Assembly (NCBI RefSeq): GCF_030518155.1
Contig: NZ_JAULRU010000256.1
Coordinates: forward strand, 1-64,000
DNA: 64,000 bases
Source of the DNA: Gilvimarinus gilvus
Lineage (GTDB): Bacteria > Pseudomonadota > Gammaproteobacteria > Pseudomonadales > Cellvibrionaceae
Direction of reading: 5' to 3'
Under the pieces are notes generated by a model. It had not been told where the DNA came from, searched no databases, and saw only the letters and a list, made by a program, of their open reading frames with translations. Both the position numbers and the translations under genes were made by a program. Below, in pieces: positions 1-64,000 of this stretch (positions within the stretch are counted from its first letter, which is position 1; every line of letters begins with the position of its first letter).

Positions 1-96
1 CACTTTTTAATAAAAGTTTTTGCCGCCGGTCAAAGCCATCAAACCGCCTTAACCGAGACAACTCAAAGCCGCTCTGGCTCCTTGTTGGGGAGGCGC

Positions 97-124
97 ATTA
101 TACGCATCCACTGGCGCTTGTAAA
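97..124 (-). promoter_or_regulatory. Strong stringent-type promoter (P2), reading left
   Basis: On the minus strand a perfect -10 box TATAAT (97-102) follows a TTTACA -35 box (119-124) across a 16-bp spacer, and GCGCC follows the -10 as a GC-rich discriminator. This layout is typical of rRNA and tRNA operon promoters of gammaproteobacteria. It lies 112 bp downstream of a matching promoter at 209-236. Transcription would leave the window at position 1, so the gene served is not visible. An rRNA operon is the likeliest guess. Confidence 0.6.
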
Positions 125-208
125 CACTTAATTTCAAGTCATTTTACAAGCCCGAAAAACGATCAATATCACCACCGTTTTCCGCTCCGCCCTAAGGACG
201 AGGCGCGC

Positions 209-236
209 ATTATACGCAGTGATTCGAATCGCACAA
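209..236 (-). promoter_or_regulatory. Strong stringent-type promoter (P1), reading left
   Basis: The minus strand shows -35 TTGTGC (231-236), a 16-bp spacer, -10 TATAAT (209-214) and a GCGCGCC discriminator. Together with the promoter at 97-124 it forms a tandem P1/P2 arrangement like that before rRNA operons. No coding region is seen between 1 and 300. The plus-strand reading frames there look accidental. Confidence 0.55.
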
Positions 237-300
237 CCCCTAAATTGTCATATTTTTGAAATCAATCGCGAGGTGTTTACTTTGCCAGCAAAACGCCCAC

Positions 301-329
301 AAAAAAGGCGGCCTGCGGCCGCCTTTTTA
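301..329. terminator. Bidirectional terminator after pssA
   Basis: Stem GGCGGCC/GGCCGCC (307-313 with 317-323), loop TGC, flanked by an A tract on the left and a T tract on the right. It would terminate pssA on the minus strand and also works in the other direction. It separates pssA from the tandem promoters to its left. Confidence 0.8.
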
Positions 330-350
330 CGTTACTGGGACACCGCTGCG

Positions 351-1229
351 CTATTCAGATTTTTTAGCGGCCTCTTCGTCAACCGTCTCAGCCCCGACAG
401 AGGAGTCCGCCGAGCGATTCAGCTTTGGGGCCAACATGCTCTTTCTCTGCCACACCCATAAAGCCGGGCCAGAAAATGCGTACAAAAGAGCCATTGCCAG
501 AAGCACATTGGGAGGATTAATACTGACGACGACAAAGATCAATACCACGGCCAACATTTTGACAAAGGGTACGCGCCCCTTGAAATCAATATTCTTAAAG
601 CTGCTATACCTGACATTAGACACCATTAACAGTGCCGCAATTACCGTCAGCAATGCGGCCAAGATTGACAACCCGAGATTCATTTCGATATTAGAGCCAG
701 ACCAGACCGTTGCCGCAATAAGGGCTGCGGCAGAGGGACTTGCCAGCCCGACAAACTCACCTTTGTCCACTTTGCCTATCTGAGTATTAAACCTAGCCAG
801 CCGCAAGGCCGCACACGCCGCGAACCCAAAAGCAGCAGCCCAGCCAAACTTACCCAAATCCGCCAGAGCCCAATTGAAGATGACCAGCGCCGGAGCCAGA
901 CCAAAAGAGACCATATCCGACAGGCTGTCGTATTGCTCACCAAAAGCACTGGAGGTATTGGTTAGGCGCGCCACTCGTCCATCCATACCGTCAAACAGCA
1001 TCGCCACGAATATGGCGATAGCAGCCACCTCGAACTTGCCCTGCGTCGCCGTTATGATGGCATAGAAGCCGCTAAACAGTGCCGTAGTGGTAAACAAGTT
1101 CGGCAACAAGTACACGCCTTTGTGTCGAACTTTCTTATCCCCCACCTGAACCTCTTCAACATGCTCGTCAAAGGGCAGCAGGCTGTCATCTGTCTCATTG
1201 TCGGGATGCTTGTCAATGTCGTCGGTCAT
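351..1229 (-). CDS. pssA: CDP-diacylglycerol--serine O-phosphatidyltransferase
   Basis: Makes phosphatidylserine from CDP-diacylglycerol and L-serine in the inner membrane, the first step toward phosphatidylethanolamine. The 292-residue protein carries the full CDP-alcohol phosphatidyltransferase signature DG..DG..AR........G...D...D, with the key aspartates at about D80, D83, D101 and D105, followed by several hydrophobic helices. The first 35 residues are acidic and cytosolic. It is a long PssA of the Pseudomonas/Bacillus membrane type, not the soluble E. coli type. It lies directly downstream of ilvC on the same strand, as in Pseudomonas, but a hairpin terminator at 1275-1302 separates the two. 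A second terminator at 301-329 ends the transcript. Confidence 0.93.
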   Translation of the reverse strand: MTDDIDKHPDNETDDSLLPFDEHVEEVQVGDKKVRHKGVYLLPNLFTTTALFSGFYAIITATQGKFEVAAIAIFVAMLFDGMDGRVARLTNTSSAFGEQYDSLSDMVSFGLAPALVIFNWALADLGKFGWAAAFGFAACAALRLARFNTQIGKVDKGEFVGLASPSAAALIAATVWSGSNIEMNLGLSILAALLTVIAALLMVSNVRYSSFKNIDFKGRVPFVKMLAVVLIFVVVSINPPNVLLAMALLYAFSGPALWVWQRKSMLAPKLNRSADSSVGAETVDEEAAKKSE

Positions 1230-1274
1230 ACACTCTCACTCAGGGCTGAAAAACCATAGCCTAACATAAATACA

Positions 1275-1302
1275 ACAAACCCCCGCCGAAGCGAGGGTTT
1301 GT
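1275..1302 (-). terminator. Rho-independent terminator of ilvC
   Basis: On the minus strand the sequence folds as ACAAACCC...GGGTTTGT with an inner CGC-TTCG-GCG stem capped by a UUCG-type tetraloop, followed by TGTATTT. It sits 39 bases past the ilvC stop and separates ilvC from pssA. A small palindrome TGAGACTAAGTCTCA lies between the stop and this hairpin. Confidence 0.75.
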
Positions 1303-1340
1303 GCGCTGAGACTAAGTCTCAAACCAACACTAAGCTGGAC

Positions 1341-2402
<1,062 letters not shown>

Positions 2403-2450
2403 TTAGTCAATAATCCTCATTACGTAAAATGATATATTTGAAACCTTATG

Positions 2451-2465
2451 TTGCACTTTATGCAA
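2451..2465. promoter_or_regulatory. Likely IlvY operator in the ilvC-ilvY intergenic region
   Basis: TTGCA-CTTTA-TGCAA is an inverted repeat with LysR-type T-N11-A spacing, 10 bases before the ilvY start. Known IlvY operators are TTGC/GCAA inverted repeats in the same divergent position. The site could serve both ilvY autoregulation and ilvC activation. Binding is inferred. Confidence 0.55.
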
Positions 2466-2475
2466 TAATAGGCGC

Positions 2476-3382
<907 letters not shown>

Positions 3383-3415
3383 GACAGCCTGAACTGCCCC
3401 GCTTTCAATCAACCT

Positions 3416-3907
3416 CTAGAGGCTCAATACCTTCTCACCACGGGCAATACCCGACACGCCGGAACGAACCACCTCCAGAATAGAAGCGTCCCCCACTGCG
3501 TGTAAAAAAGCATCGAGCTTATCGCTCGTACCGGTAATTTGCACAATGTACAAACTTGCCGTTACATCGACGATCTGACCGCGAAAAATGTCTACACAGC
3601 GTTTGATTTCCGCGCGCTGAGCTCCAGCGGCTTTAACCTTAATCAGCATCACTTCGCGCTCAATGTGCGCTCCCTCGGTCAAATCGACTAATTTAACCAC
3701 ATCAATCAATTTATTGAGATGCTTAGTAATCTGCTCGATCTTGTGGTCATCGCCAATCGTTGTCAGCGTCAGGCGTGACAGAGTTTCATCTTCTGTCGGC
3801 GCCACGGTCAATGACTCAATGTTGTAGCCGCGCTGTGAAAACAAACCAACGACACGCGACAGCGAGCCCGGCGCATTCTCCATCAATACAGAAATAATTC
3901 GTCTCAT
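3416..3907 (-). CDS. ilvH: Acetolactate synthase small (regulatory) subunit
   Basis: Regulatory subunit of acetohydroxyacid synthase. It binds valine and gives feedback inhibition to the catalytic subunit encoded just upstream. The N-terminal ACT domain covers about residues 3-75 (RRIISVLMENAPGSLSRVVG), and a second ACT-like C-terminal domain follows. At 163 residues it has the length of the IlvH/IlvN long form. Its ATG lies one base after the ilvI stop, so the two subunits are translationally coupled. Confidence 0.96.
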   Translation of the reverse strand: MRRIISVLMENAPGSLSRVVGLFSQRGYNIESLTVAPTEDETLSRLTLTTIGDDHKIEQITKHLNKLIDVVKLVDLTEGAHIEREVMLIKVKAAGAQRAEIKRCVDIFRGQIVDVTASLYIVQITGTSDKLDAFLHAVGDASILEVVRSGVSGIARGEKVLSL

Positions 3908-3908
3908 A

Positions 3909-5645
3909 TTAAGTGCGCTCCGTTTTGCTTAGCCACATATCGCGCATAGAAGCGCCCGCAATCTGCATGGGGTAAACGTGCTCGGAGTTATCCACTGCAA
4001 TATCCATAAATACCACGCGATCTTTAATTGCAAAGCACTCTTCCATCTTGGCTTTGAGATCATCCTTCTCAGTAACACGCATACCCACATGACCGTACGC
4101 CTCAGCCAATTTGACAAAGTCGGGCAGCGAATCTTCGTACAAGCTCTCGGAGTAACGGCTACCATACTGCATATCTTGCCACTGCTTCACCATGCCCAGA
4201 GCCTGGTTGTTTAAGCAAATAATCTTGATCGGCAAGTTGTACTGAGTGCAGGTGGAGAGCTCCTGAATACACATTTGGATGCTCCCCTCCCCGGTCACAC
4301 AAGCCACCACAGCGTCACGGTCCGCCATCTGTGCCCCCATGGCGGCAGGCAAACCAAACCCCATGGTGCCCAGGCCACCGGAGTTAATCCAACGACGCGG
4401 CTTGTCGAACAAATAGTACTGTGCTGCGAACATCTGATGCTGGCCCACATCCGACGTCACATAAGCCTCGCCTTTGGTCACCTCATGCAGAGTTTTGATG
4501 ACGTCTTGCGGCATTATTTTGCCAGAGTCAGCCTGTTTATAACGCGGTGCGATGTAAATACCGTGGTTGTCACGCCACTCATCGATTTGTTGCCACCAAT
4601 TTTTAATGGCTGCGGCATCAGGCGTTTCTTCACTTTCTTTCGCCAGTGCCAACATATCCGTCAATACGCTATCCACCGCACCAACAATAGGAATATCAGC
4701 CGTCACCGTTTTTGAAATGGACGCCGGGTCTACATCGATGTGGATAATTTTGGCATTGGGACAAAACTTGTTCACCGCATTGGTAACACGATCATCAAAA
4801 CGCGCCCCAACGGCCAAAATGGCGTCGGCATGGTGCATTGCCATGTTGGCCTCATAGGTGCCATGCATACCCAGCATGCCCAAAAACTGTCGATCGGTAC
4901 CCGGGTATGCCCCCAGCCCCATCAATGTATTAGTCACCGGGTAATTCAGCTTGCGCGCAAGCTCTGTCAACAACTCAGACCCATTGCCCTGTACCACGCC
5001 GCCGCCGGCGTATATGACCGGGCGTTTGGCTTCGAGCAACAGCTGCACAGCTTTCTTAATTTGCCCCGCGTGGCCACGTGTTGCCGGCGTGTAGGAGCGG
5101 ATCTTCACCTTCTCCGGATACTCGTACGGAAAGGTTTCAAATGGGCTGGTGATATCTTTAGGCACGTCGATAACCACAGGTCCGGGGCGCCCGGTCGCAG
5201 CAATGTAGTACGCCTTTTTCACCACCTCTGGGATTTCACGCGCATCGCGCACCATAAAGCTGTGCTTTACGATTGGACGCGAGACACCCACCATATCGGT
5301 TTCCTGAAAGGCATCTTCGCCAATGCGCTCAGAAACCACCTGCCCCGAAATTACCACCATGGGAATAGAGTCCATGTAAGCGGTCGCAATGCCGGTAATG
5401 GCATTGGTTGCCCCTGGGCCTGAGGTCACCAAAACGGTGCCCACCTGACCTGTCGCACGCGAATAGGCATCCGCGGCGTGAGTGGCCGCCTGCTCATGGC
5501 GAACTAATATATGTTGTACATCTTGCTGTCTGAAAATTGCGTCGTATATATGCAACGCCGCGCCGCCTGGATAACCGAAAACGTACTCAACGCCTTCGTC
5601 ACGCAGTGCGCGAATTAACATATCGCCGCCTGATAGCATTTCCAC
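3909..5645 (-). CDS. ilvI: Acetolactate synthase large (catalytic) subunit
   Basis: Thiamine-diphosphate enzyme joining pyruvate to pyruvate or 2-oxobutyrate, the first common step of branched-chain amino acid synthesis. The 578 residues show the three ThDP-enzyme domains: an N-terminal pyrimidine domain with the activating glutamate E51 in RHEQAA, a central Rossmann-like FAD domain, and a C-terminal pyrophosphate domain with GEGS...NN. GEG instead of GDG is common in this branch. The symbol ilvB would be equally defensible. It is preceded by an unusually long untranslated region (5646-6074). Confidence 0.96.
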
Positions 5646-6074
5646 GTCACTTCCCCTTTAAACTGCTCGTCTCAATCTGAGCCCCAATGACCTGCCCCGA
5701 CCCTTTTGGTTATCAGGACCGGATCACTGAAGCTATTGAATTTACTGGATTCCCCAAGTGACGCGCTTGTAGCTCTTGCGGTTCCTTGGGCAGGCATCAT
5801 CGGTGGATGCGCCTACGCGGTGCGGATGGTTCAACAAGTGGGTGACTTGCTGGGCGTAGCAATAGGCGCCGAGGTTGTCGGCCGGTTCTACACTCCATCT
5901 AGCGAGACCGTGTATTGTCGCAATATATGCCTTAAAGTCAAGATTTGACCGCATTTATCCACCTATTTCGCGCCCTCGAGCCCATCTATATCACAGAATC
6001 CCCATCAAACTTTCGCGTCGATCTGAAATTAACGTTATAGTGAATGCACTGATAAGGCATAACAGGGTAATCAC
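5646..6074 (-). promoter_or_regulatory. Long leader/promoter region of ilvI-ilvH, possibly a structured RNA
   Basis: A 429-bp gap separates ilvI from the divergent DUF4124 gene. On the minus strand no short leader peptide rich in Leu/Ile/Val codons is visible, so classical attenuation is not supported. A TGCCTGCCC segment pairs with GGGGCAGG about 90 bases further downstream in the leader, which would give a long-range stem close to ilvI. Two frames of 70-80 codons cross the gap, one per strand, but neither has recognisable content. An RNA motif called ilvB-OMG has been described upstream of ilvB in marine gammaproteobacteria. Whether this leader matches it cannot be judged by eye. Confidence 0.35.
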
Positions 6075-6509
6075 ATGCGAAAACTCGATTGGCGCTTTGG
6101 GCTGGCCTGCGCGCTCTTGGTCCTGAGCGCAGGCTCAGTGCAAGCCGCAGACACGGTTTACAAATGGGTGGATGAAAGCGGGACCACGCACTATGGCACC
6201 CGCCCTCCCAATGGCGTTGAAAGCACCGCAATTACGCCTAAGACAGGTCACAGCGAACCGGTCAACTATAAACACACATCTGCCAACGCGGACGACGCAT
6301 CGCAGCCGCAGTCAGCTGGCAACGACGGCGAAGCTGAATCCAAAAAAGATCCTGAGCGCTGTGCGGCGGCCAGAAAAAATGCAGACATACTGAGCCGTGG
6401 CGGCCGGGTACGGGAAAGCACTGACGACGGCAGCTTCAGATTTTTAGAGGAAGAAGAGAAACAGAAGCGGCTTGAAGCAGCTCAGAAAGCGATAGCCGAA
6501 GCCTGCTAA
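6075..6509 (+). CDS. DUF4124 domain-containing periplasmic protein
   Basis: Small exported protein of unknown function. A signal peptide (residues 1-24, ending VQA before ADTVYK) precedes the DUF4124 core, VYKWVDESGTTHYGTRPP, a short beta motif common in gammaproteobacterial exported proteins. The middle is low-complexity and hydrophilic. The C-terminal 35 residues (EEEEKQKRLEAAQKAIAEA) look like a charged helix or coiled coil. Two cysteines in the mature part (CAAARKN... and the terminal C) might pair. The gene is divergent from ilvI, as a DUF4124 gene is near ilvI in Pseudomonas, but no functional link is known. Confidence 0.85.
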   Translation: MRKLDWRFGLACALLVLSAGSVQAADTVYKWVDESGTTHYGTRPPNGVESTAITPKTGHSEPVNYKHTSANADDASQPQSAGNDGEAESKKDPERCAAARKNADILSRGGRVRESTDDGSFRFLEEEEKQKRLEAAQKAIAEAC

Positions 6510-6577
6510 CCCTTAGCCAAACTTAAGGGGACGCAAAACTGCGCCCCCGGCACGCTGCCATTAGCCTGATCGCGCAA

Positions 6578-9226
6578 TTAATGCCGCAGCTTTGCACTAA
6601 ACTCAATTCGCTCTCCGCCTAACTCAGCTTCGATAATATCACCCGGCGCAAACTTGCCCGCTAAAATTTCCTGTGCCAGCGGATTTTCAATTTGTTGCTG
6701 AATAGCCCGTTTCAAAGGTCGGGCACCGTATACCGGGTCGTAGCCTGCTTCGGCCAACCTAGCCAACACTTTGTCACTCAACTCCAAAGACATCTCCATC
6801 TCCGCCAAGCGCTTGGCCAGCTGAGCGATCTGGATATCGGTAATGCCGCGAATTTGATCTTTCGCCAGCGGATGGAACACCACCGCCTCATCGACCCGAT
6901 TAATAAACTCCGGACGAAAATGCTGACTAACCACCTCCATAACGGCCTCTTTCATAGCCGCATAGCGATTCTCATTATTGGTAGAATCAGCCAGTTCGCC
7001 TTCGGCATCAAAGCTCACCGTATCGAAGGACCTATCTTCAGTCAGGTCTTGAATACGATCTGAGCCCAAATTAGAGGTCATTACAATCACGGTATTGCGA
7101 AAATCCACCGTTCTGCCCTGGCCGTCGGTCAAACGGCCATCGTCCAGCACCTGCAGCAAAATATTAAAAACATCGGGGTGGGCCTTTTCAATTTCATCGA
7201 GCAAAAGTACCGAATAAGGCCGGCGCCGCACCGCCTCAGTCAGGTAACCGCCCTCTTCGTAACCAACATAACCTGGAGGCGCCCCGATAAGCCTGGCCAC
7301 TGAGTGCTTTTCCATAAACTCAGACATGTCTATGCGCACCATGGCATCTTCGGTATCAAACAAAAAAGACGCAAGCGCTTTACACAGCTCGGTTTTACCC
7401 ACACCGGTTGGCCCCAAAAACAGGAAAGACCCGTTGGGCCGGTTAGCATCGGATAAACCTGCCCGCGAGCGGCGAACAGCATTTGAGACGGCCACCACGG
7501 CCTCCTCCTGCCCTATCACACGTTTGTGTAGCGCCGCCTCCATTTGCAGAAGTTTTTCGCGCTCACCTTCGAGCATTTTAGCTATCGGTATGCCGGTCCA
7601 TTTCGAAACCACCTCGGCGATTTCTTCTTCGCCAACGCGGTTGCGCAACAATTTCATTTCCATCATGTCGACTTGGCTGGCCATATCCAGTTGCTTTTCC
7701 AGCTCGGGAATAATGCCGTACTGCAACTCAGACATTCGCCCTAAATCGCCGGCGCGACGAGCTGCGTCTAAATCGAGACGCGCCTGCTCTAAGTTACTTT
7801 TAATTTCTTGCGAGCCGAGCAACGCAGCTTTCTCGCTGCGCCAAATTTCCTCAAGTTCCGCGTACTTACGCTCCAAGTCATCAATATCTGCATCAATTTT
7901 AACCAAGCGCTTGCGGCTGGACTCATCGTCATCTTTTTTAACCGCCTCACGTTCAATTTTAAGCTGTATTAGACGCCGTTCAAGCCGATCCATTTCTTCG
8001 GGTTTAGAGTCAATCTCCATTCGAATACGACTCGCGGCTTCATCGATTAAATCGATGGCCTTATCCGGTAGCTGACGATCGGTAATGTAGCGCTGGGACA
8101 ACTTGGCGGCCGCGATAATGGCGGAATCGGTGATATCGACACCATGATGCAGCTCGTAACGTTCTTTCAAGCCTCGTAAGATGGCAATCGTGTCAGTTTC
8201 CGAAGGCTCATCCACCAATACTTTTTGAAAACGACGCTCTAATGCCGCATCTTTTTCAATGAACTTACGGTACTCATCCAAGGTGGTGGCACCGACACAG
8301 TGTAGCTCGCCGCGAGCCAACGCAGGTTTAAGCATATTGCCGGCATCCATCGCGCCTTCGGCTTTACCCGCGCCCACCATAGTGTGCAGCTCGTCGACGA
8401 ACAAAATGACACGACCTTCCTGTTTAGCGAGCTCATTCAACACTGACTTTAAACGTTCTTCAAAGTCACCGCGAAATTTTGCACCGGCCAATAAAGAGCC
8501 TAAATCAAGCGATAGCAAGCGTTTATTCTTAAGACCTTCAGGAACTTCACCATTTACAATCCGCTGAGCCAAACCTTCAACAATTGCGGTTTTCCCCACC
8601 CCGGGCTCGCCAATCAATACTGGGTTGTTTTTTGTGCGGCGCTGCAATACCTGAACGGTGCGGCGTATTTCGTCATCGCGGCCAATCACCGGGTCGAGCT
8701 TTCCCGCTTCAGCGCGCGCCGTTAAATCAACGGTGAACTTGTCCAGCGACTGACGGTTCCCTTCGGCGTCGGCATCATCTACAGTCTCTCCGCCGCGCAC
8801 TGATTCAACCGCCTGCTTTAAACGCTCAGTATTGCCAAACTTATTGAGCAGTGTACCCAGCTCGCTGGCAGCATCTTCCATCGCGGATAACAACAGGGAT
8901 TCACTGGAAACGAATTTGTCGCCCGCTTTTTGCGCATGGCGGTCGGCCAGATTAAGCAACCGCGCTAAATCCTGCGACATACGCACATCGCCATCAGGTG
9001 CTTGCACCCGGGCCAGACGATCCAGTGATTTATTAAGCTCGTTTCGCAACCCTTTAACATCAAACCCTGCCTGCATTAGCAGTGGCTGCACGGTACCGCC
9101 TTGCTGATCCAGCATCGCCAACATCAGGTGCACCGGCTCAAGCTGGCTGTGATCACGACCGACGGCCGTTGATTGCGCATCCGACAGCGCCAACTGTAAC
9201 TGATTGGTAAAACGGTCTATCCGCAT
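6578..9226 (-). CDS. clpB: ATP-dependent disaggregase ClpB
   Basis: Hexameric AAA+ chaperone that pulls polypeptides out of aggregates together with DnaK. Domains in order: Clp-N repeats (1-145), AAA1 with Walker A GEPGVGKT (206-213), a coiled-coil middle domain (about 410-530), AAA2 with Walker A GPTGVGKT, and a C-terminal D2 small domain. At 882 residues it is about 20 longer than usual. The excess is an acidic insert near residues 733-754, after SNLGSD and before the FRPEF segment. The start has GAGGA six bases upstream. A heat-shock-type promoter lies at 9306-9333. Confidence 0.97.
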
Positions 9227-9305
9227 AGCGATTCCTCACACTAAAGTCAGGGTAGGCGCATACCATGGCACGACACCTAATTCCTTACAAAACGTACTGA
9301 TATAT

Positions 9306-9333
9306 AAATAGGGGCGACCAGTAATAATACAAG
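9306..9333 (-). promoter_or_regulatory. Candidate sigma-32 promoter of clpB
   Basis: On the minus strand CTTGTAT (-35) and CCCCTATTT (-10) are separated by 12 bases, close to the sigma-32 pattern CTTGAAA-N11-16-CCCCATNT. It lies about 80 bases upstream of the clpB ATG. ClpB is a classic heat-shock gene, which supports the reading. The match is imperfect. Confidence 0.5.
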
Positions 9334-9411
9334 GTAGCGCCAGATGACTTTTTTGTAACAAATAAACGCTGAGGGACAGGCTTGAGCTGTGTGACGCGCA
9401 AAGAAGCGTAC

Positions 9412-9679
9412 CTAGCAGGCTGTTGAAAAACCCCAAGCGTACTCAGGCTTTCAGGCTGGCTCGTAATCCAGGCGGCCTTTTGAAGGTGTGTGTCCACCCA
9501 TCGAAAAAGGGCAACGACGAGTGCGGGGCCAGCCTGATAGCCCCGCAGGGCGTGGCCTGAAACGCACGTCTGCTGCGCGTTGCCTCTAGCAAAGGGAACC
9601 ACCCTGTCTCTCGAGACAAGGCACGACATCTGCACGCTTCAGGCTACGCTGAACATGCAAGGGGTTTTTCAACAGCTAG
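9412..9679 (-). mobile_element. Family A inverted-repeat element, copy A1
   Basis: An element of about 260 bp between CTAG at 9412-9415 and CTAG at 9676-9679. Its left end is CAGGCTGTTGAAAAACCCC and its right end is GGGGTTTTTCAACAG, which lacks the last CCTG of the inverted repeat. It is in the opposite orientation to A2. It encodes no transposase and looks like a MITE. Its right-hand CTAG contains the TAG stop of pgeF, and its left end lies about 80 bp upstream of the clpB promoter. The internal site TTTGCTAGAGG (reverse strand) is the intact version of the site into which element B is inserted in copy A4. Confidence 0.8.
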
Positions 9680-10452
9680 TCCATCCAAATAACACTTGCC
9701 ATACGGCCGGTGTACCGTCCGTCACGGCGAAAAGAGTAAAAGGTGTCAGCCTGCTCATACGTACAGAATTCGCCACCGAAAATCTGCGTTACCCCGGCGG
9801 CGTATAACTCCGCTTTAGTCAGAGCATACAAATCTGCCATAAAACGCATGGGTTTCTCACCTGGCTTAAAGGCGCCAGCAATAGCATCCGCATGCTGATC
9901 ATTTATGGCATTTGCAAAGAATGCTTCGAGAACATCCACGCCCACTTCAAAGTGATTAGGCCCAATGGCCGGGCCCAGCCAGGCCATAACCTGATCTCTA
10001 CTCGCCCGCCCACCTTCGGCGAACCTCTTGAGGCTGTTGCGAACAACGCCAGCGGCGAGCGAACGCCAACCGGCGTGAACCGCAGCAACCTGAGCCCCCT
10101 CTGTATCACACAGCAATAGGGGTAAGCAGTCGGCCGTCAATACAGCGCAAGGCAATTCTGAGGTCCGAGTAAAACAGGCATCGGCTGTTTGCAGTCGCCC
10201 CCCTGACTGCGCCTCCACAACTTTCACGCCATGCACTTGCTCTAGCCATTGCGGCTGACAAGGCAGCCCGGCATCAGCCACTAACGCCTGCCGATTTCGC
10301 ATTACCGCACTTGCAACATCGCCAACGTGCAGCGCCAGATTATTCGCCGCAAACCCGTCAGTACTGGCACCACCGACACGAGTCGTGGTGAAAGCATGCA
10401 CATTGGCCGGGGCAGGCCAATCGGGCACCGCAAACCTATGATCCATACTCAT
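9676..10452 (-). CDS. pgeF: Peptidoglycan editing factor PgeF (laccase-domain, YfiH family)
   Basis: Member of the YfiH/polyphenol-oxidase family, which hydrolyses misincorporated L-serine from UDP-MurNAc precursors and has also been described as a multi-copper or purine enzyme. Metal-site segments are visible: VHGVKV, TADCLPLLL with the catalytic Cys, and VHAGWRSLAAGVV with the His. I chose the ATG at 10452 (258 residues) because GGAG lies 7 bases upstream. The longer frame to 10638 runs deep into rluD. It overlaps the rluD stop by 17 bases, giving an rluD-pgeF-clpB order as in Pseudomonas. The TAG stop is formed by the end of the adjoining family A element. Confidence 0.93.
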   Translation of the reverse strand: MSMDHRFAVPDWPAPANVHAFTTTRVGGASTDGFAANNLALHVGDVASAVMRNRQALVADAGLPCQPQWLEQVHGVKVVEAQSGGRLQTADACFTRTSELPCAVLTADCLPLLLCDTEGAQVAAVHAGWRSLAAGVVRNSLKRFAEGGRASRDQVMAWLGPAIGPNHFEVGVDVLEAFFANAINDQHADAIAGAFKPGEKPMRFMADLYALTKAELYAAGVTQIFGGEFCTYEQADTFYSFRRDGRYTGRMASVIWMD

Positions 10453-11398
10453 CTTCGCGCTCCAGTGCAGACAACAGATTTTGCATATCACTTGGTAAAG
10501 GTACATCCCACTGCATATATTCACCACTGGCCGGATGCTCCAGTCCAAGCTCAATAGCATGTAACGCCTGACGAGGAAACTGCTTAAGTGTTTCGGCCAG
10601 CTGACTGCCGATACCTGCGGGCCGCTTGAATCGACCACCGTAAACAGGATCGCCCACTAACGGATGATTAATATGCGCCATATGTACCCGAATTTGGTGC
10701 GTCCGCCCCGTCTCTAGCTTTAAACGCAAATGCGCATGCCGGGGAAACCGCTTTAACACACTGTAGTGAGTCACGGCAGGTTTGCCACTGTGCAGAACGA
10801 CAGCCATTTGTTTGCGCTGTTTAGGATGGCGGCCAATGGGTGCATTAACCTTGCCCGGCCCGGTAAACTGACCGATTGCGACAGCCTCATACTGGCGACT
10901 TACCGTGCGCGCCTGCAGCTGATTAACCAGGCTATGATGCGCGGCCAACGTTTTAGCAACCACCATCAAACCCGTCGTTTCTTTATCAAGCCGGTGCACA
11001 ATGCCCGCTCGCGGCAGCTCAGCCATCTGCGGGAGGTGATACAGTAGTGCATTCACCAGCGTACCGGTATAGTTGCCCGCCGCGGGGTGCACCACCAAAC
11101 CCGCGGGCTTGTTAACCACCATAATTTGCTCATCTTCATAGACAATATCAATGTCTATGGCCTCGGCTTGCCAGGTTTCCTCACTTTGCAAGTGCACATT
11201 CACAGACAAGGTTTCACCACCAATAAGCTTATCCTTAGGCTTTAAAACAGCCTCGTTAACCGTCAAATCGCCGTTTTTAATCCACTCTTGCAGTCTGGCC
11301 CGGGAATAATCGGGGAACAAGCTGGCCGCAATTTGGTCAAAGCGCTGACCCCGACATTCGACTGGAACTTGCGCGGTAAGCTCTATGGTTGTTGTCAT
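10436..11398 (-). CDS. rluD: 23S rRNA pseudouridine(1911/1915/1917) synthase
   Basis: Modifies three uridines of helix 69 in 23S rRNA. An N-terminal S4 RNA-binding domain (about residues 17-75, FDQIAASLFPDYSRARLQEWIK) precedes the RluA-type catalytic domain with the catalytic aspartate in HRLDKETTGL. The 320-residue length fits RluD rather than RluA or RluC. The position divergent from bamD and followed by pgeF is the conserved RluD context. Confidence 0.96.
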   Translation of the reverse strand: MTTTIELTAQVPVECRGQRFDQIAASLFPDYSRARLQEWIKNGDLTVNEAVLKPKDKLIGGETLSVNVHLQSEETWQAEAIDIDIVYEDEQIMVVNKPAGLVVHPAAGNYTGTLVNALLYHLPQMAELPRAGIVHRLDKETTGLMVVAKTLAAHHSLVNQLQARTVSRQYEAVAIGQFTGPGKVNAPIGRHPKQRKQMAVVLHSGKPAVTHYSVLKRFPRHAHLRLKLETGRTHQIRVHMAHINHPLVGDPVYGGRFKRPAGIGSQLAETLKQFPRQALHAIELGLEHPASGEYMQWDVPLPSDMQNLLSALEREDEYGS

Positions 11399-11542
11399 TC
11401 AGGCAATCTCTGTGGCGGAGGCCGCTTTGGCTTGGCCTCTGTCTGTGTTTAAATAGCGGGTTGGCGCCCATACACCTATGTCTGAGCGCGTCGAATAACC
11501 GACCGTAAGGTTGAATGATAACGAATTGTGAGTTGTAACCCT

Positions 11543-12442
11543 ATGCGAGCTCTAGTTTTTTTTCTGAGTGGAGCTTTATTGCTACTCAGCGCCTGCTCTT
11601 CCACCGGTGACCGTCAAGACTTCACCTCAGAGGCCGATCTTTACGACAAAGCCATTGAGCAGCTAGAACGCAGCCGCTGGGACAGTGCCATCCGCTCTTT
11701 ACAGCTGATTGAAGAGCACTTTCCCTTTGGCAAGTACGCCGAGCAAGCGCAGCTGGAGCTCATTTTCGCTTACTACAAATCTGGCGACCCGGATGCCGCC
11801 ATCGCTGCCGCCGACCGTTTCATTCGCCTGCACCCTCAGCACCGCAATGTTGACTACGCGTACTACATGAAGGGATTAAGCACCTACAGTAAGGACGAGA
11901 ATTTTTTGGCCTCAATCATACCGCTGGACCAAACCCAGCGCGATCCGGGTGCTGCGCGCGAATCTCTGGCCCACTTTACGCAACTGCTCAACCGTTACCC
12001 TGACAGCACCTACGCACAGGATGCGAAAAAGCGCATGCTGTATTTACGCAATCGTCTAGCGCGCTACGAGATTCATGTCGCCAACTACTACTTCAAGCGC
12101 GGTGCCTACTTAGCATCCGTTAACCGCGGGCAGTATGTGTTGGAAAACTTTCAGGAAACCCCAGCGGTGCCCGATGCACTTGCGGTGATCGTACAGGGTT
12201 ATCATTTGCTGGACATGGATGAGTTGTCTGATCGGACTCTTGCCGTACTGCGCCTGAATTACCCAGATCACCCGGCGTTTGACCGCAACGGTGAGTTTAA
12301 CTTCCAACACGGCGATATCGAAGATCGCAGCTGGGTCAGTAAGGTGACTTTTGGTCTGTTCGATAAACGCGACCCGCGCGGCTTCGATTCTCGCCGCACC
12401 TACGATCCACAATATCAGGATGCTCCACGCGCCGCTCAATAA
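11543..12442 (+). CDS. bamD: Outer membrane assembly lipoprotein BamD
   Basis: Essential lipoprotein of the BAM complex that folds beta-barrel proteins into the outer membrane. The signal peptide ends in the lipobox LLSAC, and tetratricopeptide repeats fill residues 35-250 (YDKAIEQLERSRWDSAI... , LIFAYYKSGDPDAAIAAADRF). I prefer ATG at 11543, which gives an 18-residue lipoprotein signal. An in-frame GTG at 11528 would add five residues. The region before the gene lacks a clear ribosome binding site for either start. A strong bidirectional terminator follows. Confidence 0.95.
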   Translation: MRALVFFLSGALLLLSACSSTGDRQDFTSEADLYDKAIEQLERSRWDSAIRSLQLIEEHFPFGKYAEQAQLELIFAYYKSGDPDAAIAAADRFIRLHPQHRNVDYAYYMKGLSTYSKDENFLASIIPLDQTQRDPGAARESLAHFTQLLNRYPDSTYAQDAKKRMLYLRNRLARYEIHVANYYFKRGAYLASVNRGQYVLENFQETPAVPDALAVIVQGYHLLDMDELSDRTLAVLRLNYPDHPAFDRNGEFNFQHGDIEDRSWVSKVTFGLFDKRDPRGFDSRRTYDPQYQDAPRAAQ

Positions 12443-12461
12443 CGCAAAAATATATCCCCCA

Positions 12462-12490
12462 CCCCAAAGGCTCCCCTGGAGCCTTTGGGG
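12462..12490. terminator. Bidirectional terminator between bamD and nadE
   Basis: A perfect 13-bp inverted repeat, CCCCAAAGGCTCC / GGAGCCTTTGGGG, with the loop CCT, lies between the convergent genes bamD and nadE. It carries no long T tract on either side, but its stability and convergent position favour a terminator. Confidence 0.75.
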
Positions 12491-12508
12491 TTCTACCAAC
12501 GAATTTCT

Positions 12509-14140
12509 CTACTCGCCAGCCTTCCAGCCTGATGTTATCGGATAGCGTCTATCTCGCCCAAATCCACGCGTCGTGATCCGCGGCCCAATTGGACTCTGAC
12601 GTCGCTTATATTCATTGATATCAACCAGCCGAATAACCTTGTTAACCGCTTCTTCTGCAAATCCCTGTGCCACAATTTGCTGCGCGCTGTAATCTCGCTC
12701 GATATACATCGCTAAAATCTGATCAAGCACGTCGTAGGGTGGCAGCGAGTCCTCATCTTTTTGATCTGGTGCCAACTCTGCCGATGGCGGGCGCGTAATC
12801 ACATTCTCAGGAATAACCGGAGCAACATCATTGCGGTATCTGGCCAGAGCAAATACCTGCGTTTTAGGCACATCCTTTAACACATCAAAGCCGCCGGCCA
12901 TATCCCCGTACAAAGTGGAATAGCCCACCGCCAACTCACTCTTATTGCCTGTGGTCAATACCAGAAGCCCCTTCTTATTAGAAAGAGCCATTAGCACCAC
13001 GCCTCGGCAGCGAGCCTGCAAATTTTGCTCGGTGGTATCAATGTCGGTACCGGCAAATTCGTCCGCCAGCGCCGCCATAAATGTATCGTACATAGGTTCA
13101 ATACTGATAGACTGGTAGCGAACCCCTAGGCGCGTTGCCTCATCGGCTGCATCATCCTTGCTCATATCTGAGGTGTAACGGAACGGCATCATCACCGCTT
13201 CGACCCGATCTGAGCCTAACGCATCGACGGCAATGGCCAGCGTCAGTGCAGAATCAATTCCGCCGGACAACCCAAGAACAACGCCCCTAAAACCATTTTT
13301 TTCTACATAATCCTGAAGCCCTAACACCAAAGCCTGATAAACAGCGCTGAGATGACTCATGTGTGGCTCGATCGGCTCTTGCGGGGCAATCGCTATTGCA
13401 TTACTTGTGCGGGTGATGACGCAATAATCAAGCGCCTCGGCAAATGCCGCGGAGCGCAGACACACTTGACCGCTTTGCGAAACCACCATTGAGCCACCAT
13501 CAAACACCAGTTCGTCTTGACCACCGACTAGATTGGTGTAAACAATCGGCATATCGCCCTCCTGCGCACGCGTGGCCAGCAGCGCTTCTCTTTCACCAGA
13601 CTTACCTTGGTGATAGGGAGAGGCATTCAGGTTGAGCATTAATTTGGCGCCCGCAGCGCGAGCTTGGGTCATGGGCTCGGTTTGCCAAATGTCTTCACAG
13701 ATTGTAAGCGCTGTGGGTATACCTTTTAAATCAAACACGCACGGTAAGTCACCAGCAACGAAGTACCTTACTTCGTCAAAAACCTGGTAGTTTGGCAAGT
13801 GCTGTTTGGCATACTCTGCGACTAATACGCCGTCTGCGATAACACCGGCCATATTAAAGACACGGCCGCTCACAACCTTAGGGTAGCCAACGACAATCGC
13901 CAGCGGTAATCTGGCACCTGTAAGTTCTGCCAGCGCTTTGTCGACCCGCAGCTGCAAGCTCGGTCGCAGCAACAGATCCTCAGGGGGATAGCCGGTGAGC
14001 GTTAACTCCGGAAACAATATGACATCAGCTGCACGCTCCTGCAGAGCGCGATTCGCCACCTCCAACACCCGCTCGGTATTGCCTGGGATGTCACCCACCA
14101 AGGTATTTATTTGCCCCAGGGCAATTGTCAAATTGTCCAT
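12509..14140 (-). CDS. nadE: Glutamine-dependent NAD+ synthetase
   Basis: Final step of NAD synthesis: amidates deamido-NAD using ammonia channelled from glutamine. The N-terminal nitrilase-type amidase domain (1-260) shows the Glu-Lys-Cys triad in FPELTLTGYP, YAKQHLPNY and TICEDIW. The C-terminal synthetase domain has the P-loop SGGIDSALT and LTTGNKSE. I place the start at the ATG giving MDNLTIALGQ, with GGAG five bases upstream. The frame extends 36 codons further to a GTG without support. It is convergent with bamD and divergent from pilS. Confidence 0.95.
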   Translation of the reverse strand: MDNLTIALGQINTLVGDIPGNTERVLEVANRALQERAADVILFPELTLTGYPPEDLLLRPSLQLRVDKALAELTGARLPLAIVVGYPKVVSGRVFNMAGVIADGVLVAEYAKQHLPNYQVFDEVRYFVAGDLPCVFDLKGIPTALTICEDIWQTEPMTQARAAGAKLMLNLNASPYHQGKSGEREALLATRAQEGDMPIVYTNLVGGQDELVFDGGSMVVSQSGQVCLRSAAFAEALDYCVITRTSNAIAIAPQEPIEPHMSHLSAVYQALVLGLQDYVEKNGFRGVVLGLSGGIDSALTLAIAVDALGSDRVEAVMMPFRYTSDMSKDDAADEATRLGVRYQSISIEPMYDTFMAALADEFAGTDIDTTEQNLQARCRGVVLMALSNKKGLLVLTTGNKSELAVGYSTLYGDMAGGFDVLKDVPKTQVFALARYRNDVAPVIPENVITRPPSAELAPDQKDEDSLPPYDVLDQILAMYIERDYSAQQIVAQGFAEEAVNKVIRLVDINEYKRRQSPIGPRITTRGFGRDRRYPITSGWKAGE

Positions 14141-14271
14141 GTTTACTCCCCGTCTGGAAAACGGCGCTATTTTCCTAGAATTACGCCCATTAAGCAAAAC
14201 AAAGCGATACTGTACAATGCAGCACATAACGCTAAAGCCATTAGCCACCGTCAGGACTCACTCTCCCCATT

Positions 14272-15882
14272 ATGCAAAAGCACCAGTCCATTATTGAGCA
14301 GGGATACGACCCCTACCAGCTGTTAAGGGTGTTCACCTACTACCGTGTATTACTAGGCTGTTTAATGCTGCTCATTTATAGCAGCCACACTTTGACCAAT
14401 GTACTGGGCAGCGAAGATGGTGCGGTGTTTTCCGTTACCTGCTGGGTATACACCATCATCAGTTTAACCTCGCTGTTGCACTTATGGCGCAATAAACACC
14501 AACCTTCGATACAAAACCGTGTGTTTGCACTGTTAACAGATATCGTCGCTATCACTCTGATGATGTATTCCAGTGGTGGCGCCACGAGCGGATTAGGCTA
14601 CCTGATGATTGTGTCGGTCGCCGCCGCGGGCATGCTGCTTCCGGCACAAATGGCAATATTTATCGCCGCTTTAGCGACGATTGCCTTAATTGGGGAGAGC
14701 ATAGTCCATCATATTATCTCGGGTATCGACACCAAATCGCTTTTTTCAGCAGGTTCGCTGGGTGCGCTCATCTTCCTTACGGCCATCGCTTTTCAATACG
14801 TCACGGGGAAAATTCGACGCAGCACCGCCGAGTTAAAAGCCCAAACCGAGCATGTCGCACACCTGCAAAAACTGGCCCGACTGATTGTGGAACGAATGCG
14901 CACCGGCATTGTAGTACTGAATAAAGACAATAAGATTGAGCTAATCAACAACTCCGCACGGTCACTCTTAGGTCTGAAAAGCGCTGGTGAACTAACACTA
15001 ACGCTTGAGAACATACCTGCCATAAAAAAACAATTAGAAAACTGGCGCAACACGCCCAACTCACCTTCAGGCAGCACCATTGTACAAAGTGACAATCCAC
15101 TCCATGAATTAAAAATCAGCTTAGCACACCTCGAATTAGGCAAAGACGAAGACACATTGGTGTTCGTGGAAGATAACCGAGCCATAACCCAACAAGCTCA
15201 ACAACTGAAGCTAGCGTCTCTTGGACGCCTAACAGCCAGCATCGCGCACGAGATTCGCAACCCATTAAGCGCAATATCTCATGCCAGTGAGTTACTTGAT
15301 GAGTCAGATCATATCGATGGAGCCGACAAACGCCTACTGGAAATCATTAAATCTCACACATTGCGCGTCAACCAAATCATTGAGAACATTCTGCAAGTCT
15401 CAAGACGCCGAGCAGCATCGCCCACCAACCTTGACTTGACTGCTTGGACTGAAAAATATGTTAACGAGTTCGGAAAATCATCAGTAAGAATTAAAACGGC
15501 CCACGAGAAACAAGGTATTCTGGCACCGTTCGACCCATCGCAATTACATCAAGTTATGACAAATCTAATCGACAACGCATTACGCTATGCCGATATCGAT
15601 CACGCAACACGGCCACCCGTTGAAATTACCACCGGTGAACTAAAAGAACGCGGCACGCCATACCTAAAGATCACCGACAATGGCCCTGGCATCCCTAAAG
15701 AAAACCAAAAAAATATTTTTGAGCCCTTCTTCACGACAGAGAACAACGGCTCTGGCCTGGGGCTATTTATATGCAAGGAACTTTGCGAGGCCAATCAGGC
15801 CTACATTGACTATCATTACAGCGAAGCCAATGGTAGCGAATTCACAATACAATTTGCACACCCTCAAAAGGTACAAAAATGA
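14272..15882 (+). CDS. pilS: Type IV pilus two-component sensor kinase PilS
   Basis: Membrane histidine kinase that, with PilR, controls sigma-54-dependent pilin transcription. In Pseudomonas it senses PilA in the membrane. About six hydrophobic helices occupy residues 20-180, then a PAS-like segment (205-300), the HisKA box with H326 in SIAHEIRNPL, and the ATPase domain with N, G1 (DNGPGIP) and G2 (GSGLGLFI) boxes. At 536 residues it matches PilS. The stop overlaps the pilR ATG by four bases (ATGA), so translation is coupled. Confidence 0.92.
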   Translation: MQKHQSIIEQGYDPYQLLRVFTYYRVLLGCLMLLIYSSHTLTNVLGSEDGAVFSVTCWVYTIISLTSLLHLWRNKHQPSIQNRVFALLTDIVAITLMMYSSGGATSGLGYLMIVSVAAAGMLLPAQMAIFIAALATIALIGESIVHHIISGIDTKSLFSAGSLGALIFLTAIAFQYVTGKIRRSTAELKAQTEHVAHLQKLARLIVERMRTGIVVLNKDNKIELINNSARSLLGLKSAGELTLTLENIPAIKKQLENWRNTPNSPSGSTIVQSDNPLHELKISLAHLELGKDEDTLVFVEDNRAITQQAQQLKLASLGRLTASIAHEIRNPLSAISHASELLDESDHIDGADKRLLEIIKSHTLRVNQIIENILQVSRRRAASPTNLDLTAWTEKYVNEFGKSSVRIKTAHEKQGILAPFDPSQLHQVMTNLIDNALRYADIDHATRPPVEITTGELKERGTPYLKITDNGPGIPKENQKNIFEPFFTTENNGSGLGLFICKELCEANQAYIDYHYSEANGSEFTIQFAHPQKVQK

Positions 15883-17270
15883 GCAAACGCAAAAGCGCCC
15901 TTATTGTCGATGACGAACCCGATATTCGAGAGCTATTGGAGATCACGTTAGGGCGCATGCACATTGATACCTTTAGCGTAGAGAATGTTAGCCAAGCGAA
16001 ACGCTTACTAGAGCAACGGGAATTCTCGCTTTGCCTCACAGACATGCGCTTGCCAGACGGCAATGGCCTGGAGGTCGTTGAGTATATTCAGCAGCATCAA
16101 CCGGACCTTCCTGTGGCGGTTATCACGGCTCACGGAAATGTAGACATCGCAATTGAATCCATGAAGGCCGGTGCATTTGATTTCATTTCAAAACCTGTCG
16201 ACTTAGCTACGCTTCGCAATTTGGTGAATACCGCAATAGAGACAACAAAGCTCGATCAAAAGCTGGAAAAAAGCCCCGGGATGCTAACCGGTGAGTCCTC
16301 CTGCATGCGCACACTATTGCATAGCGTAACTAAGCTCGCTCGCTCGCAGGCACCGGTATATATCAGCGGCGAGTCTGGCTCGGGTAAAGAACTCGTAGCC
16401 CGCTCCATTCACGACGAAAGCCCAAGGCAAAACAAACCCTTCGTTGCCGTCAACTGCGGGGCAATCCCCAGAGAGCTCTTAGAAAGTGAGCTATTCGGTC
16501 ATGTAAAGGGCAGTTTTACCGGCGCTCATCAGGACAAACCTGGATTATTCAGAGCAGCCGAGGGAGGTACGCTTTTTTTTGATGAGGTGGCAGACTTGCC
16601 GCTCGACATGCAGGTCAAGCTCTTGCGCGCCATTCAGGAAAAGTCGGTGCGGCCTGTAGGCGCTTCCAGCGAGATCAAAACAAACGTACGCATATTGTGC
16701 GCCACACACAAAAGTCTGGAAGAAGAAGTTGCCAAGGGCACCTTTCGGCAAGATTTATTTTACAGGCTCAACGTTATACAACTGACCGTACCCGCACTTC
16801 GCAACAGGTGCGAAGATATCCCCCAACTAGCTGCGCAACTGCTAGAAAAAATCGCCCAATCTAACGACGAGGCCCCACCCGCATTATCAAATCAAGCAAT
16901 GCAAGCTCTTAGCCAATACTCCTTTCCGGGAAATGTACGAGAACTGGAAAATATTCTAGAACGGGCTTTCACCCTATGTGAAGGTATCACCATCGATGCA
17001 GAAGACTTACAGCTGCCAGAAGATTTAGGGTCGCCCTCACTGCAAATTTCTAGTACAACTCCGAGCGAAAATACAGAAAGGGGTGGCTACTACCAGCGCT
17101 GCCAAGAATACACGTCGCTAGACGAATATCTAGAGGAGGTAGAAAAAGAAATTCTTTGCGCCACCCTTGAGAACTGTCGCTGGAACAAAACACAAACGGC
17201 CAAAAAGCTCGGCATCAGCTTCCGATCCCTACGATACCGCCTGCAAAAACTAGGACTGGACCAAGACTAG
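15879..17270 (+). CDS. pilR: Sigma-54-dependent response regulator PilR
   Basis: NtrC-type activator with a receiver domain (phosphoacceptor D55 in LTDMRLPDG), an AAA+ domain with Walker A GESGSGKE, the sigma-54 contact loop in the form GSFTGA, and a C-terminal Fis-type helix-turn-helix (KTQTAKKLGISFRSLRYRL). It is partner of PilS, encoded immediately upstream with a 4-base overlap. The main pilin gene pilA that it normally activates is not in this window. It converges with the minor pilin operon 21 bases on. Confidence 0.93.
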   Translation: MSKRKSALIVDDEPDIRELLEITLGRMHIDTFSVENVSQAKRLLEQREFSLCLTDMRLPDGNGLEVVEYIQQHQPDLPVAVITAHGNVDIAIESMKAGAFDFISKPVDLATLRNLVNTAIETTKLDQKLEKSPGMLTGESSCMRTLLHSVTKLARSQAPVYISGESGSGKELVARSIHDESPRQNKPFVAVNCGAIPRELLESELFGHVKGSFTGAHQDKPGLFRAAEGGTLFFDEVADLPLDMQVKLLRAIQEKSVRPVGASSEIKTNVRILCATHKSLEEEVAKGTFRQDLFYRLNVIQLTVPALRNRCEDIPQLAAQLLEKIAQSNDEAPPALSNQAMQALSQYSFPGNVRELENILERAFTLCEGITIDAEDLQLPEDLGSPSLQISSTTPSENTERGGYYQRCQEYTSLDEYLEEVEKEILCATLENCRWNKTQTAKKLGISFRSLRYRLQKLGLDQD

Positions 17271-17291
17271 GCCAAACCAGCCCAGTATCGG

Positions 17292-17678
17292 TTACCAGCA
17301 CACACCATCTGTCGTCGAGGTTTTGGCTCCCAAGTGGTCAATAGTAAACGTTAAGCAGTCTGTGTCTTTATCTTGTGGTGCTCCTGTCGCAGTCGCTGTC
17401 ACAGTAAACGTGCTGTCAGTCGTCGCTACGTTTATCGAATAAAACTCTTCTCCCGATTGCGTTGTACTCGATGCGGCCGCGCAACCCGAATATTTAAAGT
17501 CGCGGCTGTAGCAACGGTGCAACTGCTGAGATACGTGATTTAGTGTTGCCTTAGCATCAGCTCGGTTGCTTTTCCTAACACTTTCCATATAAGAGGGATA
17601 CGCAATAGCTGAAATAATCCCCAAAATCGCTACAACGATCAATATCTCAATCATGGTAAAGCCTTTGTTCTTATGCAT
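17292..17678 (-). CDS. pilE: Minor type IV pilin PilE
   Basis: Type IV pilin-like protein with the class III leader MHKNKG/FTMIEILIVVAILGII, cleaved after Gly by PilD, and the conserved Glu5 of the mature form. The 128-residue product has a cysteine pair (CYSRDFKYSGC) and a C-terminal DCLTFTIDHLG...CW segment typical of PilE minor pilins. The start at 17678 puts the leader at the N-terminus. The frame extends 20 codons further. It is last in the operon, 10 bases behind pilY1. Confidence 0.9.
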   Translation of the reverse strand: MHKNKGFTMIEILIVVAILGIISAIAYPSYMESVRKSNRADAKATLNHVSQQLHRCYSRDFKYSGCAAASSTTQSGEEFYSINVATTDSTFTVTATATGAPQDKDTDCLTFTIDHLGAKTSTTDGVCW

Positions 17679-17688
17679 AGCGCTCCCC

Positions 17689-20600
17689 TTATTGGATCTG
17701 TCGCCAAGATTGACGGCCACGAATGACATCTGGTTCACCGGTGCAAATAAACTCTACACTGCCATCACTATTTTGTTGAATAATAAAGGTGCCGCCATCA
17801 CAGGGGACAGGGACTCCTGGTTCTTTTGGCCCCGCATCATTCGGAGGGGAGAGCTTGGTTAGCGTATCACTCTCAACACCTTCTACAGGGTCCGTATCGG
17901 ATTCACCTTCAGAGAAAGGTGAGTACGAAGTGTAAAGCTGTCCGACACCAATCAAAGCCATAATCCAGCTCTTACCCCCGTAATCACAAGGACTGTCAGT
18001 TGGCACTACGGTTGGGAAAATCACGCGATCGTACAACAAAATAGGCTTGTCAACCACGCGCTCTCCGGTAACTGTGTCAAAGTCCATATACCAGCCAGCG
18101 CTCTCATCCCAGGGGAACTCATCCTCAGTCTCGTCCACCGCTCCTTCATCTACATTGCGCGTAGTGGCTCCGTCCGCTTGCAAAATTCTCTTTTGGAATA
18201 GCTGGTCACGCGTAACAGTTTCACCGGTATCGGCGATACCATAAAAACTCTGCTCAGAGGTATTACTTAGATCGCCGCGCGTTACATAACTGCCAGTACC
18301 AAAATACACCATCACCCCGTCGCTTCCATCACTGAATTTGCGAAAAGGGTTTACACCTAGCACAGGTGCAGACGTTATGGGTTGAGCATTTTCTCCATTA
18401 GAAGAGTCGGTAGCTTCGAAAAGTAAATATTCTAAGTTTTTATTTTTAAGGTCAAACTTATACATATTACCTTGTCGGTCGCCAGCATAGGCAAAGTTTG
18501 GCAAAAAGCCAGCCCCTACCGATAACGAAGGTTCGCTCAAAGCATTGGAGCCCGTCTTGCCCGTTGCAATGTACTCCGGAACAAAGTCACCATCGAGCGG
18601 AATTATCACTAAGCGCGCCTCTTCTCCTGTGCTGTTATAGCCATTACCCATAAGGATCGCCCAGCTGCCATCGGGCATTGGGGCAATAACCGGCGCTCCC
18701 ATTACGTTACCCATTTTAGACGAGCTATCATTGCTAACCGTATAGTCAAACAATACGTTGTCAGCAGAAAAGGAGATGGAATCAGTGCCGATATCGCTCG
18801 TAATATCCAAACCGAAAATACCTTTGCCGCCGGCACCGAGCGCTCCGACTAAAATAGTTCGCCACTGGCCGTCAAAGTAAGCATCGCCAATAAAAACCTG
18901 CCCATCTACCGAAAACTGGTGGGGCATAAACGAAGACCCATAGTTAGGATGGGTACGAGTTACCAGCTGCTCGTAAACCCCGGCGGGAATGTAGGCAAAG
19001 CGCTCGGCACCTGTTGTGGCATCAAAGGCGTGTAGCATGCCATCGTTTGATCCCACAAATACTGTTTTGGCCGTTTTACCCGAGGCAAAAGCATTATACG
19101 AGCTCGCCCCTACTGCAGCGGTGCGACCGTAGCCATAATTGTCAGTACTCGCTAGCTGCGGGTTAGAGTTAACGATATCACCTAACCGTTGGTGGCTTTC
19201 CCGTTCGTTAAAGCCTGTCACCTCATTCCCACGAGTCCAGCTAACGCGGTCCTCCCCCCTATCATCGTGGGCATTAAGAATATCTTTTTGCTCGTCGCTC
19301 AAGCCAGGTGTGCCACCCCACTTGAACTCAACAGCCGTCGAGCCATTGTGAGTCCAGATTTCCCGACTTCCGGCTGCAGCCAGCATATTGGCAGCAGACC
19401 AATTGGTCGCACCCAACCCTACATCATTCAAAGGTGCAGCTATTAAATCCCCACTCCAACTGGAGGTATTAAAGGTAGCTTGATAAGCGACAGAATCGGT
19501 TCCCAAGCGGGTAGAGTTAGTCGCAACAGCACTGGCCGCACCCGCACCCTCAGCAAAGGTTTCCAGCGCGTCTTCTAGTGACGCTTCTAATTCGCGTGGA
19601 TCTGTCGCGTAGAAATAGGTTGGAGCTTCTGCGCCAGCTGGTGGTGTCGTACGAGGATTACCATCATCACCAAGTTCGTCTGGATCAAACCCTCCCCATT
19701 TGGAGGCAAAATACAAAGGCTGAGGTAAAGGACTCGCGCCGGATGAAGCCACCGAAAACTCTTGCGTGGTTGCACCATTGCCTGTTTGACAGTCAACGCA
19801 GTCCAGGGCGCCGTCAATATCATTGGTATAATCGAAATTGTTAATACCACTGTGGACATGAAACCCGTCCATATTGGTACCGGCTATAACATACCCGAAC
19901 CCCATAACATTAGGCGTAGACTGGGCAATCACATCCGTTGTTATTTTGACCGTAGTACTGTTTACCTCATATTCAATGATTCCCCACATGTCTTGGTCAA
20001 AGTCCCCGCCTTGCTCACTGTCTTCCCAGTTCACATAGAGAGTGCCGGTTTTTGTGCCACTTGAGTGATCCTGCTTCACAACTTTGAAGTCAACAATGGC
20101 ACAGTTTCCATCCATTTCATCATTTCGACACGCAGGCAATATGGTCACAACTGAATCGGCAGTCGCGGGGATGCTTACACTCGGAACTGCCGGTGCCAAG
20201 GCAACCCCAAAGGTTTGTATCGTTTCTTGGTTGGCGCTCACGCCATTAATGCGCGCGTGGTACGCTAAGCCGGCTATTGCATAGCTACCCTCCAACCTAG
20301 GCGCGTCAGGGCAGGTACCTCTAACATCCGAAAGACTTCCAACACTTTTGGCCGTACACAGTTGGTTATCATCACCCGCTGTTTCGCCGACAAAATAACT
20401 TGATGCGCTGAGCTCAGCGGCGCCCACAGTGTTGGTTATGGAGTCTAAAGTTCCAGCGCCATTTTGCACATCAGAAAACTTGCCCAGCTCATCACCATCA
20501 TAAGAGCTGGTGGAAGCATTAAACTGCAGAATCGCTGTAGGTGCGCAATAATTGTCCTCCCCAATAGGCGCTTCCCAGGTTGCCGTATTTAAACCCGATA

Positions 20601-21906
20601 TAATAGTACTATCATTTACCGCAAATGCTGGTGTTGTGACGTCTCGCGCCAAATAGCGCAAAGACTCCAAATAAATTTCGGACTGCGGATTACCCCAGTT
20701 AGTGCATTGACCATTGTTAAAACTACCCTTACCCCAGGCGCAGTTGTCACTGGAGTTATAGCGCCCATCACTGGATGCGTAACGGGCGATGCGCAATTTG
20801 TCCAAGGTGCCGATAATACTGTCGGTCGGCGTCTTAAAAGTGCCGTCTTCATCGATTTCGTCCGCCATGCTGGAAACGTTTTTACGCAGCACACCGCCTG
20901 ATTTACTTTTCAAGTACGAACCTGTCATCAGGCCAAACCAAATCGAGTCATCCTGACCGTATTTTTGCAACAAACCCGCAGGCTTTAAGCCATTGCCATC
21001 AGCTCCGTATACTTCACATTTCTCATTATTGGTGGCACTAATGCCATTCGCACATACTTCAACACGGACAATAAGAGTGGCATCAACAGTGTCTGGATTA
21101 CTACTGTGTGCATTGATGCCTGATTTGGTACTATCGTTGCCGTTGGAAACCGTGCTGCTATTGTGAGGCGCCTTTCCGACAACACACTGCCACCGCTCAT
21201 TGCTTGCCCAGAGCGAATAGTTGCCTTTTTTGACATGCACCACTGGCGGGTCAGTTACATTTTGTGATTGCTGAGAACGGACACTCGGAAGAGTTGTATT
21301 ACACATTGTAATACCGTCATTTATCCCCGCCCCCCCCCAACTGTAGGGCGTGTAATCAGCCATGTCGGTGCCGTTGTAATACTTAGCAAACGAGTGTGCA
21401 TCTTGTGGCAAGAACGCTCGCTCCAGAACAGTTTGTGAAGCACTATCACCATTCTTAGCGCGTTTGCCGCCGTACAGAATTTTTCGCACGGAATCGATTC
21501 GCGTCATGGTCGCCCAGTTCAAGAAGTTACCGCTCCATTCACCAGAGCACTTATGATTGCTCGCTGAGCTCGATACTTTGAACATAGCCCCGTCATGCTT
21601 GTAACACTTTTCGCTATCAAAATATCCGTAGTAATCATAGCTGTTCTTATATGTGGTATCTACCAGGCCGTCGCCATCTAAATCGGAGTAATCATCATAC
21701 GCTTTAAAGTACAACTGATGGTCGTTTGACATATTCAACATAACAATCGGCCGTACCGGCTCTGCTAAAAACAGGGGCATTTGTGCCAGATCTATTTCGG
21801 CAGAAGACACACTGTGTACAGTCCCGAGAGTTAACACACCCGTTGCCAATGCAACCAACCAGCGAGGGCGTTCAAAACATGTTTTAACATTAGCAAATAA
21901 GCGCAT
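17689..21906 (-). CDS. pilY1: Type IV pilus tip-associated adhesin PilY1
   Basis: Large (1405 residues) exported protein that with minor pilins primes pilus assembly and acts in adhesion and surface sensing. A signal peptide (about 1-36, ending SSA) is followed by the conserved N-terminal YSDLDGDGLVDTTYKNSYDYYGYFD calcium-like segment, a variable middle, and the C-terminal PilC/PilY1 beta-propeller (from about residue 870). Propeller repeats include KTVFVGSNDGMLHAFDA and WRTILVGALGAGGKGIFGLD. The variable middle lacks a recognisable von Willebrand A MIDAS motif. The start at 21906 is set by GGAGG seven bases upstream. Confidence 0.93.
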   Translation of the reverse strand: MRLFANVKTCFERPRWLVALATGVLTLGTVHSVSSAEIDLAQMPLFLAEPVRPIVMLNMSNDHQLYFKAYDDYSDLDGDGLVDTTYKNSYDYYGYFDSEKCYKHDGAMFKVSSSASNHKCSGEWSGNFLNWATMTRIDSVRKILYGGKRAKNGDSASQTVLERAFLPQDAHSFAKYYNGTDMADYTPYSWGGAGINDGITMCNTTLPSVRSQQSQNVTDPPVVHVKKGNYSLWASNERWQCVVGKAPHNSSTVSNGNDSTKSGINAHSSNPDTVDATLIVRVEVCANGISATNNEKCEVYGADGNGLKPAGLLQKYGQDDSIWFGLMTGSYLKSKSGGVLRKNVSSMADEIDEDGTFKTPTDSIIGTLDKLRIARYASSDGRYNSSDNCAWGKGSFNNGQCTNWGNPQSEIYLESLRYLARDVTTPAFAVNDSTIISGLNTATWEAPIGEDNYCAPTAILQFNASTSSYDGDELGKFSDVQNGAGTLDSITNTVGAAELSASSYFVGETAGDDNQLCTAKSVGSLSDVRGTCPDAPRLEGSYAIAGLAYHARINGVSANQETIQTFGVALAPAVPSVSIPATADSVVTILPACRNDEMDGNCAIVDFKVVKQDHSSGTKTGTLYVNWEDSEQGGDFDQDMWGIIEYEVNSTTVKITTDVIAQSTPNVMGFGYVIAGTNMDGFHVHSGINNFDYTNDIDGALDCVDCQTGNGATTQEFSVASSGASPLPQPLYFASKWGGFDPDELGDDGNPRTTPPAGAEAPTYFYATDPRELEASLEDALETFAEGAGAASAVATNSTRLGTDSVAYQATFNTSSWSGDLIAAPLNDVGLGATNWSAANMLAAAGSREIWTHNGSTAVEFKWGGTPGLSDEQKDILNAHDDRGEDRVSWTRGNEVTGFNERESHQRLGDIVNSNPQLASTDNYGYGRTAAVGASSYNAFASGKTAKTVFVGSNDGMLHAFDATTGAERFAYIPAGVYEQLVTRTHPNYGSSFMPHQFSVDGQVFIGDAYFDGQWRTILVGALGAGGKGIFGLDITSDIGTDSISFSADNVLFDYTVSNDSSSKMGNVMGAPVIAPMPDGSWAILMGNGYNSTGEEARLVIIPLDGDFVPEYIATGKTGSNALSEPSLSVGAGFLPNFAYAGDRQGNMYKFDLKNKNLEYLLFEATDSSNGENAQPITSAPVLGVNPFRKFSDGSDGVMVYFGTGSYVTRGDLSNTSEQSFYGIADTGETVTRDQLFQKRILQADGATTRNVDEGAVDETEDEFPWDESAGWYMDFDTVTGERVVDKPILLYDRVIFPTVVPTDSPCDYGGKSWIMALIGVGQLYTSYSPFSEGESDTDPVEGVESDTLTKLSPPNDAGPKEPGVPVPCDGGTFIIQQNSDGSVEFICTGEPDVIRGRQSWRQIQ

Positions 21907-21939
21907 AGTGATTCCTCCGTAGAGCATTACGGGAGTAGA

Positions 21940-22485
21940 TTAAATTTCATTTCGATAAGTAGACTGCACAATAACTTGTGCATCCGTCGAGCCGCCCACA
22001 GAGCGAGACGTTACCCGATAGCGAATATCCATACCCGCCTTCATTAAACTGGCAAAGTCGTTGGCATTACCATCAAGCCCAGAACCATAGAAACTAATTT
22101 CTTCAACCAAATAACGTGGTTTCTCACTCACGCTGGGGATATCTTCTGAGTAGGCGGCCGTTTGTGCCTTCCAATGGGTATCAAAATCCTCCCAGAATGC
22201 CGTACTGGTCAGCACGGGGGTGTCTTGCAGCTCAAACATTTCCTGAAAGCCCACGGCATTCAAATTGACAGCAGCCACCCCACCAATAAGCTCAGCCTCT
22301 GCTTCACGCAGTGCGGCCTCTGATGCCTGAAACGCGAGCTGTCGGTCACGCATATTGCCGGCCATTTGTTCCTGCAACGCCGTGCCCCGTATTGCAGATA
22401 GCCCTACTATAGTCAGAGCCAGTAACATTATGAGTCCCACAATAATTGTGGCACCGCGCTGCTGGTAGTAAGTTACGCTTTGCAT
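21940..22485 (-). CDS. pilX: Minor pilin/assembly protein PilX
   Basis: PilX-type protein with an N-terminal hydrophobic helix (QQRGATIIVGLIMLLALTIVGLSAI) and the family hallmark GTALQEQMAGNMRDRQLAFQASEAALREAE. Family members lack the usual Glu5 and act with PilV, PilW and PilY1 at the pilus tip. The ATG at 22485 has GGAG nine bases upstream. The frame can be extended five codons to a TTG. It lies between pilW (18-base gap) and pilY1 (33-base gap). Confidence 0.9.
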   Translation of the reverse strand: MQSVTYYQQRGATIIVGLIMLLALTIVGLSAIRGTALQEQMAGNMRDRQLAFQASEAALREAEAELIGGVAAVNLNAVGFQEMFELQDTPVLTSTAFWEDFDTHWKAQTAAYSEDIPSVSEKPRYLVEEISFYGSGLDGNANDFASLMKAGMDIRYRVTSRSVGGSTDAQVIVQSTYRNEI

Positions 22486-22503
22486 GTCACACTGCTCCAA
22501 TTA

Positions 22504-23547
22504 TTAATTCAAACGTGGCCGAATGCCAACAGTGGTGGAAAATACCTGGCGAATGCGATTATCGTCAGCCGTTACCGCTTCGGCACCCGCTCCAGAAAAC
22601 TCATAGGTTTGCTTGTCACTCGATACATTGTCGTCTGGTGTTTGTACCAATATGTCCATTCGCAACGCCGCAATATTAGACCAATTAGTGTCGGCGGCGA
22701 CTTCCTCAAACGCATCCACTGATCGGTCCGCGTTAACATCCTCACCGACAAAGTAATTAATAGCCTCTACACCCTGCAATAACTCGTAGGCAGGATTGAA
22801 CTGCACTTTCTGATATAGCCCTGGCGGCTCGTCCGCATCAGGTTGTGCGACGTAGTACACGACATTGCTCAATCCGAACAACTCCGCACCCGTGTCGACG
22901 ATATCAACACGGGCTTCACCACCTCCCCAGGTGAGCCGACTATTACCTGGATCCGCACCAGCTTCATGAGTAATAGTGACCTCTCCACTGGCTTCGGAGC
23001 CCGCCACACCAGTTGCCTGGAAAATAATAGCTTTATCACAATCAGCCACGGCAACGACATCGCCGGCACAAATATCGCTAGGGCAGTCTGCATCCTCAGC
23101 CGTCGTCAGGTCCACGAACACACTGTCGGCTGTATTTTCTTTGGTAACCGCTACAGACCTCTCATTGGCGCTCTGCACAATCAACACTTGTGACTGAGCG
23201 ACCGGAGCAGGATCCAGATCTAAACCGACAGGCAAAGTTTCAGCTGTGTAAACACGAACCAAGTTATCAAGACTAAAATTACTGCCGTACTGCGCTTGAT
23301 TGGCCAGATTATTTTTAAGGTTCCATGACGTTATATTTGCGCAGCCAAAGTATCCCGCCTGACGTATATCACGCGAAATATAGTCTACAGCCAGTCGTCC
23401 TGTTTCCTGCAACCGAGACATACCTTGCTGAGTGGTGAAAACAGTTTTACTGGACAGGAACATTTGCACCACACCCGTCATCAGAACAATCCCGACCGTA
23501 ATGGCAATCATCAGTTCAACCAAAGAGAAACCTTTTTGCTGCTTCAT
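22504..23547 (-). CDS. pilW: Minor pilin PilW
   Basis: Class III leader MKQQKG/FSLVELMIAITVGIVLM and the family block SRLQETGRLAVDYISRDIRQAGYFGC identify PilW. The 347-residue length fits. The start at 23547 is preceded by GAGG. The operon order fimU-pilV-pilW-pilX-pilY1-pilE is that of Pseudomonas. PilW is thought to form part of the pilus-initiating complex beneath PilY1. Confidence 0.92.
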   Translation of the reverse strand: MKQQKGFSLVELMIAITVGIVLMTGVVQMFLSSKTVFTTQQGMSRLQETGRLAVDYISRDIRQAGYFGCANITSWNLKNNLANQAQYGSNFSLDNLVRVYTAETLPVGLDLDPAPVAQSQVLIVQSANERSVAVTKENTADSVFVDLTTAEDADCPSDICAGDVVAVADCDKAIIFQATGVAGSEASGEVTITHEAGADPGNSRLTWGGGEARVDIVDTGAELFGLSNVVYYVAQPDADEPPGLYQKVQFNPAYELLQGVEAINYFVGEDVNADRSVDAFEEVAADTNWSNIAALRMDILVQTPDDNVSSDKQTYEFSGAGAEAVTADDNRIRQVFSTTVGIRPRLN

Positions 23548-23557
23548 TCCAACCTCT

Positions 23558-23947
23558 TTAAATTCGCGAAGTGTATTCAAAGGTTGCCTCCTCGCCTTCA
23601 CCCTCTACGCCGCCTTCAACAGGCTCAGTCCAGGTGATGGACACAGTACACACTCTGGTGACGCACTCTATTGCTCCTTCCCCGTCGGGAAGAATAGAGA
23701 CCAAATCATCGACATTGTCGGGTTCGACAATTGCACCACCGTCCCACTCTGATGCTGACCCTGCCCGCAACTGATCCAGGATATCGTAGGCAATAATATT
23801 GGCTTGCGAACGCAAATAGGCGCTGCTGTTGTATTGAATAGAGCGTGTCTGCAGTGCCGCGATAGCCATAAGACCCGTTGAGAGAATCAGGGCCGTTATC
23901 AACACCTCGATCATGCCTACTCCGCACTGCTTTTTGAGATTATTCAT
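23558..23947 (-). CDS. pilV: Minor pilin PilV
   Basis: Short (129 residues) pseudopilin with leader MNNLKKQCGVG/MIEVLITALILSTGL and the PilV block QYNSSAYLRSQANIIAYDILD. Mature position 1 is Met rather than Phe, as in other PilV proteins. It starts three bases after the fimU stop and ends 10 bases before pilW. Confidence 0.9.
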   Translation of the reverse strand: MNNLKKQCGVGMIEVLITALILSTGLMAIAALQTRSIQYNSSAYLRSQANIIAYDILDQLRAGSASEWDGGAIVEPDNVDDLVSILPDGEGAIECVTRVCTVSITWTEPVEGGVEGEGEEATFEYTSRI

Positions 23948-23950
23948 ACA

Positions 23951-24544
23951 CTAATATCCCGGACATTCCGATTTGCTGACGTTCATCATCCCAGCCACGC
24001 CAACCGTTATCTGTCGTTGCCTTGCGCCTGTACACCCTTCCATGTACGCCGTAAATACGATCGGGGCGGTATTGTTAAGACCACCAATTCGGGCCAATTC
24101 ACCAAGACTGGTATATCTAACGAAAGACACAGCACCATTGTTATCGGCACTGATCACACTATCCTCGTGAGGCTCACCAAATTGCGCAATAACCTCACCG
24201 ACAACAACCGCTGCCGCGCCGTCTGTTGTGGCATTATCAGTAACCACGAGCCACCCGTCGGTCCAATTACCACCGCAGTCTGTCATCGCTGCATTGGCGC
24301 CACATAAGCTAACTCTTTCACCTCGCTTAATTGCCTCTGTGCGCGCAATTTGCAATGCTACCGACAGTTCTTCGGCTAGTGCATCAGAACGATTGTTTTT
24401 TATCAATGTGACCATGCTTGGCGTCGCAATGGCTACCAATACACCCACCGTTAGCATCGTCAGCACTAATTCGAGCAAGGTAAAGCCCGAAAATTGTCTG
24501 AGACCATGTATTTGTTTAGGTTTAGTGAGAGCGATCCAATTCAA
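23951..24544 (-). CDS. fimU: GspH/FimT-type minor pilin, FimU-like, TTG start
   Basis: First gene of the minor pilin operon. The leader NWIALTKPKQIHGLRQFSG/FTLLELVLTML is long and the mature N-terminus FTLLE is canonical. The GspH block RTEAIKRGERVSLCG follows, with a disulfide-prone cysteine near the C-terminus. The only start that keeps the leader is TTG at 24544, supported by GGAG eight bases upstream. ATG and GTG are absent until past the cleavage site. By order it corresponds to FimU of Pseudomonas. FimT is the alternative name. Confidence 0.85.
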   Translation of the reverse strand: MNWIALTKPKQIHGLRQFSGFTLLELVLTMLTVGVLVAIATPSMVTLIKNNRSDALAEELSVALQIARTEAIKRGERVSLCGANAAMTDCGGNWTDGWLVVTDNATTDGAAAVVVGEVIAQFGEPHEDSVISADNNGAVSFVRYTSLGELARIGGLNNTAPIVFTAYMEGCTGARQRQITVGVAGMMNVSKSECPGY

Positions 24545-24569
24545 AAGCTTATCTCCAGCTTAGGTGCAA

Positions 24570-24598
24570 TTGACAAACATTTTTCCCATTACTATGTT
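24570..24598 (+). promoter_or_regulatory. Candidate sigma-70 promoter for the second FimT-like gene
   Basis: TTGACA (24570-24575), a 17-bp spacer and TATGTT (24593-24598) face the gene at 24706. The -35 box is perfect and the -10 box matches four of six bases. It lies in the divergent region between the two pseudopilin genes. Confidence 0.4.
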
Positions 24599-24705
24599 GT
24601 TTAAAGTAACATAAGGATGCGATTGGTGAACGATCGGTAGGATATACGGTTCACAGTTCCGACTGAACGGAGCAACATTCCAATACATACGCCACGGAGG
24701 GCGAT

Positions 24706-25221
24706 ATGAAACCAAAGGGATTTACCCTCATTGAAGCTATTTCTACCCTGCTTGTACTCGCAATTCTTTGCTCGCTAGCGGCTCCCCCGCTACAGCGGCT
24801 GCTGCAGCGTCTGCGGGTTGAGACCACCATGTGGAACCTGATCGAAGCCACCCAACTTACGCGCTCCTACGCTATCAAGGCCAACCGTCGGGCCAGCATG
24901 AGAGCCAACGCCTCATGGGAGGAGGGCTGGCAGATATTTTACGACGACAACCACAATGGCGTTTTGGATGCGGGTGAAGTGGCACTTTACGAGGCGCCAG
25001 AGTTACACGAAAGCGTAAGGGTGGAGGGCAACCGGCCCGTAGCGGACTATATCTCTTACCTGGGCACAGGCGAGAGCCGCTGGGCCAGCGGCCGCAAAGG
25101 TGGCGGGTTTCAGGCCGGTACCTTGACTGTTTGCCCGAAAGAAGACGGGCCTGGCTATGAACTGGTGCTGGCCCGAGGGGGCCGGCTGCGCAAAGAGAAG
25201 TTAAAGCCAGAAGAGTGCTAA
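24706..25221 (+). CDS. fimT: GspH/FimT-family pseudopilin, divergent from the pilin operon
   Basis: A 171-residue prepilin-like protein with leader MKPKG/FTLIEAISTLLVLAIL and the GspH block TQLTRSYAIKANRRASM. A notable insertion, YDDNHNGVLDAGEVALYE, resembles an EF-hand-like DxNxNGxLD calcium loop, which also occurs in other GspH proteins. GGAGG lies five bases before the ATG. It is read opposite to fimU across a 160-bp divergent region and converges with ispH. Assignment as FimT rests on position. Confidence 0.8.
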   Translation: MKPKGFTLIEAISTLLVLAILCSLAAPPLQRLLQRLRVETTMWNLIEATQLTRSYAIKANRRASMRANASWEEGWQIFYDDNHNGVLDAGEVALYEAPELHESVRVEGNRPVADYISYLGTGESRWASGRKGGGFQAGTLTVCPKEDGPGYELVLARGGRLRKEKLKPEEC

Positions 25222-25225
25222 GTTG

Positions 25226-26158
25226 CTAACGCAGCTCTTTAGGCAGCGAGAACCGGATATTTTCGGGTATACCCTCTACCTCTTGCGGCGATCTAGCCCC
25301 CTGCTCTACCAGCCGCGCAATAACCCGCTGCACCAGGGCCTCGGGCGCGGATGCACCGGCGGTAATACCCACCTGACGCTTACCTGCCAGCCAGGCGTTA
25401 TCAATTTGCTCTGGGCAGTCGACCAAATAAGCCTCGGCTCCGCAACGCTCGGCCAGTTCCCGCAGCCTGTTGGAATTAGAGCTATTGGGCGAACCCACCA
25501 CCAGGACTAAATCACACTCCAAAGCCAGCTGACGTACAGCATCTTGCCGGTTGGTGGTGGCATAGCAAATATCGTCTTTTCGCGGACCCTCAATATCCGA
25601 GAACTTAGCCCGTAACGCCTCAATGATTTTAGCGGTGTCATCCATAGAGAGCGTGGTTTGGGTAACATAGGCCAGTTGTGAGGGATCTTTCACCTCAAGG
25701 GTCGCCACATCATCCTCATCTTCCACAAGGTATATACACCCGCCATTTGAGGCGTCGTACTGCCCCATTGTGCCCTCAACCTCAGGGTGTCCTTCATGGC
25801 CAATAAGCACACATTCACGCCCCTCGCGTGAATAGCGCGTCACCTCCATATGTACTTTGGTCACCAGCGGGCAGGTGGCGTCAAACACTTTAAGCTGGCG
25901 ACGATCGGCCTCATTGCGCACCGCCTGAGAGACACCGTGAGCACTGAAAATAACAATAACATCGTCCGGCACTTCGCTGAGTTCTTCCACAAACACCGCG
26001 CCGCGCTCGCGCAGACCATCCACCACAAAGCGGTTATGCACCACCTCGTGACGCACGTAAATCGGCGAGCCAAATACGTCGAGAGCGCGATTAACGATAT
26101 CAATCGCACGATCAACGCCGGCACAAAAGCCTCTGGGATTGGCGAGCTTAATTTGCAT
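25226..26158 (-). CDS. ispH: 4-hydroxy-3-methylbut-2-enyl diphosphate reductase
   Basis: Last enzyme of the MEP isoprenoid pathway, reducing HMBPP to IPP and DMAPP with an iron-sulfur cluster. The cluster cysteines are present at C12 (GFCAGV), C96 (DATCPLV) and about C198 ([10 protein letters not shown]), and the substrate-binding SSNSNRL segment is intact. The 310-residue length is standard. It follows fkpB in the operon, but the gap (126 bp) is unusually filled by two arrays of 7-bp repeats, one of which ends about 11 bases before the ATG. Confidence 0.97.
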
Positions 26159-26169
26159 AGATAAGCCTA

Positions 26170-26223
26170 GGGTTACGGGTTACGGGTTACGGGTTACGGG
26201 TTACGGGTTACGGGTTACGGGTT
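26170..26223. repeat. 7-bp tandem repeat, seven copies of GGGTTAC
   Basis: Seven perfect head-to-tail copies of GGGTTAC plus a partial one. On the coding (minus) strand they read GTAACCC and end immediately before the weak ribosome binding site of ispH. The array is in the fkpB-ispH intergenic gap of an otherwise tight operon. Copy-number change would alter the ispH leader length. Confidence 0.93.
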
Positions 26224-26252
26224 GTCAGATTATGAGTCGAGCCGGCGCCACT

Positions 26253-26278
26253 CTCCCGTCTCCCGTCTCCCGTCTCCC
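26253..26278. repeat. 7-bp tandem repeat, 3.7 copies of CTCCCGT
   Basis: Three full copies and a partial copy of CTCCCGT (ACGGGAG on the other strand) lie between the GGGTTAC array and the fkpB stop. The heptamer shares the ACGG core and the 7-bp period with the arrays at 3341 and 26170. Confidence 0.88.
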
Positions 26279-26284
26279 AATAAG

Positions 26285-26734
26285 TCAGTGTACCGTTGCC
26301 GGCTTTATTTCCAAAATAGCCACTTTGAAAACAATGTCACGTCCAGCCAACGGGTGATTAAAGTCCACGGTAACCTCGTCATCGTTAAAATCAACGACAA
26401 CACCGGGTAACTCTGTGTTTTGCGCATCGGCAAAGGACAACATTAAGCCCTCCTCCAGCTCAATATTAGCTTCGAATTCGGAGCGGTCCAACACCTGAAC
26501 GTTATTGGGGTTATGGGCACCAAAGCCTCCCTCAGGGCCGATTACAAATTCCTCTTCAGCGCCTTCTCGCAACCCCAACAACGCCTGCTCAAAGCCCTTG
26601 AGCAGCTTGCCATCACCGACTGTAAACTCAGCGGGGTCACTGTCGAAGTTAGAATCCACCAGCTCACCATCGGTTAGTGCGAGGGAAAAATGTAACGTCA
26701 CAGTAGTGCCGGGACCGACGGATAACTCACGCAC
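26285..26734 (-). CDS. fkpB: FKBP-type peptidyl-prolyl isomerase FkpB (SlpA)
   Basis: Proline isomerase and chaperone of the SlyD/FKBP group. The FKBP half-domain (VTLHFSLALTDGELVDSN, LLKGFEQALLGLREG) is split by the insert-in-flap domain (about 70-130). The 149 residues lack the His-rich tail of SlyD. The GTG start overlaps the lspA stop by eight bases, typical of the lspA-fkpB-ispH block. Confidence 0.92.
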   Translation of the reverse strand: MRELSVGPGTTVTLHFSLALTDGELVDSNFDSDPAEFTVGDGKLLKGFEQALLGLREGAEEEFVIGPEGGFGAHNPNNVQVLDRSEFEANIELEEGLMLSFADAQNTELPGVVVDFNDDEVTVDFNHPLAGRDIVFKVAILEIKPATVH

Positions 26735-27239
26735 GACCAGACTCCTTACGCTTCACTTTGCTTTCTTCAGAAAAAAATAACATATGCACAATCATTAAAA
26801 ATGCACCAAAACAGATGGCCGCGTCCGCCACGTTGAAAGCGGGAAAATATTTATCCTGGTAGTGCACCGAAATAAAATCGACCACGTAGCCCAGAGTAAC
26901 CCGGTCGTACAAATTACCAATGGCGCCACCCAATACAAAGCCGAGCGCCATACTTTCGAGCCAGCGCTCGCGCGCAATGCGAAACAGCCAGACCGTAATA
27001 AACACACTCATGCCACAGGCGATGGCGGTAAAAAACCAGCGCTGCCAACCCCCGGCGTCACTTAAAAAGCTGAATGCCGCGCCGCGGTTATGCAGTAACG
27101 TCCAATCAAAAAAACGGGTAACGGCAACCGGCTGCCCGTAGCTGAGGGACTCCACGGCAATCACCTTACTCCACTGATCGAGCCCAACGACCACCAATGC
27201 CAGCAGGTACCAGCCCCAAGGGTGCAGATATTTTTTCAT
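26727..27239 (-). CDS. lspA: Lipoprotein signal peptidase (signal peptidase II)
   Basis: Aspartyl protease of the inner membrane that cleaves lipoprotein signal peptides before the lipid-modified Cys. Four transmembrane helices and the catalytic aspartates in GNLYDRVTLGYVVDF and FNVADAAI are visible. The true start is ATG at 27239 (170 residues). The longer frame runs into ileS. The window encodes several lipoprotein substrates. It starts 10 bases after ileS. Confidence 0.95.
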   Translation of the reverse strand: MKKYLHPWGWYLLALVVVGLDQWSKVIAVESLSYGQPVAVTRFFDWTLLHNRGAAFSFLSDAGGWQRWFFTAIACGMSVFITVWLFRIARERWLESMALGFVLGGAIGNLYDRVTLGYVVDFISVHYQDKYFPAFNVADAAICFGAFLMIVHMLFFSEESKVKRKESGRA

Positions 27240-27249
27240 TGCCAGCCCC

Positions 27250-30051
27250 TTATGCGTAATGGCGGGTTTCGCCGGCACCATCGATGTTATCAACGCAGCG
27301 CTGACAAATCGTCGGATGCGCCGCCACCGCACCCACATCAGCGCGGTGGTGCCAGCAGCGCTCGCACTTGGCGTGTTCTGACTTAGCCAGCCCAACTTTC
27401 AAGCCTGAAACCTCGGTCGCTACAGCGCTGGCCGGCGCATCGGCAATATCCGCAAGAGCCGCCGTGGAGCTGATTAAAATAAAGCGCAGCTCATCCGCCA
27501 CTTTACTCAATACCGACTTTAAATTGTCATCGCAGTAAAGCGTTAGTTCGGCGGTGAGGGATGCACCCAGCGCGCCTTCGCCACGAGCCGTTTCCATGAC
27601 GCGGTTTACGGCAGTTTTCACTTGCGCCACCTGCTGCCAGAAAGCATCACCGAACTCGTCGTCGGCCATAGCCGGCAGCTCGTACCACTCGGCAATAAAA
27701 ACGTTGCCATCCCGGTCGCCCGGTACCTGCTGCCACATTTCATCTGCGGTAAAGCTCAAAATCGGGGCAATCCAGCGCACCAGCGCTTCCGATAAGTAAT
27801 ACAGCGCCGTTTGCGCAGACAAACGCGGGCGCGAATCGGCCTTGGTGGTGTACTGGCGATCTTTAATAATATCCAGATAAAAACCGCCCAGCTCTACCAC
27901 ACAAAAGTTGTGCAACTTCTGATAAATTTGGTGCAATTGAAAATTGTCGTAGGCGCTGATAATTTCTTGCTGCAACGCCTCGGCACGGCGCACAATCCAG
28001 CGGTCCAGCGCCATCATGTTATCACTAGTGACAATATCAGTGGCCGGATCAAAGCCGTTGAGGTTGGCCAACATAAAGCGCGCCGTGTTGCGAATTCTGC
28101 GGTAAGAATCTGCAGTACGTTTTAGAATTTCATCGCTCACGCTCATCTCTGAGCTGAAGTCGGTCGCCGCTACCCACAGGCGCAGCACGTCGGCGCCCAA
28201 CTCGTTCACCACTTTTTGTGGCGAGACGGTATTGCCAATGGACTTTGACATTTTGCGACCTTCGGCATCCACGGTAAAACCGTGCGTCAATACCGTTTTA
28301 TAGGGCGCAGTGCCGTTCATGGCCATGGCAGTTTTCAATGACGACTGAAACCAACCGCGGTGCTGATCCGACCCTTCAAGGTACAAGTCGGCGGGGTAAC
28401 GCAAACCTTCGCGCTGCTCCAGCACCGCGTAGTGGGTCACGCCCGAGTCAAACCATACATCCAGTGTATCGGTGACTTTTTGGTATTGATCCGCATCATC
28501 CCCCAACAAGGGCGCGGCATCCAGTTCGTACCAGGCATCCATACCTTCGGCCTCTACCGCCTTAGCCACTTGCTCAATTAGCGCTGGCGTATCGGGGTGC
28601 AAATCACCGGTTTCTTTGTGCACAAAGAACGCAATAGGAACGCCCCAGGTACGCTGGCGAGAAATACACCAATCCGGGCTGGACTCAAGCATGGAGTCGA
28701 TACGGGCGCGCCCCCAATTGGGCACCCAATGAACACTTTCGACCGCCTCGGCAACCTGGCCGCGCAAATCATTTTTACTCATGCTTACAAACCACTGCGG
28801 CGTAGCACGGAAAATCAATGGCGTTTTGGTGCGCCAGCAATGGGGAAAGCTGTGGGTGATTTTACCTTCGCAAAACAACGCTTGTTTTTCTTGCAGTAAA
28901 TCGACAACTTTTTGGTCCACTTTGTAGACGTGATCTCCGGCAAATACCGGCACATGATCGCGGTACAGGCCATTATCATCGATATAGTTAAGCGTTTCTA
29001 TGTCGTACTTCTGGCCGACAATAAAGTCGTCCATGCCGTGATCGGGCGCGGTATGAACGCAGCCGGTACCAGCATCAAGGGTCACGTGATCACCTAATAA
29101 AACGGGCACCTGACGATCGTAAAACGGATGCTGCAACACCATGCCCTCAAGGGCTTTACCCGCAACTGTTCCTACCACCTTGTAATCGGCGATATCAGCG
29201 CGCGCCATTACAGACTCCAGCAAACCTTCGGCGATCACTAAGCGCTCATCGCCCACTTGTACGGCAACGTAATCCAGCTCGGGGTTCACGCTCACCGCCT
29301 GATTGGCGGGAAGAGTCCAGGGCGTCGTGGTCCAGATAACAACCGAAAGCTCACCCTCACCCTGCAATTCGCTAAAGGCGCCAGCGGCCTTAGATTGGTC
29401 GGCAAAGGCAAACTTAACGTCGATGCTAAACGAGGTTTTATCCTGGTACTCAACTTCGGCTTCAGCCAACGCCGAGCCCCCCACTACTGACCAGTAAACG
29501 GGTTTGAAGCCTCGCTGCAGGTGGCCATTTTCTACGATTTTGCCGAGCGCGCGAATAATGTCCGCCTCGAACTTGAAATCCATGGTGAGGTAAGGGTTGT
29601 TCCACTCCCCCAATACACCGAGCCGGACAAAATCTTTTTTCTGACCATCAACCTGGCGCGCGGCATAGGCGCGACACTTTTCACGAAAGGCTTTGACGTC
29701 GAGCTTGACGCCGGCCTTGCCGTGTTTTTTCTCAACATTATGCTCAATCGGCAGGCCGTGACAGTCCCAACCGGGAACATAAGGCGCATCAAAACCGCTT
29801 AGGGTTTTGCTTTTAACAATGATGTCCTTGAGGACCTTATTAACCGCATGACCAATATGAATATCGCCGTTGGCGTAGGGAGGGCCGTCATGCAGAATAT
29901 AGGTATCGCGGCCTTTACGGGCGTTGCGAATTTCCTGATACAGCCCCGCCTTATCCCAGGCCTTTAACATCTGGGGTTCGCGCTGCGCCAAATTTGCCTT
30001 CATGGCAAAGGGCGTGTGAGGCAAATTCAAGGTCGATTTATAGTCACTCAT
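27250..30051 (-). CDS. ileS: Isoleucine--tRNA ligase
   Basis: Class I aminoacyl-tRNA synthetase charging tRNA-Ile. It has the HIGH signature as [12 protein letters not shown] near residue 60, the editing CP1 domain, KMSKS as [10 protein letters not shown] near residue 605, and a C-terminal zinc finger [12 protein letters not shown]...CQRC. The 933 residues match the bacterial, mupirocin-sensitive type. It sits between ribF (15-base gap) and lspA (10-base gap) in the conserved ribF-ileS-lspA operon. Confidence 0.97.
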
Positions 30052-30066
30052 GGTCGTTAGTCTTAC

Positions 30067-31011
30067 CTAATCGGTGTTAATGTCGACGCCGGCAATAAAC
30101 GCCCGCCCCCGATGAATATCGTCTTGTAACTGTGCTTTTAACGCATCGAGAGATGCAAACTTGTGCTCATCACGCAACTTTGCGTGAAAACGTATTATCA
30201 CTGCAACGCCATAAATATCGCGCTCAAAGTCAAACAGATGGACCTCAAGCAAAGGCTCCGGTTCACCCCCCACGGTAGGCTTAATGCCCACGTTGGCGAC
30301 ACCTGCGAACGTCTCGCCGGCGATGTCGGCGCTGATCACAAACACCCCGGATAACGGTGAGCAGTAGCGCTGCAGGCGTATATTGGCTGTAGGCACGCCG
30401 ATCTCCCGGCCGAGCTTTCTACCATGGCCCACTCTTCCGGCTATACAGAACGGCTGCCCTAAACAGGCTTCAGCTTTGACAAAATCACCACTGGCCAGCA
30501 GCTCGCGTATGCGGGTGCTGCTAATACGCTCCGGCCCCATCATAAGCGTGCAGGTATCGGTGACGGAAAAACCCTGCTCAAGGCCCATCGCTTGCAGCAG
30601 CCGGAAATCCCCGGCGCGGTCACAGCCAAAGCGAAAGTCATCGCCGACAACTAAGTGCTGAATGCCCAACCCATCTACCAAGATACGATTGACAAACTGT
30701 TCGGCGGTTAAACTGCGCAAATCTTCGTTAAAGTTCAGGCACAATACCCGCTCAACACCCGCAGCCGCCAACGCCTGAAGCTTTTCGCGCAACCGCATTA
30801 AACGCGCCGGCGCTTTATCACGCGCGAAATACTCGTGCGGCTGGGGCTCAAACAGGATCACCACCGATGGCAAACCCATGTCGCGGGCGGCGTCGTCAAG
30901 CTGGCGCAATATGGCCTGATGCCCTAGGTGCACACCATCAAAGGTACCAATGGTTGCTACCGAACCTCGATGATCGGGTCGCAGATTATGTAAACCGCGT
31001 ATTAATTGCAC
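30067..31011 (-). CDS. ribF: Bifunctional riboflavin kinase/FMN adenylyltransferase
   Basis: Makes FMN from riboflavin and then FAD. The N-terminal nucleotidyltransferase domain (1-185) has GTFDGVHLGHQ and ISSTRIRELL, and the C-terminal flavokinase domain has GRKLGREIGVPTANI. At 314 residues it is standard. The start is GTG. It lies between murJ and ileS, the classic order. Confidence 0.95.
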   Translation of the reverse strand: MQLIRGLHNLRPDHRGSVATIGTFDGVHLGHQAILRQLDDAARDMGLPSVVILFEPQPHEYFARDKAPARLMRLREKLQALAAAGVERVLCLNFNEDLRSLTAEQFVNRILVDGLGIQHLVVGDDFRFGCDRAGDFRLLQAMGLEQGFSVTDTCTLMMGPERISSTRIRELLASGDFVKAEACLGQPFCIAGRVGHGRKLGREIGVPTANIRLQRYCSPLSGVFVISADIAGETFAGVANVGIKPTVGGEPEPLLEVHLFDFERDIYGVAVIIRFHAKLRDEHKFASLDALKAQLQDDIHRGRAFIAGVDINTD

Positions 31012-31134
31012 TCAGGTGTCGTAACTCATTTGTTCGTCCTCTGCGGCCGCCAAAGCTGCCGATCCCGGCGCGAGAGTATACAGCACAGGCAGGTTGTACG
31101 CGAGACAGGCAGCGGCTTTGCTGTGCTTTTCAGA

Positions 31135-32751
31135 CTAAAAAGAAGCCTGACGGAAATCTCGCGGACGCAGGCCTGTGGCCAGTAGGGTAAAGCCGTAAAC
31201 CGCGGCCCCGGCAAGGCACAGTGCCGCGAGACGCCAAACCCGCGCAAGCGCGCTCCAGTCGCCCCACTGTGGCCACACACTAAGCCCCCAAAGCAGCAGT
31301 GCCGCCATGGCAATATTGGCTGTCAACACCCGCACCAAAAACGGCGACCAACCCGGGGCCCTGATGTATACGCCCCTCTTTTGCAAGCCGTGATAAAGCA
31401 GCGCCACATTGATGTAAGCGGCCAGACTCGTCGCCAGCGCTAGGCCCACAAAGCCCAGCTGATAATAGCTGTGAAGCGGCAGCACAAACACAAGGTTGAG
31501 AAGCATATTGGCCGCCATGGCAACAACACCAATTCGCACCGGTGTTTTCATATCCTGGCGCGCATAGAACCCAGGCGCCAATACCTTAATCAACATGAAG
31601 GCCATCAGGCCCAGCGCGTACGCTCGCAAACTCATGCTCGCCATCAAGGTATCACGCGGCGTCATCTCACCGTACTGGAATAATGTGGTCAAAATGGGCT
31701 CCGCCATAATAACCAAGGCGACAACGGCAGGCGCGGCAATCAAGACCACGATGCGAATGGCCCAATCCAGCGTGCGCGAGAAAGCTTCGGGGTTACTGGC
31801 ACTGTACTGGCGCGACAGATTGGGCAATATAACCGTGGCAATCGCCACCGCAAAAACCCCCAAAGGCAAATCGGCCAAGCGCTCCGAGTAGTACAACCAA
31901 GAGGGGCTGCCATCGGGTAACAGCGAGGCGATAATGGTATCCAGCATTAAATTTATCTGGCTGACCGAAACGCCAAACAGCGCCGGCACCATCAGAGCAA
32001 GAATGCGCTTTACCCCGGGGTCTTGCCAATCCAATTTAGGCACCGGGGTAATATTCAGAGGCTTGAGAAACGGCAGCTGAAACAGAAACTGCAGCACACC
32101 CGCAGCAAGTACCCCCCAGGCCAACCCCATGGCTGGCGCTTCAAACATAGGCGAAATGATAAGAGCGGCGGCAATTAGGGTGATATTCAACAGCACCGGC
32201 GTAAAAGCAGGTATTGCGAAACGGTCGTAACTGTTGAGGATAGCGCCGACAAATCCGCTGAGCGAAATCAACATCAAATAGGGGAAGGTGATGCGAATCA
32301 TGTCTGTAGCCAGAGCGAACTTCTCCGGGCTATCTACCCGAAAACCCGGTGCGAATACCGTCGCTACCAAAGGAGCACCTGCAACCGCCAAGGCAGTCAC
32401 AACCAGCAATACCAAACCCAAAGCACCAGCAACACGATCTACCAGCGCCTGCACGGCGGCGTGCGGGCCTTTTTGCCGGTACTCAGACAACACCGGTACA
32501 AACGCCTGCGCAAAGGCGCCCTCTGCGAAAAGCCGGCGCATAAAGTTAGGGATTTTAAAGGCCACGATAAACACGTCGGCGCCGCCACCGGCCCCGATGG
32601 TGTGAGCAAATACCACGTCGCGTAGTAAACCCAACACGCGCGAGGCCATGGTCATCACCCCTACTTTGGAGCTGGATCTCAGCAAGCCGGGCTTAGGTTT
32701 AACGGGGGCTGTCGACACGTTTCGTCCTGCACTGATAGTTGGTAGCGCCAT
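31135..32751 (-). CDS. murJ: Lipid II flippase MurJ
   Basis: Polytopic membrane protein of the MOP superfamily that flips the peptidoglycan precursor lipid II. The N-terminal hallmark SKVGVMTMASRVLGLLRDVVFAHTIGAG and the FAEGAFAQAFVPV segment are present, with about 14 hydrophobic helices across 538 residues. An extra 25 residues precede the usual start. No rpsT gene is seen next to it, unlike many relatives. Instead a Fur-regulated receptor gene diverges from it. Confidence 0.95.
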   Translation of the reverse strand: MALPTISAGRNVSTAPVKPKPGLLRSSSKVGVMTMASRVLGLLRDVVFAHTIGAGGGADVFIVAFKIPNFMRRLFAEGAFAQAFVPVLSEYRQKGPHAAVQALVDRVAGALGLVLLVVTALAVAGAPLVATVFAPGFRVDSPEKFALATDMIRITFPYLMLISLSGFVGAILNSYDRFAIPAFTPVLLNITLIAAALIISPMFEAPAMGLAWGVLAAGVLQFLFQLPFLKPLNITPVPKLDWQDPGVKRILALMVPALFGVSVSQINLMLDTIIASLLPDGSPSWLYYSERLADLPLGVFAVAIATVILPNLSRQYSASNPEAFSRTLDWAIRIVVLIAAPAVVALVIMAEPILTTLFQYGEMTPRDTLMASMSLRAYALGLMAFMLIKVLAPGFYARQDMKTPVRIGVVAMAANMLLNLVFVLPLHSYYQLGFVGLALATSLAAYINVALLYHGLQKRGVYIRAPGWSPFLVRVLTANIAMAALLLWGLSVWPQWGDWSALARVWRLAALCLAGAAVYGFTLLATGLRPRDFRQASF

Positions 32752-32801
32752 TATCCATACCCCACCACCTCTTGAACAGCGTCAACTTTACTTGCAAATA
32801 C

Positions 32802-32822
32802 AAATGATAATACTTATCATTA
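32802..32822. promoter_or_regulatory. Fur box before the TonB-dependent receptor
   Basis: AAATGATAATACTTATCATTA is an interrupted palindrome close to the 19-bp Fur consensus GATAATGATAATCATTATC. It lies 22 bases before the ATG, so iron-loaded Fur would block transcription. It may also affect the divergent murJ promoter. Confidence 0.8.
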
Positions 32823-32844
32823 CTATCAAATTACAGGAGGACAC

Positions 32845-34977
32845 ATGACCCCCCCCAAACGAATGACTCTGGCTTTGGCCGTCACTATCGCTCTACCCCA
32901 TGCAACACTTGCCGACTCTAAGGCGGACACCAAGGCCGATCAAAGGGTAGAAACCATGCTGGTGACCGGCCGCGCGCAATCGCTCTATCGTGTCGATGAA
33001 ACGTCTGTATCCACCCGCATTAACGCCGACCTGACTCGTATACCTGCATCGGTTCAGATCATTAACGCCGACCTTATTGAGGATCAAGGAGCTCGCGATG
33101 CCCGCGACTTATACCGCGCCATCAGTGGCGTCAGTGTCTTTAGTTATTCGGGCGTGACCTTTCGCGGCTTTCGCCAGGACGAGGTGCTTTACGACGGTCT
33201 GCGCGGCGACCCATACGCGGGCTTCACTGTCCCGCGCCTATTTGGCGTCGATCAGGTAGAGGTTCTGAAAGGCCCCAGTGGCGCTCTTTATGGCGCAGGC
33301 GCCCCCGGCGGACTCATCAACTACGCTACCAGTCAGGCCACACTCGAAAACTATGGACGCGCGCAACTGGTCGCCGGTAATTTTGATTTAACCGGCGTGA
33401 ACGTAGCCGCCACCGGTCAAATAGGCGATTCGGATTTTGGCTATCGCGTGGCCATGCTCAAAGAAACCGAACAACCGTTTCGCGAGCACAGCTCCAACGA
33501 CAATGATCAGGGTGATTTGGGCTTTATCTGGCTGCCCTCTGACAAAACCAGCATCAAGGTAAAGTACTCCTTTGTTGACCAAACACTGGGCGCAAACCGA
33601 CTACGAGGCGTGCCGGCCGACGAAGACGGCAACTTTCTGGTAGCGCCAAGCTGGAACCACAATGAGCCCACCGACTTTCTCACCTTGCGCGCAAACTCGG
33701 TTTACTCTCGAATCGAACATAGCTTTTCCGATGGTATTCGTCTTGATGTCGCAATGCGCTATTACGACAATCAGGAAAAACAAAACTACCATGAACCACG
33801 CGGCCTTTATGATTCCAACGGCGACGGTGTGGACGATATGATGGCGCGCCAATTCCGCGATCAGATTCGCAATAGTGAAGGCACCAGTGCTTACGCCAAC
33901 TTGGTGTTTGAGTTTGCCACCGGCAGTATCGAGCATCAGCTACTAACAGGGCTTGAATACTACAACGAAGACAGTGACTTCAAGGCCAAGCGGGGCAGCC
34001 CAATTGAATCCGGCGGTGTTGTGCCACCGTTAAGCCTGTACGACCCACTGTATGGCCAAACCTCGCGCGCGCAATACGGTTTAGACCTGCGTGGCTGGGA
34101 GAGCGATACCACCTCAAGCCTCACGCAATCGGGCCTCTACATTCAGGACTTGGTTCGCGTCTCCGAGCGCTTCGACATACTCGCCAGCCTTCGCTTCAAT
34201 GATTTTGAAAGTGACAGTAACGGCGTAACCGACAGCGACTCTGCTACTACCTATCGCTTAGGTGGCGTGTATCACATCACTGAGAATCTAAACACTTACC
34301 TCAGTTACAGCGAAGGTTTTGAACCACAGTCGGCCGCAAACCAAGACACCGACAAAGGCGGGCCATTCGCGCCAGAAGAAAGCGAAAATATGGAGCTGGG
34401 CGCAAAACTCAACCTGTGGGACGGGCGTGCACGCCTTAATCTGGCGATTTATGAAACTGAAAAACGCAATGTACTACAAGGCAACCCCGAGGGCGATGTA
34501 GACGGCGATGGCGTCGATGACTTAGTAGCTATCGGCAAAGTGCGCAGCCGTGGTTTTGAGTTCGACCTCAGTGCTGACTTGCAGCCGCTGTGGACCATGA
34601 CTTTAAACTATGGCTACAACCGCACCCGCGTACTGGAGGCGACCACAGGCATTACCAACGCCACTGGTGACAAGTTTGCCAACACGCCTGAACATCAAAT
34701 CGGTCTCTGGACCCGCTACGATTTTCCCTCCATTAGCTCGGCGATTGCTTTCGGGGCAGATTACAAATCGGATCAAATCAGCATTCAAGGTGATTATGTG
34801 AAGCCTTACACCACTTTCGACGCCAGCTGGCAAAGCGAATGGGACTTGTGGAAGCTACAACTCAACGTAAGCAATTTGTTCAATAAGGAATACGCAGAGA
34901 GCGGGTTTATTCATCGCACTGGCCACTTTCCCGGCGAGCCTCGCCGCGTTGTCGCCACCCTAAGCCGCACGTTCTAA
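32845..34977 (+). CDS. TonB-dependent siderophore receptor
   Basis: Outer-membrane iron(III)-siderophore transporter by family (CirA/FhuA type). After a signal peptide (1-23, ending LAD) comes a TonB-box-like ETMLVTGR, the plug domain (about 45-165, with VEVLKGPSGALYGAGAPGG) and a 22-strand barrel ending PGEPRRVVATLSRTF with the terminal aromatic residue. AGGAGG precedes the ATG. The Fur box upstream and the PepSY partner downstream support iron regulation. The siderophore is not predictable. No biosynthetic genes are nearby. Confidence 0.92.
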   Translation: MTPPKRMTLALAVTIALPHATLADSKADTKADQRVETMLVTGRAQSLYRVDETSVSTRINADLTRIPASVQIINADLIEDQGARDARDLYRAISGVSVFSYSGVTFRGFRQDEVLYDGLRGDPYAGFTVPRLFGVDQVEVLKGPSGALYGAGAPGGLINYATSQATLENYGRAQLVAGNFDLTGVNVAATGQIGDSDFGYRVAMLKETEQPFREHSSNDNDQGDLGFIWLPSDKTSIKVKYSFVDQTLGANRLRGVPADEDGNFLVAPSWNHNEPTDFLTLRANSVYSRIEHSFSDGIRLDVAMRYYDNQEKQNYHEPRGLYDSNGDGVDDMMARQFRDQIRNSEGTSAYANLVFEFATGSIEHQLLTGLEYYNEDSDFKAKRGSPIESGGVVPPLSLYDPLYGQTSRAQYGLDLRGWESDTTSSLTQSGLYIQDLVRVSERFDILASLRFNDFESDSNGVTDSDSATTYRLGGVYHITENLNTYLSYSEGFEPQSAANQDTDKGGPFAPEESENMELGAKLNLWDGRARLNLAIYETEKRNVLQGNPEGDVDGDGVDDLVAIGKVRSRGFEFDLSADLQPLWTMTLNYGYNRTRVLEATTGITNATGDKFANTPEHQIGLWTRYDFPSISSAIAFGADYKSDQISIQGDYVKPYTTFDASWQSEWDLWKLQLNVSNLFNKEYAESGFIHRTGHFPGEPRRVVATLSRTF

Positions 34978-34987
34978 GTTACATTCT

Positions 34988-36166
34988 GTGCGCCAACCTG
35001 GGAAAACAATAACTCGACAGCAATGGTTTCGCCTGCACAGTTTTGCCGGCGCGAGTTTCGCCTTGCTGCTGTTTTTTGTTTCGCTAACCGGCACTTTAGC
35101 GGTATTCGCCTATGAAATTGATTGGTTGATTACACCCGAGCTGCGCGTCAGTGCCGAAGGCCGGGCTCCACTGCCCGCAGGCACGTTGTTGGCAGCCGCG
35201 CACTCGGCCGCTAAAGATGGGCAGGTAAGCTCGCTTCGGTTGCTACCTCCGTTTATGGCCAGTGAAGCCATTTTGCGAACGGCCAGTGGCGAGCTAAACC
35301 GAATTTACATCGACCCCTATACCGCTAAAGTTATAGCGATACAGCCATGGTTTAACGCCCACCGATTTTTACGTCAAACCCATCGCCATCTCATGTTGCC
35401 ACTCAAGTGGGGCCTAACCATAGTGTGCTTGCTCAGCCTTCCACTATTGCTTTCACTTGCCTCCGCATTTCCGATATACAAAAAGTGGTGGCAGGGCTTC
35501 GCTAAGCGGCCCAAACCTAACACTCCACCAAGGCGCTGGTGGGGCGACCTGCACCGACTCATTGGCTTATGGTGCGTGCCTTTCATTGCACTTATAGCCA
35601 TTACCGGGCTGTGGTACCTCATCGAACGCTGGGGTGGCGCCGCACCTTCTGCCACCAAACCATTGGCTGATTTGGCGACCCTCAACCAGCCCCACAATGC
35701 CGTCAAACTAAATGCCGCCATTGACCAAGCACTAAACAATTGGCCCGACTTTGTATTGAAGGGCATAATTGTGCAGCCCAACAAGCCATTACTACTGCAA
35801 GGGCAAGCGAGCGCCTGGCTGGTGCGCGACCGGGCCAACACTTTGGCTGTGGATGCCAACACCGCAACCACGTTAACGAAGCGGCAAGGCGAGTCGCTCA
35901 CGGTCCACCAGCGCATAGCTGAAATGGCAGACCCTCTACACTTTGGCACCTTTGCCGGCTACTTGACAAAATTTATCTGGTTTTTATTTGGCGCCATGAT
36001 GACGGCCCTATGCGCCAGCGGGTTTTGGCTCTGCGCCCTCAGACTCGGCACACGCCGCAGCGGGCCAAAATTGGGTAAGGCCTGGCAACACATGGGCTGG
36101 AGCCGCTGGCCACAAATGGGATTAGTGGCCGCCAGCCTCGCACTTGCCCTAATGGCCATATTCTGA
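34988..36166 (+). CDS. PepSY-associated transmembrane protein (iron-regulated)
   Basis: A 392-residue membrane protein of the PepSY_TM family, commonly encoded after siderophore receptors and proposed to reduce ferric siderophore in the periplasm. Helices near residues 18-42 (FAGASFALLLFFVSLTGTLAVF), 135-160, 188-212 and 330-355 bracket PepSY-like periplasmic segments. The conserved His-rich LHRLIGLWC and HRHLML are possible haem ligands. The GTG start follows the receptor stop by 10 bases, so it shares the Fur-controlled transcript. Confidence 0.85.
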   Translation: MRQPGKTITRQQWFRLHSFAGASFALLLFFVSLTGTLAVFAYEIDWLITPELRVSAEGRAPLPAGTLLAAAHSAAKDGQVSSLRLLPPFMASEAILRTASGELNRIYIDPYTAKVIAIQPWFNAHRFLRQTHRHLMLPLKWGLTIVCLLSLPLLLSLASAFPIYKKWWQGFAKRPKPNTPPRRWWGDLHRLIGLWCVPFIALIAITGLWYLIERWGGAAPSATKPLADLATLNQPHNAVKLNAAIDQALNNWPDFVLKGIIVQPNKPLLLQGQASAWLVRDRANTLAVDANTATTLTKRQGESLTVHQRIAEMADPLHFGTFAGYLTKFIWFLFGAMMTALCASGFWLCALRLGTRRSGPKLGKAWQHMGWSRWPQMGLVAASLALALMAIF

Positions 36167-36178
36167 ATAATTTTCTGG

Positions 36179-36221
36179 TTGACACATACGCCCACAACAG
36201 ATACTGTACATTTAAACAGTA
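36179..36221 (+). promoter_or_regulatory. LexA (SOS) box overlapping the yebG promoter
   Basis: TACTGTACATTTAAACAGTA (36202-36221) contains CTGT-N8-ACAG, the LexA operator. TTGACA at 36179-36184 and a 17-bp spacer place the -10 region (TACTGT) inside the operator, so LexA would block polymerase directly. The yebG ATG begins 19 bases later. Confidence 0.88.
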
Positions 36222-36239
36222 TCGCAATGGAGGTAAACC

Positions 36240-36518
36240 ATGGCTGTAGTTGCCGTCTGGAAATGTGACCGGGATGGAAAGATGTTTGATGATAAAAAAG
36301 CCGCTGAAGCTCACGACAAAATGCTGGAGTTGGCGGCCAATATTACCGATTTAATTGAAAATTCGGTTAAAGGCATTAGCGAGGAACACAGCGAAGCCAT
36401 TGGCCTGCTGCTGGCAGGTAAGAGTGAAGTGCTGGCCAAAGCCTGTAAGGGCAAGCCCGAACTACTGCTCGAAGAGGCCAGTGACGACAGCGTTACTCCG
36501 CTTGTGGCCAATCAATAG
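36240..36518 (+). CDS. yebG: YebG family DNA-damage-inducible protein
   Basis: Small (92 residues) YebG protein of the SOS regulon. The family start MAVVAVWKCDRDGKMFDDKKAAEAHDKMLE and the glutamate/lysine-rich helical middle are intact. The acidic C-terminal tail is longer than in E. coli. GGAGG precedes the ATG, and the LexA box just upstream fits its SOS control in E. coli. The molecular role of the family is unclear. A terminator follows at 36625. Confidence 0.92.
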   Translation: MAVVAVWKCDRDGKMFDDKKAAEAHDKMLELAANITDLIENSVKGISEEHSEAIGLLLAGKSEVLAKACKGKPELLLEEASDDSVTPLVANQ

Positions 36519-36624
36519 TTTACCCGCTGGATTCACCCCTGCGCCGGACGGCACCACCACGCCGTCACTCCACACGGCGCTCGCGGTGGTGCACCGCTTC
36601 CACAACGCATCACCGCTGCTTTTA

Positions 36625-36659
36625 CCGCCGCACTCCCCTCAACGGTGCGGCGGCTTTTT
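36625..36659. terminator. Terminator between yebG and the EAL-receiver gene
   Basis: Stem CCGCCGCAC / GTGCGGCGG with an 11-base loop, followed by CTTTTTAG on the plus strand. It lies between the convergent yebG and the gene ending at 36674. Confidence 0.75.
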
Positions 36660-36673
36660 AGTATTAGGGAACC

Positions 36674-38641
36674 TTAGAACAACTCGACGGTGCTTCCACC
36701 TGCCGATTCTTCTTCCGCAGCAGGGGCTTTCACCTCAAGCTCAGCTAAATCAGTGGCCATTTGCTTGAGAATATACTCCACCGTGTTGCTAATTTCCACG
36801 GTACTCTTCTCAGCCGCTTCGTTATGATTAAGCATTTTTTCAATAATGTCCGTCAGATAATTTTCCTGTTCAAGCGTCAACTGCAGTACGTGGAAACTCA
36901 TTTTCAGCTCCATTGAATAATCATCCAAAAGCTCTTTCTTCTCACCACTGTCAACATTCACCAAGCTTAGCAACTGCTGAACTAATTCCTGCATAACCTC
37001 TGTCGCCTCGTTGACAATACGTTGCCTTAATATCTCTCGGTAGCGCGCCTCCAGCGCCTCTACCAGTACAGCGACATAGTCACGCAACTCACCTTTCTCG
37101 ACAGAATCCACAGGAACATTTTTCACCAAAAAAGATACGTGATCATCATTGACCATCATGCGCTGGGCAAACTCGTACAGACGCCCTTTCTCTTTCAAAA
37201 CCTCAAATATATTAACTTCGGTAGGGCTACACACCCCCATATCCTGATCGTAACTACTGACCGTATTCTTGCTCCTAAACTCAATCGCCGTGCGCAACCC
37301 TTTCCCGGCGCTAAAGCGAAAAAATTCCCGGGACAATTGCTCTTCGTCAGTACACACCAGAATGTTTTTAAAAAACTGAACAATGTCCCCGTAATACGCA
37401 GTCTGCTGTAACGAGCGCATCACCATTTGCTGCGATTCTTTGTTGCGGTCAGACATATCGCGACTGCGCAACTGATAAGTGGCCATCTGACGAATTTTTG
37501 CCATCAGCTCCCTGATCGAAAAGGGCTTCTCAATGAAGTCCATGCCGCCAGCCTCGTAAGCCTCCAGCCGACTGGCAAACTCCTTCGCGCCAGAAATAAA
37601 AATAGTACTGACGTTATCACCGAGCTCGCCACTGCCCGACAGGTCAACGCCGCGACCATCAGGTAAGTTCAGGTCGATAATGACAATATCGGGAGAAAAA
37701 TCTTGTAACGCTTCGCGCGCCCCCCTCAAACAATCAGTCGTACGCACATTGTAATTATCACTCAAACTTTCGTTGAGCAAGTTCAGGTACTGTACATCGT
37801 CTTCGACAATCAGAATATTTGCCCGTTCGGCGCCACTGTGTCGCTCGTCCGCCCCCTCTACGTATGTATCGCGCAGAGTGCTAAATTCCTCTGGTGTGCC
37901 AAAATAGTAACCCTGCCCCCGATCACAGCCGTTGCGCGCCAGAAAATCGGCGGTTTCCTCATCTTCAATGCCAACCGCCACGACTCGCATGCTGAACCTA
38001 TTCGCGTTGTGCATCGCACTGCGCATCGCGTCCTTACATCGCTCTTTGGTTAACAAGCTTTTCACCAAATCGCGGTCGAGTTTTATTTCATCGATCACCA
38101 CATCATCCGGCAACGACTGGCTTGATTCCGCAACCGAAAATCCATCGAGAGAAATACAAAACCCTTTTAGATGTAACTCCATCAAAGACTTGCGCACAGT
38201 CTCAGAAAGAAAGTCCGGCTCCAGCAAACCAGTAAATTCTAAGGTGATTTTTTGTCGTGGAACTTTATGTTGTTTAAGCGTCTTACCTAGAGCTTTACCA
38301 AATCCGTCAATGTGTAACAGGCTACGATCAACGTTAATCGCGACATTAATATCGGTGCCTTGTTCAGATAGGGCAATCCAGTCGTTTGCCACTAGTGCCA
38401 CCACCCGTTCGGTCAATTCTCGCATCTTGTGCATGGAATCCACCATAGGAAGAAAGGCGCCAGGTATCATCAAGCCATGCTCTGGATGTTTGAGCCGCAC
38501 AAACGCTTCGGCACCGGTAAACCCTGTGTCGCGAGACAGGGAAAACTGTGGCTGATAAACCACTGTAAACCAATCTTCTGCGAACGCTTTTTCTACATCA
38601 TCACTGGATATTTCTTTACTGATACCACTGACTGACTCCAT
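36674..38641 (-). CDS. EAL-domain protein with receiver and GAF-like C-terminus, EAL degenerate
   Basis: A 655-residue signalling protein with an N-terminal EAL domain (about 15-265), a receiver domain (275-395, phosphoacceptor D323 in IIDLNLPDG) and a 260-residue helical C-terminal part with a GAF-like stretch. The EAL domain lacks several catalytic features: EAL is EAF (45-47), LEITE is LEFTG, DDFG is DGFS, and the glutamate of AEGVE is replaced (AVGIED). It is therefore likely a c-di-GMP binder or protein-interaction module, not a phosphodiesterase. The ATG at 38641 has GGAG six bases upstream and lies 11 bases after the kinase gene, its probable partner. Confidence 0.85.
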   Translation of the reverse strand: MESVSGISKEISSDDVEKAFAEDWFTVVYQPQFSLSRDTGFTGAEAFVRLKHPEHGLMIPGAFLPMVDSMHKMRELTERVVALVANDWIALSEQGTDINVAINVDRSLLHIDGFGKALGKTLKQHKVPRQKITLEFTGLLEPDFLSETVRKSLMELHLKGFCISLDGFSVAESSQSLPDDVVIDEIKLDRDLVKSLLTKERCKDAMRSAMHNANRFSMRVVAVGIEDEETADFLARNGCDRGQGYYFGTPEEFSTLRDTYVEGADERHSGAERANILIVEDDVQYLNLLNESLSDNYNVRTTDCLRGAREALQDFSPDIVIIDLNLPDGRGVDLSGSGELGDNVSTIFISGAKEFASRLEAYEAGGMDFIEKPFSIRELMAKIRQMATYQLRSRDMSDRNKESQQMVMRSLQQTAYYGDIVQFFKNILVCTDEEQLSREFFRFSAGKGLRTAIEFRSKNTVSSYDQDMGVCSPTEVNIFEVLKEKGRLYEFAQRMMVNDDHVSFLVKNVPVDSVEKGELRDYVAVLVEALEARYREILRQRIVNEATEVMQELVQQLLSLVNVDSGEKKELLDDYSMELKMSFHVLQLTLEQENYLTDIIEKMLNHNEAAEKSTVEISNTVEYILKQMATDLAELEVKAPAAEEESAGGSTVELF

Positions 38642-38652
38642 ACATCGCTCCA

Positions 38653-40989
38653 CTAATCCACATCCAAGGTTACGCGAACAGCATTTAACAGCTCAATTTG
38701 GCTGTAGGGTTTATGCAGTATATTTGCCGCTAAATCCTCATTAACGGTATTATTGGCGACATCAGCGTAACCGCTGACCAACCGAATTTTTATATCTGGG
38801 GCAATCTTGTAAGCTAGCTCAGCCAGATCAAAACCGTTGCCATCGGGCATAATGACATCCGAGAGCAATAGGTCCAGACTTTGAGTTTCCAATATTGTTG
38901 TCGCAGCGGCCACACCGTTGGCCGTAAATACAGTGTAGCCGGCTTTTTGCAAGGTTTTAGAGCAAGTTTCAATCAGAGCCTTTTCATCATCGACCACCAA
39001 TATCGTTTCACTCCCCCCGACAGCCGCCTCCACTTCAACTGCTTGCGGCGCTACCGTTACGGTTTCAGCCAACTGAGGTATATATAAGATGAACGTGGTG
39101 CCAACGTCTGCTTTTGACTTCAGCCTTATAAAACCACCCATCTGACGCATATAGCCATACACCTGACTTAACCCTAAGCCTGTGCCTTTATCGCCCTTGG
39201 TTGAGAAAAACGGATCAAACACCTTATCTAATATGTCACTGGGAATACCACAACCATCATCTTTAACCGAAATGGCTAGGTACTCCCCAGGAGTGACATC
39301 GTAGAATTTGGCCATAGATTCTGGAACTTCAATGCAAGCTCGCGTACTGATCCACAAATTGCCGCCGCCCTCCATGGCATGCATAGCGTTGATACTTAGA
39401 TTCAAGATGGCATCTTCTAAAAAATCAGCATTTATATTGGCAAGATAACCAGTATCATCAATATCCAGGTGCACTGTTATGCTCGGTGTCATGGTACGAC
39501 TCAACACGTATTGCATAGCTTCAACGATTTCACCGAGATTGACCTTAGATGTTTCCATTTTTCGATGTTTGGACAGGTACAACAGGCGTTTCGTTAGCTT
39601 GCCACCGCGCTCAGCGGCGCGATCTATTTCGCGAATATAGCGAAAAGCGGGCTCATCTTCGTCAACCTCGTCTTCCAGCAGGTTCGCGTAGCCAGCGATC
39701 ACTCCCAGAATGTTATTAAAATCGTGGGCAATGCCCCCCGTTAGCTTGCCTAAAGCCTCCATTTTTTGACTGTGAAATAATCGCCGCTCCTGCTCTTTGA
39801 CTTCCGTTAAGTCATGGCAGGTGCCAAGAAAACGGCGACCTCCCTGGTCGGATCTGGGTAATTCCGCAACCGACAATCGCAGAGGGAAATGGCTTCCATT
39901 TTTATGCAGCCCCTCCAATTCACGTCCTAAACCAATCACTTTGGCCTGCCCGGTTTGCAGGTAATTGCTTATATAGCCGTCATGAGCATCGGCAATGCCC
40001 TTGGGCATCAGCATGTTCACCTTCTTCCCGATAGCCTCACGTTGCTGGTAGCCAAACATATGAACCGCCGCTTGGTTAAACGTCAAAATGACACCGCGAT
40101 CATTAATGGTAATCGCTGCATCAGCCATGGCATTGAGAATATCGGACTGTTCCTGCTCGCGGCGGGCCAGCGCTGATAGCGCCTCTCGTTGGCGCGTTAC
40201 ATCCCCCACCAAGGCAATGTAGCCCTCCCCCCCATTGTCGCCAAGCGGTGTAATATTCCACTCGGCAATAATCATTTTTCCGGTACCCAGGCGATGATAA
40301 ATGTTGCGCCGGGTGTGGCGTACCCGCGGATCAAACAGCTCTCGACGTTCCTGCTCAGTCACTTCGGCCCACAATAGTGTGTCCGCGTTCGCACCAATGG
40401 CGTCATCCGCTGAAATCGCAAAGATTCGAGCAGCAGCAGGATTCCACGCCGTAATCTTGCGTGCATGATCGAGCTCAATCGCGCCTAGAGGAGAGTTTTC
40501 AAGTTGACGGGTAAGTTGCGCATTACCGCGACGCAGGGCAATCAATTCCGACTCGTGCCCCACTTCGTGGCCGGCACGGCAGAGTATCCGCTCGGTGCAG
40601 TAATCACCCGCAAGAAAAGTGGCCGATGAAACGATACCCCACACACCGACCATTGCATCGCCCGCATTGGTGTCAAACAACGGCAACGCATGATAGTAAA
40701 GAGGGGAGGCGGCTGCGGTCGTGTGGGTCCATTCGACGCACACCGCGCGTAAAGATGATTGCGCCTGAGCGTTAGCCGCCAGCAAACACTCCAGGCACAA
40801 GTCTTCTGAATCGAGTCCACTATAAGCCAAAGGCTCAAGAGCGCAGTCATTGTGTCGATAAAAAAAGACGCTGGCACAGTTACCGGCGACAGCGGCGGCC
40901 TCATCAACTTTCCATTGAATCCACTCAAGTCCGGTACTGACATCCGCAGCCGCCGGAAAATGTGTTATTGCAGGGGTATTATCCTTCAT
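38653..40989 (-). CDS. PAS-containing hybrid sensor histidine kinase
   Basis: A 778-residue soluble-looking hybrid kinase without clear membrane helices. An N-terminal GAF-like part (1-150) with several Cys is followed by two PAS domains (about 158-270 and 285-400, the second FixL-like: NAMADAAITINDRGVILTFNQAA). Then come HisKA with H in GGIAHDFNN, the ATPase domain (DDGCGIPS, GTGLGLSQVYG) and a C-terminal receiver (SDVIMPDGNGFD). It is the first gene of a two-gene operon with the EAL-receiver protein, suggesting a phosphorelay to that receiver. The signal is unknown. Confidence 0.9.
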   Translation of the reverse strand: MKDNTPAITHFPAAADVSTGLEWIQWKVDEAAAVAGNCASVFFYRHNDCALEPLAYSGLDSEDLCLECLLAANAQAQSSLRAVCVEWTHTTAAASPLYYHALPLFDTNAGDAMVGVWGIVSSATFLAGDYCTERILCRAGHEVGHESELIALRRGNAQLTRQLENSPLGAIELDHARKITAWNPAAARIFAISADDAIGANADTLLWAEVTEQERRELFDPRVRHTRRNIYHRLGTGKMIIAEWNITPLGDNGGEGYIALVGDVTRQREALSALARREQEQSDILNAMADAAITINDRGVILTFNQAAVHMFGYQQREAIGKKVNMLMPKGIADAHDGYISNYLQTGQAKVIGLGRELEGLHKNGSHFPLRLSVAELPRSDQGGRRFLGTCHDLTEVKEQERRLFHSQKMEALGKLTGGIAHDFNNILGVIAGYANLLEDEVDEDEPAFRYIREIDRAAERGGKLTKRLLYLSKHRKMETSKVNLGEIVEAMQYVLSRTMTPSITVHLDIDDTGYLANINADFLEDAILNLSINAMHAMEGGGNLWISTRACIEVPESMAKFYDVTPGEYLAISVKDDGCGIPSDILDKVFDPFFSTKGDKGTGLGLSQVYGYMRQMGGFIRLKSKADVGTTFILYIPQLAETVTVAPQAVEVEAAVGGSETILVVDDEKALIETCSKTLQKAGYTVFTANGVAAATTILETQSLDLLLSDVIMPDGNGFDLAELAYKIAPDIKIRLVSGYADVANNTVNEDLAANILHKPYSQIELLNAVRVTLDVD

Positions 40990-41105
40990 TGTCTTACCAA
41001 ATCACACGAGAATTGGCAATTTACGGGCAACCTTAATGAGACCATCGAAATCATCCCTGGTAGATATTATGGTTCTGGGGCACCAAGTTCCCGATCCAGA
41101 GTGCC

Positions 41106-41375
41106 CTAGCAGGCTGTTGAAAAAACCCTTGCATGCTCAGCGAGGCCCGATGCGTGCAGATGTCGTGCCTTGTCTCGACGGACAGGGTGGTTCCCTTTCC
41201 TAGAGGCAAGGAGCGGCACATGTGCGCTTCTGGCCTCGCCCTGCGGGACTTCCAGGCTGGCCCGTACTCGTCGTTGCCACTTTTCGATAGGTGGGCACAC
41301 ACCGTCAAAGTAGCGCCTAGATTACGAACCAGCCTGAGAGTCTGAGTACGTAGGGTTTTTTCAACAGCCTGCTAG
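41106..41375 (+). mobile_element. Family A inverted-repeat element, copy A2 (best preserved)
   Basis: A 262-bp element between CTAG (41106-41109) and CTAG (41372-41375) with perfect 20-bp terminal inverted repeats, CAGGCTGTTGAAAAAACCCT. It has no coding capacity for a transposase; the 70-codon frames across it are shared by other copies and look accidental. An internal TTTCCTAGAGG site corresponds to the position occupied by element B in copy A4. It fills most of the 560-bp gap between the hybrid kinase and the DUF599 gene. No gene is seen in 41376-41549. Confidence 0.9.
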
Positions 41376-41549
41376 CCTACTAATCTATAGGCGAATACGC
41401 CCGTGGCGTCAAAAAACAAGTCCAAATTGGCTAATTTATCAACGACAGCGCACCTCAATAAAAGCAATACGTGTACTATTTTCCCCGGCGAGAGCACCGA
41501 AGCACCTTGTGATTAGGGTAGAATACCCCAGGCGATACAGGAGAAACGC

Positions 41550-42266
41550 GTGACTTTAACTGACTGGATAAACCTCAGCGCCACCCTTTGGCTCTTCGTG
41601 GCCTGGATGGGGTATGCCCGCTTTGCCCGTAAAAGGGCCCGCACTGATCACTGCCTGGCGTCCGTCCTGCAAATTCACCGTAAAACCTGGATGATGGAAT
41701 TACTCAACCGCGAGAACCGCATTGCCGATACGGCATTGGTGGCCAGCCTGGAGCGCAACGTATCCTTCCTGGCATCAACATCCATCCTGATAATTGCCGG
41801 TTTGGTGACCATAATGGCATCTATCGACAAGGTATACGTAACCCTAAGCGCCCTGCCTTTTGCCAATGAGACCATGACACCACGTCACATGCAGCTAAAA
41901 GTTATCTTGCTGTTAATGATTTATGTCTACGCGTTTTTTACTCTGACCTGGGCTATGCGCCAGTATGGATTTTGCGCCATTTTGTTTGGTGCCGCTCCCG
42001 CTCACGATGCCAACATCTCCGCTGAAGAAAAAGCACGCTACGCATCCAGTACTGCAAAAATTATTGATCAAGCTGGCCACAGCTATAACTACGGCTTGCG
42101 CGCATACTATTTTTCACTGGCAATATTGCCTTGGTTTTTTAACACTTGGATATTTATCGCCGCAGTGGCAGCCGTGGTCGGTGTGTTGTATCGCCGGGAG
42201 TTTCACTCTACAACGCTTAGAGCCTTGGTTCGAGATCTAAAACTAAGAGATGAAGCCTCGAGCTAG
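41550..42266 (+). CDS. DUF599 family membrane protein
   Basis: A 238-residue membrane protein with four hydrophobic helices and the DUF599 hallmark R..WM..LL.RENRIADTALV..LERN.SFLASTSILII. Function is unknown in all members. Helices lie near residues 5-22, 73-92, 118-140 and 186-215. A GGAG ribosome binding site (AGGAGAAACGCG) precedes the start, which is GTG. It stands alone, converging with the next gene. Confidence 0.88.
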   Translation: MTLTDWINLSATLWLFVAWMGYARFARKRARTDHCLASVLQIHRKTWMMELLNRENRIADTALVASLERNVSFLASTSILIIAGLVTIMASIDKVYVTLSALPFANETMTPRHMQLKVILLLMIYVYAFFTLTWAMRQYGFCAILFGAAPAHDANISAEEKARYASSTAKIIDQAGHSYNYGLRAYYFSLAILPWFFNTWIFIAAVAAVVGVLYRREFHSTTLRALVRDLKLRDEASS

Positions 42267-42306
42267 CGTATGTGTAACACCCCGTCCTCACCGTGCTCAA
42301 AATGCA

Positions 42307-42819
42307 TTAGAAGGACAGCAGTGAGTACTGACGAATAATTTTAACCAACCGCTCTATGCGCTCATTCGACAATTGACGATAATCGAGATAAGGCGAAACA
42401 ATTACCCGTTGAGCAGGTGCAATTGCAAAATGTGCATCGAGCCATTGCAACTTTGGAATGTTTAAAGTCGCGGCATACCCCTTTCCCGCTATTATGTGCA
42501 AAGCATCGTCTTTCCAAGGAGGTGCCGTAAAAAGCAATGCCAAGCGCGAACCTGCCTGCAACAATTGTTGATCGCGATATTCTTGCCATGTCGGGGGCGA
42601 GCTATTAGCAACGATTAGCTCTGGCGCCAGGGAATAGATAAACTTGGCGTACACATTAAACAATTTGCGCCAATGGTTACTGCTATTGGACACGATATGA
42701 TGAAGCTCGCCAGGCAGTAAAGGCACCAAACAGCGCCGGCGGGAATAGTCATCCAAAGGGGGCCGGTTGGCGATACAAAAGGCGATGCCGTAATCCGCTT
42801 CACCTATGCCAGCTACCAA
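42307..42819 (-). CDS. Hypothetical protein coupled to a short-chain dehydrogenase, TTG start
   Basis: About 170 residues without a family I recognise with confidence. It starts LVAGIGEADYGIAFCIANRPPLDDY and contains HHIVSNSSNHWRKLFNVYAKFIY, a mostly soluble mixed fold with several His and Trp. The start is probably TTG at 42819, because GGAGAGG lies seven bases upstream and the TTG overlaps the TAG stop of the preceding gene. An ATG at 42846 would add nine residues but has no such site. Translational coupling to the dehydrogenase gene is implied. Function unknown. Confidence 0.65.
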   Translation of the reverse strand: MVAGIGEADYGIAFCIANRPPLDDYSRRRCLVPLLPGELHHIVSNSSNHWRKLFNVYAKFIYSLAPELIVANSSPPTWQEYRDQQLLQAGSRLALLFTAPPWKDDALHIIAGKGYAATLNIPKLQWLDAHFAIAPAQRVIVSPYLDYRQLSNERIERLVKIIRQYSLLSF

Positions 42820-43472
42820 GGCAAAACCTCTCCGTTGGAATGCCAAAAGGTACCGGTATTTGCCAGATTTAACTCATTGATGCGAGCTATTAAACGCTCG
42901 GCAGCTTGATCCGGGGTAATGTCACCATAGCCACCTATCATGTCGGTACCTACCAAACCTGGATGCAATATCGCAACCGCCACACCGCGACCTTTTAAAT
43001 CCTGTGCCAATGACATGCCGGCGGCATTTAAGGCCGCTTTGGACATACGATAGCCATATCGACCACCGCTGGTGTTGTCACTGATTGAACCCATGCGGCT
43101 GGTAACTAACGCCACCTTGGCGTTGTCGCCCAGATTGTTTGCCAAGGCCTCTGTCACACGCAGGGGGGCAAGAGCATTGATTTCAAATTGATCCCGAATA
43201 GTCTCGATATTCAAATTGCCCAGTTGTTCGTCCCGCAAAATGCCAGCATTGTTGATCAGCACATCAATATTAACGCCCTGCAACGCGCCGCTTAATGTTT
43301 CGATCCCTTGATCCGTGCTGACATCAACGTCTTCAATAATCTGCGCACCAGATTGCCCAAGCTCGGGCGAGGCTTCGCGACAAGCCGCAAATACCTTTGC
43401 GCCGTTTGCCAGATAATGCTTTACAAAAGACAAGCCTATTCCGCGATTCGCACCCGTAATTACAACGTTCAT
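42813..43472 (-). CDS. Short-chain dehydrogenase/reductase (SDR) family oxidoreductase
   Basis: A 219-residue classical SDR with the cofactor motif TGANRGIG at residues 7-14, NNAG near residue 75, and the catalytic YGYRMSK (YxxxK) near residue 140. Sequence around DVDVSTDQG is in the position of the adenine-binding Asp. It resembles C-factor/CsgA-like SDRs, but the substrate is not predictable. It is divergent from the NAD(P)-binding gene at 43572 and overlaps the downstream hypothetical. Confidence 0.88.
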   Translation of the reverse strand: MNVVITGANRGIGLSFVKHYLANGAKVFAACREASPELGQSGAQIIEDVDVSTDQGIETLSGALQGVNIDVLINNAGILRDEQLGNLNIETIRDQFEINALAPLRVTEALANNLGDNAKVALVTSRMGSISDNTSGGRYGYRMSKAALNAAGMSLAQDLKGRGVAVAILHPGLVGTDMIGGYGDITPDQAAERLIARINELNLANTGTFWHSNGEVLPW

Positions 43473-43571
43473 ACATCAAACTCCTTAAAGTGTTTTATGG
43501 CCGTCAGTCGCCGCAATACTTACCGTTTAGGTTAACATAGCTCCGATTCATACTTACACCGGAGACGATGG

Positions 43572-44201
43572 ATGAGCACATTAATTATTGGAGCAGGTGG
43601 ACAAATAGGCCAAATGATTGCTGCAAACCTACGCCAGGCCGGCGAGCCGGTCCGTGCCATGGTGCGCTCGCACAATCAAAACTTGGCCGCAATGGGAGCC
43701 GAACTGTTCATCGGTGATCTAGAACAAGATTTCAGAACAGCCATTGATGGCTGTGCAAAGGTTGTTTTCACCGCGGGATCTGGCGCAAAGACTGGAGCCG
43801 ATAAAACCATATTGGTGGATCTATGGGGTGCGATGAAAGCCATTGATTATGCGGCCGACGCGGGCGTTGAACACTTTGTGATGGTTAGCAGTCGCGGCGC
43901 CGACAATCCAGACCTGGGGCCGGTCGCCATCAAACACTATTCGGTCTGTAAGAAATTAGCCGATGACCACCTAATGCGCAGCACAGTGCCTTATACCATT
44001 CTACGCCCTGGGCGCTTAGTAGACAGCCCAGAAACGGGGAGAATTAGCACCACCATGCCCAACGCACCAGAACAACAGGTTATAACTAGAGCCGATGTGG
44101 CCGCCACCACTGCTTTTTGTTTGCAAAACACACAGGCGGCGAACAGAATTTATCCGCTAGTAAACGGCGAGAATACTTTAAGTGATGCACTATTGACCTA
44201 A
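43572..44201 (+). CDS. NAD(P)H-binding atypical SDR
   Basis: A 209-residue Rossmann protein of the NAD(P)H-binding atypical SDR group (like YwnB or NmrA-like). Its N-terminus is IIGAGGQIGQMIAANLRQAG (GxGGxxG), followed by VMVSSRGADN and the late motif YTILRPGRLVDSPETG. It lacks the YxxxK proton relay at the usual place (HYSVCKKLADDHL has Y...K). ATG follows GGAGACGATGG. It is divergent from the SDR gene at 42813, and a family B element follows directly. Redox or regulatory role unknown. Confidence 0.85.
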   Translation: MSTLIIGAGGQIGQMIAANLRQAGEPVRAMVRSHNQNLAAMGAELFIGDLEQDFRTAIDGCAKVVFTAGSGAKTGADKTILVDLWGAMKAIDYAADAGVEHFVMVSSRGADNPDLGPVAIKHYSVCKKLADDHLMRSTVPYTILRPGRLVDSPETGRISTTMPNAPEQQVITRADVAATTAFCLQNTQAANRIYPLVNGENTLSDALLT

Positions 44202-44225
44202 GCGGCCGGGCCAACGTACAAACAT

Positions 44226-44409
44226 CTAAGGAGCCTCTGATTAAACCTCCAGTCGTCTGCACGAATCCAAAATGCTCCGTACGTAAGGCGTTTTTCGCAG
44301 GTAATGGCCGTAGCCCCTGGCAAGAAAAAAAACGCCAACCAAGGAGTGTTTTGGCCGCGCCTTTCGGGGCTTACAGAGGCCGCGGGAGACTTAATCGAAG
44401 ATTCCCTAA
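44226..44409 (+). mobile_element. Family B inverted-repeat element, copy B1
   Basis: An element of about 176 bp between CTAA (44226-44229) and CTAA (44406-44409). Its left end is GGAGCCTCTGATTAA and the right end is a diverged inverted copy, TTAATCGAAGATTCC. It shares TTTTGGCCGCGCC-TTTCGGGGCTT and CGCAGG-AATGGCC blocks with B2 but lacks about 90 bp present there. The right-hand CTAA holds the TAG stop of the cls gene on the minus strand. No transposase is encoded. Confidence 0.8.
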
Positions 44410-45854
44410 ATCAGCGGACTAACCAAATGAGTGATATTTTCAAAAAAGCGCGAAACAGCGCGGCGCTGTCGCCACTGTGCCAGCTCAACAACTTCCGAGT
44501 CATGACGGTAAGACTCTATAATTTCCGCTAAACTTCTTACCGTGGCCACATCGTAAATAATCATGGTCATTTCAAAGTTTAACCACAGTGAGCGCAAGTC
44601 CATATTTACCGTACCGAAAAAGGCTAAGCTGTTATCGACAACAACAGCTTTAGTATGCAATAAGCCCTTACCATAGGTCGCTATGGATACGCCTGCCTCC
44701 ATCAAAGACGAAAAATAAGAGTGACTAGCGTGACGAACCAAAAACGAATCTACTTTTTCTGGCACTAACAACCGCACCTGTACACCTCGTCGCGCCGCTA
44801 TTTTTAGTGCGTGCTCCAATGCCTCACCGGGCACAAAGTAGGGGGTGACAATATCCACAGAATATTTCGCACCATAGATCGCCTGCAGCAATGCATTGAG
44901 AATACTCTCTTTGGCGACATCCGGCCCCGAAGGAGCGACCTGCACCAGAGCCTCCCCCACCACCACTACCGGTTGTCCCGACATTTTCAGTAAAGGCTCG
45001 CTGCGTTCAATACTCCAGTACCAACGAAATACTGCATCGAATTGCGGCACCGCCGGGCCCGACACTCTTGCCATAACGTCAATCCATTCGCCGACACCGG
45101 CATCAACTTTAAACAGTTTAGGATCAACTAAATTGAAGCTGCCCATATAAGCCACGCGCTGATCAATGATCACGGTTTTGCGATGGTTACGTAAATCATA
45201 GCGCGCCAACTGCCACGGAATGATACCAATCGGGCAAGCCTTAACCACTGAAGCGCCTATGTCCTTTAGGCGTTTATGAGCTTCGGAGCCAAAGAACGCT
45301 GAGCTGCCAACGGCGTCGAGCATGATACGAAACACCACTCCGCGCGCCGCAGCCTGCTCAATAGCCGCCACCACCTTATCGGTCTCGCCGCCGGGCTGCC
45401 AAATGTAAAACTCCATATGGCAAAAAGACTCAGCGCTTTTGATATCCGCAGCCAGTGAGTCAATAATATGAGGGGCAGACTGTAAAAACTCGACGTTGTT
45501 GCCAGCGACTGGAGGTATACCTGATATAAACGCCTCCAGGCGCGACAGCGGTTCCGCCGACGCATGGTAGTCACTCCAGTCAATGGCCACAGCTGACGGG
45601 GGACTGACGGGGGCATCGCGAAAAACAAACCGTAGCCGAGCCTCGCGCTGCGCCCGTTTCACACCAAGAAAACGCTCGCCAAACAGTAAGTAAAGCGCCA
45701 CGCCAAAATAAGGGAATACCATCAGCACGAGTATCCAGGCCAGCGTTGCCCCTACCGGGAGGCGACGCATAATCACCCGCACCGCCATTGCCACCACCAG
45801 TATCAGGTGGCCCCAGATCAGCAGTTGTTGAATCAGCGTTAACAATCCGTTCAC
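44406..45854 (-). CDS. cls: Cardiolipin synthase (phospholipase D type)
   Basis: Joins two phosphatidylglycerols (or PG with PE) to cardiolipin at the inner membrane. Two N-terminal helices (about 8-30 and 37-60) anchor the protein, and two HKD motifs follow: NHRKTVIIDQRVAYMGSFN and HTKAVVVDNSLAFFGTVN. The 482 residues match ClsA. The GTG start has GGAG five bases upstream. The TAG stop lies within the duplicated target of element B1. A second PLD-family gene lies close at 46602. Confidence 0.93.
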   Translation of the reverse strand: MNGLLTLIQQLLIWGHLILVVAMAVRVIMRRLPVGATLAWILVLMVFPYFGVALYLLFGERFLGVKRAQREARLRFVFRDAPVSPPSAVAIDWSDYHASAEPLSRLEAFISGIPPVAGNNVEFLQSAPHIIDSLAADIKSAESFCHMEFYIWQPGGETDKVVAAIEQAAARGVVFRIMLDAVGSSAFFGSEAHKRLKDIGASVVKACPIGIIPWQLARYDLRNHRKTVIIDQRVAYMGSFNLVDPKLFKVDAGVGEWIDVMARVSGPAVPQFDAVFRWYWSIERSEPLLKMSGQPVVVVGEALVQVAPSGPDVAKESILNALLQAIYGAKYSVDIVTPYFVPGEALEHALKIAARRGVQVRLLVPEKVDSFLVRHASHSYFSSLMEAGVSIATYGKGLLHTKAVVVDNSLAFFGTVNMDLRSLWLNFEMTMIIYDVATVRSLAEIIESYRHDSEVVELAQWRQRRAVSRFFENITHLVSPLI

Positions 45855-45979
45855 ATAGTCTCCTAATGGGCCGCTCCAGACTTTGTCAAAGGCAGTCCCC
45901 GAGCCGTTACAAAACAGGTATTATGTACAACTTAGCGCTACGTCAGTGTACCACGCAGCAGATTTTACAAGGAGATCGT

Positions 45980-46597
45980 ATGCTATTTCGTACATTCACC
46001 ACCTTTATCGGGTGCACCCTATTGGCAGGCTCCGCAACGGCGGCAAATCTCAATTTTATGGGGCGCAGTATTTCCAGTGAGCTGTCCCCAAAAGAGCTGG
46101 AGTCGTTCGTTCACACCGTAAGCAGTGCACTGAACGACTCACCTGACTTGGTGACTTTACACTGGCAATCACCCGACGCGGATACCAAAGGTCGGGTTAA
46201 AATCAAGTACAGCTATCGCCACAACGAAATATTGTGCCGCAAAGCGATACTGGATATTCGGGGGCGGGACGGGCGCCGCGACTTTTTTCACTTTAATGTC
46301 TGCCAAAACGGGGACAAATGGGAATTACAAAAAACTGAAGCCAGCGATTTTAGCCATGCTCAGTGGCAAACGCTGCATGAGCAGTTCAACCGCGTTATAG
46401 CAACAAACCCAGACGGCAAAACCAATACACAAGTGATCGGAGACATCTCCGCCGCCATTACCCCACTGTCAACCACTGCCAATGACCGTGGCAAATGCCG
46501 CGTCATGTCTATCGTCATTAGCAATACCACCTCCCGCAGCAAGGGTATTTATGAGTTCTGTAATAGCGCGGACGGCTGGAGCCGCTCAGCTCCCTGA
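45980..46597 (+). CDS. Secreted hypothetical protein between two PLD-type genes
   Basis: A 205-residue exported protein with a signal peptide (1-21, ending ATAA) and a mature part containing four cysteines (ILCRKAIL, NVCQNGDKW, GKCRVMS, YEFCNSADGW) that could form two disulfides. I recognise no family. The start at 45980 is supported by AAGGAG and by the signal peptide. It is divergent from cls and converges with the PLD lipoprotein gene with a gap of 4 bases. Periplasmic localisation is inferred. Confidence 0.75.
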   Translation: MLFRTFTTFIGCTLLAGSATAANLNFMGRSISSELSPKELESFVHTVSSALNDSPDLVTLHWQSPDADTKGRVKIKYSYRHNEILCRKAILDIRGRDGRRDFFHFNVCQNGDKWELQKTEASDFSHAQWQTLHEQFNRVIATNPDGKTNTQVIGDISAAITPLSTTANDRGKCRVMSIVISNTTSRSKGIYEFCNSADGWSRSAP

Positions 46598-46601
46598 CCC
46601 T

Positions 46602-48158
46602 CTAGAGTTGGGATTCAATCGGCAAAAAAGACAGGATCGAGCTCATCGCCCTGCGCCACCAGCTGGCGTTGGGCTCTTTACTAAAAGTCTGACCCGAGTG
46701 TAGATCTCGCCAGTACAGCTCCCCCTCATCATTCAGCGACACCTGGTATGACGTATCATTGAGCAGCTGACGCGTCCCAGTCAAAACGGCTTCTGCCAGC
46801 TCCGGGGAGTCTATCAACACCCCCATTTCGGTATTTAGCCAAGCCGAACGCGGATCTAAATTAAACGACCCGACAAACACCCAGCGTCTATCGACCACAA
46901 AAACCTTGGCATGCAAACTTGATGTTGAGGAAACACTCCAGACCTTACGCTCGGTATTAGGAGTGCGCTTTATTTCAAAAATCTCGGTGCCTGCCGCCAA
47001 CAGAGCCTCCCGGCTTTGCGCGTAACCACTGTGGACGGCAACCACATCTGTGGCCGCCAACGCGTTGGTTACCACGCTAACGGTAACACCTTCTTGTGCG
47101 CGCCCGGTCAACAATTGAGTACCCGCTTGTGCTGGTACAAAATAAGGTGAGATTAGAAAAAGCTCACTTTCGGCATTTTCGAAAAGTTGCCAAAGCCGGT
47201 TAACCACCAAAGCATTAGATGAGTCTTTTTGTTTGAACAGTTGCAAATCGGGGGTGTCAGACCAAACATCAACCGGCGCCCAATAAAGTGCTCTTTCACC
47301 CCGGCGAATACTTCCTAGCCAGTCTTGTGCATTGACAACTTGCAGATATTCAATGGCATTCAGTTGAGCCACGGCTGCGTCAATTTCCGCGCCCGCACGC
47401 TTTATTAAATCCGGTGCGGGTGGCTCGCTGTTTAACACGCTCAAGGGATATACCAGGTCGCTGTTCCAATAATCGTCAAACTGACCGGTCACTGCAGGCA
47501 CCGAATCGCCTATTAAAAACACATCGGCATCGCCAAAGTTCACGCTCTGGTTTGCGCTAAAATATTCGTCTCCAACATTGCGCCCGCCGACGACGCTGGC
47601 CAGATTGTCTGCGGTAAGCGACTTGTTGTGCATGCGGTGATTTAACCGACTAAACTCTCCGAGCAACTGCCAGGCGCGTGCACGGCGCCAATAAAACGGG
47701 TTGTAAAGACGAACCTCAATATTGGCATGGCTATTCAAAATATTCAGGGGGTAATCACCCGCGCGCTGCTCAAGATCATCCAGTAACAAGCGCACTTTTA
47801 CTCCGCGCTCGGCCGCCATCCATAGCTCGCGAAACAAAAGTATTCCGGTGGCGTCACCGTGAAATAGGTAATATTGCACGTCTAGGGTATGTTGCGCCTT
47901 ACGGATAAGATCAACACGCGCAGCTACCGCATCGACACCACTTGCCAGCAGACGAACGCCGGTACCAAGGCGATCCCCAGTGGCTCTCAATTCAACATCG
48001 AGATCTTTAAAGTATCCCGCCGGAGATGTGCCAGCCACGTAATGGGCATTGATACCACTTCGCTCGGGCGCCGAGGCACAGCCCAACATAAAGGCACAAC
48101 TCAGCAGCACCCATTTCGCATCCGGCAAACGCCTAATCCACCCGGAGCCTTTATTCAT
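46602..48158 (-). CDS. Phospholipase D-family lipoprotein (ClsC-like cardiolipin synthase)
   Basis: A 518-residue protein with a lipobox (FMLGC) at about residues 22-26 and two HKD motifs, HNKSLTADNLASVVGGRN and HAKVFVVDRRWVFVGSFN. The latter is followed by LDPRSAWLNTEMG. This layout fits the YmdC/ClsC group, which makes cardiolipin from PG and PE in E. coli with YmdB. Here the lipid anchor would place it on the periplasmic side. It could instead be a phospholipase. It converges with the secreted protein gene at 45980. Confidence 0.85.
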   Translation of the reverse strand: MNKGSGWIRRLPDAKWVLLSCAFMLGCASAPERSGINAHYVAGTSPAGYFKDLDVELRATGDRLGTGVRLLASGVDAVAARVDLIRKAQHTLDVQYYLFHGDATGILLFRELWMAAERGVKVRLLLDDLEQRAGDYPLNILNSHANIEVRLYNPFYWRRARAWQLLGEFSRLNHRMHNKSLTADNLASVVGGRNVGDEYFSANQSVNFGDADVFLIGDSVPAVTGQFDDYWNSDLVYPLSVLNSEPPAPDLIKRAGAEIDAAVAQLNAIEYLQVVNAQDWLGSIRRGERALYWAPVDVWSDTPDLQLFKQKDSSNALVVNRLWQLFENAESELFLISPYFVPAQAGTQLLTGRAQEGVTVSVVTNALAATDVVAVHSGYAQSREALLAAGTEIFEIKRTPNTERKVWSVSSTSSLHAKVFVVDRRWVFVGSFNLDPRSAWLNTEMGVLIDSPELAEAVLTGTRQLLNDTSYQVSLNDEGELYWRDLHSGQTFSKEPNASWWRRAMSSILSFLPIESQL

Positions 48159-48505
48159 ACCGTATTCCTGTACCTATTCCGGCCATTGTACAATTGCGGA
48201 TATGACAAACATTAGTCTGTGATTGCGACACAAATATCCACGCCTTACAAGCCAAGGCAAGTAGTGCTTTGTCAGGTTCAGATTGCCATTGAAACGCCAG
48301 CTCAAACCGGCGCCAGAAACCTCAGCCATGACATCGGGCTCTGACAAAAGCCCAATGCTCGGCAATATGCCGGCGGCCAGCCCGTATAACCTCACCCTGC
48401 CCTGAGTCACAATAGCGCCCACTGGCTGCAGCATTAGTGATATTTCAGCCAGTGGCGAGTAAACTCTGGTGCACAGCAACCACCAATAATAATGCTGAGA
48501 CGACC
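48159..48505. other. Divergent intergenic region without a supported gene
   Basis: A 347-bp gap lies between the divergent PLD lipoprotein and ThuA-fusion genes. A minus-strand frame of 101 codons crosses it (48174-48479) but shows no recognisable domain and would overlap the promoters of both genes. I see no clear operator or repeat. Confidence 0.5.
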
Positions 48506-51500
48506 ATGGCCAATATACAGAGTAACACCTTAATACTTTTTGCTATTTGTACAATACTTACAGCGTGTGGCGGCGGATCAGGTACCAGCGATTCCGGTAA
48601 CACAGGCGGCTCGGGCTCCTCAATAGCCTCCTCTAGCTCTTCGAGCGTATCCTCGCCCTCGGGCTCATGCCCTGCAAATCAAAAGACCCGGTTATGGCCC
48701 GGCTATACCAAGCCTGAAAACAGCGCTCGCATACTGGTCTTCTCTAAAACAGCAGGCTTTCGGCATTCGAGCATTGAAGTAGGCCAGCAAATGCTGGAAT
48801 CGATCGCACAAGCTAACGACTGGACCGTGGATATCACCGAAGACGCCACCGACTTTCGATTGGACAATCTCAACCACTACAACACCGTGGTTTGGCTCAG
48901 TACCACCGGCGACGTACTTAACAGCGCTCAGCAACAGGCCTTTGAAGAATATATCGAGCACGGTGGTGGCTATCTGGGCATTCACGCTGCGGCAGACACC
49001 GAATACAGTTGGCCTTGGTACGGTGACCTGGTCGGAGCCTATTTTCACTCGCATCCACAAAATCAAACGGCCACTGTGCACGTAGAAAATGCTCAACATC
49101 CAGCAAGCCAGCACCTGGGCGATATCTGGCAGCACTATGACGAGTGGTACAACTATAGGAACAACCCGCGTGAAGGCGTTGAGGTTGTGCTTAGTTTGGA
49201 TGAAACCAGCTACGACCCAGGTGAAGGCGCCATGGGGGATCACCCCATTGCCTGGTACCACACCGTTGGCCTGGGCCGCGCGTTTTACACCGGCCTCGGT
49301 CACACCGAACAAGCCTACGCGGACGCAGATTTTCAAAATCACATCTTGGGCGCACTGCGTTGGGCGGGAAGGCTAAGCAGCTCAACTCCCGACTGGCAGG
49401 GCGCAGCCCCGCCCGACACCGACTTCTCCACGACGGTCATTGCCAGTGGTGTGGATTTACCCGTTGTTATGGAAATTTCCAAGCAGGGGGAAATGTATGT
49501 TATCGGTCGGCGTGGCGCCTTCTATGCAATGCGCAACAACCAATTGACGCAAACCGATACAATTGCCACCAACAGTGTTCACGAAGGTGGCCTTATTGGT
49601 TTTACTTTAGCCCCTGATTTCACTCAAACCCGTCACGCTTATTTTCATTACACAGCGCCGGATTCAGCCACACAGAAAGTCTCACGCATCACGATCAAAG
49701 GTGATCACTCACTGGATTTAAGCTCTGAAGTGGTTGTGCTCGAATATCCCGTAGACTTTGAGTGCTGCCATGTAGCGGGTGACCTGGCCTTCGACTCGTT
49801 AAATAATTTGTACATTGCCATCGGCGATAACACCAACCCATTCGCCTCCGATGGCTACGCTCCTATTGACGAGCGGCCGGGGCGCAACGTCTTCGACGCC
49901 CAGCGCACCTCAGCCAACAGCGCCGACGTGCGTGGCAGCATTCTGCGCATAAAACCCAATGCCGATGGCGGTTACACAATTCCCGACCGCAATCTGTTCG
50001 TGGCTGACAATCAACACCGTGGCGAAATATTTTCTATGGGGCTCCGCAACCCCTATCGAACCGCCCTCGACTCTCTCACCGACCAATTGTTTTGGGGTGA
50101 CATCGGCCCCGATGCCGGCGGCTCCAATCCAACCCGCGGCCCCGGCGGTATTGACGAGATTAATAAAACATACCAAGCAGGCAATTTTGGCTGGCCTTAT
50201 CTGGCCGGTAACAACATCGCCTACTACGATTACGACTTTGCCACGGGTCAATCTGGTGCCTTATTCAGCGCCCATGCTCTGCGCAATTTGTCCGTTAACA
50301 ATACTGGAAGCATCGAACTACCACCCGCTCAACCCGCATGGATAAGCATGAGTCACCGCGCCCTTATGGTCGGCGACGTTTACCGCTGGTCCAACAGCAT
50401 TGCCGATGAGTACAAGCTGCCCAGCTATTTTGACGGGCGCCTACTGTTCTGGAATTTTAACAATGACCGTATGTATGAAGTGCACGTCGATGACGATGCG
50501 GGCAGCTTCCGCACTTGGCTCGATACCTCACGGCTCGCCGGCATTATTGATGCAAAAATATCACCGCAAAATCACCGTTTGTACTTACTCGGTTACGGGG
50601 GCAACTGCTGCGACTCACCGGCCAACTCCGGCATGTTGGCAGAAGTTCGTTACACGGGTAGTGGGCCCGAAACGCCGTCACCGACAACGCCAACATATAC
50701 CGCAGGTGACAGCGTAACCTTTAGTATCGATGGCAAAATACTAACGGCCCTTGGCAATAACAATTTGGCCCTTGCCGATGCTCCGGCCGGCAATGCCAGT
50801 ATCTTTTCGTTAGAAAGCGCAACAGGCAACCATGTCTATTTACAGTCAGTATCCACAGGGCTATACATTCGTCTGGATGACGCCGGCACTTTGGTGCTCG
50901 ATGCCACAAACACCGCACAAGCCGAAGCCTTTGAACTGCAGCAAAATCAAGACGGCAGCTATGCGTTAAAGTCCTCGGGGCTATGCCAATACGTGAGTCT
51001 GGCTGGCAGCAGTGATCTATTTTTGTCTGCTAATGCCAATACGGTAGGCAACTTACAGATCTTTGACTTGAATGCCGCGCAAGCGTGCACGCTCGATGAG
51101 TCTCGGGGCATTGCCTGTCGAACCGACGCCCCCGCCTATCTGAATATGCCCGAGGTGCCGGCCACCGATTTCAGCAACCTGCCTGCGCTCTTGTCGCAAA
51201 CCGGCGCGTTTGCCGACACGGCCACTTTAACCCCGGCGCAAAGCTTAATTCCGTACTCGGTTATCGCGCCTTTGTGGTCTGACGGCGCGCAAAAAGACCG
51301 ATGGTTTTCTTTGCCAACAGGCACCACCATCGGCTGGAACGAAAACGAGAAATGGCAGTGGCCAGCGGGCACCGTTTTCGTAAAACACTTCACTTTACCG
51401 ATCGACGAAAGCGACACCAGTGCAAGGCAACGACTGGAAACGCGGCTGCTGGTAGTCGGGGCTGCCGGCAGTGTGTATGGCGCCACCTATAAATGGCGCG

Positions 51501-52150
51501 ACGACAACTCTGACGCCGACCTGCTCAACGACGCTTTAAATGAAACCATCACCATTGCCCCAGCCAATGGTGAACGGCAACAAACGTGGACGTACCCAGG
51601 CCCCGAAGATTGCCTGGCGTGTCACAACATCGACGCACAGGGTGTGCTCGGTGTTAAAACGGCTGCGCTAAACAGCACATGGCAATACCCATCCGGTGTT
51701 ACCGACCATCAGCTGTTAACACTCAGTCATTTGGGCGCACTTGATACTGTGTTAACCGCAGCCGACTTAACAAGCCTGCCAGCCCATGCCGCGGTAAATG
51801 ACAACACCGCGAGCCTTGAGTTGCGAGTTCGCAGTTACTGGGATGTCAACTGCGCCAACTGCCATGGTGTACAGGGCATTGCCAGCCTGTGGGATGCACG
51901 CATGACGACACCACTGGACGAACAAGGCATTGTCAACGGTGCGCTGGCCAACCAGCGCGACTATCTAACCGAGTACGGGCTGGCAAATCCCGCCGTCGTT
52001 AGCCCGGGAAGTCCAGACAATTCCATTTTATACATTCGCGACAAAAGTGCAGACGTTGGCGATCGAATGCCACCGCTAGGGCGCAACCTGCCCGATGAGG
52101 ACTACCTACACTTATTGGAGACCTGGATTAACCAGTTAGAAACGCCGTAG
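48506..52150 (+). CDS. Multidomain lipoprotein: ThuA, sorbosone-dehydrogenase-like, fascin-like and c-type cytochrome
   Basis: A 1214-residue lipoprotein (lipobox LTAC, C21) with a Ser/Gly linker (22-55). Modules in order: a ThuA-like domain (about 75-290: ILVFSKTAGFRHSSIEVG, GGGYLGIHAAADTEY); a six-bladed PQQ-type glucose/sorbosone dehydrogenase domain (about 310-700); a beta-trefoil fascin-like part (about 735-870); and a C-terminal region like the HNE_0200 family with two CxxCH haem sites, CLACH and CANCH. The order suggests extracellular or periplasmic sugar oxidation with electron transfer to haem c. Substrate and activity are unknown. A terminator follows. Confidence 0.85.
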   Translation: MANIQSNTLILFAICTILTACGGGSGTSDSGNTGGSGSSIASSSSSSVSSPSGSCPANQKTRLWPGYTKPENSARILVFSKTAGFRHSSIEVGQQMLESIAQANDWTVDITEDATDFRLDNLNHYNTVVWLSTTGDVLNSAQQQAFEEYIEHGGGYLGIHAAADTEYSWPWYGDLVGAYFHSHPQNQTATVHVENAQHPASQHLGDIWQHYDEWYNYRNNPREGVEVVLSLDETSYDPGEGAMGDHPIAWYHTVGLGRAFYTGLGHTEQAYADADFQNHILGALRWAGRLSSSTPDWQGAAPPDTDFSTTVIASGVDLPVVMEISKQGEMYVIGRRGAFYAMRNNQLTQTDTIATNSVHEGGLIGFTLAPDFTQTRHAYFHYTAPDSATQKVSRITIKGDHSLDLSSEVVVLEYPVDFECCHVAGDLAFDSLNNLYIAIGDNTNPFASDGYAPIDERPGRNVFDAQRTSANSADVRGSILRIKPNADGGYTIPDRNLFVADNQHRGEIFSMGLRNPYRTALDSLTDQLFWGDIGPDAGGSNPTRGPGGIDEINKTYQAGNFGWPYLAGNNIAYYDYDFATGQSGALFSAHALRNLSVNNTGSIELPPAQPAWISMSHRALMVGDVYRWSNSIADEYKLPSYFDGRLLFWNFNNDRMYEVHVDDDAGSFRTWLDTSRLAGIIDAKISPQNHRLYLLGYGGNCCDSPANSGMLAEVRYTGSGPETPSPTTPTYTAGDSVTFSIDGKILTALGNNNLALADAPAGNASIFSLESATGNHVYLQSVSTGLYIRLDDAGTLVLDATNTAQAEAFELQQNQDGSYALKSSGLCQYVSLAGSSDLFLSANANTVGNLQIFDLNAAQACTLDESRGIACRTDAPAYLNMPEVPATDFSNLPALLSQTGAFADTATLTPAQSLIPYSVIAPLWSDGAQKDRWFSLPTGTTIGWNENEKWQWPAGTVFVKHFTLPIDESDTSARQRLETRLLVVGAAGSVYGATYKWRDDNSDADLLNDALNETITIAPANGERQQTWTYPGPEDCLACHNIDAQGVLGVKTAALNSTWQYPSGVTDHQLLTLSHLGALDTVLTAADLTSLPAHAAVNDNTASLELRVRSYWDVNCANCHGVQGIASLWDARMTTPLDEQGIVNGALANQRDYLTEYGLANPAVVSPGSPDNSILYIRDKSADVGDRMPPLGRNLPDEDYLHLLETWINQLETP

Positions 52151-52177
52151 TTTACTTGGAGCACTGTCGTCACTTGC

Positions 52178-52212
52178 AAAAAAAGGGGGCGCCGAACGGT
52201 GCCCCCTTTTTA
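52178..52212. terminator. Bidirectional terminator after the ThuA-fusion gene
   Basis: Inverted repeat AAAAAGGGGGC...GCCCCCTTTTT with a 10-base loop, A-rich on one side and T-rich on the other. It lies between the convergent genes ending at 52150 and 52229. Confidence 0.85.
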
Positions 52213-52228
52213 CACGCAAACTAAAAAT

Positions 52229-54190
52229 TTATATATCTTTCGCCAGTTTTGCGGCACGCACCAATTGCACGAATTCAGTCCGATAACCAAACGGGTCTGA
52301 CCCTTTATTAGCCTGCGCCAGTGCAATAATATCATCCAGTGAATACTGACCAATGTACTCACCGCCACTTAAGTACTGGGCAAACGCAGCTACCGCGATG
52401 GAGAAATCTATTTCTTGGCGCAAACTCGGCGCGATGGAGTTCTCAATTATCGATGCGGTAATTTTTCGTGATTCGCTCTGCTCTGGCAGCTTGTAGCGCA
52501 ATTTAAAGAACCCAAACTCTTTGGTTTTATTGCCGGCTGCTTGCTCATCCTGAACACCATAACGCAGCGGGTCAATGGTTGCCAAGTCAGAGCCGGTGGG
52601 AACAATTTCATACAAAGCAGTCACACTGTGTCCGGCGCCAATGTCACCCGCATCGACTTTATCGTTGTTGAAGTCGGCGCGGTCCAACAAACGGGTTTCA
52701 TAACCAATCAGGCGATACTCTTTCACCTGAGCGGGGTTGAACTCAATTTGTATTTTTACATCATTGGCAATCGGGAACAGGGACGAATTAGCCTGATCCA
52801 CCAACACTTTGCGCGCCTCATTAAGCGAATCGATATAGGCGGCAATACCGTTACCATTTTGCGCCAACGTTTGCATCAGATGATCGTTGTAATTACCGCT
52901 ACCAAAACCAAGTACACTTAAATAAACTCCGGTTTCGCGCTTTCTTTTCACAAAGCTCTTCAGCTGCTCGGTATCATTAATGCCCACGTTAAAATCACCG
53001 TCGGTGGCGAGGATAATCCGGTTAACAGCTTCTTTATCAAAATTTTGCTCTGCGAGTTGGTAAGCCAGTTCAATACCCTCAGCGCCGGCAGTAGAGCCAC
53101 CCGCGCGCAGTTGACGCAGCGCGTTAAGAATTTTGGTTTTATCTTTAATGGCGGTAGGCTCAAGTACAGTGCCGGCTGCGCCTGCGTACACCACGATGGA
53201 AAGTGTATCCTCCGGGCTCAGCTGCTCGACCAACAGCTCCATTGACTGCACAAGTAGAGGTAATTTATCTGGCTCATTCATTGAACCAGACACGTCCAGC
53301 AAGAACACCAGATTGGTGCGTTTATTAATAATGGCTGAAGGCTCATAGCCTTTAATACCCACATGCACCAACTTTTTGCCTGGCGCCCAGGGTGAATCAA
53401 CCACGTGAATTAATGGACGGAAGGGTTGCTCCGTTGACTCTGCCGACGGGTAACGATAATCAAAATAATTAATCATCTCCTCAGCGCGAACAGCATCGGC
53501 CGGAGGTAAACGACCTTCGTTCAAACTGCGGCGCACAAAACTGTAGGAGGCGGTATCTACATCAATTGAAAACGTTGACACCGGCTGCTCTTGGGTCAAC
53601 TTAACGTTATTGTGTTTAATTTCTTCGAATTCGTCTCTATTTTCTAACTTTTTACCATGGTGAAGTTCGTAGGACATGGAATCTGCCAGTGATAGCCTCG
53701 CGGGATTCACCTTGCGTTCGAGTCTTTTACCCAGTACTGGTGGGGAGCTTACAGGAGCTGGTGCGGCGTCCATGACCAGCGCGGCAACGTCCTTCTCCGC
53801 TGCATAGCGAACTTCGATTGCCTGAGGCTCGGTGTAGATCACCGCCTCCTCCATAGCAATGTCTTCCAACATTACGGGTTCGTTAGCGACATCTCGGTTC
53901 AAAAAGGTCGGCAACACCAATGCAACGCCCACCAGCAATAAGCCTGCGCTGGCAACACCGCCCAACAATGTACGATTTTCAATAATCATGGCAACTCTCC
54001 CGAGTGTGTTTGTTGCCATAAGACGCAAGCGGGAGAATAATCCTTGGGAATTTTTTTCACTCGACTGCGAGTGCTGCTGTTGCGCAGCCTCTTGTTCAAA
54101 CTTTTCGCGTGCCAAAGCAATAGCCTTTCTCCGCGCCGAAGGATCGGGGGTAGGCGTTGTTTGCTCGATATGTCGGTCAAAATCTTTCAT
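52229..54190 (-). CDS. von Willebrand factor A protein, YfbK family, sigma-factor-linked
   Basis: A 653-residue membrane protein with a cytosolic N-terminus (1-73), one helix (75-96), a YfbK N-terminal domain (about 170-270: EQPVSTFSIDVDTASYSFVRRSL) and a vWA domain whose MIDAS motif DVSGS is intact (D299, S301, S303). A C-terminal DUF3520-like domain completes it. The ATG overlaps the sigma factor stop by four bases (ATGA), so it may act as an anti-sigma-type or signal-receiving partner. Ligands of the vWA domain are unknown. Confidence 0.88.
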   Translation of the reverse strand: MKDFDRHIEQTTPTPDPSARRKAIALAREKFEQEAAQQQHSQSSEKNSQGLFSRLRLMATNTLGRVAMIIENRTLLGGVASAGLLLVGVALVLPTFLNRDVANEPVMLEDIAMEEAVIYTEPQAIEVRYAAEKDVAALVMDAAPAPVSSPPVLGKRLERKVNPARLSLADSMSYELHHGKKLENRDEFEEIKHNNVKLTQEQPVSTFSIDVDTASYSFVRRSLNEGRLPPADAVRAEEMINYFDYRYPSAESTEQPFRPLIHVVDSPWAPGKKLVHVGIKGYEPSAIINKRTNLVFLLDVSGSMNEPDKLPLLVQSMELLVEQLSPEDTLSIVVYAGAAGTVLEPTAIKDKTKILNALRQLRAGGSTAGAEGIELAYQLAEQNFDKEAVNRIILATDGDFNVGINDTEQLKSFVKRKRETGVYLSVLGFGSGNYNDHLMQTLAQNGNGIAAYIDSLNEARKVLVDQANSSLFPIANDVKIQIEFNPAQVKEYRLIGYETRLLDRADFNNDKVDAGDIGAGHSVTALYEIVPTGSDLATIDPLRYGVQDEQAAGNKTKEFGFFKLRYKLPEQSESRKITASIIENSIAPSLRQEIDFSIAVAAFAQYLSGGEYIGQYSLDDIIALAQANKGSDPFGYRTEFVQLVRAAKLAKDI

Positions 54191-54732
54191 GAGAGTTGCT
54201 CTCGTTCGAGCTGTGCCAGATGTTTGCGAATATCGTGAATCCGCCAGGATATGGTGGCCTCGGACACACTCAGTGCGGCTCCGGCCTCGGCATGACTCAG
54301 CCCCTCGAACAGCACCAATAGAGCCGTTTCTTTGTAGCCTTTGCCCCAGCGGTCGATACGTACCATCAGCTGACTGAGATAAATCTGTGACTCGGCATTG
54401 CCGCCTAAACTGGCGACGTCACCTTCGCTGTATTCCTCGCCATTGTGGCGATTTTCACGGCGCTGCCAGTCTTTCGCGCAGTTGATCACCAAACGATACA
54501 ACCAAGAGCTAAAGCTCGCCTCAAACCGGTATTGGCTGATAGCGCCCGCGACTTTCATGCAACTATTCTGAGCGACGTCTTCGGCCGCTCCTTGATCACC
54601 GCACCAGCGATAGGCAAAGCGGTACATAGCATCGTAGTAATGCTCAAGCAACGCCTCAAAGGCATCCGCATCCCCCGACTGGGCGTCGCGTATCAGCTGA
54701 TCTGTTTTCGCTGTGGTCAGATGGTCGGTCAT
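54187..54732 (-). CDS. ECF RNA polymerase sigma factor
   Basis: A 181-residue sigma-70 family factor with region 2 (FEALLEHYYDAMYRFAYRWCGDQGAAEDVAQNSCMKV...FSSWLYRLVINCAKD) and region 4 (LVLFEGLSHAEAGAALSVSEATISWRIHDIRKHL). Such factors paired with YfbK-like vWA proteins are common in gammaproteobacteria, with unknown regulons. A 7-bp-stem hairpin covers the ribosome binding site (54737-54753), which suggests translational control. Confidence 0.9.
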   Translation of the reverse strand: MTDHLTTAKTDQLIRDAQSGDADAFEALLEHYYDAMYRFAYRWCGDQGAAEDVAQNSCMKVAGAISQYRFEASFSSWLYRLVINCAKDWQRRENRHNGEEYSEGDVASLGGNAESQIYLSQLMVRIDRWGKGYKETALLVLFEGLSHAEAGAALSVSEATISWRIHDIRKHLAQLEREQLS

Positions 54733-54736
54733 CGTT

Positions 54737-54753
54737 CCTTAGGACGCCTAAGG
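54737..54753 (-). promoter_or_regulatory. Hairpin over the ribosome binding site of the ECF sigma gene
   Basis: On the minus strand CCTTAGG-CGT-CCTAAGG forms a perfect 7-bp stem with a 3-base loop. Its 3' arm contains the Shine-Dalgarno-like TAAGGA, four bases before the ATG. In the mRNA it would hide the ribosome binding site until melted or bound by a factor. A role is inferred. Confidence 0.6.
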
Positions 54754-54804
54754 CGTGAAAATCCTTGGAAATAGTTAACAACTTTGTAGGGTAATGCACC
54801 GGCT

Positions 54805-55081
54805 CTAGCAGGCTGTCGGCATAACCGCACGACAAGCTAATTGTATTCTACAGTGCGGCAAGAGGTAAGCAATGGCTCCAGCAACGCCGCCAGTTACTCC
54901 GGCGAGGGCGTAGTGGAATAATACGACCCACCTGCCCGGCCAGCCCTGCGGGACTTTCAGGCTTGCCCGTACTCGTCGTTGCCACTTTTCGATGGGTGGG
55001 CACACACCGTCAAAGTGGCGCCTAGATTACGAACCAGCCTGAGAGTCTGAGTACGTAAGGGGTTTTTCAGCAGCCTGCTGG
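54805..55081 (+). mobile_element. Family A element, copy A3 (right half only, chimeric)
   Basis: The left end begins CTAGCAGGCTGT but then differs (CGGCATAACCGCAC...) up to about 54940. The right 135 bp match A2 closely (CCTGCGGGACTTTCAGGC..., CTCGTCGTTGCCACTTTTCGAT..., CGCCTAGATTACGAACCAGCCTGAGAGTCTGAGTACGTA). The right terminal repeat ends CAGCAGCCTG followed by CTGG. The target copy is thus mutated (CTAG versus CTGG). It may be a recombinant of two elements or a decayed copy. Confidence 0.7.
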
Positions 55082-55126
55082 TCCAATCATGCGTAGCTTA
55101 CGTAACATATCAGACAATCCCATTGA

Positions 55127-55146
55127 CTTAGGAACCTCTGATCAAG
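55127..55146 (+). repeat. Solo terminal repeat of family B
   Basis: CTTAGGAACCTCTGATCAAG matches the end of the family B elements (GGAGCCTCTGATYAAG) but no second end follows. It lies about 20 bases before the hydrolase start at 55168, so it may be a relic of an excised or decayed element and now forms part of the promoter region. Confidence 0.55.
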
Positions 55147-55167
55147 ACTGTGAAAAAAAGAGCTACA

Positions 55168-56013
55168 ATGACAAAACTATTTGGCATTATCACCGGCCTG
55201 GCTACCCTGAGCGCATGCTCGAGCACCGATGTGCTGAATACGTTAAACCGGGCGGAGCATTACCGCACGCATACCAGCCTGACTTATGGGCAGCAGCCGC
55301 GCCAAACGCTGGACGTCTATCAACCGCGCCAACCCGATGCTACATCAGCCAGCTGCCTGGTGGTATTTGTTTACGGTGGGGGTTGGGATTCTGGCCGCAA
55401 AGAGCAATATGGTTTTGTGGGAGCGCAGCTCGCCAAGCGCGGACACACCGTTGTTATACCCGACTACCGACTGTACCCAGATGTTGCGTACCCAACATTT
55501 GTCGAAGACGTCTCACTTGCCATCGCCAGTGAAAAAGTCAGCGAATTGCGCAACGAACGGCCTTTGATACTCATCGGCCATTCCGCCGGCGCCATGATTG
55601 CCGGCCTGATTAGCTACGATGACCGTTACTTGCGCTCTCAAGGTTTAGACAAGTCCGTCATTGACGGATACATCAGTCTCGCCGGGCCCCACGATTATTT
55701 TCTACCAAGCGACAAGCCGCGCTGGGTGAGCATCTTCGGTGAGGCAGCAGACCAGCAACGCTCCGCTTTAACCGTGGAGCATATACACGCAAACAACCCG
55801 CGTACGCTTATTCTGCACGGCGCGGATGATGACACCGTCACCCCCAACTCGGCGCACTCGCTGCAGCGCAAACTCGCTGCGGTTAACGTTTCCGCAACAA
55901 AGAAAATATACTCAGGCGTGGGGCATGTACGCATCATGGCTGCCATGGCCTGGCCACTGCATTTTTTGGCGCCAACGCTACAAGACATTGATACCGAACT
56001 AGCAGGCTGTTGA
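55168..56013 (+). CDS. Alpha/beta hydrolase lipoprotein (esterase-like)
   Basis: A 281-residue lipoprotein (TLSAC lipobox at residue 17) of the BD-FAE/HSL esterase type. The oxyanion motif appears as FVYGGGWDSGRK, the nucleophile elbow as IGHSAGAM, and the late acid and His as LHGADDDTVTP and GVGHVRIM. ATG at 55168 is preferred over GTG at 55150. The last four codons and the TGA stop are contributed by the family A element A4, which begins at the CTAG inside codon CTA-G. The native C-terminus is therefore lost or extended. Substrate unknown. Confidence 0.82.
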   Translation: MTKLFGIITGLATLSACSSTDVLNTLNRAEHYRTHTSLTYGQQPRQTLDVYQPRQPDATSASCLVVFVYGGGWDSGRKEQYGFVGAQLAKRGHTVVIPDYRLYPDVAYPTFVEDVSLAIASEKVSELRNERPLILIGHSAGAMIAGLISYDDRYLRSQGLDKSVIDGYISLAGPHDYFLPSDKPRWVSIFGEAADQQRSALTVEHIHANNPRTLILHGADDDTVTPNSAHSLQRKLAAVNVSATKKIYSGVGHVRIMAAMAWPLHFLAPTLQDIDTELAGC

Positions 56014-56420
56014 AAAAACCCATGCATGCTCAGCGTAGCCTGAAGCGTGCAGATGTTGTGTCTTGTCTCGACGGACAGGGTGGTTCCCTTTGCTAGGGAG
56101 CCTCTGATCAAGTCTCCAGTGGACTCTGCGCGAGTCAAAACGTTCACTCGGCAAGGCGCGCTTCGCAGGCAATGGCCATAGTCCTTGGCAAGAGGTGTAA
56201 CACAGCGGATGGACGTTTTGGCCGCGCCCTTCGGGGCTTGCAGAGCTTTCCGATCTCTGTGTTGGCTCCCCTCACCGAGCCATCGGCACGCCATCGGATC
56301 GCCGCCTTGACCTCTCGAAAAGCTCTGTAAGCCAGAGGCCACTGAGGACTTAATCAGAGGCTCCCTAGAGGCAAAGCGCAGCAGATGTGCGCTAATGCGA
56401 GGGGAAAGAGGCAATGCCGA
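55995..56420 (+). mobile_element. Family A element, copy A4, interrupted by element B2
   Basis: A4 begins CTAGCAGGCTGTTGAAAAAACCC and follows A2 through GACAGGGTGGTTCCCTTTG, then is split by B2 at a CTAG. After B2 it resumes with CTAGAGGCAAAGCGCAGCAGATGTGCGCT as in A1, then diverges; its right end is degraded and its end coordinate is approximate. The left end supplies the last codons and the stop of the hydrolase gene. Confidence 0.75.
56093..56368 (+). mobile_element. Family B inverted-repeat element, copy B2, nested inside A4
   Basis: A 268-bp element (56097-56364) with 18-bp terminal inverted repeats, GGAGCCTCTGATCAAGTC versus GGAGCCTCTGATTAAGTC, flanked by direct CTAG copies (56093-56096 and 56365-56368). 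Copies A1 and A2 hold the uninterrupted sequence with a single CTAG, so CTAG was duplicated on insertion. No transposase is encoded, so it must have been moved in trans. A 4-bp YTAR-type target points to an IS5-like transposase, which is an inference. Confidence 0.88.
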
Positions 56421-56486
56421 CGAGTCAAAAGTCAACACCCCCGAGGTTAACCGAAGGGCAGAATATGGCTTACACAATAAAATCGT

Positions 56487-56891
56487 TTAAAACTCTTTAG
56501 GCGCAAAACCGGTAACAACTTTTACGCCCATTTTCTTACCCACGGCCGTTAAAGGGTGAACCACCACCAAACCTTTCACGGATTTTTTAAGCTTGCCCAT
56601 ATCCGCCTGCTCCTGCTTGGTTAAGGCACGATTAAAGGCCATGCTTTTAACATCCTGAGCGGCCTTGTCGGCCTCGCGGGTTTTAATCTCTTTATTGGCG
56701 GCCAGCTCGCTTTCGAGCTTGCGAATGTCGTTTTGCAACTGCTTAGCCATCACGTCATCTCCCCGCCCCTTAGCGGCGGCTAGTTTTCGGCGTGCTTTAT
56801 CGAGTTGGTTGTTGAGGTTCTGTATAGACTGCTGGAGATTCAAGGGGGAGTACCTATCGAAATTGGGAGTGTAGCACGCCTGGGCGGTCAT
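56487..56891 (-). CDS. yibL: YibL family ribosome-associated protein
   Basis: A 134-residue protein matching YibL. The C-terminal block ALTKQEQADMGKLKKSVKGLVVVHPLTAVGKKMG is nearly that of E. coli YibL, and the N-terminal 80 residues form a charged coiled coil (LNNQLDKARRKLAAAKGRGDDV). YibL associates with ribosomes in E. coli and its role is not clear. The start is uncertain: ATG at 56891 or TTG at 56843, neither with a strong ribosome binding site. It stands alone between repeats and the amidohydrolase operon. Confidence 0.88.
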   Translation of the reverse strand: MTAQACYTPNFDRYSPLNLQQSIQNLNNQLDKARRKLAAAKGRGDDVMAKQLQNDIRKLESELAANKEIKTREADKAAQDVKSMAFNRALTKQEQADMGKLKKSVKGLVVVHPLTAVGKKMGVKVVTGFAPKEF

Positions 56892-56987
56892 ATCTGAGCT
56901 ACACCCCCTGCCTGGCTACATTGACCATATTTTACCTGAATTTCACCGGTTCTGATGCATGCTTTCCCCTAACGGAGGAAAGCCGAT

Positions 56988-58562
56988 ATGCCCAATTCAA
57001 CCCCGCTTAAGGCAGTGCTGTACAAAACACTGCTGTTGATTCTTAGCCTTGCGGCCGTGACCCTCTTGGTCAGTGCCTGTAGCTATTACCAGAAGGTTCC
57101 CGCACCAACGCCTGTTGATCGGTATATTATTGAGCAGGTCACCCTGATCGATGTCGTCAATCAGAAGTTACTCACCAACCGCTTTGTCACCGTCGACGAC
57201 GGTCGCATTGTTCAAATCAGCGCTTGGGACACTCATAAGCTGAACCCGCCATCACACCCAAACCTGCGTCGCATTGATGGGCGTGGTAAATACCTAATGC
57301 CAGGGCTGTGGGACATGCATACGGTACTGACGCGACTGTCGCCCGAGCTGGACTACCCACTGTTTATCGCGCACGGTGTGACCTCCATCCGCAGCAACTT
57401 AACCTGCCCACACCAAGACCGGGTTTCGCTCTACCCGTGTTTTGCCCAAAAGCAACAGTGGAACCAGCGAGTAGCTCAGGGGCAACTGATCGGCCCTCGC
57501 ATTCGCGGGTCCGGTACCTTTCCCGTAAACGGAGCTGACCACCAGCACCCGGACTCGCCAACCTGGCACGGCGCCGACAGCTTAGAGCAAGCCGAAACGC
57601 TGGTGGATTACTACGCAAGCCTGCCGGAATCACTGCGCCCCTTCTTTATAAAAAATTACAACTGGGTAAAGCCCGACGCCTACTTTGCCATGGTTAATAT
57701 GGCGCAAAATAGGGGTCTGGAAATCGGCGGGCACATGCCACGCAAAGTCGGCCTCGAACCATCAGTGCTCGCGGGGCAGCGCTCGTTCGCCCACGCCCGC
57801 CTGTTTATGTATGAGTGCTCAAGCGAGGCGCAAGCTTTGCGCGAAGGCAAGCACTGGGACTTGCCCCTGGCTCAACTCTACCAACTGCTGCTCGACACTC
57901 ACGACCCGGCACTGTGTGATCAACGCTATCAATTGTTGGCACAACACAATGTTTTTCTCTCCCCTACTCTGCTGACCCGACGCAACGATTACCTGGGCCT
58001 ACAGGGGCAACTGACATCGAGGCCCGCCAATAAGTTTGGCCACTACTTATTTACCCTGGAATGGCGCGAAGAGATTGCCGGGCTCAGTGACACCCCAGAG
58101 CAAGACGCGCCGGTTTTTGATCAGTTTTACCAAGCGGCCGCCGCGACCATTGTTCGCGCCCACCATGAGGGTGCCAACTTAATGGTGGGTACCGATGCCA
58201 ACGATATTTTTGTGATACCCGGCGCCTCAATACATGAAGAGATGCTCGAACTGAACCGCGCTGGCATCGATAATTTCGATGTACTGACCGCGGCAACCCA
58301 CACCCCCGCCCAATACTTTAGGCAAACGGACGACGCGGGTAGCGTAGCTGTGGGCAAACAGGCTGACCTACTATTATTAAATGCCAACCCAGTAGAAAAC
58401 ATCCAACATACGCAATCCATTCATATGGTGCTTCAGGGGCGGCTTATTTATGATGAGACGACACTGGCAGCGCTCAAAAACCGCGCCAGGGCACGAGCAA
58501 AAAGTCACTGGCCAACCGTAAAACTGTTATTCTGGTGGGCGCAAAATCCGGGAGGTTTTTAG
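56988..58562 (+). CDS. Amidohydrolase-family lipoprotein with an incomplete metal site
   Basis: A 524-residue lipoprotein (LVSAC lipobox, C31) of the imidazolonepropionase/prolidase-like amidohydrolase superfamily. The usual HxH at the start of the barrel reads H111-T-V113, so the second metal ligand is missing. Later positions are present: FIKNYN (Lys), GGHMPR, SFAHAR, and GTDAND with the catalytic Asp. The activity may be changed or lost. GGAGG precedes the ATG. It heads an operon with a response regulator and a sensor kinase, which start five bases after the stop. Confidence 0.85.
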   Translation: MPNSTPLKAVLYKTLLLILSLAAVTLLVSACSYYQKVPAPTPVDRYIIEQVTLIDVVNQKLLTNRFVTVDDGRIVQISAWDTHKLNPPSHPNLRRIDGRGKYLMPGLWDMHTVLTRLSPELDYPLFIAHGVTSIRSNLTCPHQDRVSLYPCFAQKQQWNQRVAQGQLIGPRIRGSGTFPVNGADHQHPDSPTWHGADSLEQAETLVDYYASLPESLRPFFIKNYNWVKPDAYFAMVNMAQNRGLEIGGHMPRKVGLEPSVLAGQRSFAHARLFMYECSSEAQALREGKHWDLPLAQLYQLLLDTHDPALCDQRYQLLAQHNVFLSPTLLTRRNDYLGLQGQLTSRPANKFGHYLFTLEWREEIAGLSDTPEQDAPVFDQFYQAAAATIVRAHHEGANLMVGTDANDIFVIPGASIHEEMLELNRAGIDNFDVLTAATHTPAQYFRQTDDAGSVAVGKQADLLLLNANPVENIQHTQSIHMVLQGRLIYDETTLAALKNRARARAKSHWPTVKLLFWWAQNPGGF

Positions 58563-58567
58563 TTGCA

Positions 58568-59263
58568 GTGGGCTCATTAAAAATACTCATCATTGAAGAC
58601 AACGCCACCATTGCCGCGCAAACCGGCGAGTTTCTCTGTGGCCTCATGTGGCAAGTGGATTTTGCTGCGGATGCCGCGCTGGGCGCGCACTTAGCCCGCA
58701 CCGAAATCTACGATGTCATATTGCTGGACTTGAACCTTCCCGACCAGGACGGCCTGGATCTGTGCCAAACCATCAAGCGCGAGGCCGAACGCACGCCGCC
58801 CATTTTAATGGTGACCGCACGTGACAGCTTTGAGGACAAGGCCGCGGGCTTCAACCGGGGCGCGGATGATTACCTTACCAAACCTTTCGATTTGCGCGAA
58901 CTGGCGCTGCGCTGTCAGGCCCTTGCCCGCCGTCAGTCGCTGCACCAACCCAAGGTATGGGAGGTGGGGTCTTTGCGCCTGAACGCGCGCACACAACAGG
59001 CGTGGCGAGAAAGCACCTTGCTCAACCTAACCCATACCGGATTCAAGATTCTCGACGCGCTGGCCCAGGCCTACCCAGAGCCCGTTTCCCGCTCTGTGCT
59101 AAGTCACCATTTGTGGGGCGACTCGCCACCGGAAACGGACGCACTCAAATCCCACGTGTACGCACTGCGCCAGGCACTCGACAAACCTTTTGCCCACCCC
59201 ATGCTTAAAACCATTCTCAACGTCGGCTACAAACTGGAGGGGCTGGATGACTTTGATACGTAG
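58568..59263 (+). CDS. OmpR/PhoB-family response regulator
   Basis: A 231-residue regulator with a receiver domain (IEDN acidic pair, phosphoacceptor D54 in ILLDLNLPDQDGL, the conserved Lys in DDYLTKPFDLRE) and a winged-helix DNA-binding domain (LTHTGFKILDAL, SVLSHHLWGD, KSHVYALRQALDKP). The GTG at 58568 is the best start; a longer frame to 58535 overlaps the amidohydrolase. It is followed by its kinase with an overlap of 17 bases. Confidence 0.9.
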   Translation: MGSLKILIIEDNATIAAQTGEFLCGLMWQVDFAADAALGAHLARTEIYDVILLDLNLPDQDGLDLCQTIKREAERTPPILMVTARDSFEDKAAGFNRGADDYLTKPFDLRELALRCQALARRQSLHQPKVWEVGSLRLNARTQQAWRESTLLNLTHTGFKILDALAQAYPEPVSRSVLSHHLWGDSPPETDALKSHVYALRQALDKPFAHPMLKTILNVGYKLEGLDDFDT

Positions 59264-60464
59264 CATCAAGCATCAGGTCATGCTGAGTTTGATCGGTCTG
59301 GCGGTAAGCTTGACGCTGGTGTTTTCCGGCTTTGTTCTAATAACCGCCTTTGCGGTGGAAGACGCTCTGCTCTACCGAGTGATCGACCAGCAAGCGCAAA
59401 AACTGAAGCAGCTCGGCCCAGGTGAGCAAGCCCCGGCTTTACCGATAGGTATGCGCTACTATCCATCCCTGCAGGCGGCGCCGCAAAGTGCTCAAGTGCG
59501 ATTGGCACGGCCGCAAAACACCGGCGAACTTTTCAGCGCTGACGACAAACATTATCACTACCGAAAAATAGACGGTGAAACTGAACCGGCTTACCTCATT
59601 GCCGAAGTCTCGCCTCTGCTCGTTGTCAGTCGGCAACCGGGATTGTTCCTGCTCTGCGCCGTGGGCCTGGGTGTTTCCCTAGTCGGCGCCGTATGGCTCG
59701 CGGTGGTTTTGTCGCGGCGCATTGTCACCCCCATACTGACCCTAACCGACGCCGCGAAAGCCGCCGAAGAACCCAACGCCGACACCGCCATGCCACAGCT
59801 GCCCCATGAGCTTGGCTACCTTGCCGAGAAAATGCAGCAAAGCTTCACCGCACTTAACACCACCTTAGAAAAAGAAAAAGCGTTTGCCAACAACGTCAGT
59901 CACGAGCTGCGCACACCTCTGGCCGTTATCAACAACGCTTGCACGCTGATTGCGCAGCGCGGTTACACGACCACAGACCTAGACACCATCAACCGTGCCA
60001 GCAACCAAATGCAGCACACCATTGACGCGCTCTTAGCCATGGCCCGCTCAGAAAAGGCCTCAACGCAATTGTGCCGGCTTAAACACCACATAGAACAGCA
60101 ACTGATGTCGAAAGAGCTTGTGCTGCCCAATCACTGGCAATTATCACTCGATATTGCCGACGATATTAAAGTCAATGCCAACCCCCGGCTGCTGGATATT
60201 GTGCTGATCAACTTGCTTAACAATGCCCTTGAACACTGCAGTGCAGCCAAACTGTCCATCGTCGCTGACGACGAGTGTTTGGCATTCACCAACCCAGCAG
60301 CGCCATCCTTACTGCAAAACCTCACCGCGGCGGGTGTTCACAACAGTGACAGTCGCGGTATTGGACAGGGGCTGTATTTAGTCTCGCGCATCGCCGAACA
60401 TCAGGGCTGGACACTGTCGGTTAACAGCACCGGAGAAAACTTTGTGGCGACCTTAACATGGTAA
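59247..60464 (+). CDS. Sensor histidine kinase, PhoQ/QseC-like layout
   Basis: A 405-residue membrane kinase with helices near residues 13-35 and 135-158 that enclose a periplasmic sensor of about 100 residues, a HAMP-like linker, HisKA (NVSHELRTPLAVINN) and an ATPase domain (NLLNNALEHCS, GIGQGLYLV). The G1 box is weak. The ATG at 59247 overlaps the regulator stop by 17 bases. The 3' end overlaps the convergent hydrolase gene by 44 bases. The signal is unknown; a link to the lipoprotein amidohydrolase upstream is suggested by the operon. Confidence 0.88.
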   Translation: MTLIRSIKHQVMLSLIGLAVSLTLVFSGFVLITAFAVEDALLYRVIDQQAQKLKQLGPGEQAPALPIGMRYYPSLQAAPQSAQVRLARPQNTGELFSADDKHYHYRKIDGETEPAYLIAEVSPLLVVSRQPGLFLLCAVGLGVSLVGAVWLAVVLSRRIVTPILTLTDAAKAAEEPNADTAMPQLPHELGYLAEKMQQSFTALNTTLEKEKAFANNVSHELRTPLAVINNACTLIAQRGYTTTDLDTINRASNQMQHTIDALLAMARSEKASTQLCRLKHHIEQQLMSKELVLPNHWQLSLDIADDIKVNANPRLLDIVLINLLNNALEHCSAAKLSIVADDECLAFTNPAAPSLLQNLTAAGVHNSDSRGIGQGLYLVSRIAEHQGWTLSVNSTGENFVATLTW

Positions 60465-61410
60465 AATCAACGTTAAATTGCCCCGCATACTCGCTGTGGG
60501 AATCAACCATACCCTCAACGGCGTCAGTCAGTAGCGTTAGGTCCATAAACTCTGGATCGATCAGATCAAAATGGTTCGCACCAGAAATCACCATGTACTC
60601 GCTCATATCCCCGGCGATTAGTGCGGCATCAGTGTAGGACTGGGATATACGCGGCGGCACAATCGTATCCGCCGCGCCACCAATCAGTAGAGTAGGCAAC
60701 CCTATTGGTAGCATTTCAATGGGCGAGGTGTTGGCCATGCGCTGGCCCAGGCCAAGCGGCGAAAGTGAATCCGCGTTAATAAGCAGCTGGCCAATACTGC
60801 TACAAACGCGCGAGGACAGATCCGCTACGCCCGCCAGACTAACCGCACCACTCAGTGCTAACGGGGCATCAGAGTACAGCACACTGGCCGAATCAATTTT
60901 ATCCCGGCTCGCCAGCCACAACGCCAAATGGCCACCCGCGCTATGGCCCATACTGACCACTTGCTGCGGGTCTACGGGGTAGCTTAGCGCCAACTCCGAA
61001 ACATAGTCAGCGGCCTTGGCAACATCCTTAAACAGATTGGGCCACTCACCGCCGCCACCCAAGCGCCGATATTCAATATTCCAAACCGCCAGCCCCCGCA
61101 ATGCCAACGCGTGAGACAACGCCTGCGTATACTCAAGCCCGTAGGGAAGCTGCCAACACCCGCCGTGTATCATGACTACAAGGGGAAAGGGCGATGCCTG
61201 AGCCTCAGTGGGCAAATACAGATCGCCAAACTGATCATCCAGCGGCCCCCAACTGACCCGGTTAACCGTCACATCGCCTTTTGGCATTGATGGTGGAACT
61301 GAAGACGAAGATGACGAGCTGCTTACCGAAGGCGCGCTAGAACTACTGCCGCCCCCACACCCAGTGAAAGTGAATAGGCTTAGTACTAATATCAGTATGG
61401 ATCTGGTCAT
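60421..61410 (-). CDS. Alpha/beta hydrolase lipoprotein with polyserine linker
   Basis: A 329-residue lipoprotein (lipobox FTGC, C18) followed by a Ser-rich linker (S-rich run 22-40) and an esterase/prolyl-peptidase-like hydrolase. Motifs are MIHGGCWQ (oxyanion hole), GHSAGGH (nucleophile), DTIVPP and GANHFDL (acid, His). AGGAGG precedes the ATG. Its C-terminal codons lie on the antisense of the kinase end. The substrate is unknown. Confidence 0.86.
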   Translation of the reverse strand: MTRSILILVLSLFTFTGCGGGSSSSAPSVSSSSSSSSVPPSMPKGDVTVNRVSWGPLDDQFGDLYLPTEAQASPFPLVVMIHGGCWQLPYGLEYTQALSHALALRGLAVWNIEYRRLGGGGEWPNLFKDVAKAADYVSELALSYPVDPQQVVSMGHSAGGHLALWLASRDKIDSASVLYSDAPLALSGAVSLAGVADLSSRVCSSIGQLLINADSLSPLGLGQRMANTSPIEMLPIGLPTLLIGGAADTIVPPRISQSYTDAALIAGDMSEYMVISGANHFDLIDPEFMDLTLLTDAVEGMVDSHSEYAGQFNVDFTMLRSPQSFLRCC

Positions 61411-61518
61411 AAGTAGACCTCCTTAGTACTGATACGTTAGAGAAGCGGGGCTAGATGCAAGAAGTCAGGGAAGAACGTGCTTGGTATCGTGGGAAGTCCA
61501 GTCCGCCACCACTTATGC

Positions 61519-61848
61519 TCAGAATAGGAAATCCAAAAGTTTCTGCCCCTCGCCAACCTTTCTTTTGTAAATGTCTGTATATCCGCAGTCCATACAGCTG
61601 ACTGTAATATACCTTTCAGTTTCTACATCTATAACGGCATGCAGACCACTGCCCGCCGCATGCAAATACCCAGGTTCATAACCTTCACAACCGCATTTCG
61701 GGCAACTGTATGACTGCCCCATTTGTTTATCAGCGATAGCCTTCTTTACGGCCTTAATATTTTCAGGGTATTTCTCACCATTTATAGAATTAAGAGCATC
61801 AAACAGCTCTTCGAGTGAGTAGGAATCAAAGTCTGGTCGATCTCGCAT
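61519..61848 (-). CDS. Zn-ribbon protein with N-terminal helical extension
   Basis: A 109-residue protein with an N-terminal helical part (1-44, SLEELFDALNSINGEKYPENIKAVKKAI) and a zinc ribbon with C49-x2-C52 and C85-x2-C88 (SCPKCGCEG ... SCMDCGYTDIYK). The ribbon half resembles the YpzJ-like group (COG3478), where a terminal FDFLF-type tail follows (LLDFLF here). Such proteins are presumed nucleic-acid binders. Cys spacing and the C-terminal motif support a functional ribbon. It is not obviously linked to neighbours. Confidence 0.75.
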   Translation of the reverse strand: MRDRPDFDSYSLEELFDALNSINGEKYPENIKAVKKAIADKQMGQSYSCPKCGCEGYEPGYLHAAGSGLHAVIDVETERYITVSCMDCGYTDIYKRKVGEGQKLLDFLF

Positions 61849-62245
61849 AGCTTCCTCTTGCTGACGAAAAATCTAAAACTACTTTAACTTTATTTTGATG
61901 AAGAAAACAGCCCATCTATGGAAAGAAGTGGAGCCAGATAAGACTTGTGGCTTAATTTTCACTTATCGAATCGTCGTACGCCACATTTCGCGACATTGGC
62001 CCTGCGCCCCGTGAGTTGCTCTACCTAATTCTTAAAGCGTACATAGCCCAGTACTAAACCTCAGTTAATCGAAGTATGCTGGAGTAATCGGCAGTTTCAA
62101 TACGACCTAGGCTGTCCATGGCTTCACTCTTGAATACAAACGAGCGATATATTAAAAAATAGTGGTACAAACTTACGACACAGCAACGAAGATTACCGGC
62201 CATAAGTTTCATATAACACGACTAAATTTATTGATTTAGGCTGTA
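61849..62245. other. AT-richer intergenic region without a supported gene
   Basis: About 397 bp between the Zn-ribbon and beta-lactamase-like genes. It looks AT-richer than the core region. A 38-codon frame from about 61900 is the longest thing with an ATG, and it has no recognisable content. No hairpin terminator or operator stands out. Confidence 0.5.
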
Positions 62246-63409
62246 TTAATCGTAAGGACTAAAATCTCGCAACTTAGTGTCGACCCGATAAGAAATGGCA
62301 CCTATCTCAATATCACGGTTAACAAAAAGAGCGTAGCTGACGCCATTGGGAAATTGTCGCACCAAAGTACTTGTGCCCCACAATGTGCCGTTTGTGTAGC
62401 TATCAAACATTTCCCCGGGCTGCAGTGGCTCGCCACCTGGAAGTTCATACGCTTGAGCGAACAGTGCCATCGCACCAGCTGTGGAAACGGATTGCCCAAC
62501 GGCAACCCAATTTTTAGATTCAAGACCTTCGTCAACGCAAAGCGCTTCTTCACCAATTGTAAAAATGCTTGGACACATTTGGTCTGAAATATAATGGGGT
62601 TCACGCGGGTCACGATCTATAGGCTTAGACTCGGCAGCATCAAAGTCCAAATCGGAAACCCCCAATGGCGCCATGATTGCTGTTTGCACATACTGAACGT
62701 ATGTTGTCTGAGAGGCCTGCTCAATAATCATTCCCAGAAGTAGATAACCAAAATTGGAATAGCGAGCGATGCTGGCGTCAGGTTCGCCCGGCGTAAAATC
62801 AAGCGGCCGCCGCATTATAAAGCGGACTATATCTTCTCGCGTTGGCGGACCCGAAAGCCCAAGGGCGTCTCTTATTTCAGCTTCCTGAGTAACTACGCTC
62901 CCCGACTCCAGGTACCATCCGCCGGCATGTTCAATCAATTGCAGAATCGTAATATCCTTTGCCCTGGGATCACTCTCCGGCGGCAACAACTCGTTAGACA
63001 ACCAGCAAGGAGAGTTAATGCCGGTGCAAAAAACGTGATCAGAGAGCGCTAAAACTCCGGATTTTTCTAATTCGTGCATCGCGGCGGCTGTAACGGGTTT
63101 AACACTACTTGCAGTACGCATTAGAGCGTCCTGCCTAAGCCTTATTGTTCTTTCCGCATCTTGAAATCCGAAGGCATTTTCATACAGTATTTCGCCATCC
63201 TTGGCGACGGCCAAAAGCATAGCGGACGCACCACTACTCTGCATCATTTGCCCCATGGCTCCATCCATATCGAAACTTAAACTCCTTCTCTGAACATCTG
63301 AAGTAGAGTCTCCAACGTCTGGGCCTGAGCTGTTAGACTCGTTGCTGCCTCCGCAAGACAATAGGAAACTTGTCAATAACGAGAGTAATAAAATCCTGTA
63401 TTTTTTCAT
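62246..63409 (-). CDS. Serine hydrolase lipoprotein, class C beta-lactamase/esterase family
   Basis: A 387-residue lipoprotein (LLSC lipobox, C19) of the AmpC/esterase (Beta-lactamase PF00144) group. The SxxK motif is S101-S-V-K104 and YSN stands in the YxN position. An HxG-like third motif is not obvious. Members include esterases and D-aminopeptidases, and antibiotic hydrolysis should not be assumed. I set the start at MKKYRILLLS (63409) because it gives a standard signal peptide; the frame extends eight codons further. Confidence 0.82.
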   Translation of the reverse strand: MKKYRILLLSLLTSFLLSCGGSNESNSSGPDVGDSTSDVQRRSLSFDMDGAMGQMMQSSGASAMLLAVAKDGEILYENAFGFQDAERTIRLRQDALMRTASSVKPVTAAAMHELEKSGVLALSDHVFCTGINSPCWLSNELLPPESDPRAKDITILQLIEHAGGWYLESGSVVTQEAEIRDALGLSGPPTREDIVRFIMRRPLDFTPGEPDASIARYSNFGYLLLGMIIEQASQTTYVQYVQTAIMAPLGVSDLDFDAAESKPIDRDPREPHYISDQMCPSIFTIGEEALCVDEGLESKNWVAVGQSVSTAGAMALFAQAYELPGGEPLQPGEMFDSYTNGTLWGTSTLVRQFPNGVSYALFVNRDIEIGAISYRVDTKLRDFSPYD

Positions 63410-63433
63410 TATATATTCCTTGTGAAAACACAA

Positions 63434-63749
63434 ATCAATATTTCTCTATTTCGGACATCCAGACTCTTCTCGGTGATCATGCCTTGTATCTTAACCCCTG
63501 CTTAGCTCAACACGCTCAACGCTGGGGTGAGATGAAACCTATGACACAACATTCATTATTCTCACTTCGCCGAGCGTTGGATGTCCCACCTGAACGAGAA
63601 AAATCGGGACAAAATCTTGGACACCCACCAATTTGACAATGCCATACAAGTGAGCCAAAGTAAATTTAGGAACCTCTGATTAACCTCCAGGGGGCATCGC
63701 CAGGGGGCATCCAGGGGCATCGGGGTCAGGCCTTACATTTTACATCTCG
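63434..63749. other. Mosaic intergenic region with repeat relics
   Basis: No gene is supported. The region contains a GACACCCACCA-type segment near 63620, a solo family B end (63669-63682) and short GGGGGCATC repeats (about 63689-63722), ending in GGGGTCAGGCCTTACATTTTACAT. That last stretch resembles the conserved sequence that borders RAYT-type transposase genes. The 88-codon plus-strand frame here is considered accidental. Confidence 0.5.
63669..63682 (+). repeat. Solo terminal repeat of family B
   Basis: GGAACCTCTGATTA, preceded by TTTA, matches the family B end with G to A at position 4. No partner end is found in the remaining 300 bp. It may be a relic or one end of an element whose other end lies outside the window. 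Confidence 0.5.
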
Positions 63750-64000
63750 TCATTCATCGAAGCTCCTCACTGCTCGACTTACCGTTGCATAGCTGACTCC
63801 AAACGCATCACCAACCTCAGACAGCGTATAGTGACCACTGCGGTAAGCCTCTGACATGCCCTGCTTTCGGTCTTTGTAACTGTCGACGTAATGCTCTAAT
63901 GGTTTCGGCGGGCTGAGCTTCTGGGGTTTTGGAATATCAAGCAAGGACTGATTCGGATCCATCTTGGCTTGTGTATCTTCAATAAACTCATCTGACCCAA
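63750..64000 (-). CDS. REP-associated (RAYT-like) transposase, C-terminal part only
   Basis: The 3' end of a gene that continues beyond the right edge: the frame is open from 64000 and stops at 63750. The visible 83 residues include PLEHYVDSYKDRKQGMSEAYRSGHYTLSEVGDAFGVSYATVSRAV, the C-terminal helix-turn-helix found in Y1-type (IS200-like, HUH) REP-associated transposases. The catalytic HUH and Tyr motifs would lie outside the window. The methionine at 63962 is internal. It is bordered on its 3' side by a GGGGTCAGG-type sequence, the expected flank. Confidence 0.7.
   Translation of the reverse strand, partial: GSDEFIEDTQAKMDPNQSLLDIPKPQKLSPPKPLEHYVDSYKDRKQGMSEAYRSGHYTLSEVGDAFGVSYATVSRAVRSFDE

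Follow-up and report, generated by a model that had tools for sequence, protein, structure and literature searches.

P0001, a predicted lipoprotein of 1214 residues encoded in the window (the whole stretch of Gilvimarinus gilvus DNA that we analyzed, 64,000 nucleotides), starts with a ThuA module, continues with a glucose/sorbosone dehydrogenase (GSDH) propeller and then a weak beta-trefoil, and ends in a C terminus that resembles TIGR03806 and has two CxxCH sites. The ThuA, GSDH, and diheme parts are firm and the trefoil is suggestive only. As judged from sequence comparisons, P0001 belongs to a widespread group of proteins, its own arrangement is rare, and the residues that usually grip the cofactor are missing. 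We propose, with a probability of about 45%, that it is a surface glycoside dehydrogenase of the ThuA-GSDH superfamily, which would oxidize C3 of its substrate, let ThuA act on the product, and pass electrons on via two hemes.

Modules of P0001

The features of the gene are as follows (all on the + strand).

48506..52150, +, whole coding sequence of the predicted lipoprotein P0001, 1214 aa (open frame)
48506..48568, +, signal peptide ending in the lipobox L18-T-A-C21 (sequence)
48569..48685, +, Ser/Gly-rich linker, residues 22 to 60 (composition)
48728..49366, +, ThuA module, residues 75 to 287 (Pfam PF06283, conservation, structure match to 4jqs with Z 25.1)
49418..50665, +, GSDH-type six-bladed propeller, residues 305 to 720 (Pfam PF07995, model, structure match)
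49763..49771, +, Cys420-Cys421-His422, catalytic His preceded by a vicinal cysteine pair (conservation among rows; His aligned with the sGDH His)
50045..50050, +, Arg514-Asn515, aligned with sGDH Arg228-Asn229 (56/56 rows, alignment)
50540..50551, +, Gly-Ile-Ile-Asp (679 to 682) at the position of sGDH Arg-Tyr-Arg-Asp, PQQ clamp missing (alignment, rows)
50606..50611, +, second vicinal pair Cys701-Cys702 (alignment A1, sequence)
50711..51121, +, beta-trefoil-like (fascin-like) module, residues about 736 to 872 (sub-threshold Pfam match, alignment A1, slot)
51182..52138, +, diheme cytochrome module (TIGR03806-like), residues 893 to 1211 (NCBIfam, diheme tree)
51611..51625, +, heme site 1, CLACH, residues 1036 to 1040 (sequence, diheme comparison)
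51851..51865, +, heme site 2, CANCH, residues 1116 to 1120 (sequence, diheme comparison)
52067..52069, +, Met1188 of DRMPP (MPP in 18/18 modules)

The 1214-residue frame opens with an ATG at 48506. A GTG at 48437 is a possible upstream start, which we favor less because the ATG yields a signal peptide, the motif LTAC (C21), which by a general rule we take to be a lipobox, and then the Ser/Gly-rich linker. P0001 is probably a cell-surface lipoprotein of the outer membrane, and the original prediction of a single lipoprotein of this length stands. So does its statement about the surroundings, since the ten open reading frames scanned between 44406 and 63433 include neither sugar transporters nor redox genes.

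The Pfam search recovered both modules on which the original prediction hinged, ThuA and GSDH. The ThuA profile is matched over its full length (residues 75 to 287, profile positions 1 to 209 of 209, E 2.7e-74), the fold was confirmed by a structure search with the model of P0001 (4jqs, Z 25.1), and twelve residues of the module (H87, H160, D164, W169, W171, H183, D212, E213, Y215, Y236, H246, and H266) are invariant in 56/56 rows. These rows, used throughout, are 2, 10, 13, 15, and 16 sequences that we selected from five groups of a larger list of open reading frames.

The beta-trefoil-like part had also been predicted, and here the evidence is suggestive only: a fascin match at residues 763 to 854 (E 0.00096) scores 19.7 bits, below the cutoff of 23.1, and the G027 copy has no fascin match at E 0.01. 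The trefoil occupies the slot filled by an F5/8 type C domain in the sister proteins. Farther on, the profile of the SO2930 family of diheme cytochromes (TIGR03806) is matched almost completely (positions 2 to 314 of 314, E 1.8e-67) with 227.7 bits, below the curated 313.3. The two predicted CxxCH sites, CLACH and CANCH, are present, and both sites and the subsequent MPP are kept in all 18 diheme modules compared; Met1188 is a possible axial ligand of heme 2. The full model is poor past residue about 720, a separate model of residues 727 to 1214 built from 3 alignment rows has a mean pLDDT of 33, and the diheme part gave weak phmmer matches to solved structures (best E 0.18). The structure matches listed for P0001 bear on the propeller and ThuA and barely on other parts. 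Heme attachment in the host is supported by a gene in the same genome that scores above the cutoff of TIGR00353 (NrfE/CcmF model).

The propeller and its cofactor

The GSDH profile PF07995 matches residues 318 to 567 above its cutoff (E 2.5e-27, profile positions 3 to 223 of 332). The propeller is modeled with pLDDT mostly >90 and superimposes on the PQQ sugar dehydrogenases 2ism (Z 39.7, 325 residues, 2.2 Å) and 3a9g (Z 39.3). The PQQ-dehydrogenase subfamily model TIGR03606 gives 41.8 bits for a cutoff of 434.55. The catalytic His (His422), Arg514, and Asn515 are kept in 56/56 rows and in the 65 rows of alignment A2 (P0001, L060, L063, and 62 of 78 candidates), and two cysteines precede the His in 43/56 rows. 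The second pair, Cys701-Cys702, is common to 5/5 rows of A1 in which ThuA comes last and to 0/2 ThuA-GSDH rows.

The RxR[DE] motif, whose arginines (Arg406 and Arg408 in sGDH) bind the PQQ carboxylates, is present in 1c9u, 2g8s, and 2ism. The full RxR clamp is missing in 56/56 compared rows: the second Arg is found in 0/56 and the first in 14/56 (4 Bacteroidota, 10 Actinomycetota), none of them in the groups of P0001, the ThuA-last proteins, or the cellvibrionaceal ThuA-GSDH proteins. The motif is missing as well from the propellers of three GSDH-diheme proteins (L053, L054, and L058), while a separate GSDH protein of the P0001 genome has RIRH and one of Rufibacter has RIRD.

We searched the genome for pqqC and pqqE. 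No pqqC match was found, and pqqE gave none above the cutoff, scoring below it there and in all 14 control genomes. The pqqC search, negative in the 14 controls, is able to find the gene, since 11/144 family genomes score above the cutoff. Taking the two 144-genome family searches as covering the same genomes, none of the 35 positives of one is among the 11 of the other; pqqC thus occurs in 0/35 genomes with a strong match and in 11/109 others, a difference that is not significant (Fisher p 0.066). PQQ can also be taken up from outside the cell, and motif loss need not mean loss of PQQ, because genome G032 carries pqqC while its GSDH-diheme protein (L054) has no RxR[DE]. The PQQ-type dehydrogenase originally predicted therefore keeps its propeller fold and its catalytic His, Arg, and Asn; its PQQ-binding residues are present in part only, no PQQ synthesis locus turned up in the pqqC and pqqE searches, and the missing RxR together with the missing synthesis gene puts the PQQ assumption in doubt. 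Of a lacking PQQ supply and lacking heme attachment, which jointly would contradict the prediction, at most the former was found, the TIGR00353 gene being present.

Relatives and rarity of the arrangement

The predicted rarity is supported: the full module order was found in 2/144 family genomes, with the best 4 candidates per genome scored (another family scan used the best 2). The ThuA-GSDH core itself is common in Actinomycetota and Bacteroidota, as found in a contig scan (80 of 589 confirmed places, among the matches listed). Like P0001, the ThuA-GSDH proteins (most of L061 to L139; L014 to L027 and L039) carry ThuA followed by the same propeller with invariant catalytic residues, and those of Actinomycetota, Bacteroidota, and Cellvibrionaceae have the CCH motif in 41/44 rows. 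A cytochrome c CxxCH site is present in the cellvibrionaceal and most Bacteroidota members, as in P0001, but ThuA-GSDH proteins usually have one such site or none, and PKD and CBM6 or other domains replace the trefoil and diheme module.

Closer relatives in Cellvibrionaceae (L040, L042 to L046, L048, L049, L056, and L063) are organized as GSDH, F5/8C, diheme, (F5/8C)n, and ThuA. Their GSDH and diheme modules are sisters of those of P0001, but ThuA lies at the opposite end, F5/8C fills the trefoil slot, and CCH is absent from 10/10. In the GSDH tree, P0001 joins the GSDH-diheme group (SH-aLRT 99, quick method), and in the diheme tree its module is sister to those of the ThuA-last group (99/98). 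The ThuA tree groups the C-terminal ThuA of these sister proteins, on long branches, with 9/21 stand-alone ThuAs (97/81); the remaining 12 fall among ThuA-GSDH proteins. The ThuAs of the two full-order proteins branch off along the path that connects these sets and do not form one clade in this tree. From these topologies, a separate acquisition of ThuA appears at least as likely as a simple permutation to account for its switch of ends.

The propeller of P0001 is nearer to ThuA-GSDH proteins at about residues 420 to 460 and 560 to 600 and nearer to GSDH-diheme proteins mostly elsewhere. We considered a recombinant chimera and rejected it, since sliding identity revealed no clean breakpoint and the whole-domain tree places the propeller with GSDH-diheme proteins (SH-aLRT 99); retained ancestral loops would be the better explanation.

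Among known systems, the PQQ-dependent sugar dehydrogenases of bacteria (sGDH 1cru, Asd 2g8s, 3a9g, and 2ism) share the six-bladed fold and the His/Arg/Asn set with P0001, in which the RxR clamp is missing; none of these solved chains has a ThuA or heme module. The AA12 pyranose dehydrogenase of Coprinopsis (CcPDH) joins a propeller dehydrogenase, a cytochrome, and a carbohydrate-binding module in a single chain (PMC6881789); unlike P0001, it is fungal, has a cytochrome b (AA8), and has no ThuA. P0001 is 13% identical to 6i1q and 6jt5 over the aligned part.

Proposed function and alternatives

We base the C3 assignment on some fusions and neighbors that tie such propellers to 3-keto-disaccharide hydrolases. 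Prauserella L061 carries ThuA, GSDH, CBM6, and a 3keto-disac_hyd domain (PF06439, E 3.6e-41) on one chain. In the P0001 genome, 7/8 PF06439 matches pass the cutoff, as do 3 of 5 matches to DUF7133 propellers; in the two below it (C166 and C674), PF06439 and cytochrome c are found on the same chain as the propeller, and at C264 a DUF7133 propeller with cytochrome c adjoins a PF06439 open reading frame. These three thus combine, like P0001, a propeller, cytochrome c, and a sugar-processing domain (as neighbors at C264), but have PF06439 instead of ThuA and a DUF7133-like propeller. PF06439 was not found in the same place as the matches C152 and C185, the nearest lying about 9 kb away in C185.

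This link was seen for further ThuA-GSDH proteins and for propellers of other kinds rather than for the P0001 gene, and it is uncommon: PF06439 occurs in 4/85 ThuA-GSDH open reading frames and in any frame of 9/80 loci (seed search, matches listed), and a Pfam scan of 14 ThuA-GSDH proteins found it only in L061. In rhizobia, ThuA takes part in forming 3-keto sugars. Proteins with PF06439 are reported or proposed to hydrolyze 3-ketotrehalose and 3'-ketolactose and also include an endo-xanthanase/lichenase (PMC9007349).

The trefoil of P0001 may help to hold a glycan or glycoside, whose hydroxyl, most likely at C3, would be oxidized by the propeller to a keto group with a quinone-type cofactor near His422, Arg514, and Asn515, possibly scavenged PQQ in an altered binding mode. 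The ThuA module would act on the 3-keto product, and electrons may pass through the two covalent hemes of the same chain to the respiratory chain. The predicted combination of sugar handling, oxidation, and electron relay in one polypeptide fits the domains and the heme-attachment gene; its PQQ part is weakened by the missing RxR.

An ordinary PQQ aldose dehydrogenase, which we consider less likely, would instead oxidize C1 of free sugars to lactones, as E. coli-type Asd does with scavenged PQQ; the fused hemes would then accept the electrons, and ThuA would have an accessory function. The nearest solved folds and the retained catalytic residues favor it, as does the G032 case. Arg627, at the position of sGDH Lys377, is Arg in 12/12 rows of the P0001 and ThuA-last groups, but it is not retained in the other groups (3/13, 0/15, and 11/16 rows), and the loss of both RxR arginines and the lack of a pqqC match add to our doubts about this alternative. 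In its favor, AA12 enzymes bind PQQ with partly different residues (PMC6881789). That the propeller is a noncatalytic binding scaffold, leaving the work to ThuA and the hemes, is suggested by Hedgehog-interacting protein, which shares this fold (7pgm, Z 33.4) and matches the profile; the invariance of His422, Arg514, and Asn515 in 56/56 rows and the repeated fusion of the propeller to cytochrome c modules make it improbable.

P0001 could also bind polysaccharide and feed electrons outward to lytic polysaccharide monooxygenases (LPMOs), like Cbp2D of Cellvibrio (represented by L063 in the trees), whose family is also that of the host and is known for large modular surface redox proteins; the sister proteins bear carbohydrate-binding-type domains. 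We lowered this reading to improbable because no LPMO_10 (PF03067) was found in the P0001 genome by a search that was positive in 1/14 control genomes. An X183 cytochrome domain of Cbp2D could slowly reduce an LPMO (PMC10916295 and PMC12542752), but TtX183 domains were unable to drive an LPMO of bacterial origin on cellulose (PMC10916295).

More broadly than the glycoside dehydrogenase that we favor for P0001, the superfamily might form a separate lineage of propeller dehydrogenases that has given up the known mode of PQQ use, relying either on a different quinone-like cofactor or on a PQQ site that has been rebuilt, and oxidizing surface glycans to 3-keto forms, with its own heme wire and ThuA acting on the product. 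The missing clamp and the mostly kept vicinal cysteines by the catalytic His led us to this idea, which we consider unlikely. A shipworm-symbiont pf08450-X173 domain pair, to which P0001 is a distant relative at most, counts against the glycoside dehydrogenase reading that we favor: BLAST places it nearest to proteins annotated as PQQ sugar dehydrogenases, and it showed neither PQQ binding nor glucose dehydrogenase activity (PMC10916295).

In the open-access literature, we found neither a study of a ThuA-GSDH protein nor any work that treats ThuA together with sorbosone dehydrogenase or with a PQQ sugar dehydrogenase. ThuA-GSDH proteins tend to carry PQQ sugar dehydrogenase names; they are widespread, the PQQ assumption is now in doubt, and 3-keto chemistry is indicated. 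With oxidation, product handling, and electron transfer on one chain, this chemistry would be testable with one purified protein. NAD-type ThuB enzymes are a route to 3-keto sugars, and the altered-cofactor lineage, if true, would be a further one beside them and LacABC.

Architecture, relatives and setting of P0001

P0001, the predicted lipoprotein at 48506-52150 (+) of the window, is a single chain of 1214 residues in one frame; its lipobox reads LTAC (C21), and it has a linker rich in Ser and Gly. Its ThuA module (residues 75 to 287) and GSDH domain (residues 318 to 567 by Pfam) both score above the Pfam cut-offs, which confirms the original prediction of a single-chain lipoprotein carrying these two modules; the beta-trefoil is only suggestive, as the fascin match is below cut-off, and TIGR03806 aligns nearly full length yet scores under its cut-off. 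Alignment and model place the end of the propeller near residue 720. The AlphaFold model (residues 55 to 1214) has pLDDT mostly >90 across the ThuA and propeller modules, with poor values further on. Structure comparison ranked PQQ sugar dehydrogenases as the best propeller matches (2ism, Z 39.7; 3a9g, 39.3; 2g8s, 38.1; 1cru, 33.4), with HHIP (Z 33.4) and the AA12 enzyme 6i1q (Z 30.2) placed lower, and matched ThuA to 4jqs (Z 25.1). Five His and several acidic residues of ThuA are invariant in all 56 rows selected from five groups, which suggests that this module is an active enzyme.

We searched 144 Cellvibrionaceae genomes with P0001 (E 1e-100 or better, best four candidates per genome scored). 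Matches occurred in 35 genomes, including that of Gilvimarinus gilvus itself; the complete chain in the same order occurred in just two, the second being G027 (57% identity over residues 13 to 1211) besides the own genome. Among 369 genomes of the class (best two candidates per genome scored), this architecture was found in the own genome only, so the suspected rarity of the full order is supported. A protein of the metagenome-assembled Alteromonadaceae bacterium NORP12 (L060), with module coordinates and scores equal to those of P0001, is evidently the same protein. The ThuA-GSDH pair is widespread, with at least 85 ORFs, counted in 80 of the 589 confirmed loci (L060 and L063 included), most of them, among the matches listed, from Actinomycetota and Bacteroidota. 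Within this widespread superfamily P0001 represents a rare variant; we found no studies of the superfamily in the open-access literature. A Dyadobacter protein (L113, 7911-12020, +) carries two tandem ThuA modules before its GSDH propeller.

Cellvibrionaceae also contain a second kind of protein, in which GSDH, F5/8C, dihaem and further F5/8C modules precede a terminal ThuA. The own genome encodes one (2083 aa, C56). It also encodes a ThuA-GSDH-cytochrome c protein of 835 aa (C792), as well as a stand-alone ThuA (C261). Two genomes have a DHOR dihaem oxidoreductase ORF (L042, 705-3059; L045, 2-2284) just upstream of their ThuA-last gene. P0001 and the G027 protein are sisters of the ThuA-last group in the GSDH tree (SH-aLRT 99) and again in the dihaem tree (99/98). 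In the ThuA tree they fall between two sets: ThuA-last modules with 9 of 21 stand-alone ThuAs, and ThuA-GSDH proteins with the other 12. The two groups therefore have a GSDH-X-dihaem unit in common, with X trefoil-like in P0001 and F5/8C in the ThuA-last group, and carry ThuA at opposite ends.

Of the ten neighboring ORFs scanned between 44406 and 63433, nine could be assigned to a family and one could not. The nine comprise two phospholipase-D-like proteins and two alpha/beta hydrolases, plus one each of the following: YfbK-like protein, ECF sigma factor, amidohydrolase, response regulator, beta-lactamase-like protein. As originally noted, none of the ten is a redox or sugar-transport gene, and no sugar or redox operon is seen. 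The number of promoter-like sites is what chance would give (4 found against 3.2 expected). Directly past P0001, on the opposite strand, lies:

Window 52229-54732 (-): YfbK-like von Willebrand protein and ECF sigma factor gene

Propeller residues, PQQ and haem

While the observation of P0001 as such is confirmed, its interpretation as a PQQ-type dehydrogenase is only partly supported. In its favor are the fold and His422, Arg514 and Asn515, which align with the catalytic His and Arg-Asn of sGDH and are invariant in 56/56 rows and in all 65 rows of a larger alignment. Arg627 aligns with sGDH Lys377. Against it, the PQQ-dehydrogenase model TIGR03606 scores far below cut-off, pqqC was not found in the own genome, and P0001 has G-I-I-D where sGDH (Arg406/Arg408), 2g8s and 2ism have an RxR[DE] motif near the GSDH domain end. 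None of the 56 rows has the second Arg, while 14 have the first (4 Bacteroidota, 10 Actinomycetota). This lack, in every aligned row, of the Arg pair that grips PQQ is the sharpest new point on the group. A 377-aa GSDH of the own genome has RIRH and a Rufibacter GSDH has RIRD.

A simple reading of the missing motif is opposed by three other GSDH-dihaem proteins, without ThuA (L053, L054, L058), whose propellers also lack it; the genome of one (L054, 2387-4627, -; G032) has pqqC. Nor does its loss prove loss of PQQ, because AA12 enzymes keep one C-terminal Arg while another Arg and His residues stand in, according to passages of PMC6881789; the residue roles used here are taken from that paper and from PMC6881810. 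Across the family, pqqC was found in 0/35 strong-match genomes versus 11/109 others (Fisher p 0.066), a trend at most. Vicinal disulfides lie beside PQQ in alcohol dehydrogenases; P0001 has one vicinal Cys pair adjoining the catalytic His (window 49763-49768; 43/56 rows) and another common to it and the ThuA-last group (50606-50611). The own genome has an above-cut-off match to the NrfE/CcmF-type haem-attachment model TIGR00353.

A possible link to 3-keto sugars

We infer by analogy that the P0001 propeller would oxidize a sugar at C3 and that ThuA would act on the keto product, because of PF06439 (DUF1080) fusions and neighbors of other ThuA-GSDH proteins and other propellers, and the invariant ThuA residues; the analogy is needed because the P0001 gene itself has no PF06439 partner. 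According to passages of PMC9007349, PF06439 includes the 3-ketotrehalose hydrolase BT2157, a proposed 3'-ketolactose hydrolase next to LacABC and an endo-xanthanase/lichenase. PF06439 shares a chain with ThuA and GSDH in 1 of 14 ThuA-GSDH proteins scanned with Pfam (L061) and, by seed search among the matches listed, in 4/85 ORFs. In L064 (Amycolatopsis xylanica), GH99 follows CBM6.

The own genome has seven PF06439 matches above cut-off and five DUF7133 matches, three above cut-off. The two below (C166, C674) are chains with PF06439 and cytochrome c; on C264, a DUF7133 protein with cytochrome c adjoins a PF06439 ORF, their frames overlapping slightly. Those on C152 and C185 lack a nearby PF06439 partner; on C185 the nearest match is ~9 kb off.

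L061 7791-12434 (+): Prauserella chain of ThuA, GSDH, PKD, CBM6, 3keto-disac_hyd and FIMAH
L175 6139-9741 (-): own-genome DUF7133-like propeller with cytochrome c, fused to or adjoining 3keto-disac_hyd
L176 1292-4639 (+): same description
L177 4678-7781 (-): same description
L177 14553-15998 (+): own-genome ORF that has two CxxCH sites, ~4 kb from the PF06439 ORFs

The propeller/PF06439 pair on C264 lies beside a TonB receptor.
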